Source: Arthrobacter oryzae (lineage in GTDB: Bacteria; Actinomycetota; Actinomycetes; Actinomycetales; Micrococcaceae). From it: DNA of 64,000 bases. Of this stretch, positions 1 through 64,000 are shown piece by piece. The translations under genes were made by a program, and so were the position numbers. Location: positions 1,116,001-1,180,000 of the forward strand of contig NZ_CP132204.1 in assembly GCF_030718995.1 (NCBI RefSeq), read 5' to 3'. The notes beneath the pieces are model-generated. The model saw nothing but the letters and a program-made list of their open reading frames with translations. It was not told the origin of the DNA and did not search any database. Numbering within the stretch: position 1 is the first letter of the stretch; each line of letters starts with the position of its first letter.

Positions 1-191
<191 letters not shown>

Positions 192-193
192 GC

Positions 194-1159
194 TTAAAGC
201 GGCGACGGTGCCCCGCTGCGGGCATCAAAACGGCGCCGGTATTCCGTTGGTGTCGTGGAAAAGGCGGCCGCGAAGTTCTGGCGGAGGGTGACGGCGTTGC
301 CGAATCCGCAGTCGGCCGAGATCTGGTCTATCGACAGGTCTGTGGTCTCGAGCAGGCGCCGTGCTGCGTCGAGCCGGCGGGCACGAATCCACGCTGCCGG
401 TGTTGTGCCAGTTGCTGCCCGGAAGGCCCGGACGAAAGTGCGGCGGCTCAGGTGTGCCCGTGCGGCGAGATAGTCAATAGTGAGGGGTTGGGCCAGGTGC
501 CCCAGGGCCCACTCGAGCAACCTTGAGATCGGGTCATCGGTGGAGCGCGGTGGGATGGGGTGCTCAATGTATTGCGCCTGTCCGCCCTCACGGTGCGGGG
601 CAATGACGAGGCTGCGTGCCACGTGGTTCGCTGCTTCTGCTCCCAGCCGGGCACGCACCAGGTGTAGGCAGGCGTCCAGCGCGGAGGCGGTGCCGGCCGA
701 GGTCAGGACGTCCCCGTGATCGATATAGAGAACGGACTGGTCAAGGGTGACGTCGGGGTGCCGCGCAGCCAAAGAATCGAACGCCTGCCAGTGCGTGACG
801 GCCCGGCGTCCGGACAGCAATCCTGCGTCCGCTACCGGAATGGCACCAAGGCACAGCCCCAGGATGGCCACACCTCTCCCGTGCGCTCCCTGCAGCACCC
901 GCCGCAACGAATCGCTGGGGACTCGCCCGTCGTCGAACCATGAGGGCACCACCACAACGTCTGCCTCTTCGGCGGCTTCGGGTCCTTTCACCTCCCCCAG
1001 CCGATACCCCTCAGCGGTTGTTATCCCGCCTGCCTGGTCAGAAAAAAGAACTGTCTCCCACCCGGCAATGCCCTGGCGGGCCACCTCGTCAAAAACCATC
1101 TGCGGGACAGCAAGGTGAAACATGGTTGCCCCGTCGAAGGCGTACACCGCGATCCTCAT
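194..1159 (-). CDS. GlxA-family AraC-type transcriptional regulator with DJ-1/PfpI domain
   Basis: A 321-residue regulator. Residues 1-165 form a DJ-1/PfpI (class I glutamine amidotransferase-like) fold, with the nucleophile-elbow cysteine at C103 in ILGLCLGAIP. Residues about 210-312 form an AraC double helix-turn-helix (LAARAHLSRRTFVRAFRAAT, then ISADCGFGNAVTLRQNF). This is the GlxA/FtrA type, thought to sense a small metabolite in the amidotransferase-like pocket. The frame stays open upstream for 134 more codons, but I chose the ATG at 1159: it follows a GGAAGAGG ribosome site, and the extension lies over the divergent hydrolase gene. It is divergent from 1293-1931 and is the obvious candidate regulator of that unit. 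Confidence 0.88.
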   Translation of the reverse strand: MRIAVYAFDGATMFHLAVPQMVFDEVARQGIAGWETVLFSDQAGGITTAEGYRLGEVKGPEAAEEADVVVVPSWFDDGRVPSDSLRRVLQGAHGRGVAILGLCLGAIPVADAGLLSGRRAVTHWQAFDSLAARHPDVTLDQSVLYIDHGDVLTSAGTASALDACLHLVRARLGAEAANHVARSLVIAPHREGGQAQYIEHPIPPRSTDDPISRLLEWALGHLAQPLTIDYLAARAHLSRRTFVRAFRAATGTTPAAWIRARRLDAARRLLETTDLSIDQISADCGFGNAVTLRQNFAAAFSTTPTEYRRRFDARSGAPSPL

Positions 1160-1292
1160 GCTGCACCTCTTCCTGATTGGCCCGATTCCATCGTATATGT
1201 GCCTTCGTGCCACTGTTGGCATTCGTCGGCAGCAGGAAGACTGAAACGGTTGCCAGAAGGCAGCCCAGAAACCCCCAGGGAGAACCAAGAAC

Positions 1293-1931
1293 ATGACCAG
1301 CCCCCGCCGCGCCCTTATCCTCATCGACGTGCAGCAGCAGTACTTCGGCGGCCCGCTCGAGATCCGGTACCCGCCGCACCAGGAGTCGCTGCCCATGATT
1401 TCGAAGGCAGTCGACGCCGCCACCGCAGCGGGCATTCCGATCGTCGCGATCCAGCACTCCGCTGGCGAAGGTGCACCCGTGTTTGCGCCCGGCACGCCCG
1501 AATTCGAGCTGCACCCCGAGATTGAACGCCGCAAGACCGGCAGCTGGCATTCCATCGTCAAGGACTACGGGTCCGTGTACGCCGGTACGGACGTCGCCGC
1601 CTGGCTGCGCCAGCACGACGTCGACACGGTCACCCTGGTGGGCTACATGACCAACAACTGCGTGCTCGCCTCAGCTGTGGAAGCAGAGTTCCTTGGCTTC
1701 ACCACCGAAGTCCTCTCAGACGCCACCGGCGCCATTAACCTCGCCAACGACGCAGGCTTCGCTGACGCAAAGACGGTCCACACGACGCTCCTGACGTTGC
1801 TGAACTCGAACTGGGCAGCAGTAGCGGATACTGACACGTGGACCAGGGCGCTGGACAGCCGGCAGGCTCTGACAAGGAGTGATCTCGGCAGCTCCGCGGT
1901 GGCCGGTTCCAGGCTGCTCCCCCAGGCATAA
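1293..1931 (+). CDS. Isochorismatase-like cysteine hydrolase
   Basis: A 212-residue alpha/beta hydrolase of the isochorismatase/nicotinamidase superfamily. The family triad can be read as D12 (LILIDVQQ), K81 (ERRKTGSW) and C123 in the motif GYMTNNCV. The cis-peptide region and nucleophile spacing fit the family. Substrates in the family include isochorismate, nicotinamide, N-carbamoylsarcosine and other amides, and the sequence does not decide between them. A GGGAGAA ribosome site precedes the ATG. It is followed 30 nt later by the paired SMR exporters, and is divergent from a GlxA-type regulator, suggesting a small detoxification or amide-hydrolysis unit. Cytoplasmic. Confidence 0.87.
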   Translation: MTSPRRALILIDVQQQYFGGPLEIRYPPHQESLPMISKAVDAATAAGIPIVAIQHSAGEGAPVFAPGTPEFELHPEIERRKTGSWHSIVKDYGSVYAGTDVAAWLRQHDVDTVTLVGYMTNNCVLASAVEAEFLGFTTEVLSDATGAINLANDAGFADAKTVHTTLLTLLNSNWAAVADTDTWTRALDSRQALTRSDLGSSAVAGSRLLPQA

Positions 1932-1961
1932 CCAGCCCAACAACTCTCAAGGACTTATTGA

Positions 1962-2318
1962 ATGAAGTGGATTCTTCTGGCCGGTGCGATCCTCAGTGAG
2001 GTGAGTGCGTCCCTTGCCCTGAAGGCTGCCCTGGACCATCCTGCCTTCTTCATTGTTGTTGTCCTCGGCTACACCGCTTCTTTCGGTTTCCTCGCAGGGG
2101 TCCTCCGCCAAGGCCTTGGCCTGGGGGTCGCCTACGGCATCTGGGCTGCGGTGGGCGTAACCCTCACGGTGCTGCTGGCGGCCCTCATCTTCGGCGAAGC
2201 ACTGACCCCTGTCATGCTGGTCGGGGTAGCCATGGTCATCGGCGGGGTCCTCTGCGTTGAACTGGGGTCGCACAAAACGCCGGCCGGAGAGCCGGCAAAG
2301 GAAATGGCCAGCTCATGA
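1962..2318 (+). CDS. SMR-family multidrug/cation exporter subunit 1
   Basis: 118 residues with four predicted membrane helices (about 2-20, 28-48, 55-80, 84-103) and a short hydrophilic tail. The membrane-embedded glutamate needed for proton/substrate exchange is in helix 1 (GAILSEV), and the helix 3 pattern GVAYGIWAAVGV is classic SMR. It overlaps the second SMR gene by 4 nt (ATGA), the arrangement of SMR pairs that act as heterodimers, such as EbrAB and YkkCD. Substrate (quaternary ammonium compounds, guanidinium or polyamines) is not decided by sequence. The helix 1 GAILxEV pattern resembles the Qac-type more than the single-gene SugE/Gdx type. Confidence 0.88.
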   Translation: MKWILLAGAILSEVSASLALKAALDHPAFFIVVVLGYTASFGFLAGVLRQGLGLGVAYGIWAAVGVTLTVLLAALIFGEALTPVMLVGVAMVIGGVLCVELGSHKTPAGEPAKEMASS

Positions 2319-2635
2319 TGTGGCTTCTGCTGGCAGGGGCCATCCTCACCGAGGTGACCGCCACCTTGTTCCTGCGTGTCGCGTCCACCGGCAAGCGCCG
2401 CTGGTACCTACCGGTCGGCGTCGGGTATTTCCTGGCGTTTGCCCTCCTCACCCTGACCCTGGACCAGGGAATGAGCCTCGGGGTTGCGTACGGCACCTGG
2501 GCCGCTGCCGGCGTCGCCCTGACCGCACTGGGAAGCCGCGTCTTCTTCAAGGAGACAATCACCCCAGTCATGATGCTGGGGCTCGGCCTCATCATCGGCG
2601 GCGTCCTGCTCATCGAGCTTGGTGCCGTCCACTAG
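2315..2635 (+). CDS. SMR-family multidrug/cation exporter subunit 2
   Basis: 106 residues, four membrane helices, with the conserved glutamate in GAILTEV and the helix 3 motif GVAYGTWAAAGV. It starts inside the stop codon of the first SMR gene (ATGATG at 2315), so translation is almost certainly coupled. The two proteins have similar helices but different loops, the second having a basic loop after helix 1 (STGKRRW), as expected for a heterodimer whose subunits insert in opposite orientation. The pair probably exports a small cation in exchange for protons at the cytoplasmic membrane. Confidence 0.88.
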   Translation: MMWLLLAGAILTEVTATLFLRVASTGKRRWYLPVGVGYFLAFALLTLTLDQGMSLGVAYGTWAAAGVALTALGSRVFFKETITPVMMLGLGLIIGGVLLIELGAVH

Positions 2636-2722
2636 GCAGGAAGTGCAGCGGGGGTTCCAGCTAGGCTGAAGTTTGGGTGCACCTTTGTGCCCGCGAAATA
2701 CACGGTGTAGTGGGGGAATTCC

Positions 2723-3160
2723 ATGGGGGAACAGCGTTTCATTTTTGGCGGAGCGGCCACGGTTCCGTCGGCAGTGAGAGCGTCGACGGCGTTCTGGATC
2801 GCCAGCACTTTTACTTCCTGGGCGGTGCCCGGGATCCTCACCCTGGTTCGGATCGGCACGCACCGGGCCGAATGGGGCTGGCTCGAACTGCTGGGGGTAG
2901 CGTTCGGGGCTCCTTTCGCCGCGCTTCAGGTCTGGGCGGCATTTCGGCTGCTCAGGGGCGCCCACTGGGCCAGGATCGTTCTGACTCTCGTCGCGGTGTT
3001 TTACGTTTCAAGCGCTGTCAACAACCACTGGTCCGTGCTTCCCATGGTGAGCCTCATCCTCGCCGTGGCCGGAAGCGTGCTGATGTGGCAGCCCGCAATC
3101 AACGCGTTCTTCCAACCACAGAAGGAGTTGCCGGCTTCCGACCAGCAAGCCAGAAGATAA
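2723..3160 (+). CDS. Small membrane protein of unknown function
   Basis: 145 residues with about four hydrophobic segments (roughly 22-42, 53-75, 83-100, 104-124) and a short polar tail. I do not recognise a named family beyond small actinobacterial membrane proteins. Start chosen at ATG 2723, about 5 nt after a GGGGGAA ribosome site. It lies 87 nt after the SMR pair on the same strand, but no shared function is evident. Confidence 0.65.
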   Translation: MGEQRFIFGGAATVPSAVRASTAFWIASTFTSWAVPGILTLVRIGTHRAEWGWLELLGVAFGAPFAALQVWAAFRLLRGAHWARIVLTLVAVFYVSSAVNNHWSVLPMVSLILAVAGSVLMWQPAINAFFQPQKELPASDQQARR

Positions 3161-3295
3161 GGCAAGGGCTCGTGCCGGACGGCTGCTCATCCCGAAGTGG
3201 TCCTGGCACGGGCTGGAATAGCGAGGGCTGAACAAGGCCACTTTCCGGAATTGGCTATGGTTCCGGGGCGCGCTGGCCACCTACGGTTGGTTGCT

Positions 3296-4153
3296 ATGAC
3301 CAGCATGCCCACCACAGCGAACGAATATCCCTTCTCACAGGTCGACGTCTTTGCCCCCGGCCCCAAGGCAGGCAACCCGGTCGCCGTCGTGCACGACGCC
3401 CGCGGCCTGTCCACGGAACAGATGCAAAGCTTCGCGAACTGGACCAACCTCTCCGAGACCACGTTCCTCCTGGAGCCGTCGCACCCGGAAGCGGACTACA
3501 AGCTGCGTATTTTCACGCCGGCGGCCGAACTGCCGTTCGCCGGGCACCCCACCCTTGGCTCGGCGCACGCGTGGCTGGAAAAAGGCGGGCAGCCCCGCCG
3601 TGACGGGGAGCTGGTGCAGGAATGCGAGGCAGGGCTGGTCAAGATCCGCCGCTCGGGCACTGATCTCGCATTCGCGGCACCGCCGCTGGTCCGTTCCGGT
3701 CCGGTTGAACCGGAAGTACTGGAACAGGCCCTCGCCAGCCTGGGCCTAGACGCCGGCCAGGTCCTCGGCAGCAACTGGGTGGACAACGGCCCGGGCTGGC
3801 TGGGAATCCGGCTGGACTCCGCCGAAGCAGTTCTGCAGTTGCAGCCCGACTTCGGACTGATGGATGAGCTCTGCATCGGCGTCATCGGACGCTACCCGGC
3901 GGGCGGACCCGCGGACTTTGAAGTGCGGGCGTTCGTTCCCGGTTTGAGCGTTCCCGAGGACCCGGTAACCGGCAGCCTCAACGCCGGGCTGGCGCAATGG
4001 CTCCTGCGCGAAGGCGTGGTGGACGGGAACTACACCGTCCAGCAAGGCACTGTACTGGGACGCGGCGGCCTCCTGACCGTCACCGTCGAGGATGACGCCA
4101 TCTGGATCGGCGGGGTGAGCCGGTCCGTGGTGAGCGGCAGCGTATCCCTGTAG
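3296..4153 (+). CDS. PhzF-family isomerase/epimerase
   Basis: 285 residues when started at ATG 3296. It has the pseudo-symmetric PhzF/diaminopimelate-epimerase-like fold. Family signatures are the early FxxGPKAGNPVAVV segment, the catalytic glutamate E54 in NLSETTFL, the LPFAGHPTLGSAHAW segment, and the second-lobe motif EDPVTGSLNAGLA. PhzF itself isomerises trans-2,3-dihydro-3-hydroxyanthranilate in phenazine synthesis, but most stand-alone homologues like this one have no known substrate and no phenazine genes nearby. No strong ribosome site is visible before 3296. The frame is open to 3197, and an ATG at 3305 is an alternative. Confidence 0.85.
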   Translation: MTSMPTTANEYPFSQVDVFAPGPKAGNPVAVVHDARGLSTEQMQSFANWTNLSETTFLLEPSHPEADYKLRIFTPAAELPFAGHPTLGSAHAWLEKGGQPRRDGELVQECEAGLVKIRRSGTDLAFAAPPLVRSGPVEPEVLEQALASLGLDAGQVLGSNWVDNGPGWLGIRLDSAEAVLQLQPDFGLMDELCIGVIGRYPAGGPADFEVRAFVPGLSVPEDPVTGSLNAGLAQWLLREGVVDGNYTVQQGTVLGRGGLLTVTVEDDAIWIGGVSRSVVSGSVSL

Positions 4154-4160
4154 ATGCGCT

Positions 4161-4481
4161 TTAGTGGACGGAGCTGCCGATCTGCGCGTGTTCCAGGTCG
4201 AGATGCGGGTGGGCTGCCCGCGCGCGGACCCGCTGAGTGCCGGTGTGGACCGGCACGGGCTGCGATGGCCTGATCCGGTGGGAGGGTTCGCCCCGGCGGC
4301 TCTCGGTCAGGTCGCGGATCAGGCCGGTCCCGGCGATCTCACCTACGCGATAGATTCCTGCCGCGGCCGCCCGTTTGCTGGGGAACTTTACCGACATCGC
4401 CACGAGTTCCCCCGACTTGCCGATCAGCTGGAACCTGTACCCGCCGTCGGGTGCGCTTATCAATTCGAAGTGTCCGGACAT
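4161..4481 (-). CDS. DUF1508/YegP-like protein
   Basis: 106 residues. Residues 2-55 match the DUF1508 (YegP/UPF0339) module: GHFELISAPDGGYRFQLIG, then a Gly-rich turn and the K-x-A-A-x-x-G-I repeat core. Proteins with this fold are small and stress-associated and their biochemical role is unknown. The remaining 50 residues are Arg/His/Pro-rich and do not resemble the domain, so the tail could be a lineage-specific extension or the product of an old frameshift. GGAGG lies 9 nt before the ATG. Convergent with phzF. Confidence 0.75.
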   Translation of the reverse strand: MSGHFELISAPDGGYRFQLIGKSGELVAMSVKFPSKRAAAAGIYRVGEIAGTGLIRDLTESRRGEPSHRIRPSQPVPVHTGTQRVRARAAHPHLDLEHAQIGSSVH

Positions 4482-4591
4482 CGTTGTCAGCCTCCACTCT
4501 CTAGGTCATGCGTTAACGGGTTTCCAGCCTAGTTGCGGGGCGGCGCGCACCATCAGAGCAATAAGGCCCCTCCATATCGCGGTCAGGGCTG

Positions 4592-4987
4592 CTAGTCGTC
4601 GCCGGTCGGATCAGTCGGCTCGTCAGAGCCGGGCATGCCGCGAGCGCCGTGATCGCCGTCGTCGTCCTGCCCTGATTTCTGGGCTGGTTCCTGGGCCGAC
4701 TGTTGCGCCGATTCCCAGGCGGAGCCGGCCAGATACGGGTCATCGGAGTACGGCGCATACAGGCGGGGAACGGCCTCGATGAGTTCGTTGGCGGCCATGG
4801 CGAGAAGGTCCCGCTGGATCGGCGGAAGGGACAGCAACCCCTGCAGATACGCTTCGACTTCGTATTCGCCCACACCGCCGCCGATGCTGAAGTAGTTCAG
4901 CCAGAGTTCCCCCGCCGTGAGGTCCGCGGCCTTCAGCGCTGCCCGGAGCTGCCGGCGTTGCTCGGGTTCGTTGAGATCGAAGCCCAT
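4592..4987 (-). CDS. Conserved hypothetical acidic protein
   Basis: 131 residues. The first 95 are predicted mostly helical with conserved-looking character (AALKAADLTAGELWLNYFSIG, then LSLPPIQRDLLAMAANEL). The last 40 are a disordered Gln/Asp/Gly-rich tail. I do not recognise a named family. It lies 12 nt downstream of the ANTAR-domain gene on the same strand and is probably cotranscribed, so it may act in the same stress or regulatory response. Confidence 0.65.
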   Translation of the reverse strand: MGFDLNEPEQRRQLRAALKAADLTAGELWLNYFSIGGGVGEYEVEAYLQGLLSLPPIQRDLLAMAANELIEAVPRLYAPYSDDPYLAGSAWESAQQSAQEPAQKSGQDDDGDHGARGMPGSDEPTDPTGDD

Positions 4988-4999
4988 GATGGCGAACCC

Positions 5000-5227
5000 T
5001 TAATCCCTGCCGCCCGGCATGGCTGCAATGATTTCCACGCTGGCCTCGGCAAGGGTCATCCGGCCCCGCTTGGCCAGGCGAATCAGTTCCTCCAAGGCCC
5101 GCTCGTATCCGAAGCCCTGCCGCTGCACCAGGATGCCGCAGGCACGGTTCACCATGTCTCTCAGGAGCAGGCGGCGGATCCTGCCGATTGCGCCCGAGAG
5201 CTCATCCAGTGGAAGTTTTTCAGCCAT
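5000..5227 (-). CDS. Small ANTAR-domain RNA-binding protein
   Basis: 75 residues, almost entirely one ANTAR three-helix module: a coiled first helix, then MVNRACGILVQRQGFGYERA and LAKRGRMTLAEASVEIIAAM. This matches the pattern A-x-G-I-L-x-R-x-G then A-L-x-x-x-x-x-A and L-A-x-x-x-I. ANTAR domains bind paired hexaloop hairpins in mRNA leaders and act as antiterminators. Here no receiver or GAF sensor is attached, which is unusual but seen in actinobacteria. The start is the ATG at 5227; an upstream in-frame extension to 5497 covers the antisense of the Hsp20 remnant and is not credible. Confidence 0.72.
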   Translation of the reverse strand: MAEKLPLDELSGAIGRIRRLLLRDMVNRACGILVQRQGFGYERALEELIRLAKRGRMTLAEASVEIIAAMPGGRD

Positions 5228-5355
5228 GGAACGTCCTGGAGCCAGTCCCCGGACAATCCGAGTCGGCGGGCCGTCCGGAGAAATCGTGTGCGGGTGAAAT
5301 ATCGTGCCCGCATTCAGCTTAGACCCGGCGGCGTCCGCGGCGCAGGGTTCGGCAG

Positions 5356-5469
5356 CTAGCTGCGGGTGATGGGAAGCTTCTTCCCCTTGGACTCGCTCAG
5401 CTCCCGCTCCGGAACGGCTGTGCAGACTTCGAGGACGCCGTCCTTGAAAGTGGCCTTGATGTCTTCCTC
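5356..5469 (-). pseudogene. Hsp20/alpha-crystallin small heat-shock protein, C-terminal remnant
   Basis: The minus strand encodes 37 residues before a TAG stop: EEDIKATFKDGVLEV, then VPERELSESKGKKLPITRS. This is the end of an Hsp20 family alpha-crystallin domain (the conserved A-x-F-K-D-G-V-L-x-V beta strand) plus the basic tail common in actinobacterial Hsp20 proteins. Going upstream, the same frame meets a TAG at 5472-5470, so the rest of the domain is absent. The sequence beyond is the terminator of the next gene, which indicates deletion of the 5' part of the gene. Confidence 0.8.
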
Positions 5470-5480
5470 CTAAAGATAGG

Positions 5481-5514
5481 AGCCGGGATGCTGTCATAGG
5501 ACAGCACCCCGGCT
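5481..5514 (-). terminator. Hairpin terminator after the tandem-repeat secreted protein gene
   Basis: A 15-bp inverted repeat, AGCCGGGATGCTGTC (5481-5495) and GACAGCACCCCGGCT (5500-5514), with a 4-nt loop. On the minus strand the one mismatch becomes a G-U pair, and the stem is followed by a T-rich CTATCTTTA. This fits a terminator for minus-strand transcripts from 5555-7622. Confidence 0.7.
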
Positions 5515-5554
5515 CTTTAGTCAGCCGCGCTCATGGCGAGACAGACTTGTCTAC

Positions 5555-6619
5555 CTAGAGGAGGCTGTTGCCGCCATCGTTCACAACAGAACCCTCAGAC
5601 ACGGTGTTGGCCGCGGCATCGAGGTTCGCATCAGCGTTCAGGTTCAGACCGGCGTTCAGGTCCGACACAATGCTGCCCTCGGTGGAGCCTTCGTTCCAGG
5701 TGCCATGGCCGTCGTTCACAACCGAACCCTCAGACACGGTGTTGGCCGCAGCATCAAGGTTCGCATCAGCGTTCAGGTTCAGACCGGCGTTCAGGTCCGA
5801 CACAACACTGCCCTCAGTGGAGCCTTCGTTCCACGTGCTGTGGCCATCGTTCACAACCGAACCCTCAGAGACGGTCTTGGCCGCAGCATCCAGGCTGGCG
5901 TCAGCATCCAGGTTCAGACCGGCGTTCAGGTCGGAGACGATGCTGCCCTCAGTGGAGCCTTCGCTCCAGGTGCTGTGGCCGTCGTTAACAACCGAACCCT
6001 CAGACACCGCGGTGGCCGCGGCATCCAGGTTGGCGTCAGCATCCAGGTTCAGACCGGCGTTCAGGTCCGACACAACGCTGCCCTCAGCGGAGCCTTCGCT
6101 CCACGTGCTGTGGCCGTCGTTCACGACAGAGCCCTCGGACACAGCCGAAGCTGCAGCATCCAGGCTGGCGTCGGCATCCAGGTTCAGACCGGCGTTCAGG
6201 TCCGACACAACACTGCCCTCAGTGGAGCCCTGGTTCCAGGTGGAGGTGCCGCCGTCGTTCACAACAGAGTCATTCACCACCGAACCCTCGGTCACGGTGT
6301 AGGTGGCCGTGTGGAGGTTGGCGTCGGCGTCCAGATTGAGGCCAAGGCCCGCACTCAGGTCCGAAACCACACTACCGTCAGTGGTGCCGTGCCCGGCGGC
6401 GGAGGACCCGCCGTCGTTCACTACCGAACCTTCAGACACCGCAGAAGCGGCGGCATCCAGGCTGGCGCCCAGGTTCAGGGCGATGCTGGTTCCCGAGCCG
6501 AGGCCAAGGTCGGATGTCGTGGTGGTGGAATCAGAGGCGGAGGCTGCGCCGGCGCCGAGGATGAGTACTCCGCCGGCGAACACGGCGCTGCACAGGGTGG
6601 TGCGTACGAAAGATTTCAT
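5555..6619 (-). CDS. Secreted tandem-repeat protein (45-residue repeats)
   Basis: 354 residues from ATG 6619. Residues 1-29 are a classic Sec signal peptide (basic MKSFVRTT, hydrophobic core, AASAS cleavage region). The rest is a chain of about seven repeats, most exactly 45 residues (135 bp), with two slightly longer. Each contains SEGSVVNDGH, an STW or GTW patch, EGSxVSDLNAGLNLDAD and a short Ala-rich helix. The repeats are acidic and Ser/Asn/Asp/Gly-rich. There is no LPxTG motif, lipobox or C-terminal membrane helix, so the protein is probably released or held non-covalently at the surface. I do not recognise a family. It is 91 nt downstream of another secreted protein gene and probably shares its promoter. 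Confidence 0.75.
   Translation of the reverse strand: MKSFVRTTLCSAVFAGGVLILGAGAASASDSTTTTSDLGLGSGTSIALNLGASLDAAASAVSEGSVVNDGGSSAAGHGTTDGSVVSDLSAGLGLNLDADANLHTATYTVTEGSVVNDSVVNDGGTSTWNQGSTEGSVVSDLNAGLNLDADASLDAAASAVSEGSVVNDGHSTWSEGSAEGSVVSDLNAGLNLDADANLDAAATAVSEGSVVNDGHSTWSEGSTEGSIVSDLNAGLNLDADASLDAAAKTVSEGSVVNDGHSTWNEGSTEGSVVSDLNAGLNLNADANLDAAANTVSEGSVVNDGHGTWNEGSTEGSIVSDLNAGLNLNADANLDAAANTVSEGSVVNDGGNSLL
5588..6435. repeat. Tandem 135-bp repeat within the secreted protein gene
   Basis: The marker ACCCTCAG (or close variants) recurs at 5591, 5726, 5861, 5996 and 6131 (spacing exactly 135 bp), then at 6284 (153 bp, an 18-bp insertion) and 6428 (144 bp). The units are very similar at the DNA level, with differences mainly in third positions, so they arose by fairly recent duplication and could change copy number by recombination. 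Confidence 0.9.
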
Positions 6620-6710
6620 GACAATTGGTTCCTTACTAGTGAAATGAGAGCCAGGCACGGGAGGTGCGTGGCGAAGTGCCGTCCGCGCAGAGGGCGCGGT
6701 GCCGGCCTCA

Positions 6711-7622
6711 CTAGTCGGGGGAAAAGCCGTGGTCCAGGCTGACCGAACCGGGCAGCTCGTCGGAGGAATCGCGGACATCCTTGAGCGAGATCTGCGTCAA
6801 GGAAAACTGGAAGGCAGTGACGTCGGCTGCAGCGGCGGACCCGCCGTCGCCGCCCGTCCTCAGCATCGAGCCGGAACCCGCCGGGGCCGTTGCCGGCGCA
6901 GCGGGAGCTGGCGTTGCGGGACGCTCGGGAGCGGGAGTCCGCGCCGTCATGACGACGGTGCTGCCGCCGTCGGACATTGCCGTCTGGGCAGGCGCGACGT
7001 CCTGCACGGGGGTCGCCAGGGAAATCCGGGCCAGGCCCTCAGCAGCCGGGGCAGCGGCAGAACCGGCGACGTCCGCGGGTGCAGGCTTCGGCTGGGTGGA
7101 CCCCGCGGTGGGCAGTTGTGCAGGATCGCCGACGACGTCGGGGACGGCGGCGGCAACATCACCGGCGGCAGACCCGACCGGGGCCAGCACAGGTGCAGTG
7201 ACCTCAGCCGCCAGGCCGGTGACCGGCGCCGTGATGGCGGCGACCGTTTGCGTGACAGGGGCGACGACGTCGGACGCGAGCGCCGTAACCGGAGCAGTCG
7301 CTTGGGTGACCTGTTCGACGACGGCGGTGACCGGCGCCGCGACGGGCGCCACGGCGTCGTCAACGGGAGCCAAAACGGGTTCGGCGACGGCCTGGACCTG
7401 GGGCGCCAGCGGGGCTGCCACCGTGGCGACAGGTTCAGTCACCGCAGCCAGCGGGCCCTGATCAACTGTGGCGGCATCAGACGTGACTGTGTCCGTGACA
7501 GGCGGCAGCAGGGACGAAGCCTGCGCCGAGACGGCCCCGAAAATGACCCAGGCAGCCGCAAGCAGCGCACCCAAAATGAGGCTGCGCAGGGCGGAGGGAA
7601 GCCAGGACGCACTGGCGCGCAT
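6711..7622 (-). CDS. Secreted alanine/valine/proline-rich protein of unknown function
   Basis: 303 residues. ATG 7622 is chosen because GGGAGG lies about 8 nt upstream; the frame is open 11 codons further. Residues 1-35 form a signal peptide or signal anchor (LRSLILGALLAAAWVIFGAVSAQAS). Residues 40-165 are imperfect short repeats of the type VxxVxxPV, rich in Val/Ala/Pro/Thr. A Pro/Ala-rich linker follows, and the last 50 residues are more ordered (AAADVTAFQFSLTQISLKD). No family recognised and no cell-wall anchor motif seen. Together with the repeat protein 91 nt downstream it forms an export-directed two-gene unit. Confidence 0.7.
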   Translation of the reverse strand: MRASASWLPSALRSLILGALLAAAWVIFGAVSAQASSLLPPVTDTVTSDAATVDQGPLAAVTEPVATVAAPLAPQVQAVAEPVLAPVDDAVAPVAAPVTAVVEQVTQATAPVTALASDVVAPVTQTVAAITAPVTGLAAEVTAPVLAPVGSAAGDVAAAVPDVVGDPAQLPTAGSTQPKPAPADVAGSAAAPAAEGLARISLATPVQDVAPAQTAMSDGGSTVVMTARTPAPERPATPAPAAPATAPAGSGSMLRTGGDGGSAAAADVTAFQFSLTQISLKDVRDSSDELPGSVSLDHGFSPD

Positions 7623-8002
7623 TTGCTTCACCTCCCGATCGGGGCCGGACATCATCGATTACCGCAGGACTTACAAGCCATTCGTGGCCGGCCGGGGAGG
7701 TGGATGGGTGCAGGTTCACAAAAGTTTGAATTGTGGTGGTTACTGCTTTCTCCTGAGCGTCGCAACATCTGACCGGAAGGGGTGTTTTGCGGGACGTTCG
7801 CGACGCGGTACGCGGAAGGTTGGGCCGTCGGGGCTTACGGACAAGCGCGAGCGATATGTTCAGCTGTTGCTAGAGGAACATTCGAACTCGGCCCCCCTGC
7901 ACAATCCTCGAGATTCACCGGAATACAGGTGAACCGGCGGTTAAAAGATGGAAGAGATTAACGGTCGTCCCCGCGCCGTTCTCGAATGGGCCAGCGTTCG
8001 TC
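7623..8002. other. 380-bp intergenic region upstream of the secreted-protein unit
   Basis: No convincing gene on either strand. It should contain the promoter for the minus-strand secreted protein genes, but I cannot assign a clear -35/-10 pair. From about 7680 rightward the sequence is less GC-rich than the flanks, with A/T-rich patches near 7705-7760 and 7850-7965. No tRNA, palindromic operator or repeat was found. Confidence 0.5.
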
Positions 8003-8452
8003 TCAGCCGCGCGGGCCGCTTAGTTCACCAGCATCAAACCCGCGGATAGCGTCGGCGAGTAAAAGCGCAGGGCTCTCTGAAATCTTCTTCAGGGAGCGCT
8101 GACTCGGCCATGTTGTCAACCCGTCAGCTTCCCATCGAGGAACGACATGGAAGTGAAGATGGGATACGGATTGCTCGGATCCTGGACCACTGGCGCTGAG
8201 TATATTCACGCCTGGGGCGCCCAAGGCGTGGCGCATGGCCAGACTGACTTTCTGGATAAGCGCCATTGTGGCGATTAGCGAAGAAAAACCCGCTTCGTGG
8301 ACTCCCGATGCATGCGCCGTGGGGATCACCAGAGTGTGTCCGGGGGCTAATGAGCTCGTTGGCAGGGGTAGGAACGCAGCGGCATGCTCCTCTCTCGCGA
8401 CCCAATCAGCAGATGTGGCCCCTAGCAGCAAGGAACAAAATACACAGCTCAT
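8003..8452 (-). CDS. HIT-family hydrolase
   Basis: 149 residues from ATG 8452. The histidine triad reads HLHFHVVP with H98, H100 and H102. An N-terminal CVFC pair (C3, C6) is in the position where many bacterial HIT proteins carry part of a zinc site. HIT enzymes hydrolyse nucleotide phosphoramidates or dinucleoside polyphosphates in the cytoplasm. The exact substrate is unknown here. The gene is in a lower-GC pocket with no obvious partner, and codon use is more A/T-tolerant than in neighbours, which may indicate transfer. Confidence 0.85.
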   Translation of the reverse strand: MSCVFCSLLLGATSADWVAREEHAAAFLPLPTSSLAPGHTLVIPTAHASGVHEAGFSSLIATMALIQKVSLAMRHALGAPGVNILSASGPGSEQSVSHLHFHVVPRWEADGLTTWPSQRSLKKISESPALLLADAIRGFDAGELSGPRG

Positions 8453-8655
8453 GCAACCATCCTGCCCTGTGGAATGCTGCCACCGCTGCACTTTAGGAAC
8501 CCCGAAAGGGACGATTCGCAGAGTGTAATGCAGCGAGAGGTTTTTGTGTTTGGGGGGACCCTTTCGACGAGCTGCCGCCTACGTCCGCTCCATTGCGGTT
8601 GTTCGAGGCGAGCACTTCTTGAACTCGGCGCTATGCCGCAGCACCGCTTGATGGA

Positions 8656-8937
8656 TTATGCCTTCAAAGGGGTCAGCGGGACGACCCGATAATCCAACGC
8701 GACCGCATTCGTCGCAAACGTTTGGCTGAGAGAATAAGCCGCGTCCTGAGATCCAAATCGCAAAGCCTCGTTTTCTCGATAGCTCCACCGCTCTGGTCCT
8801 TGACTTCCGGCGGGCAAGCAGTAGTAGAGAATCTCGCCATCGTTCTTGCGAACGACGATGCCCCATTCTTGCTGTTTCAGCTTTCCCGCCTTCCCATGTT
8901 GCCATCCTCGTCTGATCGGATAGTTATGCCGAGGCAT
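8656..8937 (-). CDS. Hypothetical small protein
   Basis: 93 residues from ATG 8937. Basic N terminus (MPRHNYPIRRGWQHGKAGK), then a region with beta-strand character (EWGIVVRKNDGEILYYCLP) and a C-terminal half rich in aromatic and polar residues. I do not recognise it. Codon use is balanced and amino-acid composition is protein-like, unlike the overlapping alternative frame, so I think it is real. It is in the same lower-GC pocket as the HIT gene. Expression signals are weak. Confidence 0.5.
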   Translation of the reverse strand: MPRHNYPIRRGWQHGKAGKLKQQEWGIVVRKNDGEILYYCLPAGSQGPERWSYRENEALRFGSQDAAYSLSQTFATNAVALDYRVVPLTPLKA

Positions 8938-8988
8938 GCCCCATTTTTGCAGGCACCTCTCGCCCACGCTGCAGCGCGGCTGCGGGTG

Positions 8989-9366
8989 CTACTCGTGGAC
9001 GGGCTCGCCGGTGACCCGGTGGTCCGCGTGGTTGATGGTCTCCTGGATGAGCCGGATCAGGTGCCCGTCGCGCAGGGAGTAAATGACGTGCCGCCCGTCT
9101 TTCCGCGTATCCACCAGCCCGCTGAGGCGGAGCTTGGCGAGGTGCTGGCTGACGACGGTGCGGGGCACGCCCGCCCGGTCCGTGAGTTCGGTAACGGTCT
9201 TCGGACCCTGGCCAAGCTGCCACAGCAGATGCAGCCGGGTGGGCTCGGCGAGCATCCGCAGGGTGCCGGCGGCCGTTTCCAGCAGTTCCGCACCGGGCGC
9301 TACAGCGTGGACGAGCGAGGGCTCGTCAGCGGACGCGGCTAGCGGGATGCTCGGTTGACTGCTCAA
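8989..9366 (-). CDS. ArsR-family winged-helix repressor
   Basis: 125 residues from a TTG start at 9366, which follows GAGGAG by 7 nt. An ATG-type alternative would need translation deep inside the upstream gene. The ArsR core (LAEPTRLHLLWQLGQGPKTV, VSQHLAKLRLSGLVDTRKDG, HVIYSLRDGHL) spans residues about 35-115. No obvious metal-binding cysteine cluster is present. The gene overlaps the 3' end of the MFS transporter gene by 41 nt on the same strand and is therefore cotranscribed with it. It probably represses this unit through the palindrome at 10633-10654. Confidence 0.88.
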   Translation of the reverse strand: MSSQPSIPLAASADEPSLVHAVAPGAELLETAAGTLRMLAEPTRLHLLWQLGQGPKTVTELTDRAGVPRTVVSQHLAKLRLSGLVDTRKDGRHVIYSLRDGHLIRLIQETINHADHRVTGEPVHE

Positions 9367-10612
9367 CGGGCTGCTCCTCGGTCTCGGGCCGGACTGCCCC
9401 GGGGCTGCTGCGCCGGGGCCAGGACAGGAAGGCTCCTGCGCTTCCCAGTATCGCAAGGATTGTCAGCGCCAGCGCCGCCCAGCCCAGTCCGGCGGCCGCC
9501 CCGATCCATCCTGAGAGCGGATAGGCCACGATGTAGCAGGCGTGCGAGAGGGAGAACTGCGCCGTGAAAACATAGGGCCGGGTGTCCTCGGTGGAGGCGT
9601 CCCGCAGCAGCCGCGCCGACGGCGTCAGGATGGTGGAGTTGCCCGCCCCCAGCAGGAACCAGAGCCCCAGCAGCCACCACCACCCCGCACCGGGCGGCGC
9701 CAGGAACATGGTTGCGGTGGCGGCGCACAGCGCCACGGGAATGACGACGGCGCCGGTCAGCATCACCGCCCGGTCCCCGAACCGCTCCAGTACAGCAGGC
9801 GCGGACAGGGCCACCGCCATGGAGCCCACCCCGAAGCAGGCGAGCGCAAGGGCAAGGTCCGCGTCCGGGCGGTGCAGCACGTCACGGACATAGACCACGG
9901 TATTAACCAGCACCATGGCGGTGGGCGCCGCCACCACCACGTTCAGCGCCAGCAGGGACCGCAGCCGGCTGGTGCGCCAAAATATCCGCGCACCCAGCGT
10001 GGTCCGGTGCCACAGCGACGTCACCGGGCCCGCGGGGGCCATAGCCTGCGGCAGGACTGTCACAGCGACCATGATGGCGGAGAAAACAAACCCGAACACT
10101 GTGCCGAGGAACAGGTTGTTGTAGCTGACCACCGTCAGCAGCAGGGCTGCCGCCGCGGGACTGACCAGCGCTTCCATGTCGTAGGCCAGGCGGGACAGTG
10201 AGAGGGCCCGCGTGTAGTCGCGCTCATCTTTCAGCACGGTGGGGATCAGGGACTGGAACGCGGGCGTGAACGTGGCGGACGCCGACTGCAGCAGGAACAC
10301 CACAACATAGATCTGCCAGGCCTCCGTTATGAAGGGCAGGCACAGCGCCATGCCTGCGCGGACCAGGTCCGCCCCGATCAGCACCGGCTTCTTGGGCAGC
10401 CGCGCCACCAGGGCATTGACCACCGGCGCGAATCCCACGTACGCGAGCATCTTGATGAGCAAGGCCGTGCCCATGACGGCGCCGGCGTTGCTGCCTTCCA
10501 GGTCGAACGCAAGCAGGCCCAGCGCAACCGTCAAAAGCCCGGTTCCCAGCAGGGCGACAACCTGCGCGGCAAACAACCGGCGGTAGGTTCCGTCCCGCAA
10601 AACAGTAAGCAT
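9326..10612 (-). CDS. MFS transporter (drug or metabolite exporter)
   Basis: 428 residues from ATG 10612 (GGGAAG ribosome site), with about 12 membrane helices. The first half contains an MFS-like intracellular loop (ARLPKKPVL), and the ArsR partner suggests an inducible exporter. A start 13 codons upstream is possible but would place the first codons inside the operator palindrome. Substrate unknown. It closely resembles actinobacterial MFS exporters paired with ArsR regulators. Confidence 0.87.
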   Translation of the reverse strand: MLTVLRDGTYRRLFAAQVVALLGTGLLTVALGLLAFDLEGSNAGAVMGTALLIKMLAYVGFAPVVNALVARLPKKPVLIGADLVRAGMALCLPFITEAWQIYVVVFLLQSASATFTPAFQSLIPTVLKDERDYTRALSLSRLAYDMEALVSPAAAALLLTVVSYNNLFLGTVFGFVFSAIMVAVTVLPQAMAPAGPVTSLWHRTTLGARIFWRTSRLRSLLALNVVVAAPTAMVLVNTVVYVRDVLHRPDADLALALACFGVGSMAVALSAPAVLERFGDRAVMLTGAVVIPVALCAATATMFLAPPGAGWWWLLGLWFLLGAGNSTILTPSARLLRDASTEDTRPYVFTAQFSLSHACYIVAYPLSGWIGAAAGLGWAALALTILAILGSAGAFLSWPRRSSPGAVRPETEEQPVEQSTEHPASRVR

Positions 10613-10632
10613 GGCCCAACTTCCCGCGTGCA

Positions 10633-10654
10633 TAAGTGCATGAGTGTGCACTTA
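10633..10654. promoter_or_regulatory. Palindromic operator upstream of the MFS-arsR unit
   Basis: Perfect 8-bp inverted repeat TAAGTGCA (10633-10640) and TGCACTTA (10647-10654) with a 6-bp spacer, 20 bp before the MFS start codon. A -10-like TATTAA on the minus strand overlaps its upstream arm. Position and dyad symmetry fit a binding site for the ArsR-type dimer encoded in the same unit, giving autoregulation. Confidence 0.65.
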
Positions 10655-10833
10655 ATAGCCTATGTGTTCCTGAAGGGCACATCAACCGGGTTTTCGCCTA
10701 CGGCGCACACTCCTAATCTCTGACCCCGCGACCAGTAGACTGGACGGCATTATGGATGACCCTCCTTCACATATGCCCAAGCCCCTCATCCTTCTGACCG
10801 GTTCGCCGGCCACCACGGGAGAGGGGCGCCCGA

Positions 10834-12195
10834 ATGTATGAATGGATCATGCTCGGCATCGGCCTTGTCCTCACGGTCGGCACCGGATTCTTCGTCGCCT
10901 CCGAGTTCGCGCTGGTCAATCTGGACCGGAACGATCTTGAAGCCCGCCAGGCCCGCGGTGAGAAGCGCCTTGCGCCCACCATCAAGGCCCTGAAGATCAC
11001 TTCGACGCACCTCTCCGGGGCGCAACTCGGCATCACCCTCACCACGCTCCTCACCGGCTACACCTTTGAACCTGCCATCAGCACCATGCTCAGCGGGCCG
11101 TTGCTCGCAGCAGGACTTCCCGAAGGCCTGGTACCCGGCGTGGGCGCCGTCGTCGGAATTTTCCTTGCCACCATCTTCTCGATGGTGATAGGCGAATTGG
11201 TTCCCAAGAACTTCGCCCTGGCCTTGCCGCTTGCCACCGCCAAGGTGGTGATTCCGTTCCAGGCCCTGTTCACCGCCGTCTTCAAGCCCGTGATCCTGCT
11301 GTTCAACAACACGGCCAACGGCATCATCCGGTCGTTCGGGATCGAGCCGAAGGAAGAACTGTCCGGCGCACGCAGCGCAGAGGAGCTCAGCTCCCTCGTC
11401 CGGCGCTCCGCGCTGGAAGGCGTGCTCGACGTCGACCATGCGGTCCTGCTGCATCGCACCCTGCGCTTCTCCGAGCACTCCGCTGCCGACGTCATGACCC
11501 CCCGGGTCCGGATGACGGCGGTCAACGCCGATGACTCGGCGGAACAGATCGTCGCCCTCGCCACCTCGACGGGCTACTCGCGTTTCCCGGTGATCGGCCG
11601 GGACCGCGACGAGGTCCTGGGCGTGCTGCACGTGAAGCAGGCGTTTGCCGTGGCCCTGGCGGACCGCGCCACTGTCACCGCCGCTGAGCTCATGATCGAC
11701 CCGCTGCGCGTCCCCGAGTCCATGGGCGTGGACACCCTGCTGGTCCTGCTGCGCAGGCAGGGCCTCCAGGTGGCCATCGTGTCCGACGAGCACGGCGGAA
11801 CGGCCGGAATCGTCACGCTCGAAGACCTGGTGGAAGAAATTGTGGGCGAGCTCGAGGACGAACACGACCGCGCCCGTGTGGGCGTGGTCCGGACGGGCCG
11901 CTCCATCACGTTCGACGCCTCACTGCGCCCGGATGAACTCCTCGACCGGACCGGTATCGAAGTGCCGGACGGCGAGGAATACGACACGATCGCCGGCTTC
12001 GTCACCGACCAGCTGGACCGCATCCCCGAACTCGGCGACGAAGTCACCGTCAACGGCGGTGCCCTGCGGGTGGAACGGGTGGTTGGCACGCACGTGGAGC
12101 GCCTGCGCTTCACGCCGGACGAAACCCAGGAAGCTCCCCAGAGCCCGCACGACCGCATCATCGACAACCTCACGCAGGAGCTGACCCATGAGTGA
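10834..12195 (+). CDS. CNNM/CorC-family membrane protein (hemolysin-like), full length
   Basis: 453 residues. Residues about 1-200 form the DUF21/CNNM membrane domain with three to four helices ([44 protein letters not shown]). Residues 215-340 are a CBS pair, ending in [20 protein letters not shown]. Residues 350-440 are the CorC/HlyC C-terminal domain ([20 protein letters not shown]). The family handles Mg2+/Co2+ homeostasis; the hemolysin name is historical. A GGGAGAGG site precedes the ATG. It overlaps the paralogue 12188-13228 by 8 nt, so the two are cotranslated and may form a heterodimer. Confidence 0.9.
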
Positions 12196-13228
12196 ATACC
12201 TTCCCGGCATCATCTGGCTGGCGGTGCTCCTGGTGGTCAACGCGTTCTTCGTGGGAGCCGAGTTCGCGGTGATCTCCGCCCGCCGTTCCCAGATCGAGCC
12301 CAAGGCTGAGGCCGGCAGCAAGGCAGCGAAGACCACGCTGTGGGCCATGGAACATGCCACGCTCATGCTGGCCACCAGCCAGCTGGGCATCACCGTCTGT
12401 TCACTGGTGATCCTTAACGTCTCCGAGCCGGCCATCCACCACCTGCTCGAGATCCCGCTGGGCCTGACCTCCCTGTCCGGCGAGGCAATCGGCATCATCG
12501 CCTTCGTGGCGGCACTGCTGCTGGTGACCTTCCTGCACGTGGTCATCGGCGAAATGGTCCCCAAGAACATCTCGTTCTCGGTTCCCACCCGGGCCGCGCT
12601 CATCCTGGCCCCGCCGCTGGTGATGGTGGCCAGGGTGTTCAAGCCGGTGATCTGGGCCCTCAACGGGATAGCCAACTCCATCCTGCGGCTCTTCAAGGTC
12701 CAGCCCAAGGACGAGGCCACCAGCGCCTACACGCTGGACGAAGTGGCGAACATCGTGGAGCAGTCCACCCGGGACGGCATGCTCACCGACACCAGCGGCA
12801 CCCTGACGGCGGCGTTCGAGTTCACGGCCAAAACCGTTGCCGACGTGGAGGTGCCCATCAGCGAAATGGTGCTCCTGCCGGCGTCGTCCACCCCCGCGGA
12901 CATCCAGCGTGCGGTGGCTCAGCACGGCTACTCCCGTTACATCCTCACGGACGACGACGGCGTACCCTCCGGGTACCTGCACCTGAAGGACGTCATGGAC
13001 CTGACAACCCCGGAAAAGTTCGGCAGGCCGGTCCCGGCAAAGCGCATCCGCAAACTGGCGTCCGCCTTCAGCGGCAGCGAACTCGAGGATGCCCTGGCCA
13101 CGATGCGCCGCACCGGCGCCCATGTGGCCCGGGTCTTCGACGCCGACGGCAACACCACCGGCGTCCTCTTCCTGGAGGACATCATCGAAGAGCTCGTAGG
13201 CGAAGTGCAGGACGCCACCAGCGCGTAA
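12188..13228 (+). CDS. CNNM-family membrane protein lacking the CorC domain
   Basis: 346 residues, a paralogue of the upstream protein: DUF21 membrane domain ([41 protein letters not shown]) and CBS pair ending in [20 protein letters not shown]. It stops there, so the CorC/HlyC domain of the upstream partner is missing. Pairs of one full-length and one short CNNM protein are common in actinobacteria, suggesting a hetero-oligomer with one accessory domain per pair. Cation transport or its regulation is inferred from the family, not visible in sequence. Confidence 0.9.
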
Positions 13229-13266
13229 CGCCCTGGCGAACGAAGCGGGGGAATTAGGATGCTGGA

Positions 13267-14064
13267 ATGGGGGAGCATCAACGCGGGAAACCATCGGGGA
13301 CGCATGGGCAGATTTACGTCGAAATTGGCATCTGCACATCCATGGAGCGGCTGTGGACACTGAGCCAGGATCCGGCCCTGCATCCCCGCTGGGACCTGCG
13401 GTTCTCCCGGATAGTCCCCACCGAGTCCGACGACGGCGGGACTGCCCGCTTTCGCTACGAGTTCCAGCTTCCGTTCCACACCATCAAAGGCACCGGGACT
13501 TCCCTGGGCCACCGAATGCATGCCGACGGGCAGGCCACCTCCGTGCTGAAGTTCACCACCGCAGATGCTCTCTCGCCCATCGGGCCAGGCTCCGGTTATT
13601 GGCGGTACATCCCAACCGCTGACGGCGTGCGCTTCATCACCGGCTACAACTACCGGCCGGGCATGGGCATACTTGGAAAGATGCTGGACGGCCGCGTCAT
13701 CCGGCCGGCGTTGGGCTGGGCGACGGCCCTCAGCTTCGACCGCCTGCGGCTGTGGGCAGAGTCTGACCTTGATCCTGCTGATTCACGGAACAGGTGGATC
13801 ATCGACGCTCTGGTCAGGGCAAGCGGCCTCGTCGCGGCGGCCCTGCTGCTCCGGCAGGCACTGACCGGACACCACGCGGCCGCGGCCGCTGCTTTGGGTG
13901 CAACTGTGGCGCTGGCCTCATGCCTCCTCCCGGCGCACCGGACCGTACCTCGGGCCGGGCGGTGCCTGCGGCATGCGCCGGATGAGCGGGCCGGGCTTGC
14001 CCCTTCCGCTCTGGCGGTGCTTCCGTCGCCGGACCGTGCGGGCTGGCCGGCGGAGAGGAAGTAG
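13267..14064 (+). CDS. SRPBCC-like protein with C-terminal membrane segment
   Basis: 265 residues. Residues about 17-165 look like a START/SRPBCC ligand-binding fold (VEIGICTSMERLWTLSQDP, HPRWDLRFSRI, RYEFQLPF, FITGYNYRPG). Residues about 178-215 contain two hydrophobic segments (LVRASGLVAAALLLRQAL and an Ala-rich helix) that may anchor the protein. The tail is Arg/Pro/Ala-rich. One nucleotide separates its stop from the GTG of the next gene, so the two are translationally coupled. The pair probably acts on or carries a hydrophobic molecule; this is inference. Confidence 0.65.
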   Translation: MGEHQRGKPSGTHGQIYVEIGICTSMERLWTLSQDPALHPRWDLRFSRIVPTESDDGGTARFRYEFQLPFHTIKGTGTSLGHRMHADGQATSVLKFTTADALSPIGPGSGYWRYIPTADGVRFITGYNYRPGMGILGKMLDGRVIRPALGWATALSFDRLRLWAESDLDPADSRNRWIIDALVRASGLVAAALLLRQALTGHHAAAAAALGATVALASCLLPAHRTVPRAGRCLRHAPDERAGLAPSALAVLPSPDRAGWPAERK

Positions 14065-14065
14065 C

Positions 14066-14749
14066 GTGGCTTCGATCTTTGAGCAGGCGCTCGGGCGGGA
14101 TTTCGGCCGGCTCCACCCGATGCTGCAGAAACGCTTCGGCGTTGACACCGATGCCGGCTACGCATGCGTGGGCCGCGGAGTCTTTTCCGAGGTCCGCCGG
14201 GGGGCATGGTGGACGGTTCCGTTTCTGCGGATCGGGGCATACCGCAACATCCTCTTTCCCGACCAGGGCGAGAACGTCCCGTTCACCATCGAGAACTATC
14301 CCTATATTGATGGATTTGGCCGGCCCACCGTCACTTTCGTCCGCACCCTCGAACTCCCGCGGTCCAGGAGGCGCCGCTTCGATGCCACCATGGTTTACAG
14401 TCCGGACACCGGGGGCATCATCGACTACCTCGGCACACACCAGCATCTAGCCACGGGACTCTTCTTGGAGGTGCTGCCGGACGGGTCGCTGCATCTCCAG
14501 TCAACGGGCCAGCGGTTCTACGAGGGCTTCATCGGATTCACTTTTCCCGCACTCTTCACTGGTACCGCGGAGCTGTACGAGAGCTTTGACGACAAGCGCG
14601 GGGTTTTCACCATTCAGATGCAGGTACGGAATCCCGTCCTGGGGTTCCTCTTTGGCTACCGGGGCGAGTTCACCTGCACGTTCCCCGCCACACCCCCTGA
14701 GGGTGCGCCGCACCGGCTCAGACCAGTCCGCGAAGAAAGGCGGCAGTAG
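14066..14749 (+). CDS. DUF4166-domain protein
   Basis: 227 residues from GTG 14066, preceded by GAGAGGAAG. Family-like features are LHPMLQKRFGVD near the N terminus, the mid-protein NVPFTIENYPYIDGFGRPT followed by VTFVRTLELP, and a C-terminal beta-rich segment ending in GEFTCTF. DUF4166 is often fused to or next to NAD-dependent dehydrogenase-like or SRPBCC proteins, and no enzymatic activity is established. Here it follows an SRPBCC-like gene with 1-nt spacing, so the two proteins probably act together. Earlier in-frame starts would overlap the upstream gene. Confidence 0.7.
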   Translation: MASIFEQALGRDFGRLHPMLQKRFGVDTDAGYACVGRGVFSEVRRGAWWTVPFLRIGAYRNILFPDQGENVPFTIENYPYIDGFGRPTVTFVRTLELPRSRRRRFDATMVYSPDTGGIIDYLGTHQHLATGLFLEVLPDGSLHLQSTGQRFYEGFIGFTFPALFTGTAELYESFDDKRGVFTIQMQVRNPVLGFLFGYRGEFTCTFPATPPEGAPHRLRPVREERRQ

Positions 14750-14768
14750 CAGGCTGCCAGCTTGAGGC

Positions 14769-15482
14769 TTAGCGGACGACGTCCGGCCCGGAGAGCTCAC
14801 CGCCATGTCCAGATATCAGGCTTCTGCTGAGTGACCGGACCTCGGCCAGTTCAGCGGGGAGGCCTGCCAGCACAACGGCTGCATCGGCCGTCTGCGAAGC
14901 TGAGTGATCGTCCACGAGCCCGTCGGCGCGTAGGTTGATCAATGACTCAACCAAGCGGAACGCGAGCTCACCGAGGGGCGCGCTGCCGGGGCCGCCGGCA
15001 GGTGGGAGCAGTTCCTCGACCCGTTGGCCCAGGTTCCGGTACAGCTGCCGCAGCTCGCGCCTGTCCGCCATGAACGTTTCGAAACGTTCCGCCCGGGCTT
15101 CCGGCAGGTGATAGAGGACGCCGAGGTTCCAACGGGCCCTGCACAGCAGGCTCCCGTCATAGAGCGCCACTGCGTGGAGCGCGGCAGCCGCCGTCACTGC
15201 CCGGTCCGGCCGGGAAGCCGAAAAGACAGCCCTCGCGAAGTCCAAACCGCCAGCCACGGTCCCCTTCAGCAGTTCACCGAGGATGTCATCTTTCGTGCCG
15301 AAGTGATGGTAGAGCGATGACTGGCGCATGCCCACGGCATCGGCGATGGCCCGCGTGGAGGTGTTCGCGAAACCCTGGCCGGTGAAGAGTTCGGCGGCAG
15401 CATCGAGGATTTCGTCCCGGGCAGTGGCCCCCGGGCGCACTGGCTGCTGCTTGCGGGGTCGTCCCGGTCCGGCTGAAGTCAC
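14769..15482 (-). CDS. TetR-family transcriptional regulator
   Basis: 237 residues from GTG 15482. The N-terminal TetR DNA-binding domain is clear (ILDAAAELFTGQGFANTSTR, IADAVGMRQSSLYHHFGTKD). The C-terminal 150 residues are a helical ligand-binding domain without a recognised ligand signature. It is divergent from the permease/carboxylase operon starting at 15713, with a 230-bp shared upstream region, making it the prime candidate regulator of that operon. The alternative is that it controls only itself. Convergent with the DUF4166 gene. Confidence 0.85.
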   Translation of the reverse strand: MTSAGPGRPRKQQPVRPGATARDEILDAAAELFTGQGFANTSTRAIADAVGMRQSSLYHHFGTKDDILGELLKGTVAGGLDFARAVFSASRPDRAVTAAAALHAVALYDGSLLCRARWNLGVLYHLPEARAERFETFMADRRELRQLYRNLGQRVEELLPPAGGPGSAPLGELAFRLVESLINLRADGLVDDHSASQTADAAVVLAGLPAELAEVRSLSRSLISGHGGELSGPDVVR

Positions 15483-15712
15483 CCCACATTCTTACACCGC
15501 ACGGCAGGCGGAATGCGCCGCCTCAGCAGGCCAGGGAGCCGGTGAGTTTTTGTTCACAGAACTGAAACACCCCGAAATCCAGCTTTTACACCGGCGAAAC
15601 GGAACCGGGACAGTGCACTGGAAAACTATCAAGTGACCGGTATTTCGGGAGGGGCCATCCAGCGGCTACCCAGATGTGGTCACCAGCCCCCGTTCCAGAC
15701 ACGGAGAATCCG

Positions 15713-17224
15713 ATGACTTCCACCATTTCGACGGCGTCCGCCCACGCAGACGATGCAGACCTGACCTCGCTCGGCTACCAGCCGTCATTGCACCGCAAAC
15801 TTGGGCGCTACGCGTCCTTCGCCGCAGGATTCTCGTTCGTTTCGATCCTGACCACGATCTTCCAGCTCTTTGCCTTCGGCTACTCCTTTGCCGGACCTGC
15901 GTTCTTCTGGACCTGGCCGGTAGTACTGATCGGCCAACTGCTCGTTGCCCTGAACTTCGCCGAACTCGCAGCCCGCTACCCGTTGTCGGGTGCCGTTTAC
16001 CAGTGGGCCCGCCGAATGGGCGGCGAACTGGTGGGCTGGTTCGCCGGCTGGTTCATGGCCATTGCCCAGGTTGTCACCGCGGCCGCCGCCGCCATTGCGC
16101 TCCAGGTGGTCCTCCCCCAGTTGTGGGACGGCTTCCAGGTTGTGGGCGGCGATCCCGCACTGGCCACCGTCACCGGCGCCGCCAACGCGGTGGTGCTCGG
16201 CGCCGCACTCCTGGTGGTCACCACCGTGATCAACTGCCTGGGCGTCAAGCTCATGTCCCACGTCAACTCCATCGGCGTGACTTGCGAAATCGTCGGTGTG
16301 GCGGCCGTCATCCTCGCCCTGATCTCGGCCGCCCAGCGCGGGCCCGAAGTGGTGGCGGACGTCAGCGTAGTGGCCGGCTCGGATCTGGGCGCCGTTGGCG
16401 CCTTCCTGGTCTCCGGCCTGATGGCCGCCTACGTCATGGTCGGTTTCAACTCCGCCGGAGAACTCTCGGAAGAGACCAAGAACCCCCGCAGGACAGCACC
16501 CCGCACCATCCTCTCGGCCCTCATTATTTCCGGCATCGGCGGCGGGCTCATGATCATCACGGCGCTCATGGCCGCACCCAGCCTCGACGATGGACGCCTC
16601 GCGGCCGAGGGCCTGCCGTACGTGCTGACCGCCGTCCTGGGAACTTTCTGGGGCAAGGTCCTCCTGGTGGACGTCGCCGTGGCGATCTTCGTCTGCACCC
16701 TGGCCATCCAGACGGCGGGATCCCGCCTGGTGTTCTCGATGGCCCGCGACGGCAAACTCCCCGCCTCCGCACTTCTCTCCTCCGTCCACCCGGAGCGCGG
16801 CACCCCGATGTGGCCGTCCATCGCGATCGGCGGCCTCGCCGTCGGAGTCCTGGCCATCAATATCGGCAACGCCGCCCTGTTCACCACGCTCTGCAGTGTG
16901 TGCATCGTCATGGTCTACCTGGCTTACCTTCTGGTCACCGTTCCGCAGCTGCTCAGCCGTCTGCGCGGAGACTGGGACCGTGTGGGCCAGACCATGCCCG
17001 CGGGACTGTTCTCGCTGGGGCGCTGGGGACTCCCCGTGAACATCCTGGCCGTCCTCTACGGCGCCGTGATGGTGGTGAACCTCGCCTGGCCGCGCCCCGA
17101 GGTGTACGACCCCAGCGGCGAAAACGGTCTCCTGCTGTTCTCCGCACCCCTCATGGTGGGCGCTGTGTTGCTCCTCGGCCTCTGGGTACGGAGCCGTAAA
17201 AACCCCGACGCGCCAGCAGCGTAG
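15713..17224 (+). CDS. APC-superfamily permease of the guanidine/urea-carboxylase operon
   Basis: 503 residues from ATG 15713, preceded by CGGAGAATC. About 12 membrane helices with amino-acid/polyamine/organocation signatures in the first third (FAAGFSFVSILTTIFQLFAF, NFAELAARYPLSGAVYQWAR) and the conserved EETKNPRRTAPRTIL loop. APC permeases of this type regularly sit at the head of operons carrying DUF1989 proteins and a urea/guanidine carboxylase, where they are taken to import the nitrogen substrate. Import of guanidinium or urea is therefore inferred from context. First gene of the operon running to 24429. Confidence 0.85.
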   Translation: MTSTISTASAHADDADLTSLGYQPSLHRKLGRYASFAAGFSFVSILTTIFQLFAFGYSFAGPAFFWTWPVVLIGQLLVALNFAELAARYPLSGAVYQWARRMGGELVGWFAGWFMAIAQVVTAAAAAIALQVVLPQLWDGFQVVGGDPALATVTGAANAVVLGAALLVVTTVINCLGVKLMSHVNSIGVTCEIVGVAAVILALISAAQRGPEVVADVSVVAGSDLGAVGAFLVSGLMAAYVMVGFNSAGELSEETKNPRRTAPRTILSALIISGIGGGLMIITALMAAPSLDDGRLAAEGLPYVLTAVLGTFWGKVLLVDVAVAIFVCTLAIQTAGSRLVFSMARDGKLPASALLSSVHPERGTPMWPSIAIGGLAVGVLAINIGNAALFTTLCSVCIVMVYLAYLLVTVPQLLSRLRGDWDRVGQTMPAGLFSLGRWGLPVNILAVLYGAVMVVNLAWPRPEVYDPSGENGLLLFSAPLMVGAVLLLGLWVRSRKNPDAPAA

Positions 17225-17277
17225 GGACAGACGACTGATCACCGACAACACAGCCAACCGGCTAAGACAGCCAAGAA

Positions 17278-18204
17278 ATGACTGACATGACACAGACCAT
17301 CGAATCCGCACAGACCGCCGCCGGAACCGCCACCGTCGGAACCGCCGCCGCCGGAACCGCCACCACGGCGGGTGCACGCGCCCACGCCCGCGCCCAGCAC
17401 GGGCGGACGACGGACACCATGATGTACGTGCCCGCGGCAGCAGCACCCGAATGCCTGACCGCCGGGCTGCCGGAGGCAGCCGCAGCCTCGCTCACCTGGG
17501 CAGAATCCCTCGCGTTTGGCCGGTACACCCACTTGGAACTGGCCCGCGGAACCAGGATCCGGCTCACCGATACTGACGGCGACGCCTGCGTCCACGCCGT
17601 GCTCTTCCGCGCCGGCGCGAGCTTCGAGCGGATCAACGTGGCTGACACGGTGAAGGTCCCGTGGCAGGCCTACCTCGGCCAGGGCCATCCGCTGCTGTCC
17701 GATGCGGGACGGCTGATGGCCACCCTCGTAGCCGACTCCTCAGGCAGGCACGATGCCCTCACCGGAACCACCAATCTTGCAGGCAACCAGGCAAAGTACG
17801 GTGCCGGCTCCGCGCACAGCGCGTCACCGGCCGGCCGCGAACTGCTCACGCTCGGCGCCCTCAAGCACGGCATCAGCCAGCGGGAAGTGCCGCCGTCGAT
17901 TTCCTTCTTCAAGGGCACCACCGTGGACGCCGACGGCGGCATCCGGTTCACCGGCAGCGCCGGTTCCGGCAGCGCCGTCGAACTTCTCCTTCACATGGAC
18001 GCAGTCCTGGTGCTGGCGAACTCTGCCCACCCGCTGGATCCGCGGCCGGGCTTCACCGGAACCGCCGTGGACATCGTTGCGTGGCAGGCCCCGCAGGACC
18101 TCGAAGCACTCGCCGCCGGCGGACTCGGATTCACGCCCGGTCCCGAGCACCTGCTCGCCCTCCAGAACACCGAACACGACTTCACCGCAAGGACTTCCGC
18201 ATGA
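17278..18204 (+). CDS. DUF1989 protein, carboxyguanidine deiminase subunit (UAAP1 type)
   Basis: 308 residues with an Ala/Thr/Gly-rich, probably disordered first 45 residues, then a DUF1989 fold (RGTRIRLTDTDGDACVHAVL, VPWQAYLGQGHPLLSDAGR). Such proteins were long called urea amidolyase-associated protein 1. Published work on the family shows the two DUF1989 proteins of these operons together hydrolyse carboxyguanidine to N-carboxyurea/allophanate and ammonia (CgdAB). Residues C (GDACVH) and the following histidines are candidate metal ligands. The start could also be ATG 17287. It overlaps the next gene by 4 nt. Confidence 0.82.
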   Translation: MTDMTQTIESAQTAAGTATVGTAAAGTATTAGARAHARAQHGRTTDTMMYVPAAAAPECLTAGLPEAAAASLTWAESLAFGRYTHLELARGTRIRLTDTDGDACVHAVLFRAGASFERINVADTVKVPWQAYLGQGHPLLSDAGRLMATLVADSSGRHDALTGTTNLAGNQAKYGAGSAHSASPAGRELLTLGALKHGISQREVPPSISFFKGTTVDADGGIRFTGSAGSGSAVELLLHMDAVLVLANSAHPLDPRPGFTGTAVDIVAWQAPQDLEALAAGGLGFTPGPEHLLALQNTEHDFTARTSA

Positions 18205-18875
18205 ACACCAGCACATTCAGCATCCAGCCGGACGCCGCAACCGCCGCCCTGGTCCCGGGACACGTCGTCCTGGACGAATACGTCGAAGCCCGCGGCCCGT
18301 GGTCTGCTGTGGTGGAAGCCGGGGACGTCCTCACCATCGTGGACCTGGAAGGCAACCAGGCCGTTGACTGCCTTCTCTACGCAGACGGAGACACCGCTGC
18401 CAGGTACTCCGCCGCCGCAACCATCGCCGCCCAAGGCTCCATCTTCCTCACCACCGGATCGGTGCTCAGGTCTGACAGCGGCGAACCGCTCATGACCGTC
18501 GTTGCCGACGAGGTGGGTGTCCACGACACCATCGGTGGTGCCTGCTCGCAGGAATCCAACACTCTGCGCTACGGCCAGCACACCCACGAACAGCACGCCT
18601 GCGTGGAGAACTTCCTCATCGAGGGCTCCAAATGGGGCCTCGGCAAACCGGACATCGTCTCCAACATCAACTGGTTCATGAACGTGCCCGTGGACCCGGA
18701 CGGCGCCCTGGGCATCGTGGACGGGCTCTCCGCTCCCGGCAAGCGCGTGGCACTCCGCGCCGAGGCCGACACCCTGGTCCTGGTCTCCAACTGCCCCCAG
18801 ATCAACAACCCCTGCAACGGCTTCAACCCCACGCCCGTGCGCATGATCGTCACCCGCCCGGAGGCCTCACGATGA
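18201..18875 (+). CDS. DUF1989 protein, carboxyguanidine deiminase subunit (UAAP2 type)
   Basis: 224 residues from ATG 18201, whose first four bases overlap the stop of the first DUF1989 gene. The fold runs through IVDLEGNQAVDCLLYADGD, TGSVLRSDSGEPLMTVV, SQESNTLRYGQHTHEQHACV and FNPTPVRMIVTRPE. The conserved Asp/Cys and His-rich THEQHACVENF segment probably provides metal ligands. It would pair with the preceding subunit as the second half of the carboxyguanidine deiminase. Ends 4 nt inside the carboxylase gene, so the whole set is translationally coupled. Confidence 0.85.
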   Translation: MNTSTFSIQPDAATAALVPGHVVLDEYVEARGPWSAVVEAGDVLTIVDLEGNQAVDCLLYADGDTAARYSAAATIAAQGSIFLTTGSVLRSDSGEPLMTVVADEVGVHDTIGGACSQESNTLRYGQHTHEQHACVENFLIEGSKWGLGKPDIVSNINWFMNVPVDPDGALGIVDGLSAPGKRVALRAEADTLVLVSNCPQINNPCNGFNPTPVRMIVTRPEASR

Positions 18876-21800
18876 ACCGCTTCGACACCCTCCTCGTCGC
18901 CAACCGCGGCGAAATCGCCTGCCGCATCATCGAATCCGCCCGCAAGGTGGGGCTGCGGACCGTTGCCGTCTTCTCCGAGGCGGACCGCGGCGCCAAGCAC
19001 GTGCGCCTCGCCGATGAAGCCGTGCTGCTGGGACCGGCACCCGCCAAGGAGTCGTACCTCCGGGTGGACGCGATCCTGGCCGCAGCGGCTGCAACCGGCG
19101 CCGGCGCCATCCACCCCGGCTACGGCTTCCTGTCCGAAGACGCCGGGTTCGCCGAGGCCATAGAAGCCGCCGGGCTGGTCTTCGTGGGCCCTACCCCGGA
19201 CCAGCTGCGGATCTTCGGCACCAAGCACACAGCCCGGGACGCCGCCCACCGCGCCGGCGTGCCCATGATCGCCGGTTCGGGACTGTTGGACGACCTCGAC
19301 GCAGCAGTCGCTGCCTCCGCCACGATCGGTTTCCCGCTGATGCTCAAGGCAACCGGCGGCGGCGGCGGCATCGGCATGGCCGTATGCCGCAGCGAAGCCG
19401 AACTGGCCGAGAGCTATGCCCGGGTGGCCCGGCTCGCCAGCTCGAGCTTCGGCACCGCCGGGGTGTTCGCGGAGCGCTACATCGAGCAGGCCCGCCACGT
19501 TGAGGTGCAGATTTTCGGCGACGGCGAAGGCCGCGTGGTCAGTCTCGGCGACCGCGACTGCTCGTTGCAGCGCCGGCACCAGAAAGTACTCGAAGAAGCG
19601 CCGGCCCCGGACCTTCCGGACGGGCTGCGCGAAGAACTGCACCGCAGCTCCCGGGCCCTGTGCGCGTCGGTGGACTACCGCTCCGCGGGAACCGTGGAGT
19701 TCGTCTACGACCCCGTCCGGCAGGAAGCGTCCTTCCTCGAAGTCAACGCCCGCCTCCAGGTGGAGCACCCGGTCACCGAAGCCGTGACCGGCGTCGACCT
19801 CGTGGAATGGATGCTCAACCTTGCGCAGCAGCAGCCCGTGCTGGACGGCCTGCCGGACAGCCTTCCGGTGACCGGCCACGCTGTGGAAGCCCGGATCTAC
19901 GCCGAGGACCCGGCCCGCAACTTCCAGCCCAGCGCCGGAACCGTCACCAACGCCCAATACCCGAGCTCCGGCGTCGTCCGCGTTGACGCCTGGGTGGAAA
20001 CCGGCAGCGACGTGTCCACCAACTACGACCCGCTCCTGGGCAAACTCATCACCTTCGGCGCCAGCCGGGACGAAGCCCTCGATTCCCTGGCCGATGCCTT
20101 GGCGGAAACGCGCATGGACGGCATCGAAACCAACCTCGGCATGCTCCGGTCCGTCACCGGGCTGGACGTGGTCCGGGCCGCCGCGCACTCCACCGGCACC
20201 TTGGACAGCGTCGGCGACCCCGAACCCCGCATCACCGTGGAGCGCCCCGGACTCCAGACGAGCGTTCAGGACTGGCCCGGACGGACCGGCCTCTGGCAGG
20301 TGGGCGTTCCCCCGAGCGGCCCCATGGACGATCTGTCCTTCCGCCTGGGCAACGTGGCACTGGGAAATCCGGAAGGTGCGCCCGGGCTCGAATTCACTAT
20401 GGCCGGGCCGGCGCTGCACGTCACCCATGCCACCACCGTCTGCGTCACCGGAGCCGACGTGGCCGTCACCGTCAACGGCGATGCCGTACCGGCCTGGGAA
20501 CCGGTCACAGTTCCCGCTGGCGGCGTGCTCGACGTCGGATCGGCCGAGGGCGCCGGACTCCGCGGCTACATCCTCTTCGAAGGTGGCCTCGACATCCCGA
20601 CATACCTCGGCAGCGCGTCCACGTTCACCCTCGGCCAGTTCGGCGGGCACGGCGGCCGGGTGCTGCGCGCCGGTGACGTGCTCCGTAACGTCGCCGGGAC
20701 CGCACCTGACATTGTGCCCTCCCCCGTTCCGCCGGAAAGCCGCCCGGCACTGGCCAGGCAGTGGGAGCTCATGGTGGTGGAGGGACCGCACGGGGCCCCG
20801 GAGTTCTTCCAGCGCGAGGACATCAACGAACTGTTCGCGGCGTCCTACGAGGTGCACTTCAACTCTGCCAGGACCGGCGTGCGCCTCATCGGACCGAAGC
20901 CGCGCTGGGCACGGAACGACGGCGGCGAAGCCGGTCTGCACCCCTCCAACATCCACGACACCGCCTACTCGGTGGGCGCCCTGGACTTCACCGGAGACAC
21001 CCCCATCCTGCTGGGCCCGGACGGTCCCAGCCTCGGCGGCTTCGTCTGCCCGGTCACCGTGGTTACCGGCGACCGCTGGAAGCTGGGCCAGCTCCGGCCC
21101 GGCGACACGGTCCGCTTCGTTCCGGTCACGACGGTCCAGGCGCCGTCCGCGAAAGAACTCGGACCGGCCCGGCAGCTGCTCCTGCCCGGCTCAAAGGGCG
21201 ACGGCTCAAAGGGCGACGGCTCAAAGGGCGACGGCGACGACGGCGTGCTGGGCCGCGTGCCCGAAGGCGACGGCCGCCCGGCGGTCACCTACCGCCGCTC
21301 GGGGGACGACAACCTGCTCGTGGAATACGGCGACATGGTGCTGGACCTCGGCCTCCGCGCCCGGGTCCACGCCCTGCACCAGGAGCTCGAGCGGCTGCGG
21401 CTTCCCGGCATCGTGGACCTCACGCCCGGCATCCGTTCCCTTCAGGTCAAGGCCGATCCGTCCGTCCTCCCCACCGCCCGGCTGCTGGGCATCGTGCGGG
21501 AAATCGATGCCGGCCTCCCCGCCAGCTCGGAGCTCGTCGTTCCGAGCCGCTCCGTCAGGCTTCCGCTGTCCTGGGACGACCCCGCCACGCGTGAGGCAAT
21601 CGAGCGGTACATGGCTGGCGTGCGCGACGACGCACCGTGGTGCCCGTGGAACATCGAGTTCATCCGCCGCATCAATGGACTGGACTCCGTGAACGACGTG
21701 TTCGACACCGTCTTCAACGCCGACTACCTCGTGCTCGGCCTGGGCGACGTCTACCTCGGTGCTCCCGTGGCCACGCCGCTGGACCCGCGGCACCGCCTGG

Positions 21801-22543
21801 TCACCACGAAATACAACCCCGCCAGGACCTGGACTCCGGAGAACGCCGTGGGAATCGGCGGCGCCTACATGTGCATCTACGGCATGGAAGGGCCGGGCGG
21901 CTACCAGTTCGTCGGCCGCACCACGCAGGTCTGGTCCCGGCACGCCACGGCTGCCCCGTTTGAGCCCGGCTCACCGTGGCTGCTCAGGTTCTTCGACCGG
22001 ATTTCCTGGTACCCCGTCAGCCCGGAGGAACTCCTGGACCTGCGGGCGGACATGGCAGCCGGGCGGGGCCGGGGCGTGGAGATCGAGGACGGAACCTTCT
22101 CCCTTGCGGAGCACGAGGACTTCCTTGATGAGAACAGCGATTCGATCGCCGCCTTCCGGGCACGGCAGGAGAAAGCTTTCGCCATCGAACGCAAGGCCTG
22201 GGAGGACGCCGGGGAGTTCGACCGCGCGGAAAAGGCCGTCGCCGTCGCCCTGCCGTCGGAAGACGTGGTGGTTCCCGACGGCGGGACCCTGGTGAGCTCG
22301 CCGTTCGCGGCCAGCGTCTGGAAGGTGGACGTCGCGCCCGGAGACAAGGTGGTGGCCGGCCAGCCGCTGGTCTCCATCGAAGCCATGAAGATGGAAACCG
22401 TCCTCACCGCACCCAGCGACGGGATTGTGCTCCGGGTGTTGCCCAGCGCCGGGTCCCAGGTGGTGGCAGGTGAGCCGCTGGTGGTCCTCGAAGCCGCAGA
22501 AATCAACGAAGAGAACTTCGTCCTCGAAGGGAGCGCGGCATGA
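18872..22543 (+). CDS. Biotin-dependent guanidine/urea carboxylase
   Basis: 1223 residues from ATG 18872. Domain order: biotin carboxylase with ATP-grasp (residues 1-450: LLVANRGEIACRIIESARK, a GGGGIGMAV ATP loop, FLEVNARLQVEHPVTE), KipA-like (about 450-770) and KipI-like (about 830-1040) allophanate-hydrolase-type carboxyltransferase domains, and a C-terminal biotinyl domain with the biotinylated lysine at about K1173 in EAMKME. The reaction is ATP plus bicarbonate carboxylation of guanidine or urea. Because two DUF1989 deiminase genes precede it, guanidine is the more likely substrate. An unusual linker holds three copies of GSKGD. Confidence 0.9.
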   Translation: MNRFDTLLVANRGEIACRIIESARKVGLRTVAVFSEADRGAKHVRLADEAVLLGPAPAKESYLRVDAILAAAAATGAGAIHPGYGFLSEDAGFAEAIEAAGLVFVGPTPDQLRIFGTKHTARDAAHRAGVPMIAGSGLLDDLDAAVAASATIGFPLMLKATGGGGGIGMAVCRSEAELAESYARVARLASSSFGTAGVFAERYIEQARHVEVQIFGDGEGRVVSLGDRDCSLQRRHQKVLEEAPAPDLPDGLREELHRSSRALCASVDYRSAGTVEFVYDPVRQEASFLEVNARLQVEHPVTEAVTGVDLVEWMLNLAQQQPVLDGLPDSLPVTGHAVEARIYAEDPARNFQPSAGTVTNAQYPSSGVVRVDAWVETGSDVSTNYDPLLGKLITFGASRDEALDSLADALAETRMDGIETNLGMLRSVTGLDVVRAAAHSTGTLDSVGDPEPRITVERPGLQTSVQDWPGRTGLWQVGVPPSGPMDDLSFRLGNVALGNPEGAPGLEFTMAGPALHVTHATTVCVTGADVAVTVNGDAVPAWEPVTVPAGGVLDVGSAEGAGLRGYILFEGGLDIPTYLGSASTFTLGQFGGHGGRVLRAGDVLRNVAGTAPDIVPSPVPPESRPALARQWELMVVEGPHGAPEFFQREDINELFAASYEVHFNSARTGVRLIGPKPRWARNDGGEAGLHPSNIHDTAYSVGALDFTGDTPILLGPDGPSLGGFVCPVTVVTGDRWKLGQLRPGDTVRFVPVTTVQAPSAKELGPARQLLLPGSKGDGSKGDGSKGDGDDGVLGRVPEGDGRPAVTYRRSGDDNLLVEYGDMVLDLGLRARVHALHQELERLRLPGIVDLTPGIRSLQVKADPSVLPTARLLGIVREIDAGLPASSELVVPSRSVRLPLSWDDPATREAIERYMAGVRDDAPWCPWNIEFIRRINGLDSVNDVFDTVFNADYLVLGLGDVYLGAPVATPLDPRHRLVTTKYNPARTWTPENAVGIGGAYMCIYGMEGPGGYQFVGRTTQVWSRHATAAPFEPGSPWLLRFFDRISWYPVSPEELLDLRADMAAGRGRGVEIEDGTFSLAEHEDFLDENSDSIAAFRARQEKAFAIERKAWEDAGEFDRAEKAVAVALPSEDVVVPDGGTLVSSPFAASVWKVDVAPGDKVVAGQPLVSIEAMKMETVLTAPSDGIVLRVLPSAGSQVVAGEPLVVLEAAEINEENFVLEGSAA
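21188..21232 (+). repeat. 15-bp tandem triplication in the carboxylase linker
   Basis: Three perfect copies of GGCTCAAAGGGCGAC (21188-21202, 21203-21217, 21218-21232) encode GSKGD three times in frame, followed by a partial fourth. It lies in a linker between carboxyltransferase domains, so length changes would be tolerated. Confidence 0.9.
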
Positions 22544-24429
22544 GCGGCGTCAGCGAATCAGCCACCAACCGGGTGACGGCGGCACTCGCCGCAATTGACG
22601 CCGTCGACCGCCCCGAGATCTGGATCAAGATCCGCAGCCGCGAAGACCTGCTGGCGGAGGCGGCACACATCGACGCCCAGGCGGCCGCCGGCGAAGACCT
22701 GCCCCTGGCCGGACTCCTGCTGGCGGTCAAGAACAATGTGGACGTCGCCGGAGTGACCACGACGGCGGCATGCCCGGGCTTCGGATATGAGCCAGCGGAG
22801 GATGCCGCGGCAGTGGCACGGCTGCGTACCGCCGGCGCGGTGGTGCTGGGCGCAACCAATCTGGACCAGTTCGCCACCGGGCTCGTGGGGACCCGGAGCC
22901 CCTACGGCGCCGTCCGTGATGCACGGCAGCCGGAGAGGATCTCGGGAGGATCCAGCTCGGGGTCCGCTGTGGCCGTGGCGCTGGGCCTTGTGGATATCGC
23001 CATCGGAACGGACACTGCAGGGTCCGGCCGGGTTCCGGCCGGGCTGCAGGGAATCGTGGGCATCAAGCCCACCTTGAATGTGGTGTCGACGGCGGGAATG
23101 GTGCCCGCGTGCCGTTCCTGGGATACCGCCACCATCCTGGCCCGCGACCTCGACACCGCGGAGCTGGCCATGGGGATCATGGCCGGGGCATCGCGAACGT
23201 GGCCGGCGGACACACGGCTGGCCGCACCGTCCCGGCCGCGGGCGGCGTACCCGGCGTCGCTGCCGGCGCTGCCGGATGAATGGGCTGCGGAATTCGGCGC
23301 CCAGATCGACCGGCTGCGGTCCACGGGTGTGGACGCCGAGCCGATCGAACTGGACGTCTTCCTGCGGGCGGCCCGGCTGCTGTACGACGGCGCCCTCGTG
23401 GCCGAGCGCCACGCCGCCGTCGGACAATTCATAGACGCCGCCGTCGCCGGTGACGGGTTCAAAAGCGGCGCCGCCGCGGGGCTGGATCCGACGGTGACCG
23501 GCATCATCACTGCAGCGGGCGGGGTGCCCGCCCACCAGTATGTGACGGACACGGCGGCCCTGGAGGAGCTGAAGCGGGAGGCCCTGTCCCGGCTTGAGGG
23601 ATTTGATGCCCTGATTGTGCCCACCACTCCGTTCCACCCGACGCTGGCGGAGGTGGCCGCGGACCCGGTGGGGGTCAACTCGCGCCTGGGCACGTACACC
23701 AACTTCTGCAATCTTTTCGATATGTGTGCAGTCGCTGTTCCGGCCGGCACCGTGGCAGAGGCTGACGGCGGCCGTGCCGCGCAGTTCGGCCTCACCGTGG
23801 TGGGGCGCACGTTCGACGACGGTGTAGTGGCCGGTATTGCCCGCAGGATTGAAGCCACACCGGACCTCCCGGCACTGTTCGCTACCGGGGCCGCACCACG
23901 CCGTGCCGCCGCTGACCGGCGGCCTTGGCCCGTTGCCGCCGGTGCGCAGGCGGTGCCGCTGGTAGTGGTGGGCGCGCACCGCAAAGGCCAGCCGCTGGTG
24001 GCCGAACTGGAACGGCGGGGCTCGTTCTGGGACGGTCCCGTTACCCTGGCACCCCGTTACCGGATGGTGGCGCTGGACACCCAGCCGCCGAAGCCCGGCG
24101 TCGTCCGTTCCGACGACGGGGCCGAACTGGCGGCCGAGAGGTGGCTGTTGTCCGAGGCCGCCCTCGGGTCCTTCCTCGCGGAGCTCCCTGAGCCGATGCT
24201 GCTGGGTTCGGTCCAGCTCAGCGACGGATCGTCCGCCGTTGGCTTTGCCTGCGACGCAGTGGCAGCAGCCCGCGGCCGGGACATCACGCATTTCGGGGAC
24301 TGGCTGGTGGCCCAAGCTTCAGCCGGTACCGGGTTAGCCGGTGCCGGGACCGCGGACAAGGCCGGCCACGGCATCTGGAGGCAGACCGGGGAGGCGTTAC
24401 TGACGGGCCTGCAGCGCGGCCGCGGGTAG
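22540..24429 (+). CDS. atzF: Allophanate hydrolase
   Basis: 629 residues, overlapping the carboxylase gene by 4 nt. Residues 50-450 are an amidase-signature domain with the catalytic set readable as K64 (LLAVKNNVDVAG), the cis-serine within GGSSSGS (138-142) and the nucleophile S162 in GTDTAGSGRVPAG. The C-terminal 170 residues form the AtzF/DUR1-type second domain (VVVGAHRKGQPLVAELERRG, RYRMVALDTQPPKPGVV). It converts allophanate to ammonia and CO2. The same reaction ends both the urea-carboxylase and guanidine pathways. Last gene of the operon; the next gene is convergent 1 nt later. Confidence 0.92.
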   Translation: MSGVSESATNRVTAALAAIDAVDRPEIWIKIRSREDLLAEAAHIDAQAAAGEDLPLAGLLLAVKNNVDVAGVTTTAACPGFGYEPAEDAAAVARLRTAGAVVLGATNLDQFATGLVGTRSPYGAVRDARQPERISGGSSSGSAVAVALGLVDIAIGTDTAGSGRVPAGLQGIVGIKPTLNVVSTAGMVPACRSWDTATILARDLDTAELAMGIMAGASRTWPADTRLAAPSRPRAAYPASLPALPDEWAAEFGAQIDRLRSTGVDAEPIELDVFLRAARLLYDGALVAERHAAVGQFIDAAVAGDGFKSGAAAGLDPTVTGIITAAGGVPAHQYVTDTAALEELKREALSRLEGFDALIVPTTPFHPTLAEVAADPVGVNSRLGTYTNFCNLFDMCAVAVPAGTVAEADGGRAAQFGLTVVGRTFDDGVVAGIARRIEATPDLPALFATGAAPRRAAADRRPWPVAAGAQAVPLVVVGAHRKGQPLVAELERRGSFWDGPVTLAPRYRMVALDTQPPKPGVVRSDDGAELAAERWLLSEAALGSFLAELPEPMLLGSVQLSDGSSAVGFACDAVAAARGRDITHFGDWLVAQASAGTGLAGAGTADKAGHGIWRQTGEALLTGLQRGRG

Positions 24430-24430
24430 C

Positions 24431-25351
24431 TCAGCCGCCGAGCACCACATTGACCGGCGGCTCCCCCGCCAGCATCAAGTCAATCTGCCGCTGCAGCAGC
24501 CGGCCCATGCGCGGGCGCATCGCGGAGCTTGCTCCGCCCACGTGCGGGGTGATGATGACGCCGGGCGTGCCCCACAGCGGGTGGTCCTGCGGCAGCGGTT
24601 CGGGATCCGTGACGTCCAGCGCGGCGCGGATCCGGCCGGAGCCGGTGTGGCGGACCAGCGCCTCCGTGTCCGCCACCGGTCCGCGGGCCACGTTGACCAG
24701 CAGCGCGCCGTCGGGCATTGCCGAAAGGAAGGCGTCATCGATCAGGTGCTTGGTGGCGTCGCTGAGGGGAACACCGACCACCACGATGTCGTGCTCCGGC
24801 AGCAGCGCGGGCAGTTCGTCTATGCCGTGGATGGTGCCGTTTTCGTCCGTCCGCTGACGGCTGGCCACCCGAGTGACACTTGTTTCGAACGGGATGAGCC
24901 GCTGCTCGATTGCCTTGCCCACTCCGCCGTAGCCCACAATGAGGACGCGGCGGTCGGCCAGGCTGGCGGTGGGCCGGGCGTCCCAGACGCCGTCCTGTTG
25001 GCTCTTCATGAGCCGCGGAAGTTCCCGCTGGCTGGCCAGGATCATGGCCAGCGTCAGCTCGGCAGTGGATGTCTCGTGAACGCCGGCCGCGTTGGCGAAA
25101 ACCCGGCCTTCCGGGAGCGAGTCGGCCACGCCGTCGTACCCGATTGACTGGCTCTGCACCAGGGCGGTCTCCACCGCCTCGAGGTTCCGGAGGACCCGCG
25201 TTCCGCCCATATACGGCGGGACCACGATATCGATCTGCGGCTGCGGCGGCTCGCCCGCAAAGTCCCACTCCACAACGGTGACGTCCGGGTGCGGCGTCAG
25301 GTACTCGCGAAGTACGGCATCGGGCAGGCTGACAGTGATCTTCCGGGTCAT
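24431..25351 (-). CDS. D-isomer-specific 2-hydroxyacid dehydrogenase
   Basis: 306 residues from ATG 25351. The Rossmann motif VLIVGYGGVGKAIEQRLIPF is central, the catalytic arginine is in LLVNVARGPVADTEALVRH, the acid/base glutamate region is TDPEPLPQDHPLW, and the catalytic histidine is in VIITPHVGGAS. It would oxidise or reduce a 2-hydroxyacid/2-keto acid with NAD(P). The family ranges from phosphoglycerate to formate and glyoxylate/hydroxypyruvate reductases, and the substrate is not decided. The stop is 1 nt from that of the allophanate hydrolase gene, so the genes are convergent and share a transcription boundary. Confidence 0.9.
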   Translation of the reverse strand: MTRKITVSLPDAVLREYLTPHPDVTVVEWDFAGEPPQPQIDIVVPPYMGGTRVLRNLEAVETALVQSQSIGYDGVADSLPEGRVFANAAGVHETSTAELTLAMILASQRELPRLMKSQQDGVWDARPTASLADRRVLIVGYGGVGKAIEQRLIPFETSVTRVASRQRTDENGTIHGIDELPALLPEHDIVVVGVPLSDATKHLIDDAFLSAMPDGALLVNVARGPVADTEALVRHTGSGRIRAALDVTDPEPLPQDHPLWGTPGVIITPHVGGASSAMRPRMGRLLQRQIDLMLAGEPPVNVVLGG

Positions 25352-25487
25352 GATTCTCCAACAGCTCGGTCGGCTCGGGGCAGGCTGATGCCACAAAGGG
25401 CGGCCCGCCGGGAGGGTTCTTTGCTTGCCAGCCTAGTGGAGGGACGCGTCCCGGCGGGTTTCCCATCTCCTCGGCTGAGGCCGGCGG

Positions 25488-25982
25488 TCAGTCATCAGTG
25501 CTGGATTCCGAACTGGGGCGGAGGTAGTCCCGCAGCAATGGGAATTCCGTGCGCACGTGGGCATCCAGCTCCGCGATGAATGTGGGCGTGAAGTACAGCC
25601 GGAGCAGCGGGTCCAGCACGCGGCCGATTCCGGGCCATCCGGCGGTGATCGTGTGGCGCACCGACACCCCGCCCGGTACCGGGGTGAGCTCCAGGGTCAG
25701 GCGCGCCGGTAGAGGAACGATCTTCCGGAAGCGCCACACTAGCCTGCGGCCCGGTTCGGCAGCTTCCACGACTCCGCGCAGGCGCAACCGGCGCCGGCCT
25801 ACGAACTCGTCCATGACCACCACGTCGCCTACCCCGCCGGTGGCCCGCCCCAGCACGTGGAGCTGCAGGTGGGTGCCGGGCCACCAGTTCCGGTATTGCT
25901 CATCGGTGCAGGACACCATGAAGTCGGTGACATCACGGCCCGTCAATCCCGCGACATCGACTGTCGATTCTGTCACCAGCAT
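25488..25982 (-). CDS. SRPBCC-family protein
   Basis: 164 residues from ATG 25982; a GTG three codons earlier is also possible. Strand-helix pattern of the START/polyketide-cyclase fold: DFMVSCTDEQYRNWWPGTHL, GDVVVMDEFVGRRRLRLRG, WRFRKIVPLPARLTLELTP, SVRHTITAGW. Such small proteins bind lipids or aromatic compounds or act as coenzyme-independent cyclases; no function can be assigned. It has no operon partner. Confidence 0.75.
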   Translation of the reverse strand: MLVTESTVDVAGLTGRDVTDFMVSCTDEQYRNWWPGTHLQLHVLGRATGGVGDVVVMDEFVGRRRLRLRGVVEAAEPGRRLVWRFRKIVPLPARLTLELTPVPGGVSVRHTITAGWPGIGRVLDPLLRLYFTPTFIAELDAHVRTEFPLLRDYLRPSSESSTDD

Positions 25983-26170
25983 CGGTGCCACCAGTACCGC
26001 CGTGCGGCCGGGCGTTCCGACGGGAGATCCGCTAGGTCCGGGTTGTCAGAGATGAGTTCCATGGGCCAACGCTACGCACCCGACGTGCGCGGTCAAGAGC
26101 AACTACTCGAGGCAGCAGAAAGATCCCGCGGTGCGTTGCAGGGCAGTGTGCGTCGGTGTACCTTGGCCGG

Positions 26171-26536
26171 ATGCTGAGCATTGGCTCGATCGTGATCCGG
26201 GTTGACGACCTCCAGGCCCAGATGGCCTTCTGGCAGGCCGCCCTCGGCTTCGAGCCGCGGCACGCGCCCGACGACGACTTTGTGATCCTGCAGCCGCCGG
26301 GCGGTGCGGGCACCTGCATCTCGCTGGACCGCGTCCCGGCGGCAGTGCAAATCCCGCCGCGCATCCATCTGGACCTTTACACCGAGGACCAGGCAGGCGA
26401 AGTGCAGCGGCTCCTGGGCCTCGGCGCCACCCGGGTCGAGTGGAGCAAACGGCCCGCGGACGCGGACTACGTGATCATGGCCGATCCCGAAGGCAACCGC
26501 TTCTGCGTCATCGACACCGCCGGACGGAGCGGCTAA
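26171..26536 (+). CDS. VOC-family (glyoxalase/bleomycin-resistance-like) protein
   Basis: 121 residues from ATG 26171. Two VOC repeats: SIVIRVDDLQAQMAFWQAAL with PDDDFVILQPPGG, then HLDLYTEDQAGEVQRLLGLG and a closing ADPEGNRFCVID. The WSKRPADADYVIM block and the final E-G-N-R-F-C-V pattern are typical. Catalytic metal ligands are only partly preserved, so it could be an antibiotic-binding or glyoxalase-like protein of unknown substrate. Convergent with the MFS gene 26551-27741. Confidence 0.82.
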   Translation: MLSIGSIVIRVDDLQAQMAFWQAALGFEPRHAPDDDFVILQPPGGAGTCISLDRVPAAVQIPPRIHLDLYTEDQAGEVQRLLGLGATRVEWSKRPADADYVIMADPEGNRFCVIDTAGRSG

Positions 26537-26550
26537 GCGGGACGGAACGA

Positions 26551-27741
26551 CTACGCGGTCCGCCTGCCGAGCCACCACAGCAGGAGTCCGAACAGGCACA
26601 GTCCCGAGCCGGCCACCATGATGGCCGTCCAGCCGCCGATCGGCCAGAGCACTGCGACGGCCGCGGATCCCGCGGCACCGCCGATGAAATTGCCGGTCAC
26701 AAAAAGGGTGTTCAGGCGGCTCCGGGCCTCATGGGAGACTTCGAACAGACTGGCCTGGTTGATCCGGTTGATGACCTGGATGGCGATGTCGATGACAATG
26801 ACGGCAAGAATGATGATCACTACGGAACCGGCGCCCAGGGCGGCGGCCACCAGAGTCAGCAGCGTCGCGGCCCAGGCGGCACCGGTCGCGGGGAACCCCC
26901 AGCCTCGGTTGTAGAGCCAGCCGGCGCGCTGGGCAGTGATGACCCCGGCCAGCCCTGCGAGACCGAACAGTCCGATGACCGGGACCGGGTAGGAAAAGGG
27001 AGCAGCGCTGAGCAGGAAGGTCAGCGACGTCCAAAACATGGTGAAGACGGCGAAGGCGGTGGCACCCAGGAGCAAGGTCCACCGGATCATCCGGTGCTGC
27101 GCAAGGATCGTCCCCAGCGATGCCAGAAGGGCCGCATACGGCATTGAAGTCTTGGGTTCCAGCTGCGGAATGGCCCTTCGCAGCACTACGGCGAAAACGA
27201 CGGCGGCGATCGCGGCGACGATGTAGACGGCCCTCCACCCGAGAAGGCCGGCAATAAAGCCGCTGATAGTCCGGGAGAGCAGGATGCCGGTGAGCATGCC
27301 CGCTGTCACGGTTCCCACCACCTTCACCCGCGCGCCGGGTCCGGCAAGGTCGCCCGCCAGGGGAACCAGCAACTGGCCGGCAACGGTGCTCAGCCCGACG
27401 GCAAACAGCGCTGCCTGGAGAACAACGATTGATGGCGCCGCCGCGCAAACAGCGAGTGCGACGGCGGAACACAGCAGGATCAGCGGGACAACACGCTTCC
27501 TGTTGAGGACGTCCCCCAGCGGCACAACCAGCAGGATGCCGAGCACGTAACCGATCTGCGTGAGAGTCACCAGCCAGCCGGCGGTTGCCGCCGATGACTG
27601 AAAATCGCGGGCTATGAACTCCAGCAACGGCTGCGACCAGTAGAGGTTGCCCACAGCGGCACCTCCAGCCACAGCGAACAACAGGGTCAGCCCCCGGCTC
27701 ATCAGCTGCGGCGTTGAATCAGTCTTGTCTGTGGTGCTCAA
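26551..27741 (-). CDS. MFS transporter
   Basis: 396 residues with about 12 membrane helices and a sugar-efflux/drug-export-like loop GDVLNRKRVVPLILL after helix 2. Start taken as TTG 27741, 7 nt after GAGAGG; an internal ATG 13 codons later is an alternative. Divergent from an XRE-type regulator, with about 140 bp of shared upstream sequence, a usual arrangement for an inducible exporter. Substrate unknown. Confidence 0.85.
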   Translation of the reverse strand: MSTTDKTDSTPQLMSRGLTLLFAVAGGAAVGNLYWSQPLLEFIARDFQSSAATAGWLVTLTQIGYVLGILLVVPLGDVLNRKRVVPLILLCSAVALAVCAAAPSIVVLQAALFAVGLSTVAGQLLVPLAGDLAGPGARVKVVGTVTAGMLTGILLSRTISGFIAGLLGWRAVYIVAAIAAVVFAVVLRRAIPQLEPKTSMPYAALLASLGTILAQHRMIRWTLLLGATAFAVFTMFWTSLTFLLSAAPFSYPVPVIGLFGLAGLAGVITAQRAGWLYNRGWGFPATGAAWAATLLTLVAAALGAGSVVIIILAVIVIDIAIQVINRINQASLFEVSHEARSRLNTLFVTGNFIGGAAGSAAVAVLWPIGGWTAIMVAGSGLCLFGLLLWWLGRRTA

Positions 27742-27881
27742 AGGGTGGTCCTCTCCATCTCGTCAGACCAGTCAAGCAACGGTTTCGACGGGCGGGAAGG
27801 CCGCGGTTAACCACGGGTGCGGCGTACCCGGGTACTGGCAGGGCCCCCCAAAGCGCAGGTCCGGAGGGCTACCATCGATCC

Positions 27882-28763
27882 ATGGATTACCAGTCGGAGA
27901 TCAGGAGTTTCCTTGTCTCCCGCCGCGCCCAGCTCTCGCCCGAACAGGCCGGAGTGCCCTTCCATTCCGGCGCCCGACGCGTCCCCGGACTGCGCCGCGA
28001 AGAGGTTGCCCAGCTTGCCGGCGTGAGCGTGGATTACTACACCCGGCTGGAACGGGGGAAAACCAAGGGCGCCTCCACCGAAGTACTCGAGGCCATTGCC
28101 GAGGCCCTCCAGCTCGACGACGCCGAACGCGAGCACCTCATGCATCTGGCCCAGGCCAGCCGCCCCAAACGCCGCGCCTCGGCCAACCCGGGCCGGAAGT
28201 CCGTCCGCCCGGCCATCCAGATGGTCCTCGACTCCGTCACCGGCCCGGCGTACGTGCAGAACGGCCGGATGGACCTGCTCGGCGCGAACCAGCTTGCCCG
28301 CGCCGTCTACTCACAAATGCTCGAGGATACTACCGGCCAGGCAAACTTCGCCCGCTTCAATTTCCTCGATCCCCGCGCCCGCGACTTCCACTACAACTGG
28401 GAGCAGACGGCACGCAACAGTGTTGCCCTGCTGCATGCTGCCGCGGCGCGTGATCCCCAGGACCAGGACCTCATCAACCTGATCGGGCAACTATCCACCC
28501 AGTCCACGGATTTCCGGACCCTCTGGGCATCGCACAACGTGCTGAGATACCGCTCAGGAATCAAGCGCTACCACCATCCCTTGGTGGGCGACCTCAGCTT
28601 CGGGTTCGAGGGGTTCGAAATCGCCACCGATCCCGGACAGCTGCTGACCGTCCTTACGGTTGAACCTGGATCGCCGTCAGCGGCAGCGCTTAATTTGCTC
28701 GCCAGTTGGACTGCGCCGGCCCGCGGCGCCGTGGCCGCACCCTCACAGCCTGTCGCGGAGTGA
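27882..28763 (+). CDS. XRE-family regulator with MmyB-like ligand-binding domain
   Basis: 293 residues from ATG 27882. The N-terminal helix-turn-helix reads FLVSRRAQLSPEQAG, RRVPGLRREEVAQLAGVSVD and YYTRLERGKTKGA. The C-terminal 180 residues match the MmyB-like PAS-type ligand-binding domain (MVLDSVTGPAYVQNGRMDLL, LDPRARDFHYNW, GFEGFEIATDPGQLLTVLTV). These regulators respond to small ligands, in some cases fatty acids. It is divergent from the MFS pump 26551-27741, which it probably controls. Confidence 0.87.
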   Translation: MDYQSEIRSFLVSRRAQLSPEQAGVPFHSGARRVPGLRREEVAQLAGVSVDYYTRLERGKTKGASTEVLEAIAEALQLDDAEREHLMHLAQASRPKRRASANPGRKSVRPAIQMVLDSVTGPAYVQNGRMDLLGANQLARAVYSQMLEDTTGQANFARFNFLDPRARDFHYNWEQTARNSVALLHAAAARDPQDQDLINLIGQLSTQSTDFRTLWASHNVLRYRSGIKRYHHPLVGDLSFGFEGFEIATDPGQLLTVLTVEPGSPSAAALNLLASWTAPARGAVAAPSQPVAE

Positions 28764-28814
28764 TGAAGCTCCACGGACGTTGACTTCCGACGCACCCGAC
28801 TGTTAGAAAGAGAC

Positions 28815-28828
28815 GGAAAACGTTTTCC
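28815..28828. promoter_or_regulatory. LacI-type palindromic operator upstream of the YetA-like gene
   Basis: The perfect 14-bp palindrome GGAAAACGTTTTCC has the central CG and A/T arms typical of LacI/GalR operators. It lies 121 bp before the ATG at 28950. A weaker half-similar element, TTGAAACGATCTAA, occurs at about 28880-28893. No LacI gene is adjacent, so the cognate regulator is elsewhere. Confidence 0.6.
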
Positions 28829-28949
28829 CACGTACCACGGCCACCCTCCCCAATTCAGCACCGGGTCAGCCTCCGCAGATTTTGAAACGATCTAAAAATG
28901 TGGAAGCCCCAGCCAATGGCCGCGACCCATCCCGTTTCGAAGGAGAAGC

Positions 28950-31643
28950 ATGACCACCGAAGCACAGCTCAACTGGCTCGACGGCGGCGCGCCCGCGCAG
29001 AGTTCCGGCGGCACCACATGGGGCATGCCGTTCGCCCGCGGCGCAGTTGCCGGCGTCGGCGGCATCTCCGTCTCGGATCCCGCCGGGCGGACCGTCCCCT
29101 CGCAGGCCTGGCCGCTGGCCACCTGGCCGGACGGCTCGCTGAAGTGGGCCGGCATCGCCCTGCCGGCCACCGATTCCCCCTCCACGCACTACCGGGTAAT
29201 GTCCGACGGCGGCACCACGCCCGCAGCCGGACGCCTGCCGGCGCCCGAGGCCTCGCCGGCGCCTGGGCCCGCACCGCAGGTCGCCGTGACGGAAACGGAG
29301 GACACCATCACGGTGTCCACCGGCACGCTGGACATGGTCATCAGCCGCACCGGATCAGCCCTGTTCACCTCCCTCTCCCGCGGCGGCACGGTGGTGGCAG
29401 AGGGCGCCCGGCTGGTCAGCCTGCTCCAGGACGGTGTCCCGGAAGGCCCCGGCAGCGCCAGCCGGCATGCGTTCACCGGCGAGGTGACCGCCGTCGTGCT
29501 TGAACAACGCGGCCCGGTCCGCGCGGTGGTCCGGCTGGAAGGCGCGCACCGGCCGGACACCGCGGACGACGCAGACGGAAAGCAGCGCAGCTGGCTGCCG
29601 TTCGTGGTCCGGTTCTACTTCCACGCCGGCGCCCGCAGCGTGCGGATGGTCCACTCCTTCGTCTGGGACGGTGACGCGGAGCGCGACTTCCTGGCCGGGC
29701 TGGGTGTCCGCTTCACAGTTCCGCTGGAAGGCCAGCTCCACGACAGGCATGTGCGGATCGCAGGGGCCGACGGCGGTTTCCTCACCGAGGCGGTGCGCGG
29801 CCTGACCGGGCTGCGCCGAGACCCCGGCGACGACGTCCGCCGAGCCCAGATCGCGGGGCAGGCAACCCCGCCGCTGGAGGAGTGGAGCGAGCTGGTCTCC
29901 ACGCGGCTGCACCTGATCCCCGCGTGGGGCGACTACACCCTGACCCAGCTGAGCGCGGACGGCTTCGAGCTCCGCAAGCGCACGGCTGCCGGCCACGGCT
30001 GGGTGGGAATCTCCGGCGGCACGCGGGCGGCCGGGTTCTGTTCCCTCAGCACTCCCGAGGGCGGCTTCGGCATCGGCGTCCGCAACTTCTGGCAGTCCCA
30101 CCCCGGCCAGCTGGACATCCGCAACGCCGCCACCGCGCAGGCGGAAGTCACAGCCTGGCTCTACTCCCCCGAGGCGCAGCCCATGGACCTGCGGTTCTAC
30201 CACGACGGCCTGGGCCAGGACACCTTCGAGGACCAGCTCGAAGGCCTGGAAATCACCTACGAGGACTACGAGCCCGGCTTCGGCAATCCCCATGGCATCG
30301 CCCGCACGCACGAGCTGACGCTGTTCGCCTACGAATCCACGCCGGACACCCGCGCCCTCGCCGCCGACCTGGAGGCATCCTCCACGCCGCCCCTCCTGCA
30401 GGCCACCCCGGAGTACCTGCACTCGGCCGGCGTGTTCGGCGACTGGTCGCCCGTGGACCGCAGCACGCCGGAGCGGGCCGGGCTGGAGGACAAGCTGGAC
30501 TTCCTGTTCGACTTCTACGCCGGCCAGGTGGAGCAGCGCCGCTGGTACGGCTTCTGGAACCACGGCGACGTGATGCATACCTACGACGCCGACCGGCACG
30601 CCTGGCGCTACGACGTGGGCGGGTACGCCTGGGACAACTCGGAGCTCTCCCCCGACCTGTGGCTCTGGTACATGTACCTGCGGTCCGGCCGGGCGGACGT
30701 GTTCCGTTTCGCCGAGGCCATGACCCGCCACACGGGCGAAGTGGACACCTACCACGCGGGCCCCTGGCAGGGCCTGGGTTCCCGGCACAACGTCCAGCAC
30801 TGGGGCTGCAGCGCCAAGCAGCTCCGCATCAGCACCCCTGCCTACCGCCGCTTCTACTACTACCTGACGGCCGATGAACGCACCGGCGACCTGCTCTCCG
30901 AGCTTGTGGACAGCGACCAGAACTTCCTGGGCCTGGACCCCACGCGGAAGGTGCGCCCGGACGCCGCCACCTACCGGCCGGACCGCAGCGCACTGGCCGT
31001 GGGCCTGGGAACCGACTGGGGATCCCTGGCCGCAACGTGGCTGACCGACTGGGAACGCACCGGCAACCCCCGCTCGCGGGACAGGCTGCTGGGCACCATG
31101 GCGGACATCGGCGCCCTCAAATACGGCTTCCTCACGGGCGAGGCGCTGTACGACCTGGATAAAGGACGGTTCGACGCCGGCCGCGAAGTCATCAGCGTCT
31201 CGCACCTCTCCGCGGTGTTCGGGCTGGTGGAAATCTGCAGCGAACTGGTCAGCCTGGTGCCGGACGCCGCCTTCGAACGCGCGTGGCTGCAGTACTGCCG
31301 GCTGTTCCTGGCCTCGCCGGAGGATCAGGTTGCCGAGGTGGGCCGGCCGCTGGACGGCATCTATCTGACCCAGGCCCACAGCCGGCTCTCCGCGTACGCA
31401 GCCTCCCGGCTGGGGGATGCCGGGCTTGCCGCCGGCGCCTGGCGCAGCTTCGCGGAGGGCGGTGAACACCTCAACCACGCGGAAGCGTTCACGCTGCGGA
31501 AGATCGAACCGCCGTATGTCCTCATGCCCGTGGACGAGGCAGCCACGGTGTCCACCAACGACGCCGCACAGTTCGGCCTGGCGGTGATCCAGAACCTGGC
31601 CCTGATCGGCGACCACCTCCCCGTACTCGAACCCGCCCCGTAA
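28950..31643 (+). CDS. YetA/PcRGLX-like protein (polysaccharide lyase family 26-like)
   Basis: 897 residues from ATG 28950 with a good GAAGGAG ribosome site. The N-terminal 350 residues contain repeated beta-rich modules (ISVSDPAGRTVPSQAWPLAT, VRFYFHAGARSVRMVHSFVW). The C-terminal half is an (alpha/alpha) toroid-like region with Trp/Tyr-rich motifs (WYGFWNHGDVMHTYDADRHA, YAWDNSELSPDLWLWYMYLR, GPWQGLGSRHNVQHWGC). This matches the YetA / rhamnogalacturonan exolyase (PL26) architecture. No signal peptide is visible, so it would act on oligosaccharides already taken up. The exact substrate is an inference. Confidence 0.72.
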   Translation: MTTEAQLNWLDGGAPAQSSGGTTWGMPFARGAVAGVGGISVSDPAGRTVPSQAWPLATWPDGSLKWAGIALPATDSPSTHYRVMSDGGTTPAAGRLPAPEASPAPGPAPQVAVTETEDTITVSTGTLDMVISRTGSALFTSLSRGGTVVAEGARLVSLLQDGVPEGPGSASRHAFTGEVTAVVLEQRGPVRAVVRLEGAHRPDTADDADGKQRSWLPFVVRFYFHAGARSVRMVHSFVWDGDAERDFLAGLGVRFTVPLEGQLHDRHVRIAGADGGFLTEAVRGLTGLRRDPGDDVRRAQIAGQATPPLEEWSELVSTRLHLIPAWGDYTLTQLSADGFELRKRTAAGHGWVGISGGTRAAGFCSLSTPEGGFGIGVRNFWQSHPGQLDIRNAATAQAEVTAWLYSPEAQPMDLRFYHDGLGQDTFEDQLEGLEITYEDYEPGFGNPHGIARTHELTLFAYESTPDTRALAADLEASSTPPLLQATPEYLHSAGVFGDWSPVDRSTPERAGLEDKLDFLFDFYAGQVEQRRWYGFWNHGDVMHTYDADRHAWRYDVGGYAWDNSELSPDLWLWYMYLRSGRADVFRFAEAMTRHTGEVDTYHAGPWQGLGSRHNVQHWGCSAKQLRISTPAYRRFYYYLTADERTGDLLSELVDSDQNFLGLDPTRKVRPDAATYRPDRSALAVGLGTDWGSLAATWLTDWERTGNPRSRDRLLGTMADIGALKYGFLTGEALYDLDKGRFDAGREVISVSHLSAVFGLVEICSELVSLVPDAAFERAWLQYCRLFLASPEDQVAEVGRPLDGIYLTQAHSRLSAYAASRLGDAGLAAGAWRSFAEGGEHLNHAEAFTLRKIEPPYVLMPVDEAATVSTNDAAQFGLAVIQNLALIGDHLPVLEPAP

Positions 31644-31658
31644 GCGGCGGGTTCGAGT
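31625..31658. terminator. Bidirectional hairpin between convergent yetA-like and dctA genes
   Basis: Perfect 13-bp inverted repeat ACTCGAACCCGCC (31625-31637) and GGCGGGTTCGAGT (31646-31658) with an 8-nt loop that contains the stop codon of the upstream gene. Convergent location fits a terminator usable from both sides, although the T tracts are weak. Confidence 0.7.
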
Positions 31659-31684
31659 GCGGGGTGCCGGGACGCGCCTTCGCG

Positions 31685-33145
31685 TTAGCGAGCTGCCACA
31701 GGCTCGACGGCGGCATCAGCCGCCGGTGCGCCGCCCGCCGTCGCGCCTTCCGCCGTCGCGCTTTCCGGAGTTTCCAGTGTTTCGGTTCCTTCGGTGAGCT
31801 CACCGCGGAAGGCGCGGAGCATGGCGTCGCGGTCGAACTGGCCCTCCCATTTGGCCACCACGAAGGTTGCCACGCAGTTGCCCAGCAGGTTCACGGAGAC
31901 GCGCATGGAGTCCATGAGGCGGTCCGCGCCGAGGAGCAGGGCCACACCGGCCACCGGGAAGATGCCCAGCGCGGCCGCGGTGGCCGAGAGCGCCAGGAAG
32001 GCGGACCCGGGGACGCCCGCCATCCCCTTCGACGTCAGCATCAGGATGCCCAGGGCCGCGAGCTGCTGGCCCAGGTCGAGGTTGTACCCGAAGGCCTGCG
32101 CCAGGAACAGCAGGGAGATGGACAGGTAGAGCGCGGCGCCGTCCAGGTTGAAGGAGTAGCCGGTGGGCACCACCAGGCCGGTGGTGGCGCGGGAGCAGCC
32201 GGCGTTGGTCAGCTTGGTCATGATGCGCGGAAGCACGGACTCGGTGGACGCCGTGCCGAGCGCCAGCAGGAACTCCTCCCGGCTGTACTTGATGAACTGC
32301 CACAGCGGGACGCGCGGGTACACCCAGGCCACCACGAACAGCAGGCCGATGAAGATGATGGCAGCCCCGTAGCAGGCGGCGATCAGCAGCGCATACGTGC
32401 TCAGCGAACCGAGGCCGTACTGGCCGATGATGAACGCCATGGCGCCGAACGCGCCCACCGGCGCAACACGCATCACCCAGCCCATGATCTTGAAGAACAG
32501 CTCCAGCACCGTCTCGAGGAGATTCACCACGGGCAGGCAGCGCTCACGGCCCACCACCACGATGGCCGCCCCGAAGAACACCGAGAAGCAGAGCACCTGC
32601 AGCAGGCTGTTGGAGGCGAACGCGCCCACCACGCTGGTGGGGATGATGCCCAGCAGGAATGCGCCGGCATCCTTGGGCGGGGCCGTGCCGGTCTTGGCGT
32701 TGAGGGCGTCCTGCGAGAGCGTGTTCGGGTCGATGTTCAGTCCGGCGCCGGGCTGCACGATGTTGCCCACCACCAGCCCGAACACCAGGGCGAAGAGCGT
32801 GGCCCCGGTGAAGTACAGCAGCGCCTTTACGCCTACCCGGCCCACGGCCTTCACGTCGCCCACGGCCGAAATACCGGTGACGATCACCAGGAAGATCAGC
32901 GGCGCGATGATCATCTTGATCAGCTGGATGAAACCGTCTCCCAGCGGCCGCAGCGCCGAGCCGAGGTCGGGCCAGAAGTGGCCGATCCCGATGCCCAGGC
33001 CGACGGCCACGAGGATCTGGACGAAGAGCGACTTGTACAGCGGCTTCTTCGGCGCCTGCTGCGGGGCCGCCGCGGTGTTCGTTTCGTGAACCGCGGACGC
33101 GGAGGACGCCGGGGTCGGGGTGGGGGTCGGGCCGGGGATCTTCAT
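31685..33145 (-). CDS. dctA: C4-dicarboxylate:cation symporter (DAACS family)
   Basis: 486 residues from ATG 33145 (a TTG four codons earlier is possible). The first 35 residues are a Pro/Ala/Thr-rich cytoplasmic extension. The membrane part has the family signatures: serine-rich re-entrant loop region SREEFLLALGTASTESVLP, the NLDGAALYLSISLLFLAQ helix, and SKGMAGVPGSAFLALSATAAA in the second hairpin. Length and motifs fit DctA rather than GltP, so substrates are probably succinate, fumarate and malate. The tail is Glu/Ala/Thr-rich and unusually long. Expressed alone, with no dctBR-type sensor nearby. Confidence 0.85.
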   Translation of the reverse strand: MKIPGPTPTPTPASSASAVHETNTAAAPQQAPKKPLYKSLFVQILVAVGLGIGIGHFWPDLGSALRPLGDGFIQLIKMIIAPLIFLVIVTGISAVGDVKAVGRVGVKALLYFTGATLFALVFGLVVGNIVQPGAGLNIDPNTLSQDALNAKTGTAPPKDAGAFLLGIIPTSVVGAFASNSLLQVLCFSVFFGAAIVVVGRERCLPVVNLLETVLELFFKIMGWVMRVAPVGAFGAMAFIIGQYGLGSLSTYALLIAACYGAAIIFIGLLFVVAWVYPRVPLWQFIKYSREEFLLALGTASTESVLPRIMTKLTNAGCSRATTGLVVPTGYSFNLDGAALYLSISLLFLAQAFGYNLDLGQQLAALGILMLTSKGMAGVPGSAFLALSATAAALGIFPVAGVALLLGADRLMDSMRVSVNLLGNCVATFVVAKWEGQFDRDAMLRAFRGELTEGTETLETPESATAEGATAGGAPAADAAVEPVAAR

Positions 33146-33297
33146 CAGGGCTGCCAATCAACGGGGAAAAGGCGCGCTGGACGCCTTCAGGTCATGGGCA
33201 ACGCTAGGATCCCCGTGTTTCCGGCAGGCTAAATCCGTACTGCGGAATTGTTTAACCGCAGAATGGAATCAAAATGCATGCTCCCGGTTACGCGGCG

Positions 33298-33537
33298 TTA
33301 CACCTCGTCGTCCCACGTTCCGGCGTCCTGCGCCGCCTCCTCGGGCTTGCGTTCCGCGTCCGGATCGCCGCTGCCAACGTACGACGCCGGGACGGTCCCC
33401 CCGGCCTGCGTCTGCTGTTCTTCGCGGATGTTCTTCGCCGCACCCTTCTCCGGGTGGGGCTGCTGCCTGACGGCGTCCGGGTCGCCCGGGCCGATGAGGC
33501 CCGCCGGATCGGTTGCTGCGTCCTGGGGGTCGGTCAT
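33298..33537 (-). CDS. Small hypothetical acidic/polar protein
   Basis: 79 residues from ATG 33537, preceded by GAAAGG. Composition is Asp/Gln/Ala/Gly-rich and probably disordered, with two similar modules, LIGPGDPDAVRQQPHPEKGA and YVGSGDPDAERKPEEAA. I do not recognise a family. It could be a small stress-related protein. Confidence 0.55.
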   Translation of the reverse strand: MTDPQDAATDPAGLIGPGDPDAVRQQPHPEKGAAKNIREEQQTQAGGTVPASYVGSGDPDAERKPEEAAQDAGTWDDEV

Positions 33538-33872
33538 GGTGGCGCCTTTCATTCGTGGAAAAACCAGCCTATGGCGCCATGTTCACCCCGGCCAGATTTC
33601 CGGATGTTCAACATCCTGAATAAGTCCGCATTTTCCGCGTAAATTCGCGGGAAAATGGTGCGCATCGGCTCTGGCGCTAGTGCAATAGCAGGGGGGAGGA
33701 TTGTACTACCGGGCCACGAAAAGCCGTTGGCAGCGCCCGGAGTCAAGCCCCCGCAGGGACCGGGTGTGCTGTTTTGAAAATGGGATGGGCAGGCCCCGGC
33801 CGCAACCAGGTTTTGATCGTGGCCGGACGACTCTGCCCGAAATGGTTCGCATCCTTCCTAGGAGCAAAAGAA
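33538..33872. other. 335-bp intergenic region between a divergent gene pair
   Basis: No gene seen. It holds the upstream regions of the small hypothetical gene (left) and the secreted protein gene (right). An imperfect A/T-ended hairpin, TTTTCCGCG with CGCGGGAAAA at about 33632-33656, is the only structure noticed. Confidence 0.5.
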
Positions 33873-34361
33873 ATGTCCATCACTCCAACAATGAAAGCCG
33901 GAATCCGGGCAAAAATCGCACTTGTCCCGATCGTGTCACTAGGTCTGCTTGGGGGGTCCGTGGCAATGGCCGCCCCGGTCCAGGCGGAAACTGAGCGGCA
34001 CGGCTGTACCGTGGACCCCTTGGATCCACGTGACCTGCGCGGCAACAGGGTCGATTTCAGAATCAAGGTTGACTGCGACGGCAAGAAGACCGTCCAGATC
34101 CGCCAGCAGCGCTACGAAGATGAGCGCGGCCCGCGGCGCAGTGACGATTTCCTTGGCGCATCTCGGTTCACCGAAGAATTCAAGAAGAACGACGGAGCCA
34201 GGACCATCCGCAGTGTTGACCGCGTTCGCAACCTCGACAAGAGGGGCGCCGAAGAGGTTTACCACATCGTTTCCTTCCGCGTTCAGAAGAAAAATGGCGA
34301 CTGGACCGATTGGACCAGGTGGGAGAAGAGCGACGTTGTTGAGGTTCACCGCGGCCGGTGA
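33873..34361 (+). CDS. Secreted basic protein of unknown function
   Basis: 162 residues from ATG 33873, preceded by TAGGAGCAAAAGAA. Residues 1-38 are a signal peptide (MKAGIRAKIALVPIVSLG then hydrophobic and an APVQAE cleavage region). The mature part is rich in Arg/Lys/Asp and contains the repeated charged blocks QIRQQRYEDERGPRRSDD and RTIRSVDRVRNLDKRGAEE, followed by a Trp-rich WTDWTRWEKSD end. Two cysteines (GCTVD, DCDGK) could form a disulfide. I recognise no family. Followed by a good terminator. Confidence 0.65.
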   Translation: MSITPTMKAGIRAKIALVPIVSLGLLGGSVAMAAPVQAETERHGCTVDPLDPRDLRGNRVDFRIKVDCDGKKTVQIRQQRYEDERGPRRSDDFLGASRFTEEFKKNDGARTIRSVDRVRNLDKRGAEEVYHIVSFRVQKKNGDWTDWTRWEKSDVVEVHRGR

Positions 34362-34389
34362 ACTGATCCTTTTCGCGATTCGCACTAGG

Positions 34390-34416
34390 GAGCCAGGGGC
34401 ACTCCGCCCCTGGCTC
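34390..34416 (+). terminator. Hairpin terminator after the secreted protein gene
   Basis: Perfect 11-bp inverted repeat GAGCCAGGGGC (34390-34400) and GCCCCTGGCTC (34406-34416) with a 5-nt loop, followed by TT, 29 nt after the stop codon. Confidence 0.75.
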
Positions 34417-34545
34417 TTCCGCGCTACAAAATCCAGCCGCCTGATGCCAATCACAGAATTATCAGTATGCTTAGTAACTAACGTGCACAGGCCGGCGGAG
34501 TATCCGTGACCATGGCCAGGAGTTGTAGGTGGCTAGGAGCGATGG

Positions 34546-35679
34546 ATGATGACAGAAGTTGCGAAGAAGCAAACCACGGAGCTGTCTTTGGGCGGCCGCT
34601 ACCGATTGATCGAACTCGTAGGCAGGGGGGCCGCGGCGGGCGTTTTCCGCGGCCGCGATGAGTCCCTGGGACGTGAAGTGGCCGTCAAGCTCTTCAACCG
34701 CCAGAGCACGGACCCCGACGTGCTTGCCCGGCAGCAGGCCGAAATCAGGATCCTTGCATCACTGAACCATCCATCCCTGGTGACCCTGTTCGATGCCGGG
34801 TCCGAGTCGCCGGATTCCGGGGATGAGCGGGCATTTGTGGTGATGGAGTATGTTGCCGGCCCCGACCTTCGCAGCCTCATCCGTACCAGCCCGCTCGGCA
34901 TGAAGCAGGTGGCAACCATCGGGGCGGACCTTGCCTCCGCTTTGGACTACGTGCACAGCCATGGCGTCATCCATCGGGACGTCAAGCCAGGGAATGTCCT
35001 GCTGTTCGAGCCGACAGCCACAGCAGGCACCGGCCGCTGGCGGGCCAAGCTTGCGGACTTCGGCATTGCACGGATGCTGGAAGCGGACCGGCTGACCGTT
35101 ACCGGCAAAACCGTGGGAACAGCCGCCTACCTGAGCCCCGAACAGGCCCTGGGGGAAGCCCTGACCGGGGCAAGTGATGTGTATTCGCTGGGTCTCGTCC
35201 TCCTCGAGTGCTTCACCGGGCAGGTGGAGTTCCCGGGAAACCACGTGGAGTCCGGCATTGCCAGGCTCCAGCGGGATCCTGTCATTCCGGAAACCCTCAG
35301 CAGGGGCTGGCAGCAGGTGCTCGCCCACATGACCGCAAGGCGTCCGGAAGACAGGCCGTCGCCGGCAGACGCCTCGGCACTGCTACGCGAGCTGGAACAG
35401 GAGACCCCCTTCCGCCGTACTTCAGTTGACCGGCAGACCACCCCGCCTGTCGGCCACACGCCCCATCACGCCAGCCTCGGGCAGCCCCCTCGGCGGCGGA
35501 AGCTCAGCAAACGGGTAAGGGGAGCCGCCGGGGCCATACTGGCAGGCTCGCTCCTCCTCGGCTTCACCACCGCCACCTACGGAGGCGCTCCCGCGGCGCC
35601 GGTCCCGCCGGCAGGATCCCTCCACACGAATCCCCTCGATTACCATCTGGACGAGCTGGAAAAGACGTTGACGCCATGA
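34546..35679 (+). CDS. Serine/threonine protein kinase, membrane anchored
   Basis: 377 residues from ATG 34546 with an AGGAG site. Residues 18-285 are a Hanks-type kinase: glycine loop GRGAAAGVFRG, K48 in REVAVKLF, catalytic D145 in IHRDVKPGN, metal-binding D171 in ADFGIA, and activation segment T-G-K-T-V-G-T-A-A-Y-L-S-P-E. A proline/basic linker (290-325) leads to a single membrane helix at about 326-345 and a short outside tail. There is no PASTA domain, unlike PknB. It overlaps a lipoprotein gene by 4 nt, suggesting a kinase with an extracytoplasmic partner. Confidence 0.9.
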   Translation: MMTEVAKKQTTELSLGGRYRLIELVGRGAAAGVFRGRDESLGREVAVKLFNRQSTDPDVLARQQAEIRILASLNHPSLVTLFDAGSESPDSGDERAFVVMEYVAGPDLRSLIRTSPLGMKQVATIGADLASALDYVHSHGVIHRDVKPGNVLLFEPTATAGTGRWRAKLADFGIARMLEADRLTVTGKTVGTAAYLSPEQALGEALTGASDVYSLGLVLLECFTGQVEFPGNHVESGIARLQRDPVIPETLSRGWQQVLAHMTARRPEDRPSPADASALLRELEQETPFRRTSVDRQTTPPVGHTPHHASLGQPPRRRKLSKRVRGAAGAILAGSLLLGFTTATYGGAPAAPVPPAGSLHTNPLDYHLDELEKTLTP

Positions 35680-36230
35680 CCCTGCGCACCACTGCCTCAC
35701 CCCGCACCATGCCCGCCGTGTTGAAGACGATTCTGCTGGCGGGCCTCCTGGCCTTCCTTCCCGGCTGCAGCCCGCAAGCATCGGAGCTTTCGGCCGATTC
35801 AGCAGCAGCCCTCAGCAGCCGCCTGGCCACCGTGCGCGCAGCGGCCGCAGCCAGCGACCCGGACGGCGCCCTGCGCGAACTGGAACGCCTGGAAGAACAC
35901 GTCAAGGGTGAGGCCGCCAACGGCGGGATGACTTTCGCCAGGTTCCAGAGCATCAAGTCAGCACTTGATCTGGTGCGCACCGACCTGCAGGCCCTGGCCC
36001 AGGCGGCGGCAGACGAACGGGCCGCTGAAGCCGCGAAGCAGGAAGCCGCACCGGCGCCGCAGCCCACTACGGCCGCACCGGCGCCCGCCGTCGCCCCGTA
36101 CGTTGCCGACCAGACACCGGCCGACGCCGCCCCGGACGAGCCAGACCCTTCCGTCCCGGACCATGCGCCGGGACAAGGCAACGGCAAGGCCAAGTCCGGG
36201 GAGGCCGCCCACAAGGGCAAAGGCCCCTGA
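35676..36230 (+). CDS. Lipoprotein coupled to the Ser/Thr kinase
   Basis: 184 residues, starting in the stop of the kinase gene (ATGA). A hydrophobic N terminus ends in the lipobox-like LAFLPGC with C31. Residues 35-110 are helical and probably coiled (AAALSSRLATVRAAAAASDP, LERLEEHVKGEAANGG, FQSIKSALDLVRTDLQALAQ). The rest is Pro/Ala-rich with a Lys/Gly-rich end. It may be an extracellular partner or ligand of the kinase; this is inference from coupling, since no family is recognised. Confidence 0.7.
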   Translation: MTLRTTASPRTMPAVLKTILLAGLLAFLPGCSPQASELSADSAAALSSRLATVRAAAAASDPDGALRELERLEEHVKGEAANGGMTFARFQSIKSALDLVRTDLQALAQAAADERAAEAAKQEAAPAPQPTTAAPAPAVAPYVADQTPADAAPDEPDPSVPDHAPGQGNGKAKSGEAAHKGKGP

Positions 36231-36237
36231 GGCGTAA

Positions 36238-37095
36238 CTAGTTCGACGGCGAGGGCGTCGCCGAAGGCTCGGTCGGAGTCACGGTGACTGTCGCCGTCGT
36301 CGTTTCCGTAACGCTTGGCGTTGCGGTTCCGTCGGTCGGGGTGACGGTCGACGTCGAGGTTCCGGTCGGCGTCGACGTGGCCGTTCCGGTGGAACCTCCC
36401 TCAGCCTTCTCGAGGACCGCGTTGACCAGTTCCTCCAGCTCCTCCTGATCGGCGTCGTCAAGATCTGCCCCGCCCTTGGTGGCCACCACCAGCAGGCGGC
36501 CGTGGGCTGCAGAGACCTGCATCAGCATGTCAGAAGCGTTGCCTCCGCGGGTGCTGACCGTCGCGAAAGTTTCCTCGCCGTCGGTTTTGGCCTCCAGTTC
36601 CTTGCTGGCGACTTCGTAACGCTGCCCCAGGACCGAAAGCGTAAAGTTGCTGCACTGGTCCATCTTTCCGCTCACTTCATTGAGCAGGGCGACGGCGTCC
36701 GGACCGTCGGCACCCGACTGGGCGGACAACGTCCGCGGCTGCTGGCTCTCCGAAATCGCAATGGCCACGTCACCGTTTTCGACCTGGTCCAGCAGGCCGG
36801 CCGTGGCGAGCGCCTCGCAGTCCGCGGGCTCGGTGGTGGCGGCGCTCATCAGCAGGTTCGCGATGTTGCTGCCCTGCTCCACCTGGTCCTTGGAGTACAG
36901 CTTGAGCTCGCTGCCGTCCTTGTCGGACCGGCCGGAGATCAGCTCGCGGAGTTCATCTTCGCTGTAGACCTTGTCCTGCACTGCGGTAGTTGTTGCGGTG
37001 GCGGTGGGTGACGGGGATTGCCCGCCTCCGCCCGTACAGGCGGCCAGGGCCAGCATTGCTGCGGCGGCAACGCCAAGAGCAGGAATCTTCTTCAT
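36238..37095 (-). CDS. Putative lipoprotein with Thr-rich tail
   Basis: 285 residues from ATG 37095 (AGGTGG site). Signal peptide and lipobox LALAAC with C20, then a 160-residue folded part (SEDELRELISGRSDKDGSEL, ALATAGLLDQVENGDVAIAI, SGKMDQCSNFTLSVLGQRYE). The C-terminal 55 residues are almost only Thr, Ser, Pro and Val, typical of an exposed, glycosylated wall-spanning stalk. No family recognised. Convergent with the kinase-lipoprotein operon, 7 nt apart. Confidence 0.7.
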   Translation of the reverse strand: MKKIPALGVAAAAMLALAACTGGGGQSPSPTATATTTAVQDKVYSEDELRELISGRSDKDGSELKLYSKDQVEQGSNIANLLMSAATTEPADCEALATAGLLDQVENGDVAIAISESQQPRTLSAQSGADGPDAVALLNEVSGKMDQCSNFTLSVLGQRYEVASKELEAKTDGEETFATVSTRGGNASDMLMQVSAAHGRLLVVATKGGADLDDADQEELEELVNAVLEKAEGGSTGTATSTPTGTSTSTVTPTDGTATPSVTETTTATVTVTPTEPSATPSPSN

Positions 37096-37242
37096 GAGAA
37101 CCACCTATTCAGATAGAAAGCATGCTTATGGTTCCTAGGGTACTCCCTCAGTGCCATGGACCTGGAGCCAATTCTTCCTACAATTTAAGTGGCGGCATGA
37201 GCGGCAACCGGCCGCGCCGGCCGCACCACAAGGAGGACCGCA

Positions 37243-37419
37243 ATGGGTTTGGGTGACAGGATCCACAACGCCGCGGAAAGGCTTCACGGCAAGGGAAAGA
37301 AGGCCGCTGGCGAGGCCACCGGCAACGAGCGCCTGAGGGCTGAAGGCAAGGGCCGCGCAGTCAGGGCTGACCTCAAGCAGGCCGGCGAAAAGATCAGGCA
37401 CGCCTTCAAACGGCACTAA
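37243..37419 (+). CDS. CsbD-like stress protein
   Basis: A 58-residue gene with a strong AAGGAGGACCGCA ribosome site. The peptide MGLGDRIHNAAERLHGKGKK, then AAGEATGNERLRAEGKG, matches the CsbD family (general-stress proteins with repeated KxxGxxxEAxGK pattern). Function is unknown, probably protective and cytoplasmic. It is followed by a strong terminator. Confidence 0.85.
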   Translation: MGLGDRIHNAAERLHGKGKKAAGEATGNERLRAEGKGRAVRADLKQAGEKIRHAFKRH

Positions 37420-37435
37420 GACACACAACAGATAC

Positions 37436-37469
37436 AGCGGGCGGCTCCGGCAAGGGGCCGCCCGCTTTT
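37436..37469 (+). terminator. Rho-independent terminator after the CsbD-like gene
   Basis: 13-bp stem AGCGGGCGGCTCC (37436-37448) and GGGGCCGCCCGCT (37454-37466) with a 5-nt loop (one G-U pair), followed by TTTT. Confidence 0.85.
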
Positions 37470-37543
37470 CTGCGCCCTGCCTACACAACAGTTGTCCGTG
37501 AGAGCGGGCGGGCACGGATTGCTGCCTGAACCCTGGAAGAAGC

Positions 37544-38800
37544 TTAGCCGCCGGAAACGCGGCCCGGCAGCGCCGCGTAAAGGTCGTCCAGGTCGTCTTT
37601 CTCCCAGCGCGGGACGCACCGTTCGGTGGAGGCTGCAACCGCGGTGACGGTGCTCCTGTTTTTGGCAGATTCTTCGACCGCGGTCAGGACGCGCTGGATC
37701 TGGAGCCCGTCGTCGAACGACGGCGACGGCTGGCTTCCGTCCCGAATCGCAAGGAGGAAGTCCCGAATCTGGTGGGTGAACGTGTGCTCCCACCCGATGA
37801 TGTGGCCCTGCGGCCACCACGCTTCGAGGTACGGGTGCTCCGGCTCGTTCACGAGAATCCGCCGGAATCCCTGCTCCCGGACGGGCAGTCTGGCATCGAG
37901 GAAGTTCAGTTCGTTCAGGTTCTCGAGGTCAAACGTCAGCGACCCGAGGGAACCGTAGATTTCGAGCTTGAGCGAGTTCTTTTGACCCGTGGCAACCCGG
38001 GATACCTCCACGGACGCGCTGATGTTCCCCGTCATGCCAAGGGTGGCCCAGGCGGCGTCGTCGACTGTTACTTTCTCCGTACCGCCAGGGCCGGGACGTT
38101 CGGTGACAAAAGTCCTCAACGTTCCGGTCACCTCAGTGACGGTTTGACCGGTGAGGTGCTGGACTTGGTCGATGGCGTGCGAGGCGATGTCACCCAACGC
38201 TCCGGATCCGGCCGTTTCCTTGCGGAGCCGCCAGGTCATGGGAGACTCGGCGTCGGAGAGCCAGTCCTGCAGGTAGGCGGCGCGGACGTGCCGGACAGTG
38301 CCCAGCCGGCCCTCTGCAATGAGCTCGCGTGCCAGTGCCAAAGCAGGGACACGGCGGTAGTTGAAGCCGATCATCGACTGCACACCCCGGGCCCGGGCTT
38401 CAGCGGCGGCTTCCATCATGGCCTCAGCCTCCGAGATGGTGTTCGCGAGCGGCTTTTCCACGAGGACGTGCTTACCGGCGGCCAGTGCAGCGATGGCGAT
38501 TTCGGCGTGCATCCAGCCCGGGGTACAAATGTCCACGATGTCGATGTCGTCCCGTTCAATGACGGCACGCCAGTCCGTGGCGGACTCGGCCCAGCCATAC
38601 TTGGCTGCGGCTTCGGCCACCTGGGTGGCATCCCGGCCTACGAGCACTTTCTGCTCGATGGCCGGGACGTCGAAGAAACTGGCCACGTTCCGCCACGCAT
38701 TCGAATGGGCCTTTCCCATGAAGGCGTAACCAATGGCGGCCACGCCGAGCGGGGGCGAAACCGGCGAGGAAGGTTGGGACGAGTGTGCGGAGATGGTCAT
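37544..38800 (-). CDS. Gfo/Idh/MocA-family oxidoreductase (second of cluster)
   Basis: 418 residues from ATG 38800 (AGGAACGAATAC upstream). N-terminal Rossmann domain with the motif GVAAIGYAFMGKAHSNAW, then the family signature VLVEKPLA in the loop after strand 5, and the C-terminal alpha/beta domain (YRRVPALALARELIAEGRLG, GDIASHAIDQVQHLTG). Family members oxidise sugars, inositols or amino sugars with NAD(P). It is the last gene of the LacI-controlled operon, 44 nt after thuA. Together with the second dehydrogenase it suggests stepwise oxidation of a sugar. Confidence 0.88.
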   Translation of the reverse strand: MTISAHSSQPSSPVSPPLGVAAIGYAFMGKAHSNAWRNVASFFDVPAIEQKVLVGRDATQVAEAAAKYGWAESATDWRAVIERDDIDIVDICTPGWMHAEIAIAALAAGKHVLVEKPLANTISEAEAMMEAAAEARARGVQSMIGFNYRRVPALALARELIAEGRLGTVRHVRAAYLQDWLSDAESPMTWRLRKETAGSGALGDIASHAIDQVQHLTGQTVTEVTGTLRTFVTERPGPGGTEKVTVDDAAWATLGMTGNISASVEVSRVATGQKNSLKLEIYGSLGSLTFDLENLNELNFLDARLPVREQGFRRILVNEPEHPYLEAWWPQGHIIGWEHTFTHQIRDFLLAIRDGSQPSPSFDDGLQIQRVLTAVEESAKNRSTVTAVAASTERCVPRWEKDDLDDLYAALPGRVSGG

Positions 38801-38844
38801 GTATTCGTTCCTAGAGAGTGAGTATTCTGCGAAAGTAGAGGGGC

Positions 38845-39594
38845 TTAGGCTTCCTCGAACCAGCCCCGTGCAGGGTTGGAGACCTCAGGTGCCTCCCGGA
38901 ACCGCTCCGGCTGGGCCACCCAAGCAACGCCGTTGGCGATGACCTTCTGGATTTGCGGCTGGTGGTACACCGGGTATTCCTGGTCGCCGGGACTGAAGTA
39001 GAAGATTCGGCCCTTTCCCCGGGAAAACGTCACGCCGGAGCGGAACACCTCACCACCGGCGAAGGAGCTGATGAAGATCAGGTCATCGGGTTCCGGAATA
39101 TCGAACAGTTCTCCATACATCTCCTGCCTGGGGATGACGATGGGACTTTCGATGCCGGCCGCGATCGGGTGGGAAGGCTTGACCGTCCACACGAGCTCAC
39201 GTTCGCCATCGTTGCGCCATTTCAGTGAGCAGGTGGTGCCCAGCAGTCTGGTAAAGATCTTGGCGAAGTGCCCGGAGTGCAGCACCACCAGGCCCATGCC
39301 TCCCAGCACGTGGCGCTGCACGCGTTCCACCACTTCGTCGCTGACTTCCTGGTGGGCGATGTGCCCCCACCACAGCAGGACGTCGGTCTGCTCCAGCACT
39401 TCCTCGGAGAGCCCGTGCTCGGGGTCGGCCAGGGTGGCTGTGGAGATTTCGGAGTCCGGGTAGTAGGCACGGAGCCCGGCGGCAATGGCGCCGTGGATCC
39501 CTTCCGGGTACATCTCGGACATGGTTTCCGGCTCATTACGGGCCTCGTGGACGGCCTCGTTCCAGACGACGATGTTCAGTTTCTTGTCAGACAT
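38845..39594 (-). CDS. ThuA-domain protein
   Basis: 249 residues from ATG 39594, one nucleotide after the stop of the dehydrogenase. The ThuA fold (a glutamine-amidotransferase-like alpha/beta domain) is shown by [53 protein letters not shown] and [20 protein letters not shown]-like segments near the end. ThuA takes part in catabolism of trehalose and related disaccharides in rhizobia, together with the dehydrogenase ThuB; its biochemistry remains incomplete. Here it sits between two Gfo/Idh/MocA genes in a sugar operon, matching that pattern. Confidence 0.85.
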
Positions 39595-39595
39595 A

Positions 39596-40699
39596 TCAGA
39601 GCACCACTTCACGTTTTTCGAGGGCGGATTTATAGCAGGCATCAAGAATCAGGGCGCGGCTGAGGGCAAGTGACCCATCGTGGCTTCCCCACACTGTCTC
39701 GCCGCCACGCACTGCGGCAACGAAGTCGTCGACGACGGCCTGATGGGCGCGGCCGGGTTCGGCCACCACTTCAAAGTCGGCATTTTCGCCGTTCTTTTCA
39801 GTGAAAACGTGCACGTCGGCCACGGGATTCTCGGAAGCGCCGACAGAGCGAAGCTCGGCACCGCCTTCGGTTCCGTAGACGGTGAAGTCCATCAGGTCCC
39901 GCTCGTCGCGGTAGCTGGCCCATCCGGCTTCCAGGATCAGCGTCCCGCCGCCCTCCAGCCGGATGAAGGCGGACGCGAAGTCTTCCACTTCGAACTTGTG
40001 GCTGGAGTTCGAGGCGGTGTAGCGGGCGTTGCCGCCAAGGCCGCGCGGACCGAGTTCGGAATGGGTCGAGGCCGAGACAGCCAGGACTTTGGGTTCGCCA
40101 AGGAGGTGCAGTGCGTAGTCCAAAACGTGCACACCGATGTCTGCCAACGGACCGCCGCCGGCGAGCTCCGGATTGGTGAACCAGCTGCCCAGCATCGGAA
40201 TGCCCTTGCGGCGGAGCCAGGATGCTTTGGCGTAGTACGGGCGGCCCAGCGTGCCGTCGTCGATCACTTCCTTGAGGGCTTGGATGTCGCCGCGGCGGCG
40301 GTGGTTGAACGCGACGTCCAGGACCCGCCCGGCCTCGCGGGCTGCGTCCACCATCGCCTGCCCTTCCACGCCATTGCGGGCCAGCGGCTTTTCGCTCAGC
40401 ACGTGCAACCCGCGCCCCAAGGCTGCAATCGAGATCGGTGCATGCAGGAAAGTGGGCACGGCGACACTGACGGCGTCGAGGGCCTCAAGCTCAATCATGT
40501 CTTCCCAGCGGGCGAAAGCATGAGGAATGCTGTACTCCTCCTTCAGCCGGGCAAGAAGTTCTGTTTCCATGCCCGCGACGGCGACAATTTCGACGCCGTC
40601 GATGTTGCTGTACGCCTTGAGGTGCTGCTGGCCGGCCCAACCAATGCCTACAACTCCTACCTTGAGGGTTGCGGACGGGGCCTGCTGCTGAATGCTCAC
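39596..40699 (-). CDS. Gfo/Idh/MocA-family oxidoreductase (first of cluster)
   Basis: 367 residues from GTG 40699, preceded by AGGAAC. NAD(P)-binding motif [17 protein letters not shown] at residues 14-30, signature LSEKPLARN, then [20 protein letters not shown] and the tight [15 protein letters not shown] segment with the catalytic-type Asp/His. It is 63 nt after the ABC permease gene and 1 nt before thuA, so part of the operon. Likely role is oxidation of an imported sugar to a keto-sugar. It is only distantly similar to 37544-38800, so the two probably act at different steps. Confidence 0.88.
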
Positions 40700-40762
40700 G
40701 TTGTTCCTGTTCTTTCTGTGATTCTGGTTGAAGTCTGTGGATGGGTCTGCAGCCAGTGGTGA

Positions 40763-41662
40763 TTAGCCCTTGACGGCGCCGGCCGTCATGCCCGAAACAA
40801 TGCGTTTCTGGCACACGAGCACAAGGATGACAAGCGGGACCGTGATGATCACTGACGCGGCGCTGATTGTGCCCAGTGGCTGGTCGAACTCGCTGGTTCC
40901 GCTGAAGAAGGCAATCGCGACCGGGACCGGGCGGGCCTCCGGCGAGGTGGTCAGGGTGACGGCAAGGAGGAATTCGTTCCAGACCGAGATGAACACCAGG
41001 ATCGCTGTCGTGGCCAGGCCGGGGACCGCCAGGGGCAGGATGACTTTGCGGAAGGCCGTGAACGGCGTGGCGCCATCCATGTACGCGGACTCCTCGAGTT
41101 CCCGAGGGATCTCCTTGAAGAAGGACGTCAGCGTGTAAATCGCCAGCGGCAAGGCGAACGTCAGCTTCGGGATGATGAGGCCAAGGAGTGTGTCGTACAG
41201 GCCGATTTCCCGCCAGATGGAGAACAACGGGGCCGCGATGGCGATGGCCGGGAAGGTTGTCACCGAGAGGATCAGCGTCAGGATCAAGGCCTTGCGGCGC
41301 ATCTTCAGCCTGGCCAGGGCATAAGCAGCGAAAGATGCGAACACCAGTGCCACTGTGGTGGTGACGACGGCGATAATCACCGAGTTGCGCAGGGCCAGGA
41401 GGAACTCGGGGTTCTGGAATACCACAAGGTAGTTCTCAAAGGTGGGCTGGCTCGGGAACAGCTCGCCCCGGGACAGGCTCGCCCCCTTCTTGAGCGAGGT
41501 GTTGACCAGCCAGTAAAACGGGATGAGTGAGAAGCCCATGACGGCTACGACGAACACCCACACCAGGGGGTGCAGTTTCGCTTCGCCCCGGAGCCGACGC
41601 TTCGGTGCCCTGGGGCGCGTGGCGGGTTCCGCCGTCGGGCGTTCTGCAGTCAGCGTGCTCAT
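40763..41662 (-). CDS. ABC sugar transporter permease (MalG type)
   Basis: 299 residues from ATG 41662 (AAGGAGG site), overlapping the other permease gene by 4 nt. About six membrane helices and the permease signature for ATPase contact, EESAYMDGATPFTAFRKVIL (EAA motif), followed by GLATTAILVFISVWNEF. Typical of carbohydrate uptake transporters 1 family. No ATPase gene is present in the cluster, so a shared MsmK-type ATPase must serve it. Confidence 0.9.
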   Translation of the reverse strand: MSTLTAERPTAEPATRPRAPKRRLRGEAKLHPLVWVFVVAVMGFSLIPFYWLVNTSLKKGASLSRGELFPSQPTFENYLVVFQNPEFLLALRNSVIIAVVTTTVALVFASFAAYALARLKMRRKALILTLILSVTTFPAIAIAAPLFSIWREIGLYDTLLGLIIPKLTFALPLAIYTLTSFFKEIPRELEESAYMDGATPFTAFRKVILPLAVPGLATTAILVFISVWNEFLLAVTLTTSPEARPVPVAIAFFSGTSEFDQPLGTISAASVIITVPLVILVLVCQKRIVSGMTAGAVKG

Positions 41663-42591
41663 TGTTCCTCCTTGGCTACTTCGCGGATGTTGCCGCCGGC
41701 GAAGCGGACGTAAATGACGGAGACCACCATGACGGTCAGGAAGGTCAGGATGGACAGCGCCGATCCTTCACCCACCAGCCGGTTTTCGCGCAACTGGGTG
41801 TAGGCCAGCATCGACATGGACTCGGTGCCGTTGGCGCCGCGGGTGAGCACGAACGGCAGGTCGAAGACGCGCAGGGCATCCATGGTGCGGAAGATCGCCG
41901 CGAGGACGATTGCAGGACGCAAGAGCGGCAGGGTGATGTGTGCAAATGTCTGCCACTTGCTGGCGCCGTCGAGTTCTGCGGCCTCGTAGGTCTCGGAGGA
42001 GATGACCTGCAGGCCGGCCAGGATGATGAGTGCCGCGAACGGCGTGGTCTTCCAGACGTCGGCCAGAACGATCACGGCCATGGCGTATCCGTGCTCGCCG
42101 AGCCAGACGACGTCGCCGCCGGGCAGGCCGAGGGCGGAGAGGACGTTGGTTACCAGACCCATGTTTGGCTGGAACATCGTCTGCCAAGTGATGGCGCTGA
42201 CCACGGTGATGATGGCATAGGGCAGCAGAACCACGGTGCGCAGGAGGGCGCGACCCTTGAAGGCGAGGTTGAGCAGCAAGGCCATGGCCGTGCCGAGCAC
42301 CAACTCCAAGGAGACCGAAAGTCCGGCGAAGAGGAATGTCTGGCCGAAGGCAGCCCACCATTCAGGGCTGCTCAGGGCGGAGATGTAGTTCTCCAGACCG
42401 ACGAATCGGGAGAGGCCTGCAGTGCGGACGCTGTACTGGTTCAGGGAGAGCCAGATCGCGTAGCCAATGGGGACCGCCGCCACCAGGGCCATGATGACCA
42501 GGGAGGGGGCGGTCATGCGGACCGCTAGCCGCCGCTCGGCCCGGTCGCGGCCGTTCACTCCGCGACCGGGAACAAGTGTTTTATTGGCCAT
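41659..42591 (-). CDS. ABC sugar transporter permease (MalF type)
   Basis: 310 residues from ATG 42591, beginning 2 nt after the stop of the binding protein gene. Six or more membrane helices; the EAA contact motif is EAAELDGASKWQTFAHITLP. An N-terminal basic segment (GRDRAERRLAVRM) precedes helix 1. Forms the membrane channel with the MalG-type partner. Substrate class is oligosaccharide or disaccharide by family. Confidence 0.9.
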   Translation of the reverse strand: MANKTLVPGRGVNGRDRAERRLAVRMTAPSLVIMALVAAVPIGYAIWLSLNQYSVRTAGLSRFVGLENYISALSSPEWWAAFGQTFLFAGLSVSLELVLGTAMALLLNLAFKGRALLRTVVLLPYAIITVVSAITWQTMFQPNMGLVTNVLSALGLPGGDVVWLGEHGYAMAVIVLADVWKTTPFAALIILAGLQVISSETYEAAELDGASKWQTFAHITLPLLRPAIVLAAIFRTMDALRVFDLPFVLTRGANGTESMSMLAYTQLRENRLVGEGSALSILTFLTVMVVSVIYVRFAGGNIREVAKEEQ

Positions 42592-42593
42592 GT

Positions 42594-43955
42594 TCAGAAG
42601 CTCGCCTTGGCGGTGGTGATCTCCTCGGCCATCTTCTTCACGGCGTCCTCGGCCGAGGCAGTTCCGGAAAGGACGGCATATACGTTCTTGTAGATCGCCT
42701 GGGAGATCTGCGGGTAGACCGGGGAGATCGGGCGGGGCTTGGCACCTTTGACGGACGCGAGCAGTTCGGTGGCGAAGGGCATCTTTTGGAGAACCGCTGC
42801 ATCAGAATAGGCGGCTTCATTGACCGGGGCCTGGGAGTAGTCCATGGCCACGTGCTTCTGCCATTCCGGCGTGGTGGCAAAGTCAATGAACGCCACGGCC
42901 CCGGACTGGTTCGTGGCGTGGGCGGAGATAGCCAGGTTCCAGCCACCCAGCACGCCGGATGCCTTGCCGCCTTCCCATGCCGGCAGAGGTGCCACGCCAA
43001 AGCTGCCGGCCAGGGAGGTGGCGTTGAGCAGGCGGTATACATGCGGCCAGTTGCGCTGGTAGCCGAAGTCGCCGGACTCATAAGCGAGACGGGCGGGGTC
43101 TTCGTTGTAGGTCAGGACGGCGCGGTCAGCTGCGCCGTCCTTGAGCCCGTTGCTCATGAAGTCGAGGACCTCGCGCGTCTCCGGCGAATCAATGGCCACG
43201 TCGCCCTTGTCGTCGAGTACTTCGCCGCCTGCGCTGTACAGCATTTCGAGGAAGTTCACCGTCAGGCCCTCGTACTGCTTGCCCTGGTAGACGTATCCGT
43301 TGCCGGGAGCCTTGGCTGCTTCTGCGTAGAGCTGCTGCCAGGTCTCAGGCTTGGCCACCTTGTCCTTCTGGTAGTAGACCAATCCGGCGTTCGTGAAGAA
43401 CGGCGAGGCCCAGTACTTGTCCTGGTACTTGGTGGTCGCCACCGTGGAAGGAATGAGCCGGTCCTTGTTGGCCTCTACGAGCTTGGTCTGGTCCAGCAGC
43501 CAGCCCTGGGAGGCGAACTCGGAGGTCCAGATGACGTCCGTGAGGAAGATGTCGCATTCAGTGGACTTACCTTCGAGCCGCTGGACGATCTGGGTGCGGG
43601 CCTCGTCTGTGGTGGCGCCGATCTCGGTGTACTTGGCCGTGACCTTGCCGTTCGCCTTGGTGAATGCCTCCGCAGTGCCTTTGTAGATACCCGACGCGTC
43701 CTTGACGCCGCAGATGTTGACGCTGCCGCTGGCATTAGCGCCCGAGGCCGGATCGGCAGCTGCCGCCTGTTCCGCACCCTGGGGTGCGGCTCCCCCGCCG
43801 CAACCGCTGATCAGGAGGCCCGCGGCGATAGCCGCTGCGGCGACAGTCACCAAGCGTGTCCGCAGGGAACCTGCGCGCAGTTCGGTCATGTGTGCGGATG
43901 TCTGTGATGTTGCGGTGTCCTCCTGGAGTGGAGAAGCAGGTCGATTCAAGTCCAC
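42594..43955 (-). CDS. ABC transporter sugar-binding lipoprotein
   Basis: 453 residues from GTG 43955, chosen because AAAGGAG lies 7 nt upstream; an ATG 22 codons later lacks a ribosome site but gives a more usual signal length. Lipobox LLISGC with C52 counted from the GTG. The rest is a type I solute-binding fold (DIFLTDVIWTSEFASQGWL, KYWASPFFTNAGLVYYQKD, YGFxQRNWPHVYRLL-like region, VLGGWNLAISAHATNQSGAV). First gene of the operon, directly downstream of two LacI-type operators. Confidence 0.88.
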   Translation of the reverse strand: MDLNRPASPLQEDTATSQTSAHMTELRAGSLRTRLVTVAAAAIAAGLLISGCGGGAAPQGAEQAAAADPASGANASGSVNICGVKDASGIYKGTAEAFTKANGKVTAKYTEIGATTDEARTQIVQRLEGKSTECDIFLTDVIWTSEFASQGWLLDQTKLVEANKDRLIPSTVATTKYQDKYWASPFFTNAGLVYYQKDKVAKPETWQQLYAEAAKAPGNGYVYQGKQYEGLTVNFLEMLYSAGGEVLDDKGDVAIDSPETREVLDFMSNGLKDGAADRAVLTYNEDPARLAYESGDFGYQRNWPHVYRLLNATSLAGSFGVAPLPAWEGGKASGVLGGWNLAISAHATNQSGAVAFIDFATTPEWQKHVAMDYSQAPVNEAAYSDAAVLQKMPFATELLASVKGAKPRPISPVYPQISQAIYKNVYAVLSGTASAEDAVKKMAEEITTAKASF

Positions 43956-44051
43956 AAGTGGCTCCTTTGGGGGCTGTGGGCGGTGGGAAGTTCAGGGGGC
44001 GGCGGCTGCCGCGCACGCTGAACAGGGCTTCTTTGCCGATGGTTCATTGAA

Positions 44052-44112
44052 TTTTGGAATCGATTCCAAAACTGCGAAAAATATAGGGCCTGCGGCCGTG
44101 GAATCGATTCCA
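44052..44112. promoter_or_regulatory. Twin LacI-type operators controlling the sugar operon
   Basis: Two copies of the palindrome TGGAATCGATTCCA. The first (core 44055-44068) extends to a perfect 20-bp palindrome at 44052-44071 with flanking T/A. The second is 44099-44112. Their centres are 44 bp apart, about four helical turns, suitable for cooperative binding. On the minus strand a perfect -35-like TTGACA lies at 44146-44141, so the second operator overlaps the likely promoter. The LacI gene immediately upstream is the obvious source of the repressor. Confidence 0.82.
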
Positions 44113-44156
44113 AAATAGTGTGACAGGGACCACGCGAGGCTGTCAACCCTCTTTCT

Positions 44157-45155
44157 TCAGCTCTTGGTGGAGTCCCGCACCACGAGCTCATGCGGGAGGA
44201 AAGTCCGGCCGCGGCGATGGGCGCCAGGCACGGTCATCCGTTCGAGGAGTTCGGCGAATGCCATACGGCCCATCTCATAGGCCGGCTGCCGGACCGTGGT
44301 CAGTTCCGGGACGCACATTTCGGCCTGGGCCGAGTCATCGAAACCTGCCACAGCGATGTCGCCAGGAACCCGCAACCCGGCGTCGGTGAGTTCACGGACG
44401 CACCCGGCCGCAACGATGTCAGTGCCGCAAAACACCGCATCCGGAAGGTCCCCCGCCTCCAGCAGTTTCCGGGCAAGACTGCGCCCAGAGTGGAAGCCGA
44501 AATTGCCTTCGGCGAACAGGATTCGGTCCGGTGCCAAGCCCGACTCGGTTAGCGCCTGACGAAAGCCTTCTTCGCGCAGCCGGCCCGAGCGGGCACCCCT
44601 GTGGGCGAGCATGGCCAGCCTCTTGCCGCCGGTGTCGATCAGGTGTCGGGTGATGTCATAAGCGGCCTGCCGGTCGTCGATGGACACGCCGAAAGCCGAT
44701 TCGGCGTCGACGATCTCACAGACCTGAACGACACTCATCTGCTCGGCAACGGCATCAACTTCCTGATCCGACATCGTCGGAGAAAACAGCACCAGTCCGT
44801 CCACGGAGCCATTCCGCAGCATGTCCACCAGTTGCTGTTCGCGATCCAGGTCCCCGGACGTCGCTGCGATGAGGCTGACATAGCCCGAGTCCGCGGCGGC
44901 GTCGCCCACACCGCGGAAAACTTCACTGATCACCAAAGAGTCCAGGTTCTTGGCGAGAGCGAGGACGCGCATGGTCCGGTCGCGACGAAGGTCCCTTGCC
45001 GAGGCGAGTGGGCGGTAGCTGAGCTGGCGGATTGCGGCATTGACCTTTTCCTTGCTCGACTCACTGACAGCCGGGCTTCCGTTCAAAACGCGGGACACCG
45101 TCCCCACAGACACTCCCGCCGTTTTGGCGACGTCCTGTACTGTCGGCCGAGCCAT
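44157..45155 (-). CDS. LacI-family transcriptional repressor
   Basis: 332 residues from ATG 45155. Helix-turn-helix and hinge helix at residues 3-60 (PTVQDVAKTAGVSVGTVSRV, then LNGSPAVSESSKEKVNAAI). The periplasmic-binding-like ligand domain follows (DGLVLFSPTM, VSIDDRQAAYDITRHLIDTG, VFCGTDIVAAG, AVAGFDDSAQAEMCVPELTT). It lies directly upstream of, and on the same strand as, the ABC-dehydrogenase-thuA cluster, with twin palindromes between. It probably represses the cluster until a sugar is bound. Confidence 0.9.
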   Translation of the reverse strand: MARPTVQDVAKTAGVSVGTVSRVLNGSPAVSESSKEKVNAAIRQLSYRPLASARDLRRDRTMRVLALAKNLDSLVISEVFRGVGDAAADSGYVSLIAATSGDLDREQQLVDMLRNGSVDGLVLFSPTMSDQEVDAVAEQMSVVQVCEIVDAESAFGVSIDDRQAAYDITRHLIDTGGKRLAMLAHRGARSGRLREEGFRQALTESGLAPDRILFAEGNFGFHSGRSLARKLLEAGDLPDAVFCGTDIVAAGCVRELTDAGLRVPGDIAVAGFDDSAQAEMCVPELTTVRQPAYEMGRMAFAELLERMTVPGAHRRGRTFLPHELVVRDSTKS

Positions 45156-45360
45156 TCGATTGTCCTTCCGCGACCAGTGACAATGGTCCTTGCCGCCATA
45201 CCACTGCCGTGCCATACCGGCGTTCCTCAGCATAGTCGCAGGGGCGAGCGGCGATATCAGAGTCAAGCGGATTGGGCATGGCCCAGGTGTCGGCGCAGCG
45301 GATGCGGCCCCGAACTCCCCCTTTTCCATATGCCTCATGCCCGCACCCGCCCGGTCCCCC

Positions 45361-45389
45361 TTGACTCGCACCCTCACCTTCCCTAAACT
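45361..45389 (+). promoter_or_regulatory. Sigma-70-type promoter of the hyi operon
   Basis: TTGACT (45361-45366) and TAAACT (45384-45389) separated by 17 bp, close to the housekeeping consensus, 110 bp upstream of the hyi start codon. The putative operator begins 7 bp after the -10 box. Confidence 0.55.
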
Positions 45390-45395
45390 TTTCAT

Positions 45396-45426
45396 AAAGC
45401 AGAATCTAAATTCCACAAAGCGGAAT
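45396..45426. promoter_or_regulatory. Putative IclR-type operator of the glyoxylate operon
   Basis: Near-palindrome ATTCCAC-AAA-GCGGAAT at 45410-45426 (7-bp arms, one mismatch), plus an extra right-half copy AAAGCAGAAT at 45396-45405, exactly 21 bp (two turns) from AAAGCGGAAT at 45417-45426. TTCC-type dyads and tandem half-sites are typical of IclR family sites. It overlaps the expected transcription start, fitting repression. The regulator gene is not in this window. Confidence 0.55.
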
Positions 45427-45498
45427 GTTTAGCCGAACCGGCAGAGGCAATCCAAGGGGAAGATAGATCAAAGCCCCTCCCCCGGAAGGACACCTACG

Positions 45499-46299
45499 AT
45501 GACGTACACAGTGAACTGCTCCATCCTGCTGACGGAACTGCCGCTCCTGGAGCGGCCCGCCGCAGCGAAGGCCGCCGGCTTTGACGCCGTCGAATTCTGG
45601 TGGCCCTTCGAAACCTCCGTCCCCACCGACACCCAGGTCACCGAGTTTGAAAACGCCATCAAGGACGCCGGCGTTCAGCTCACCGGCCTGAACTTCAACG
45701 CCGGCAACATGCCCGGCGGCGACCGCGGCCTGGTCTCCTGGGTGGGCCGTGAAGGTGAGTTCAAGGACAACATCGACGTCGTCGCCGGAATCGGCGAGCG
45801 CCTCGGCTGCAAGGCCTTCAACGCCCTCTACGGCAACCGCCAGGACGAATTCACGCCGGAGGAGCAGGACGAACTGGCCGCCAGGAACCTGGCCGCAGCC
45901 GCAGCAGGGGTGGCCCGCATCGGCGGCACCGTCCTCCTGGAACCCGTGAGCGGCGCCCCCAGGTACCCGCTCCTCAAGGCCCTGGACGCCCTCGATGTCA
46001 TCGCCCGGGTCAAGGCGGAGTCAGGCGTGGAGAACATCAAGCTCCTTGCCGACTTCTACCACCTGGCCGTCAACGGTGACGACGTCGCAGCGGTCATCGA
46101 AAAGCACGCCAAGGACTTCGGCCACATCCAGATCGCCGACAACCCCGGCCGCGGGGCTCCCGGAACCGGGCAGCTTCCCCTCGGCGAATGGATCGCCCGC
46201 AGCCGCGAACTCGGCTACGAGGGCTACATCGGCCTCGAGTACAAGGAACCGCAGGAAACGGCCTTCAGCTGGGCCATCCGCCAACGCGTCTCCCAGTAG
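45499..46299 (+). CDS. hyi: Hydroxypyruvate isomerase
   Basis: 266 residues from ATG 45499 with GGAAGGACACC upstream. TIM-barrel of the xylose-isomerase-like type: N-terminal NCSILLTELPLLERPAAAK, GFDAVEFWWPF, NFNAGNMPGGDRGL, then metal-ligand regions LLEPVSGAPRYPLL (Glu), ADFYHLAVNGDD (Asp and His) and HIQIADNPGRGAPGTG (His, Gln/Asp), closing with IGLEYKEPQ (Glu). It interconverts hydroxypyruvate and tartronate semialdehyde in glyoxylate metabolism. First gene of a five-gene set. Confidence 0.92.
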   Translation: MTYTVNCSILLTELPLLERPAAAKAAGFDAVEFWWPFETSVPTDTQVTEFENAIKDAGVQLTGLNFNAGNMPGGDRGLVSWVGREGEFKDNIDVVAGIGERLGCKAFNALYGNRQDEFTPEEQDELAARNLAAAAAGVARIGGTVLLEPVSGAPRYPLLKALDALDVIARVKAESGVENIKLLADFYHLAVNGDDVAAVIEKHAKDFGHIQIADNPGRGAPGTGQLPLGEWIARSRELGYEGYIGLEYKEPQETAFSWAIRQRVSQ

Positions 46300-46324
46300 C
46301 TTTCGCTCCCCACCGCACCACCCG

Positions 46325-46390
46325 CCCAACTGGGTAGCAGCAGACGTCGTTTAGAACCCTCAAAACGACATCTACTGCGACCTAGTTGGG
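46325..46390. repeat. Long imperfect palindrome between hyi and garR
   Basis: Two 28-nt arms, 46325-46352 and 46363-46390, begin with CCCAACTGGGTAGCAG and end with its near-mirror CGACCTAGTTGGG. They pair with four mismatches around a 10-nt loop. Inside an operon, it would form a stable hairpin in the mRNA. Its form suggests a dispersed intergenic repeat rather than a gene-specific site. Confidence 0.75.
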
Positions 46391-46424
46391 TAAGCCTCCC
46401 CAGACTTCAGGAAAGAGAAACACA

Positions 46425-47303
46425 ATGAGCAACGTTGCAGTCATCGGACTCGGAATCATGGGCCTGCCCATGGCCATCAACCTCGTCAAGGCCGGCCACA
46501 CCGTCACCGGCTTCAACCGCAGTCAGGACAAGATCGACAAGCTGGTCTCCGAGGGCGGCAAGGGTGCCACGAGCATCGCGGACGCCGTCAAGGACGCCGA
46601 CGTCGTCATCACCATGGTGCCGGACTCCCCCGATGTTGAGGGCGTCGTCAGCGGCCCGGACGGTGTCTTCGCCAACGCGAAGCAGGGCACCCTGTGGATC
46701 GACGCGTCCAGCATCCGCCCGGACGTCGCCAAGCGGCTCTCCGAGGACGCGGTCGCTGCCGGCATCCGCCCGCTCGACGCCCCGGTTTCCGGCGGCGAAC
46801 AGGGCGCCATCGACGCCGCACTCTCCATCATGGTGGGCGGCGATGCGGCAGACTTCGAGGCAGCACAGGACGTCCTCAACGCCGTCGGCAAGACCATCGT
46901 CCACGTCGGCCCCTCCGGCTCCGGCCAGACCGTCAAGGCAGCCAACCAGCTGATCGTCGCCGTCAACATCGAGGTCCTCGCCGAGGCCATCGCGTTCCTG
47001 GAGGCCTACGGCGTGGACACTGACGCCGCACTTAAGGTCCTCGGCGGCGGGCTTGCCGGTTCCAAGGTCCTGGACCAGAAGGGCCAGAAGATGCTGGACC
47101 GCAACTTCGACCCCGGCTTCCGCCTGGCCCTGCACCACAAGGACCTCGGCATCGTCACCTCGGCCGCCCGCGAAGCCAAGGTCGCCATCCCCCTGGGCGC
47201 CGTCGTCGCACAGCTCGTCGCCGCCACCGTCAACCAGGGCGACGGCGGCCTGGACCACTCGGGACTCTTCAAGCAGGTCCTCCAGCTCAGCGGCCGCAAG
47301 TAA
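46425..47303 (+). CDS. garR: Tartronate semialdehyde reductase
   Basis: 292 residues from ATG 46425 with GGAAAGAG upstream. 3-hydroxyisobutyrate-dehydrogenase-like: NAD-binding VAVIGLGIMGLPMAINLVKA, the phosphate/substrate region DAPVSGGEQGAIDAALSIMV, catalytic lysine in GQTVKAANQLIV, and the C-terminal FRLALHHKDLGIVTSAARE. It reduces tartronate semialdehyde to glycerate. A 2-hydroxy-3-oxopropionate reductase of the GlxR type is the same activity. Follows hyi and precedes gcl, as in known glyoxylate operons. Confidence 0.92.
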   Translation: MSNVAVIGLGIMGLPMAINLVKAGHTVTGFNRSQDKIDKLVSEGGKGATSIADAVKDADVVITMVPDSPDVEGVVSGPDGVFANAKQGTLWIDASSIRPDVAKRLSEDAVAAGIRPLDAPVSGGEQGAIDAALSIMVGGDAADFEAAQDVLNAVGKTIVHVGPSGSGQTVKAANQLIVAVNIEVLAEAIAFLEAYGVDTDAALKVLGGGLAGSKVLDQKGQKMLDRNFDPGFRLALHHKDLGIVTSAAREAKVAIPLGAVVAQLVAATVNQGDGGLDHSGLFKQVLQLSGRK

Positions 47304-47317
47304 ACATCACGTAGCAC

Positions 47318-47367
47318 GCGGCCGGCGGCCCCGAAACGGGGCAGTTCGACACGAACACGCCGGCCGC
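47318..47367. other. Nested GC-rich hairpins between garR and gcl
   Basis: An outer 10-bp inverted repeat GCGGCCGGCG (47318-47327) and CGCCGGCCGC (47358-47367) encloses a perfect 6-bp hairpin GCCCCG-AAA-CGGGGC (47328-47342). There is no T tract. It could act as an mRNA-processing or partial-termination element that sets different levels of GarR and Gcl. Confidence 0.55.
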
Positions 47368-47465
47368 CGTCGTAATTTAGGACGCCGACTCCCCCAAAGT
47401 GCCCCGCGACGAGCGCCGGGCCTTCCTTCAGCACACCCAAAAACAGACTTCCCAAGGAGTACACA

Positions 47466-49256
<1,791 letters not shown>

Positions 49257-49258
49257 TC

Positions 49259-50449
49259 ATGCGGATCGTGATCGCCCCGGACAAGTTCAAGGGCTCGCTG
49301 TCCGCCCCGGACGTGGCCCGGCACCTGGATGCCGGGCTGCAGTCCGCCACCGGCCACAACCTTGAGGTACTCCGGATTCCGGTGGCCGACGGCGGCGAGG
49401 GCACCCTCGACGCCGCCGTCGGCTCCGGCTTCACCCGCCGGAGCGCCGTGGTCAGCGGACCTACCGGGCAGCCGCTCCGGGCGGACTTTGCGGTCCGCGG
49501 CCGGGAAGCGGTCATCGAAATGGCCGCGGCGTCCGGCCTCGCCGTCCTCCCCGGCGGCACCTTGGACGCCAAGGGAGCCACCAGCCTGGGCACAGGGGAA
49601 CTGATCCGGGCAGCGCTCGACGCCGGATGCCGGCAGATCATCCTGGGCGTCGGCGGGAGCGCCAACACCGACGGCGGCGCCGGCGTCCTGCAGGGACTCG
49701 GCGCACAGCTCCTGGACGCGGAAGGCAACGAACTGCCGCCCGGCGGTGCGGCCCTGGCCAGGCTGGACCGGATCGACTTTTCCGGCTTCGACGCCCGGCT
49801 GGACGAGGCACGCTTCGTCCTCGCCAGCGATGTGGACAACCCGCTGCTAGGAACCGAAGGCGCGCCGGCGGTCTTTGGCCCGCAGAAGGGCGCCACCCCG
49901 GAGGACGTGGCAACCCTGGACGCTGCACTGCAGCATTTTGTGGACGTCCTCGCCGCGGAGATCGGACCCCGCGCGCTGAAGGCCGCGGACGCGCCGGGCG
50001 CCGGAGCGGCGGGCGGCGTGGGTTACGCCGCCATCGCGGTCCTGGCCGCGACGCGCAGGCCGGGCATCGACGTCGTGCTTGAATTCACCGGGCTCGCTGA
50101 CCGGCTGGCCGGCGCGGACCTGGTGATTACCGGCGAAGGCAGCCTGGACGAACAGAGCCTGCTCGGCAAAACGCCCATGGGCGTGGCCCGCGCGGCCGCC
50201 CGCGCCGGTGTTCCGGTGGTGGCCGTCTGCGGCCGCACCACCCTGACGCCGTCGCAGCAGACGGATTCAGGATTCCGGCAGGTCTACCCGCTGACCTCGC
50301 TGGAGGCCAAGGTAGAAATATGTATAGCCGAAGCAGGACCCCTGCTTGAACAATTGGGAAAGCACATCGGCGCGGCACTGGCGGACCTGACCCAGGCGGC
50401 CACCGCACCGGCGAACAGCGCCCGTACTAAGGAGCCCCTCAATGTCTGA
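49259..50449 (+). CDS. Glycerate kinase
   Basis: 396 residues from ATG 49259, 2 nt after the gcl stop. Family signature at the start [20 protein letters not shown], then [34 protein letters not shown] and [20 protein letters not shown], with ATP-binding-like [20 protein letters not shown]. It phosphorylates glycerate to phosphoglycerate, leading glyoxylate carbon into glycolysis. Overlaps the next gene by 8 nt. The sequence cannot decide between 2- and 3-phosphoglycerate product. Confidence 0.92.
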
Positions 50450-51785
50450 AGAACGCTTTGACCTCGTCATCCGGGGCCAGCGCATCCTCACCACCGCCGG
50501 CATCGCCGCGCGTGAAGTGGGCGTGCGCGGCGGCAAGATCGTCGCCATCGAACCGCTCGGCAACGGCCTGTCCGGCGACGCCGTGATTGAACTCGCCGAC
50601 GACGAAACCCTCATCCCCGGCCTGGTGGACACCCATGTCCACGTCAACGAGCCCGGCCGCACTGAGTGGGAGGGGTTCGCCTCCGCCACCCGCGCCGCCG
50701 CAGCCGGCGGCGTCACCACCATCATCGACATGCCGCTGAACTCCATCCCGCCCACCACCACGGTGGAAGGCCTCAAGCTCAAGCGCGAGGTGGCCGAGGA
50801 CCAGGCGTTCGTGGACGTCGGGTTCTGGGGCGGGGCCGTCCCGGGCAACAAGGCGGACCTGCGCCCGCTGCACGACGAGGGCGTCTTCGGTTTCAAGTGC
50901 TTCCTGCTGCACTCCGGCGTGGACGAGTTCCCGCACCTGGAAGCGGACGAGATGGAAGAGGACATGGCCGAGCTCAAGTCCTTCGACTCGCTCATGATCG
51001 TCCACGCGGAAGACTCCCACGCGATCGACCGGGCACCGCACCCGGGCGGCGACCACTACGCCACGTTCCTGGCCTCCCGCCCGCGCGGCGCCGAGAACAA
51101 GGCCATCGCCGAAGTGATCGAACGGGCCCGCTGGACCGGCGCCCGCGCCCACATCCTGCACCTGTCCTCCTCCGACGCGCTGCCGATGATCGCCTCCGCC
51201 AAGCGCGACGGCGTGCACCTCACGGTGGAAACCTGCCCGCACTACCTCACGCTCATGGCCGAAGAGATTCCGGACGGCGCCACCGCCTACAAGTGCTGCC
51301 CGCCGATCCGCGAGGCCTCCAACCGCGAGCTGCTGTGGCAGGGCCTGCAGGACGGCACCATCGACTGCATCGTCTCCGACCACTCCCCGTCCACCCTCGA
51401 CCTGAAGGACCTGGAAAACGGCGACTTCGCCGTCGCGTGGGGCGGCGTTTCCTCACTCCAGCTGGGCCTGTCCCTGATCTGGAGCGAAGCGCGGCACCGC
51501 GGCATCCCGCTGGAGCAGGTGGTGTCCTGGATGGCCGAGAAGCCCGCCGCCCTGGCGCGCCTCTCCCACAAGGGCCAGCTGGCACTCGGCTATGACGCGG
51601 ACTTCTCCGTGTTCGCCCCGGACGAGGCCTTCGTGGTGGACGTCTCCAAGCTCAAGCACAAAAACCCGATCACGCCTTACGACGGCAAGGCGCTTTCCGG
51701 TGTGGTGCGGAAGACATTCCTGCGCGGTCATGAAATCGACGGCAAGACCCCCGGCGGCAAGCTCATCCGCCGCGGCGGCGTCTGA
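50442..51785 (+). CDS. allB: Allantoinase
   Basis: 447 residues, overlapping the kinase gene. Amidohydrolase fold with the metal pair H65/H67 in [16 protein letters not shown] and the carboxylated-lysine region K152 in [14 protein letters not shown]; further His ligands in [11 protein letters not shown] and the Asp in [16 protein letters not shown]. The EPGR-x-EWEG motif and the GFKCF site favour allantoinase over dihydropyrimidinase. It opens allantoin to allantoate, whose later breakdown yields glyoxylate for the upstream enzymes. No allantoate amidohydrolase or allantoicase is in this window. Confidence 0.92.
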
Positions 51786-51796
51786 GGCACCACACC

Positions 51797-52483
51797 ATGG
51801 CAGTCCAGGTACATTCCCCGCGCGGCATATGTGCTGGCCCGGCCAGGCCGGGGCCGCAACTCAAAGCCCATGGCCTGGCCGTCTGGGTAACCCCGGACGG
51901 CGAGCAGGACATTGACGACGCCGTGATGGCACGCGCTGCGGAACTGTTGCTGGCGCGTGCCCTGAAGATTGCTCCGGAGGCGGAAGTCCACGTCTGGCCC
52001 GCCGCCGGAGCTGCAACCTCCGCTGCCCATGCTGCCCCGTCGGGGGGACCGCAAGGGGCCGCCGGCAGCGGAACCCCAGTGCCGTCGTCGTCCGTTCCGG
52101 AGGACTCCCCGGAAGAGGGCGACGACGGCACAACCCACGTCCCGCCGTCGGCCGGTCCGGCGAGCCTGGTGTCCGTGGACCTTGCCGCCGGCGAGGTCAG
52201 GCTGGACGGGACGCAGGTGGCGCTGACCGGCGTCGAGTTCAAGCTGCTGCGCTACCTCGTGGAAAATTGTTCGCGGGCCATCAGCCGGGAGGAACTGCGG
52301 CTGTTCCTGGAATCGTTAGATTCACCGGCGGCGGCCTCGCGTTCCATCGATGTGTACGTGGGCCGGGTGCGGCGGAAGCTGCGCCGCGGCCGGCACGCGA
52401 TCGCCACGGTGCGGGGCGGGGGCTACCAGTTCGTCCCCGGCCCCCACACGAAAGTGCGCGGACCCGCGGAATACTGCATCTGA
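51797..52483 (+). CDS. OmpR/PhoB-type DNA-binding protein without receiver domain
   Basis: 228 residues. Residues about 130-220 are a winged helix of the OmpR/PhoB class (GEVRLDGTQVALTGVEFKLL, RYLVENCSRAISREELRLFL, SRSIDVYVGRVRRKLRRGRH, ATVRGGGYQFVPG). The N-terminal 125 residues have no receiver signature; they contain an Ala-rich helix (MARAAELLLARALKIAPEAE) and a Pro/Ser/Gly-rich linker, so signal input is unknown. No strong ribosome site. Its place 11 nt after allB suggests a role in the glyoxylate/allantoin set. Confidence 0.75.
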   Translation: MAVQVHSPRGICAGPARPGPQLKAHGLAVWVTPDGEQDIDDAVMARAAELLLARALKIAPEAEVHVWPAAGAATSAAHAAPSGGPQGAAGSGTPVPSSSVPEDSPEEGDDGTTHVPPSAGPASLVSVDLAAGEVRLDGTQVALTGVEFKLLRYLVENCSRAISREELRLFLESLDSPAAASRSIDVYVGRVRRKLRRGRHAIATVRGGGYQFVPGPHTKVRGPAEYCI

Positions 52484-52557
52484 ACCGGCGGTTGTGCCAG
52501 TAACACGTCCGCTTCCTAACACGCTTTTGTCAGAAACCAGACTCCCGAAGGATCACC

Positions 52558-53037
52558 ATGAGCCCCACACTGACCACCAAGCTCCAGCCCGGAACCCAGG
52601 CACCGGACTTCACCCTGCCCGATGCGGAGGGCAAGCCGACGTCCCTGGCCGATTACCGCGGCAAGAACGTGATTGTGTACTTCTACCCGGAAGCGGCCAC
52701 CCCGGGCTGCACCACCGAGGCCTGCGACTTCCGTGACAGCCTCGAGTCGCTGCAGGGCTCCGGCTACGAGGTCCTGGGCGTCTCCCCCGACGCCCCCGAG
52801 AAGCTGGCCCACTTCACGGGCGACTTCGCACTGACCTTCCCGCTCCTGGCCGACGAGGACCATTCCGTTGCCCTGGCCTACGGCGCGTGGGGCGAAAAGC
52901 TGCGCGACGGTGAGGTCACCGAGGGCATCGTCCGCTCCACCGTGGTGCTCGATCCTGAAGGCAACGTCAAGCTGGCCCAGTACCAGGTCAAGGCGCAGGG
53001 CCACGTGGCGGCGCTGAAGGAAGCCCTGGGCATCTAG
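52558..53037 (+). CDS. bcp: Thiol peroxidase of the Bcp/PrxQ type
   Basis: 159 residues with the AhpC/TSA fold: GTQAPDFTLPDAEGKPTSLA, peroxidatic C51 in EAATPGCTTEACDFRD with resolving C56 five residues later, then GVSPDAPEKLAHFTGDF and GIVRSTVVLDPEGNV. It reduces peroxides with thioredoxin in the cytoplasm. A good GAAGGATCACC ribosome site is present. Downstream is a homopolymer and a mirror repeat array, not a T-rich terminator. Confidence 0.9.
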   Translation: MSPTLTTKLQPGTQAPDFTLPDAEGKPTSLADYRGKNVIVYFYPEAATPGCTTEACDFRDSLESLQGSGYEVLGVSPDAPEKLAHFTGDFALTFPLLADEDHSVALAYGAWGEKLRDGEVTEGIVRSTVVLDPEGNVKLAQYQVKAQGHVAALKEALGI

Positions 53038-53052
53038 CTTTTCCCCGCATCT

Positions 53053-53071
53053 CCCCCCCCCCCCCCCCCCC
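53053..53071. repeat. Run of 19 cytosines
   Basis: Uninterrupted C19 tract 15 nt after the bcp stop codon and directly beside the first copy of the 32-bp array. Such runs are slippage-prone both in cells and in sequencing, so the exact length may vary. Confidence 0.85.
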
Positions 53072-53229
53072 GACGCTCTCTCACTTTTGACCCGTTTCGG
53101 GGCGACGCTCTGTCACTTCTGACCCGTTTTGAACAGACGCTCTCTCACTTTTGACCCGATCCGGGGCGATGCTCTCTCACCCAGGTGAGAGAGCATCGGT
53201 GCTTAAGCCCCCGGTAGTGAGAGAGCGTT
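53072..53229. repeat. Mirror repeat array 1 (32-bp pitch, 4 forward and 2 reverse units)
   Basis: Forward cores GACGCTCTCTCACTT (one G substitution at 53104, GATGC at 53168) start at 53072, 53104, 53136 and 53168, exactly 32 bp apart. The last core turns into a hairpin (arms 53168-53181 and 53184-53197). Reverse-oriented cores then end at 53197 and 53229, again 32 bp apart. The 17-bp linkers TTGACCCGTTTCGGGGC, CTGACCCGTTTTGAACA and TTGACCCGATCCGGGGC are also related. Confidence 0.92.
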
Positions 53230-53317
53230 GCCGTGGGCACGGTGTTCGTGGTCATGCCGGATCCAGTCATGCCGGATCCATGGGGCATGCACAGGAACGG
53301 CACAGCCGGCCCGGGGA

Positions 53318-53827
53318 CTGTTGAAGGGACCCGGCCAGAACTACTACCTCTGGTACAGCCTCGAAACCAAGAAGATCTCCGTCATCTCCTGGGACCTGAA
53401 CCTGGCCATCACCGGCAATGCCACAGCTTCCCCGGATGAGCAGGTGTCCATCGGCGGCGGGGGCGGAGGCGGCGGGATGCAGCGGCCTCCGGGAGCGGAC
53501 GACGACGGCGGCGCACCGCCGTCGGGGGCTGCCCCGCCGGACGCTGCGGCCGGTTTGGACGCCGGTGCCGATGCCGGCGGCCGGGGCGGCAACGAACTGA
53601 AGGAGCGGTTCCTGGCCTCAACCGCGTTCCAGTCCGTTTATAACACCGCCTATGCGGAGCTTTATGAACAGCTGTACAGCAGCGGGACCGCCGCCGGCCT
53701 CCTCGACCGGCTCGCCGCCGTCGTGCCTGCCAGCGACGGCCTCACGGAAGTGGAACTCGCGGAGCAGACCGCAACGTTCCGGAAGTTTATTGAGGAACGC
53801 ACCGAGGCCCTCAAAAACCAGGTCTGA
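53318..53827 (+). pseudogene. CotH-like kinase-fold protein, C-terminal remnant
   Basis: The reading frame contains LLKGPGQNYYLWYSLETKKI then SVISWDLNLAITGN, the conserved C-terminal part of the CotH kinase-like domain, followed by a Gly-rich insertion and a helical tail (NELKERFLASTAFQSVYNTA, LDRLAAVVPASDGLTEVEL). Only about 165 residues remain; the catalytic N-terminal part is absent and the sequence before 53318 is unrelated. The nominal start at GTG 53228 has no ribosome site and yields Cys/Ser-rich nonsense. The gene was probably truncated by the event that placed repeat array 1. Confidence 0.72.
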
Positions 53828-53848
53828 CTCCCCGCACGTTCCAGCCGG

Positions 53849-53949
53849 ACCCTCTCTCACTTCCTGCAACAAAAACCGGAACCGTCTCTCACTGTCTTGA
53901 CGAAAGTGAGAGAGGGTTCCGGTTTTTTGGGTCAAAAGTGAGAGAGCGT
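53849..53949. repeat. Mirror repeat array 2 (32-bp pitch, 2 forward and 2 reverse units)
   Basis: Forward cores ACCCTCTCTCACT and ACCGTCTCTCACT start at 53849 and 53881 (32 bp). Reverse cores AGTGAGAGAGGGT and AGTGAGAGAGCGT end at 53917 and 53949 (32 bp). It sits between the convergent cotH remnant and deacetylase gene. Confidence 0.92.
53871..53928. terminator. Strong bidirectional terminator in array 2
   Basis: 23-bp inverted repeat (53871-53893 and 53905-53927) with one mismatch and an 11-nt loop. The left arm begins AAAAACCGG and the right arm ends CCGGTTTTTT, so each direction has an A-lead/stem/T-tail arrangement. It separates convergent transcripts. Confidence 0.85.
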
Positions 53950-53957
53950 CCCTGGGG

Positions 53958-54923
53958 TTAGAGGCGGGACCGGTCGGAGGCCAGTGCCGGCTGGCGCACC
54001 TGGGCCGGGGTGAAGCGGGCTCCGGCGTCGGGGAAGCCTGGCACCTCGATGCGGGCGTGGCTGTGGACCTCGGTGACGGTGTCCCGCGTGTGCTCGGCGA
54101 TCTTGGCCATGGTGGTGACCCACATGCCGTCCATGGCCTTGACCCGGCTGATCAGCTGTTCCAGGGCCACGGCCTTGGAGGGCCGGCCGGAGATGAACGG
54201 GTGGTTGGTCAGCACGAAGCAACTCCCGGCCGCATGGTGGGCCTCCGCCTCCAGCATCCACATTTCCAGGACCTTGGCGGGGCTTTCGATCACTCCGCTG
54301 CCGGTAACCCCGGGGTAGAAGGCGTACTGCTCCCAGTCGTCCAGCGCCCAGTCCACCGGGATTTCCACCAGGTCCCGGGAATCGCCCTCGGCGACGCTGA
54401 AGCGGTACGGCGCGTCGCCGTCGAGCAGGCTGGAATCGTAGAGGAAGCCGCGGTCCGCGAGGAGCGCCGGCGAGTGCCAGTTCAGCTCCCACCAGGGAGC
54501 GCGGTAGCCCACCGGCCGGACGCCGGCGACCTTGGCCAGTGCCTCCAGCCCGCGGTCGATGTACCGCGCCTCGGTGGCGGCATCGATCCCCTGCATGGGT
54601 TCGTGCAAGTAGCCGTGGTGGGCGATCTCATGGCCCGCGTCCACGATCCGGCGTACCACATCCGGGTAGCTTTCGGCCGTGAATCCGGGGATGAAGAAGG
54701 TTGCCTGCACGTCCTGGCGGTCCAGGATCTGCAGCAGCCGCGGCACCGCGACCTTGGGCCCGTAGGACTGGTGGGTCATGAGGGACATCCGGCGCGTGCT
54801 GGTGGGATCGTGAGCGATGGTGCATGACTCCGCATCCACATCGAACGTGAAGGATGCGGCCGCCCGGTAACCTTCGGGCCAGGAGATGGGATGGGCGGAG
54901 TCCGGGAAACCGGGGAATTCCAT
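53958..54923 (-). CDS. Polysaccharide-deacetylase-family hydrolase
   Basis: 321 residues from ATG 54923 (AGAAAGGAAAAC upstream). NodB-type fold: first Asp in TFDVDAESCT, metal histidines in GHEIAHHGYLHEPM (H-x-x-x-H), then RAPWWELNWHSP, DSSLLDGDAPYRF, and LTNHPFISGRPSK near the end. The family includes peptidoglycan and chitin deacetylases and also the cofactor-free allantoinase PuuE. Its position directly after an NCS1 purine/allantoin-type permease and near PucR favours an amide/ureide hydrolase, but this is inference. No signal peptide, so it acts inside the cell. Confidence 0.85.
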   Translation of the reverse strand: MEFPGFPDSAHPISWPEGYRAAASFTFDVDAESCTIAHDPTSTRRMSLMTHQSYGPKVAVPRLLQILDRQDVQATFFIPGFTAESYPDVVRRIVDAGHEIAHHGYLHEPMQGIDAATEARYIDRGLEALAKVAGVRPVGYRAPWWELNWHSPALLADRGFLYDSSLLDGDAPYRFSVAEGDSRDLVEIPVDWALDDWEQYAFYPGVTGSGVIESPAKVLEMWMLEAEAHHAAGSCFVLTNHPFISGRPSKAVALEQLISRVKAMDGMWVTTMAKIAEHTRDTVTEVHSHARIEVPGFPDAGARFTPAQVRQPALASDRSRL

Positions 54924-54938
54924 GGTCCGTTTTCCTTT

Positions 54939-56492
54939 CTAGAGTGAGATGGCGGTGGGTGCCGGGCGGACTGCCGCTTCAGTGGGGGCCGCTTCAGGGG
55001 CGGCCGCTTCCTGGGCGGCTACCGGGACCGGAGCGGATCCGGCGTGGGCCAGAAATTTGCGGTGGACCCGGGGCCCGAGAACCGCGTAGCTGACGGCGCT
55101 GCTGACTCCGCCGGCCAGCCAGGACAGATCCCAGCCGCCCAGGGCCACGGCGATGGGGCCCTGCATGGCGGGGACAAGTCCGTACATGAACAGCCAGGTG
55201 GAGAAGATGCCCACCAGGAGCGATACGATGCCCGCCCAGTTGACGCCGGGGAGGCGCCTGGTGCCCACACCGTCGAAGAGGCGTGCGGTCTCGCCGGGCC
55301 AGCGCTTCTCGATCCAGAAGTAGTGCACCAGCATCACGCCGCCCCAGGCAGCCACCCAAGCCACGAGGCCGATCAGCCAGGCGTCCAGCACGGCGGCGAA
55401 ATCCTCCTGGAAGATGAAGAAGACGACGGCGATCAGCGAGAAGACGCCGACGAAGAGGTTGAGCTTGCGGCGGCTGATGGTGATGTCAAGTGCCTGTGTG
55501 GCAACGGAGAAGGTGTAGATGTTCAGGATGTTCGTGGCGATGGGTCCGTGCAGGACCATCAGGAGGACAGGGAGTGCCAGGACACCGAAGTTCTGGACAA
55601 TGAGCTTTCCGGGGTCAATCTCGCCGCTGTTGGTGGCCAGGCTGGCACCAAGGATGCCGAGCCAGACGACGGGGATGAACTGGCCCAGGACTGAGGCGAG
55701 GTAGACCTTCTTCTTGGGCACTTCGGTGCTCACGAAGCGGGAGTAGTCGGCGGCGTAGGTGAACCAGGTGATGCCCCAGCCGATGCCGATGGCAGTCATG
55801 ACAGCGCTCATCGCGGCGATCCGCTCCGACCCTTCAAGGATGTTGCCGGCAGGACCGGCGTAGCCCCAGTCGATCTTCATGCCGAACCAGGCGACGGCGG
55901 ACATGACAGCAAGAATGATGATGGTGGGCGGCACTGTCCACTTTTCAAACGCTGCGATGGCCTTGTAGCCGAACCAGGCGATGGCTACCTGCGCGGCCAT
56001 AATGGCCGTGGCCACGCCGATCTTCCACGCATAGTTCTGCGCTGTCGGATCAACCCAGCCAAGGGTACCGAACAAGGCCATGACCAGGTCGAGGATGATC
56101 CAGGTGTTGACAGCGCACCAGCCGATGACCAGCAACGCCTGGATGGCGGCGGGCAGGTAGTTTCCGCGCCTGCCGAATGCTGCCCGGGCGAGCACCATGC
56201 CCGTGGCCCCGGTCTTCTGGCCGAGCAGGACGAAGCAGCCGAACAGCAGCATTCCGATCAGGTTCCCCAAGACCAGAACGGTGACCGTGTCGGCAAAGCC
56301 AAGGCCCAGGTGGATGCCCAGTGCGCCGAGCACCCAGTTGATGGGTGCGAGGTTGGCGCCTGCCCAGATCCAGAACTGCCCGGACACCTTCCGGGTCCGC
56401 TGGGATTCGGGGATGGGCTGAAGCCAGGCTTCGACGTCTTCGCCGGCTACGGGCGCTTGGCCGGCCGGTGCTGCAGTGGAGTTGTTATGCAT
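54939..56492 (-). CDS. NCS1-family purine/cytosine/allantoin-type permease
   Basis: 517 residues from ATG 56492 with a GGAGG site. About 12 membrane helices with NCS1 features: N-terminal RKVSGQFWIWAGANLAPINW, then GLGFADTVTVLVLGNLIGML, GATGMVLARAAFGRRGNYLP, and later FTYAADYSRFVS. It probably imports a purine, allantoin, hydantoin or pyrimidine base with sodium or protons. It is divergent from a PucR regulator and 15 nt upstream of the deacetylase-like hydrolase gene, with which it is likely cotranscribed. Confidence 0.9.
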   Translation of the reverse strand: MHNNSTAAPAGQAPVAGEDVEAWLQPIPESQRTRKVSGQFWIWAGANLAPINWVLGALGIHLGLGFADTVTVLVLGNLIGMLLFGCFVLLGQKTGATGMVLARAAFGRRGNYLPAAIQALLVIGWCAVNTWIILDLVMALFGTLGWVDPTAQNYAWKIGVATAIMAAQVAIAWFGYKAIAAFEKWTVPPTIIILAVMSAVAWFGMKIDWGYAGPAGNILEGSERIAAMSAVMTAIGIGWGITWFTYAADYSRFVSTEVPKKKVYLASVLGQFIPVVWLGILGASLATNSGEIDPGKLIVQNFGVLALPVLLMVLHGPIATNILNIYTFSVATQALDITISRRKLNLFVGVFSLIAVVFFIFQEDFAAVLDAWLIGLVAWVAAWGGVMLVHYFWIEKRWPGETARLFDGVGTRRLPGVNWAGIVSLLVGIFSTWLFMYGLVPAMQGPIAVALGGWDLSWLAGGVSSAVSYAVLGPRVHRKFLAHAGSAPVPVAAQEAAAPEAAPTEAAVRPAPTAISL

Positions 56493-56600
56493 GGGGGCCT
56501 CCGTAGGGGGAATGGGGATACGTCCAGATTATGTGTTCCAAGCCACACCCAACAAGATACGATGTGTATATCAGAACCGTCCTTTGCGTTACGGAGCGTC

Positions 56601-58211
56601 ATGCCAATCAAGCTCGATGAAGTCCTGAATCACGCCACCCTCACGGCCGCGGATCCGGTGATCCGCGCCGGTGCCGCCGCAGTGGCCGGTACGCAGTTGC
56701 GGTGGGTGCACTCCAGTGAGGTTTTGGACATCGCACCTTTACTTAGCGGCGGTGAGCTGCTCCTCACCGGCGGCGATGCGCTGGTCACGGCCTCGGACGC
56801 GCGCCGCGTGGAGTACGTGCGGCAGCTCGCTGAGCGCGGGGTGGGCGCGCTGGTGGTGGAAACGGGCCAGCGGCTCGCTTCCCTTCCGTCCTCCATGGTG
56901 CGGGCAGCGGAGGAAGCCGGGCTGCCCCTCATTGAGTTCCGCAAAGTGGTGCCGTTTGTGGGCATCATGCAGGCCATCAACTCCATGCTGGTCAGCGAAT
57001 CAGTGACGCACCTTCGCCGCGCTGACGAGGCCAGCCACGAAATGGCCGTTGAACTGGCCCACGGCAGCAGCCTGGACCAGATCCTTGCCGTACTGGCCGG
57101 CATCATCGGCGCAACGCTGGAGCTTAGGTCCGTGTCCGGCGTGACGCTCGGCAGCGCGGGTCCCGAAGGCGCTGGCCCCGGCGGCGCCGGCTCACCGCCG
57201 GAGGACGCCGGATCACGGCCGGAGGACGCCGGCCACGGTTCGGTCTCCGAACACCAGCCCGGCACAGAGGGGCACGGAACTGACGGCGCCCTGATTAACA
57301 TCGATGTGCCGGTCCGCGGCGTGCCGTCGGCCAGGCTGATCATCAACGTCCCGGCCGACGGCGACGTCAACCTGGCGCGCGTCGCCGGCGGGCGGTGCGT
57401 GGATATCCTTTCGCTCGCGCTGCTGCAGCGGATGCCGCCGGGGCTGAAGGAAGTGGCGGGGACGGCACTGTTGCGGGCAGTCAGTTCCGGCAGCCAGCCG
57501 TGGCGGCTCCAACAGCTCTCCCCCGCCGCCGGGATTCCGGCCGCCGCAACGATGGTGGCCGTCGTCGTCCGGACCTCCACGTCACAGCAATTGCGGGCAG
57601 CCATGGACAAGATCCTGAAGAGGACGGCCCAGCAGAGCGCCAGCTACGTTGACAACGCGGAGCTCCTGGCGCTTGCGGCCCTGCCGTTTGACGGGGCGGC
57701 GGCGGCCCGGACCGAACTCGTGTCCGCCTTGCAGGAACTGCCGGTTGAACCCGGAACGATGACGGCGGTTGGCCCGCTGGCGGCCGGAATCGAAGACGCA
57801 CCGTGGTCGCTGTCGGAGGCGAAGATTGCCCTGGACCTTGCCTCGAGCGGGACGCTGACGGCGGCGGTGCCGCCTTCGGACACTGACGGTGTGGTGCTCG
57901 ACGTCGAAAATCTCGCCGTGGAGCGGTTGGCGGCGCAGCACCTGGGCCAGGGCCCGCGGCAGGATTTTGTCCGCCGGCAGCTGGGACCCGTGCTGGACCA
58001 CGACGCCCGGCGGAACTCCCGGCTGCTCCAGACCCTGTCCATCTGGCTCGACTCGGGCTGCAATACAGCGCAGGCCGCCCGGGAACTGCATGTGGAGCGG
58101 CAGTCCATGCACCACCGGCTGCAGCGGATTTTTGAGTTGTGCGGCGGCGATCCGCGCGGGTCCGGCCGGCTCGCCGCGCTGCACCTGGCCACCCGGCTGG
58201 CCGCGTTGTAG
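56601..58211 (+). CDS. PucR-family transcriptional regulator
   Basis: 536 residues from ATG 56601. The N-terminal PucR domain (residues 1-125) has LRWVHSSEVLDIAPLLSGGE then LLLTGGDALVTASDARRVEY. A Gly/Pro/Ser-rich linker lies near 195-240 (several PPEDAG-type repeats). The C-terminal HTH_30 (residues about 480-530) reads SIWLDSGCNTAQAARELHVE then RQSMHHRLQRIFELCG. PucR-type proteins control purine and nitrogen catabolism. The open frame upstream to 56310 overlaps the divergent permease gene and is not used. Likely regulates the permease-hydrolase pair. Confidence 0.9.
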   Translation: MPIKLDEVLNHATLTAADPVIRAGAAAVAGTQLRWVHSSEVLDIAPLLSGGELLLTGGDALVTASDARRVEYVRQLAERGVGALVVETGQRLASLPSSMVRAAEEAGLPLIEFRKVVPFVGIMQAINSMLVSESVTHLRRADEASHEMAVELAHGSSLDQILAVLAGIIGATLELRSVSGVTLGSAGPEGAGPGGAGSPPEDAGSRPEDAGHGSVSEHQPGTEGHGTDGALINIDVPVRGVPSARLIINVPADGDVNLARVAGGRCVDILSLALLQRMPPGLKEVAGTALLRAVSSGSQPWRLQQLSPAAGIPAAATMVAVVVRTSTSQQLRAAMDKILKRTAQQSASYVDNAELLALAALPFDGAAAARTELVSALQELPVEPGTMTAVGPLAAGIEDAPWSLSEAKIALDLASSGTLTAAVPPSDTDGVVLDVENLAVERLAAQHLGQGPRQDFVRRQLGPVLDHDARRNSRLLQTLSIWLDSGCNTAQAARELHVERQSMHHRLQRIFELCGGDPRGSGRLAALHLATRLAAL

Positions 58212-58225
58212 CCAGGCATGGCAGG

Positions 58226-58360
58226 GACGCTCTCTCACTTAACGCACGAAAAAACGGGACGCTCTCTCACTTAACGCAGAAAAAGCCGGGACGCTCTCTC
58301 ACTTCCCCCAAAGAAGTGAGAGAGCGTCCCGGTAGGACCGGCAGGAAGTGAGAGAGCGTC
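58226..58360. repeat. Mirror repeat array 3 (32-bp pitch, 3 forward and 2 reverse units)
   Basis: Forward cores GACGCTCTCTCACTT start at 58226, 58258 and 58290 (32-bp steps). The central part is a perfect 20-bp inverted repeat (58286-58305 and 58313-58332, 7-nt loop). Reverse cores end at 58328 and 58360 (32 bp). It separates convergent pucR and purU and probably also terminates both. Confidence 0.92.
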
Positions 58361-58384
58361 CCGGTAATGGCAGGGCGGACGTAG

Positions 58385-59284
58385 TTAGCGGAGCACTACC
58401 GTCCGGTTGCCGCGCAGGATGACCCGGCCTTCGCAGTGCCAGCGGACCGCGTTGGACAACGCCTTGCACTCGGTGTCGCGCCCGGCCGCCACCAAGTCTT
58501 CCGGACCGTACGTGTGGTCCACCTCCACCACCTGCTGGGCGATGATGGGCCCCTCATCCAGCTCGCCGTTGACGTAGTGCGCCGTGGCACCCACCGTTTT
58601 CACGCCGCGGGCGTAGGCCTGGTGGTACGGCTTGGCGCCCTTGAAACTGGGCAGGAACGAGTGGTGGATGTTGATGGCACGCCCGTCCAGCTTGCGGGTG
58701 AGCCCGTCGCTGAGGACCTGCATGTAGCGGGCCAGCACCACCAGTTCCACGTCGTACTCGTCCACCAGTTCCAGCAGCCGAGCTTCGGCCTCGGGCTTGG
58801 TGGCCGCGGTGACGGGCACGTGGAAGAACGGGATGCCGTGCCATTCCACCAATGTCTGGTGGTCGGTGTGGTTCGAGACCACTGCCACCACGTCCACCGG
58901 CAGTTCGCCGATCCTGGCGCGGAACAGCAGGTCGTTGAGGCAGTGCCCGAACTTGGACACCATGATCAGCACCTTGCGCTTGGCGCCATTCGGCTCCAGC
59001 CGCCAGCTCATCCCGAAGCGTTCAGCCACCGGGGCGAAAGCGGTCCGCAGCGTATCCGCGGTGGAGGCGTCGCCGTCGGACGCGAAGTGCACCCGCATGA
59101 AGAAGTGCCCTTCGGAACGTTCGCCGTACTGCTGGTTGTCGATGATGTCGCAGCCGTGTTCCAGCAGGAAACCGGAGACGGCGTGGACGATGCCCGGTGA
59201 CTCGCGGCAGTCCAGGGTCAGGACATGCTCAACGGTGGTGGCCGGGTCGGGACGGGATGACGTTTCAGTCTGGATGGCAGTCAT
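58385..59284 (-). CDS. purU: Formyltetrahydrofolate deformylase
   Basis: 299 residues from ATG 59284. N-terminal ACT domain (LTLDCRESPGIVHAVSGFLL, HGCDIIDNQQYGERSEGHFF) and C-terminal formyltransferase fold with VLIMVSKFGHCLNDLLFRAR, NHTDHQTLVEWHGIPFFHV, and the signature INIHHSFLPSFKGAKPYHQA plus GATAHYVNGELDEGPIIAQ. It hydrolyses 10-formyl-THF to formate and THF. In sarcosine operons it helps keep free THF available for sarcosine oxidase. Three nucleotides after the sdaA stop. Confidence 0.93.
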   Translation of the reverse strand: MTAIQTETSSRPDPATTVEHVLTLDCRESPGIVHAVSGFLLEHGCDIIDNQQYGERSEGHFFMRVHFASDGDASTADTLRTAFAPVAERFGMSWRLEPNGAKRKVLIMVSKFGHCLNDLLFRARIGELPVDVVAVVSNHTDHQTLVEWHGIPFFHVPVTAATKPEAEARLLELVDEYDVELVVLARYMQVLSDGLTRKLDGRAINIHHSFLPSFKGAKPYHQAYARGVKTVGATAHYVNGELDEGPIIAQQVVEVDHTYGPEDLVAAGRDTECKALSNAVRWHCEGRVILRGNRTVVLR

Positions 59285-59287
59285 GGC

Positions 59288-60661
59288 TCAGCACTCAATC
59301 ACGTTGACGGCGAGGCCTCCGCGGGAGGTCTCCTTGTACTTGGTTTTCATGTCGGCTCCTGTTTCGCGCATCGTTTTGATGGCTTTGTCGAGGGACACCT
59401 TGTGGCTGCCGTCCCCGTGCAGGGCAAGGCGGGCGGCGTTGATGGCTTTCACACTGGCAATGGCGTTGCGTTCGATGCAGGGGATCTGCACCAGGCCGCC
59501 CACGGGGTCGCAGGTCAGGCCGAGGTTGTGTTCGATGCCCACTTCGGCGGCGTTCTCCACCTGTTCGGGTGTGCCACCGAGGACCTCGCACAGGCCGGCC
59601 GCGGCCATGGAGCAGGCCGAGCCCACCTCGCCCTGGCAGCCGACTTCCGCGCCGGAGATGGAGGCGTTGATCTTGAACAGGATCCCGACGGCGGCCGCGG
59701 CCAGCAGGAAGCGGACCACACCGTCGTCGTCGGCTCCGGGAACAAACTTGGTGTAGTAGTGCAGCACCGCAGGAACGATCCCGGCCGCGCCGTTGGTGGG
59801 AGCGGTGACGATCCGCCCGCCGGCGGCGTTTTCCTCGTTCACTGCGAGGGCGAACAGGTTCACCCATTCCATCGCCCGGAGCGGATCGGTCACGCCGGTG
59901 TCCGCGGTCAGGGTCTTGAACAACGACGGCGCCCGGCGCCTGACGTTGAGCCCGCCGGGAAGGATCCCTTCCGCGGCGCAGCCGTTGTCCACGCATTCGC
60001 GCATGACGGCCCAGAGTTTCAGCAGTTCCGCGCGGAGTTCGGCTTCGCTGCGCCACACGAGCTCGTTGGCGAGCATGACGTCGGAGATGGACATGCCCTC
60101 GCGCTTGCAGATCGCGAGGAGTTCGTCGGCCGTGGTGAAGGGGTATGGCAGCGGCGTGTCGTCCGCGACCACTTTGTCTCCGGCGTCGGCGTCCCCGTCA
60201 ACGACGAAGCCGCCGCCAATGGAGTAGAAGCTTCGTTCGCTGAGGACGGCGCCTTTGTGGTCCAGCGCGCGGAAGGTCATGCCGTTGGGGTGGGCGGGCA
60301 GGGACTTGCGGCGGTGCAGCACCACGTCCTCGTCCCAGTTGAAGTCCACCCGGTGGTCCCCGCCGATCCGGAGTTCGGCGTCGAGCGCGGCGGCGGCCAC
60401 CTGGTCGTCGGCGGTGGAGGTGTCCACGGTTTCCGGGTCCTGGCCCTGGAGCCCGAGCACTACGGCTTTGTCGGAGCCGTGGCCCCGGCCGGTGGCGCCG
60501 AGCGATCCGAACAGTTCGGCCTGGACCCGTGTAGTGGCGCTCAGGTGGCCGTCACCTTTGAGCCCCTCGGCGAACAGTTTCGCCGCCCGCATCGGGCCGA
60601 CCGTGTGTGACGACGACGGCCCGATGCCAACGGAGAAGAGGTCCAGGGCGCTCAGCGCCAT
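59288..60661 (-). CDS. sdaA: L-serine ammonia-lyase (iron-sulfur type)
   Basis: 457 residues from ATG 60661. Single-chain L-serine dehydratase: beta domain with [20 protein letters not shown], and alpha domain with iron-sulfur-type cysteines in [38 protein letters not shown], and the C-terminal [12 protein letters not shown]. It converts serine to pyruvate and ammonia. Its start overlaps the stop of soxG, giving direct coupling. It links sarcosine-derived serine to central carbon metabolism. Confidence 0.93.
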
Positions 60662-61296
60662 CAGGGCACCTCGGGGGAGGCGTATTCCCTCATGGCGTCC
60701 AGGAGCCAGCGGCCCAGGTAGTCCGCGAACGAAGCCCGCGGGAAGAGCCGGAAGCTGTCCTCGCCGGACTTCAGCAGGACCACCGGGATGTTGCCCACCT
60801 CGGTGTTCAGCGCAGTTCCGGGCGTGAAGCTGCGGGGGTGCAGGTCCAGCGCACAGCCCTTCTCCAGGACGGCGCGGGCGCGCGGTCCGGCGAGTTCGAA
60901 CGTGGTGCGGTTGGCGGAGAGGTCCACCACCTGTCCCGGAGCGTCGCCCAGGGCGGCTACGAGGGAGCCGATCAGGTTGCCGCCGAGGGAGTCGTGGGCT
61001 TCTTCCGGTGCCACCGCCAGGAACTCGGCGGGGCCGAGCCAGAGGACGCTGACGTCCTCCGTGCCGGCCACTTCGCCGCAGCGTGCCGGCAGGCCGCCGG
61101 CGACGGAGGCGATACGTGCTCCTTCCTCGGAGCGGGGGTCCACGCGGATCCCGGCCATGGTCTGGAACGGGCCTTCCTTCAGGACAACCGTTCCTTCCAC
61201 GGAGCCGGCTTCCAGCGCGGCGGCCAGGTGTGAGGCCGGGCTGCGGCGGATGTCCCGGAGTCCATTGATGCCTGTCAGTGCTGCTGTGTTAGCCAT
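60661..61296 (-). CDS. soxG: Sarcosine oxidase gamma subunit
   Basis: 211 residues from ATG 61296, overlapping soxA by 8 nt. Characteristic motif run [99 protein letters not shown] and [20 protein letters not shown]. The gamma subunit belongs to the T-protein-like fold and is needed for assembly of the heterotetramer. Operon position after soxA is as in known Arthrobacter and Corynebacterium sarcosine oxidases. Confidence 0.92.
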
Positions 61297-64000
61297 CTTT
61301 GCGGGTCCCTTCGGGGTCAAAAAGTACGGTTTCTGCGACGACTACGTCAACGAGCTGGTCACCGGCGGCGGCCACGAGGGTCTCGCCGATGCGGTTGCGG
61401 CCGTTCTTGATCAGTGCCAGGCCAAAGGACCGGCCCAGGGCGGCGCTGTGGTAGCTCGAGGTCACGAAGCCCTGCATCGGGACGGGTCCGTAGGCGGGGT
61501 TGGTGGTAACACCCTTTTCCACGAGCTGGGTGCCTTCGGGCAGCCGCAGCGTTCCGTCCACGGGAAGGACGCTGACCAGGTGCTTGCGGTCCTCGCGCCG
61601 GGCGTCGGCCCGGGCGTAGGAGCGTTTGCCGATGAACTCCTTGGCCTTGGAGACCACCCATTCCATCCCCGCGTCCTGCGGGGTGACCGTGCCGTCGGTG
61701 TCCTGCCCGACGATCGGGTAGCCCTTTTCGGCGCGGAGCACGTGCATGGTTTCGGTGCCGTAGGGGGTGATGTTGAATTCGGCCCCGGCGGCTGCGACGG
61801 CTTCCCAGGTGTTCAGCCCGTACCAGGACGGCACGTTGATTTCGTAGGCCAGTTCGCCGGAGAAGGAGATCCGGCAGATCCGGGCCTGCACGCCGGAGGC
61901 GAGGGTGGTTTCGCGGAAGGTCATGAACGGGAAGGCTTCCGCCTCCAGTCCGCCGCCGGCGGCGAGTTCGGGCGCCACCTTGGCGATCACCGCGCGGGAT
62001 TTGGGTCCGACGACGGCAATGGTGGACCACTGTTCGGTCACCGAGGTGCAGTGCACGTCCAGCTCGGGCCATTCGGTCTGCAGCCATTCCTCCAGCCAGT
62101 CCAGCACCTTGGCGGCGCCGCCGGTGGTGGTGGTCATGAAGAACCGGTCCTCGTCCAGGCGCAGGGTCACGCCGTCGTCGAAGATCATGCCGTCGGCCAT
62201 GCACATCACGCCGTAGCGGGCGGAACCCGGGGCGAGCTTCTTGAACGCGTTGGTGTAGATCCGGTTGAGGAACTCACCGGCGTCCTTGCCGCGGATTTCG
62301 ATCTTGCCCAGCGTGGTGGCGTCCATGAAGCCCACGGACTCGCGGACGGCGGCGCATTCACGCAGCACGGCGGTGTCCATGTCCTCCCCGGCCTGCGGGT
62401 AGTACCAGGGACGCTTCCACTGCCCGACGTCCTCGAACAGGGCGCCCTTGGCGAGGTGCCACGGGTGGATCGAGGTGACGCGGGCGGGGTCGAAGAGTTC
62501 CCCGCGCTGGCGTCCGGCGAGTGCCGCGAACGCCACCGGGGTGAACGGTGCACGGTAGGTGGTGGTGCCGATGTCGCCGATGCCCCGGGACGCTTCGCCG
62601 GCTGTGCGCAGTGCTGCGGCGATGACGCCGATCGCGTTGACGCCGGAGGTTTTGCCCTGGTCGTTGGCGGTGCTGATGGAGGTGTAGCGCTTGATGTGTT
62701 CCACGGACCGCATGCCGGCGCCGGTGGACCGCAGCACGTCAGCCACGGACTGGTCGCGCTGGAAGTCCACGAAGTGGTGGTGCCAGTCATCCGGCGTGCC
62801 CGCCTGGCCCGGGACCAGCCACAGCTGGCGGGTGGGGGCGGAGGCCTTCGGCTCGCCGATGACGGACGGCTTGGTTTCGGAGGCGAAGCCGGCGGCGATG
62901 GCCGCCGACGCACCGGCGGAGATGCCCTCGGCCAGGCAGTCAGCGAGGTCGAAGCTGCCGCGGCCGGAGCCGATGGTCTGCTGGTTCGGTACCACGGTAC
63001 TCGGCACGAACGCCGCCAGCTCCTCGTCCCAGCGCAGCTTGCCCTGCCGCTGGGAGTGGAGGTGGACCAGCGGGCTCCAGCCGCCGGAGACTGCCAGCAG
63101 GTCGCAGGCGATCTCTTCGATGCCGGAGGTGAGTTCGCCGTCGTCGTTGATGCTGCGGACGGTGACGGAGGTCAGCCGGCCGCCGTTTGATCCGGCGTCG
63201 CCGGACTCATCAGCAGCGGTGTTGGCCACCGCGCTGCCGATCAGCACGCGGGTGCCGGATTCGACGGCGGCGGCAGCCGCCTCCGTGAGGCGGGGACGGG
63301 CATCCACGACGGCGGCGACCTTGACGCCGGCGGCCCGCAGGTCCGAGGCCAGGGCGTAGGCGCTGTCGTTGGTGGTGCTGATGACAACGCGCTGGCCGGC
63401 GGCCACGGCGTAGCGGTTGAGGTAGCTGCGGACGGCGGAGGCCAGCATGATTCCGGGGCGGTCGTTGTTCTCGAACACCAGCGGGCGTTCGTGGGCGCCG
63501 GGCGCCACCACCACCTGGTTGGCACGGATGTGCCAGATCCGCTGCCGGGACACGCCGGGGGCGGCCGGGCTGGAGAGGTGGTCGGTGCGGTTCTGGACCG
63601 CCACGACGTAGTTGGCGTCGTAGGCGCCGAAGGCAGTGGTGCGGTTCAGGACGGTGCATTCGGCCGCGGACACGAGTTCGGCTTCCACGTCAGCCACCCA
63701 TTCAAGGGCGGGCTTGCCTTCGATGGCCTCGGCCAGCTCGGGAGCGGTGGAGCCGGACAGGAGCGTGCCGCCCAGTTCGGGCTGGTCGTCCAGCAGCATG
63801 ACGCGGGCGCCGGTGCGTACGGCTTCGCGGGCAGCGGCCAGGCCGGCGGGGCCGCCGCCGATCACCAGGACGTCGGTGTGCACGAACTTCTTGTCGTACT
63901 CGGCGCGGTCTTCCTCGGGGTCCAGGCGGCCCAGGCCGTTGAGCAGGTCCGCCTTCAGGCCGTCCACCAGGGTGACGGTGGTGGCGGGAAGCATGGACTC
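61289..64000 (-). CDS. soxA: Sarcosine oxidase alpha subunit, N-terminal part missing at window edge
   Basis: 903 codons to the edge; the frame stays open beyond 64000. The region holds an NAD-binding dinucleotide motif [18 protein letters not shown], an NADH/FAD-type second domain, and a C-terminal aminomethyltransferase (GcvT-like) part that binds THF (AERLVTGVxx-like region replaced by [60 protein letters not shown]). The heterotetrameric enzyme oxidises sarcosine to glycine, H2O2 and 5,10-methylene-THF. soxB and soxD should lie upstream, outside the window. Confidence 0.93.

Follow-up and report, generated by a model that had tools for sequence, protein, structure and literature searches.

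We found that short arrays of a direct repeat with a 32-bp pitch, three of which lie in the 64-kb stretch of DNA analysed here (hereafter called the window), look from their sequence and placement like an undescribed kind of gene-end signal that would stop transcription. Their position, their polarity, their replacement by other hairpins in some relatives and the covariation of their stems make gene-end signals, most likely transcription terminators, the simplest reading. The preliminary description of the window knew of no named family with this geometry, and in the open-access literature we likewise found no paper on the motif and no family that combines its features. Three observations go beyond that description: each arm is polar on its own, as seen in one-sided arrays; the core carries a species-specific word, or dialect; and the sites are conserved across changes of that word.

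A search for the core GACGCTCTCTCACTT with up to 3 mismatches yielded 14 matches in the window, against a mean of 1.4 and a maximum of 4 in shuffled sequences, and all 14 sit inside the three arrays (Table 1). An additional core with 4 mismatches is present at 53880-53894, in array 2. The core coordinates, the 32-bp spacing, the unit counts and the location at 3' ends, including those of convergent pairs, had all been read correctly in the preliminary description. The central hairpins that it reported are real as well, with a predicted fold of -99.7 kcal/mol for array 3 (z -9.5). The array 2 hairpin has a U-run when read on the + strand, and an A-run supplies another for the - strand.

Table 1. 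Arrays of the 32-bp repeat in the window and their parts (window coordinates).
Feature	Position	Strand	Description
Array 1, 4+2 units	53072..53229	.	Behind bcp-type peroxiredoxin gene (stop 53037), 34 nt gap
Array 1, left arm	53072..53182	+	Cores at 53072, 53104, 53136, 53168; RACGC-TCTCT-CAC along the bcp mRNA
Array 1, right arm	53183..53229	-	Core ends at 53197, 53229
Array 1, central palindrome	53168..53197	.	GATGCTCTCTCACC / GGTGAGAGAGCATC, compensatory C-G to T-A change
Array 2, 2+2 units	53848..53950	.	Between CotH-like remnant (+, stop 53827) and polysaccharide deacetylase gene (-, ends 53958)
Array 2, hairpin	53870..53928	.	Long stem, AAAAACCGGAACC to GGTTCCGGTTTTTT
Array 3, 3+2 units, exact cores	58226..58360	.	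Between pucR (+, stop 58211) and purU (-, ends 58385)
Array 3, central hairpin	58285..58333	.	Stem CCGGGACGCTCTCTCACTT / AAGTGAGAGAGCGTCCCGG

In genomes G035 and G058, the bcp and deacetylase genes are direct neighbours with a single array between them. Arrays 1 and 2 thus look like one ancestral site, split here by a stretch that contains the remnant of a CotH-like gene (53228-53827) and that was probably gained in this genome, perhaps by recombination between arrays. Of note, a run of 19 C residues (53053-53071) abuts array 1 and is perhaps prone to slippage, unless it is a sequencing artefact.

Across species, the core follows the consensus RACGC-N5-CAC, and the linker behind it has a conserved YT. 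According to position counts, the unit in the window's genome reads RACGC-TCTCT-CAC-TT plus 17 bp of linker, in which a G is conserved and a 4-bp A/T block accepts either A or T. When cores were located without reference to their spacing, the distance between neighbours was exactly 32 bp for 362 of 397 pairs, with 21 more at 31 or 33 bp and 11 at 64 bp. Between arrays of one genome, identity is 0.86-0.99 in the cores and only 0.46-0.62 in the linkers; the pitch is therefore maintained despite linker drift, and the far higher identity of the cores points to selection on the core. A single core is not self-complementary, and formation of a hairpin requires two opposed units. Mirror arrays have a preferred geometry at their centre, with 13 nt from CAC to GTG in 43 of them. 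The 13-15-bp core, the often duplicated 17-bp linkers and the mirror arms do not support a CRISPR array, which would have long repeats and unrelated spacers.

The window's genome (G000, 4.65 Mb in one contig) harbours 69 exact cores and 110 cores at up to 1 mismatch, and the reversed control gave 0. Mapping after retrieval of the core regions yielded about 37 arrays; some are mirror arrays, others are one-sided with 2 to 6 direct units, and one-sided arrays also occur as opposed pairs located 0.1 to 1.1 kb apart. Lone cores are nearly absent, as only 1 of the 65 exact copies listed had no near neighbour. We searched other genomes with a spaced pattern (core, linker, core), as the preliminary description had proposed, and found the 32-bp geometry to be kept across the genus: when the dimer pattern was relaxed, it matched in 77 of 93 genomes and its control gave practically no matches, and relaxing it further uncovered more core words. 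Outside the genus, 1 of the 32 sampled genera of the family has arrays, with a word of its own. The motif is thus neither confined to the window nor deprived of its geometry elsewhere, as a local duplication would be. Copy numbers vary between species from 0 to over 200 dimers; G012, G042, G044 and G053 are rich in arrays, and G005, G007, G014, G043 and G080 have none. In the window's genome, nearly all mapped arrays are found at 0.30-2.56 Mb of the contig, in one half, with two beyond 2.56 Mb; in other species, the arrays do not look so confined.

Such variation in copy number, together with the dispersed and intergenic distribution and the palindromic form of mirrored arrays, could indicate a small mobile repeat of the REP or MITE type that inserts at gene ends. 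We hold this to be extremely improbable, given that a search of the G000 genome for a Y1/RAYT transposase (PF01797) gave no match although its positive controls did, that linkers differ between copies, that sites at orthologous gene ends are common to different dialects, and that the motif is hardly ever found in phages and plasmids. A REP/RAYT origin was rejected on the non-palindromic unit and the lack of a PF01797 match in the genome, with which a REP element without RAYT is still compatible. A phage or plasmid origin was also rejected, with no match in phages, 2 weak ones in plasmids and 2 viral contigs.

The placement of the arrays relative to genes was analysed for 123 arrays in 8 genomes, drawn from the matches listed by the searches, with approximate gene calls made by a simple codon-usage script. 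All 123 arrays fall outside predicted genes, and the gap between stop codon and array has a median of 10 nt (IQR 3-38). Convergent gene ends make up 55 of 117 array sites, compared with 53 of 371 other gaps (odds ratio 5.3, p 2e-12), and divergent gaps are depleted in arrays. Forty-one arrays are truly one-sided, with no mirror partner within 150 nt. Where these are found between tandem genes, the mRNA reads RACGC...CAC in 14 cases out of 16. The gene-sense polarity of all one-sided arrays is 57:17, but we relied on the tandem ratio of 14:2 because convergent sites, which are part of the larger set, cannot fail the test.

At seven of the 41 truly one-sided arrays the flanking genes are divergent, so that no gene ends there; these seven and the two reversed tandem arrays count against the model of a dedicated reader presented below. 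Two arrays at divergent sites, one upstream of the gene for a LacI-type regulator and the other upstream of that for a sugar-binding protein, occupy the same places in G000 and G012. Those upstream of the LacI-type regulator gene (L040:2950-3117 and L174:7396-7559 in G000 and G012) are each written in their own dialect, and there is no gene end on their sense side. Among the proteins encoded beside divergent arrays (LacI regulators, menD, a sugar-binding protein and a CobW-like protein), which we considered as possible self-regulated readers of the arrays, no common factor recurs across genomes, and we found no candidate for the reader.

Mirror arrays form a stable hairpin at their centre, with 11 of the 22 pairs of the stem changed on both sides. 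The covariation score of this stem was reached by 0 of 500 shuffles and is above that of every slid register. The T-run after the hairpin is longer on strands with a gene ending there (mean 2.4, n=46) than on the others (mean 1.0, n=14; p 0.002). Nevertheless, it amounts to only 0 or 1 on 16 of the 46 gene-ending strands, and the many hairpins without a good U-run likewise count against the model presented below. The strong, covarying hairpin and the longer T-runs on the appropriate strand, as well as the presence of other hairpins at the same site in relatives without arrays, would be expected of plain intrinsic bidirectional terminators, in which only the hairpin would matter, the additional units would result from tandem slippage and the words would have spread by gene conversion. 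We consider this explanation unlikely. The 41 truly one-sided arrays have no such hairpin because they lack a mirror partner within 150 nt; the arms in G063 and G073 have no unusual RNA structure, and the linkers have diverged whereas the 32-bp pitch and the outer cores have not.

The end of purU illustrates how the form of the array varies between species with the orientation of the neighbouring gene. Where the neighbour is convergent, the array is of the mirror type; where it is tandem, the array is one-sided and in the purU sense, as in G073, G063 and G068, which harbour purU-sense units only at this site. Relatives with a convergent neighbour and no array at this site (G033, G075, G066, G083, G032, G046 and others) carry an unrelated, strong hairpin there, with a helix of 16-28 bp, as a result of which the purU end is likely a terminator position in the genus that is filled by different means. 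That species without arrays carry other hairpins at the site is also pertinent to the comparison with MITEs. We noted a second dispersed hairpin family, TTCGATGGTTCCCTGC, with 7 to 15 matches per genome in G066, G032 and G083; members of this family sit at the purU end of species without an array there.

The N5 word of the core is uniform within each genome, as one word or a pair of words, and differs between species. It is TCTCT in G000 and G057, TCCCT in G035, YCGCT (T/CCGCT) in G012, SCGCT (G/CCGCT) in G051, SCCAT (C/GCCAT) in G070 and G003, KTCCT (G/TTCCT) in G002, and TCCNG (with T, A or C at the fourth position) in the other genus of the family. Comparisons of flanking genes showed that 9 of 15 arrays in G051, 6 of 10 in G070 and 3 of 6 in G003 occupy sites shared with G000. 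Three sites in or near the window (bcp/deacetylase, pucR/purU and a regulator gene near contig position 1184158) have TCTCT in G000 and TCCCT in G035. At purU, one linker is still similar between these dialects (GCAGGAAAAACCGG in G035, GCAGAAAAAGCCGG in G000), and this single case therefore suggests that the core word changed in place and not by replacement of the array. In principle, a concerted change of the cores could also arise without a co-evolving reader, by gene conversion or re-insertion. In the bcp/purU array of G002 (L217:3159-3316), both inner cores have changed together to ACGCTCCTGCA, which is close to the word of the other genus, and the hairpin is still paired.

The DNA uptake sequences (DUS) of Neisseria likewise use a uniform word in each species and form inverted pairs where genes end (PMC3630211), and the arrays might by analogy be a watermark for DNA uptake or recombination that differs between species as dialects and came to reside at gene ends. 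This is in our judgement very improbable, as units number from tens to a few hundred and not thousands, arrays contain at least two units at fixed pitch, none is found in genes, and their strand is biased with respect to the gene. The open-access literature yielded no report of uptake sequences in Arthrobacter.

Termination by Rho is another mechanism to be weighed, since Micrococcaceae possess this factor. The sense arms would then be repeated rut sites, C-rich, G-poor and loosely structured. In agreement with this, the C/G ratio of sense units is 1.3-3.8 compared with 1.0-1.4 behind other genes and is higher in 8 of 8 genomes, and the arms are polar and little structured, the mean fold z of one-sided arms being -0.7. 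However, Rho requires neither a fixed word nor a 32-nt pitch, G057 and G039 show only a slight skew, the word GCGCT of G051 cannot be called pyrimidine-rich, and the changes of word throughout genomes are left unexplained, so that we regard Rho-dependent terminators as a decidedly unlikely account of the arrays. Rho as the sole explanation is weakened by the words GCGCT and CCGCT.

We propose instead, with the chances in our view evenly balanced, that the arrays are polar gene-end elements, that is, terminators or 3'-end boundaries read by a co-evolving, sequence-specific factor. An element would consist of at least two direct copies of the 32-bp unit just behind a stop codon, with the core reading RACGC...CAC on the mRNA. 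Each arm would end the transcription of the gene running into it, as a terminator or a 3'-end boundary, because the putative factor would bind the cores cooperatively. Two features, the A/T block that accepts either base and the rigid pitch, which equals three helical turns, speak for a factor that reads double-stranded DNA and not flexible RNA, and once bound this factor would represent a phased roadblock to RNA polymerase. Between convergent genes, two arms would stand head to head, with the innermost cores pairing into a long hairpin that would add ordinary intrinsic termination in both directions. Co-evolution of the factor with its sites would generate species-specific words at conserved sites, and a sequence-specific reader would account for the word, the pitch and the concerted change of words.

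More specifically, and more tentatively, the arrays may represent a protein-dependent, polar bacterial terminator whose putative factor would bind DNA cooperatively, its sites following one another at intervals of three helical turns, and word and factor would have changed together several times in the genus while the sites stayed in place. Among the roles envisaged in the preliminary description, the terminator block and the protein-binding array are both favoured by the position, the polarity, the covariation of the hairpin, the 32-bp pitch and the co-varying words; the small mobile repeat is not. If correct, our proposal would define a class of terminators that are neither simple hairpins nor degenerate Rho sites and that possess a reader of their own. 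Dialects that differ while the sites stay fixed would amount to a natural experiment in which a regulator co-evolves with about 100 sites at once, and the ends of transcription units of Arthrobacter-type soil bacteria would become readable from sequence genome-wide.

Regarding known systems, no Rfam family matched above its curated score, the only matches being at chance level and far under the cut-offs. The arrays share with bidirectional intrinsic terminators the position between convergent genes, a GC-rich hairpin and some U-runs on the correct strand, but they differ from them by their direct 32-bp arms, the hairpin-less cases and the species-specific word. Like rut sites, they are C-rich, G-poor and polar and are located behind stop codons; unlike rut sites, they have a fixed word, an exact 32-bp pitch, an A/T block and dialects. 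REP/BIME elements with RAYTs are similarly intergenic, dispersed and often near gene ends, whereas the unit described here is not palindromic, has no RAYT and is found at conserved sites. The DUS of Neisseriaceae come in species dialects, are found at gene ends as inverted pairs and number thousands of copies, some of them inside genes (PMC3630211). The arrays resemble them in having one word per species, part of which is invariant, and inverted pairs at gene ends. We found a genome-wide word with species dialects, but not the high-copy single or in-gene copies of DUS, as indicated by the 69 exact cores in 4.65 Mb, and the report on DUS describes no pitched arrays. Finally, termination by RNA polymerase I involves TTF-I and Sal boxes. 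According to one report, Pol I terminators combine a roadblock protein with an RNA hairpin (PMC12366685). They are eukaryotic, whereas the reader protein of our arrays is putative; the repeated, polar protein sites behind genes, assisted by an RNA hairpin, would make Pol I terminators a working analogy for the arrays, with no claim of homology.
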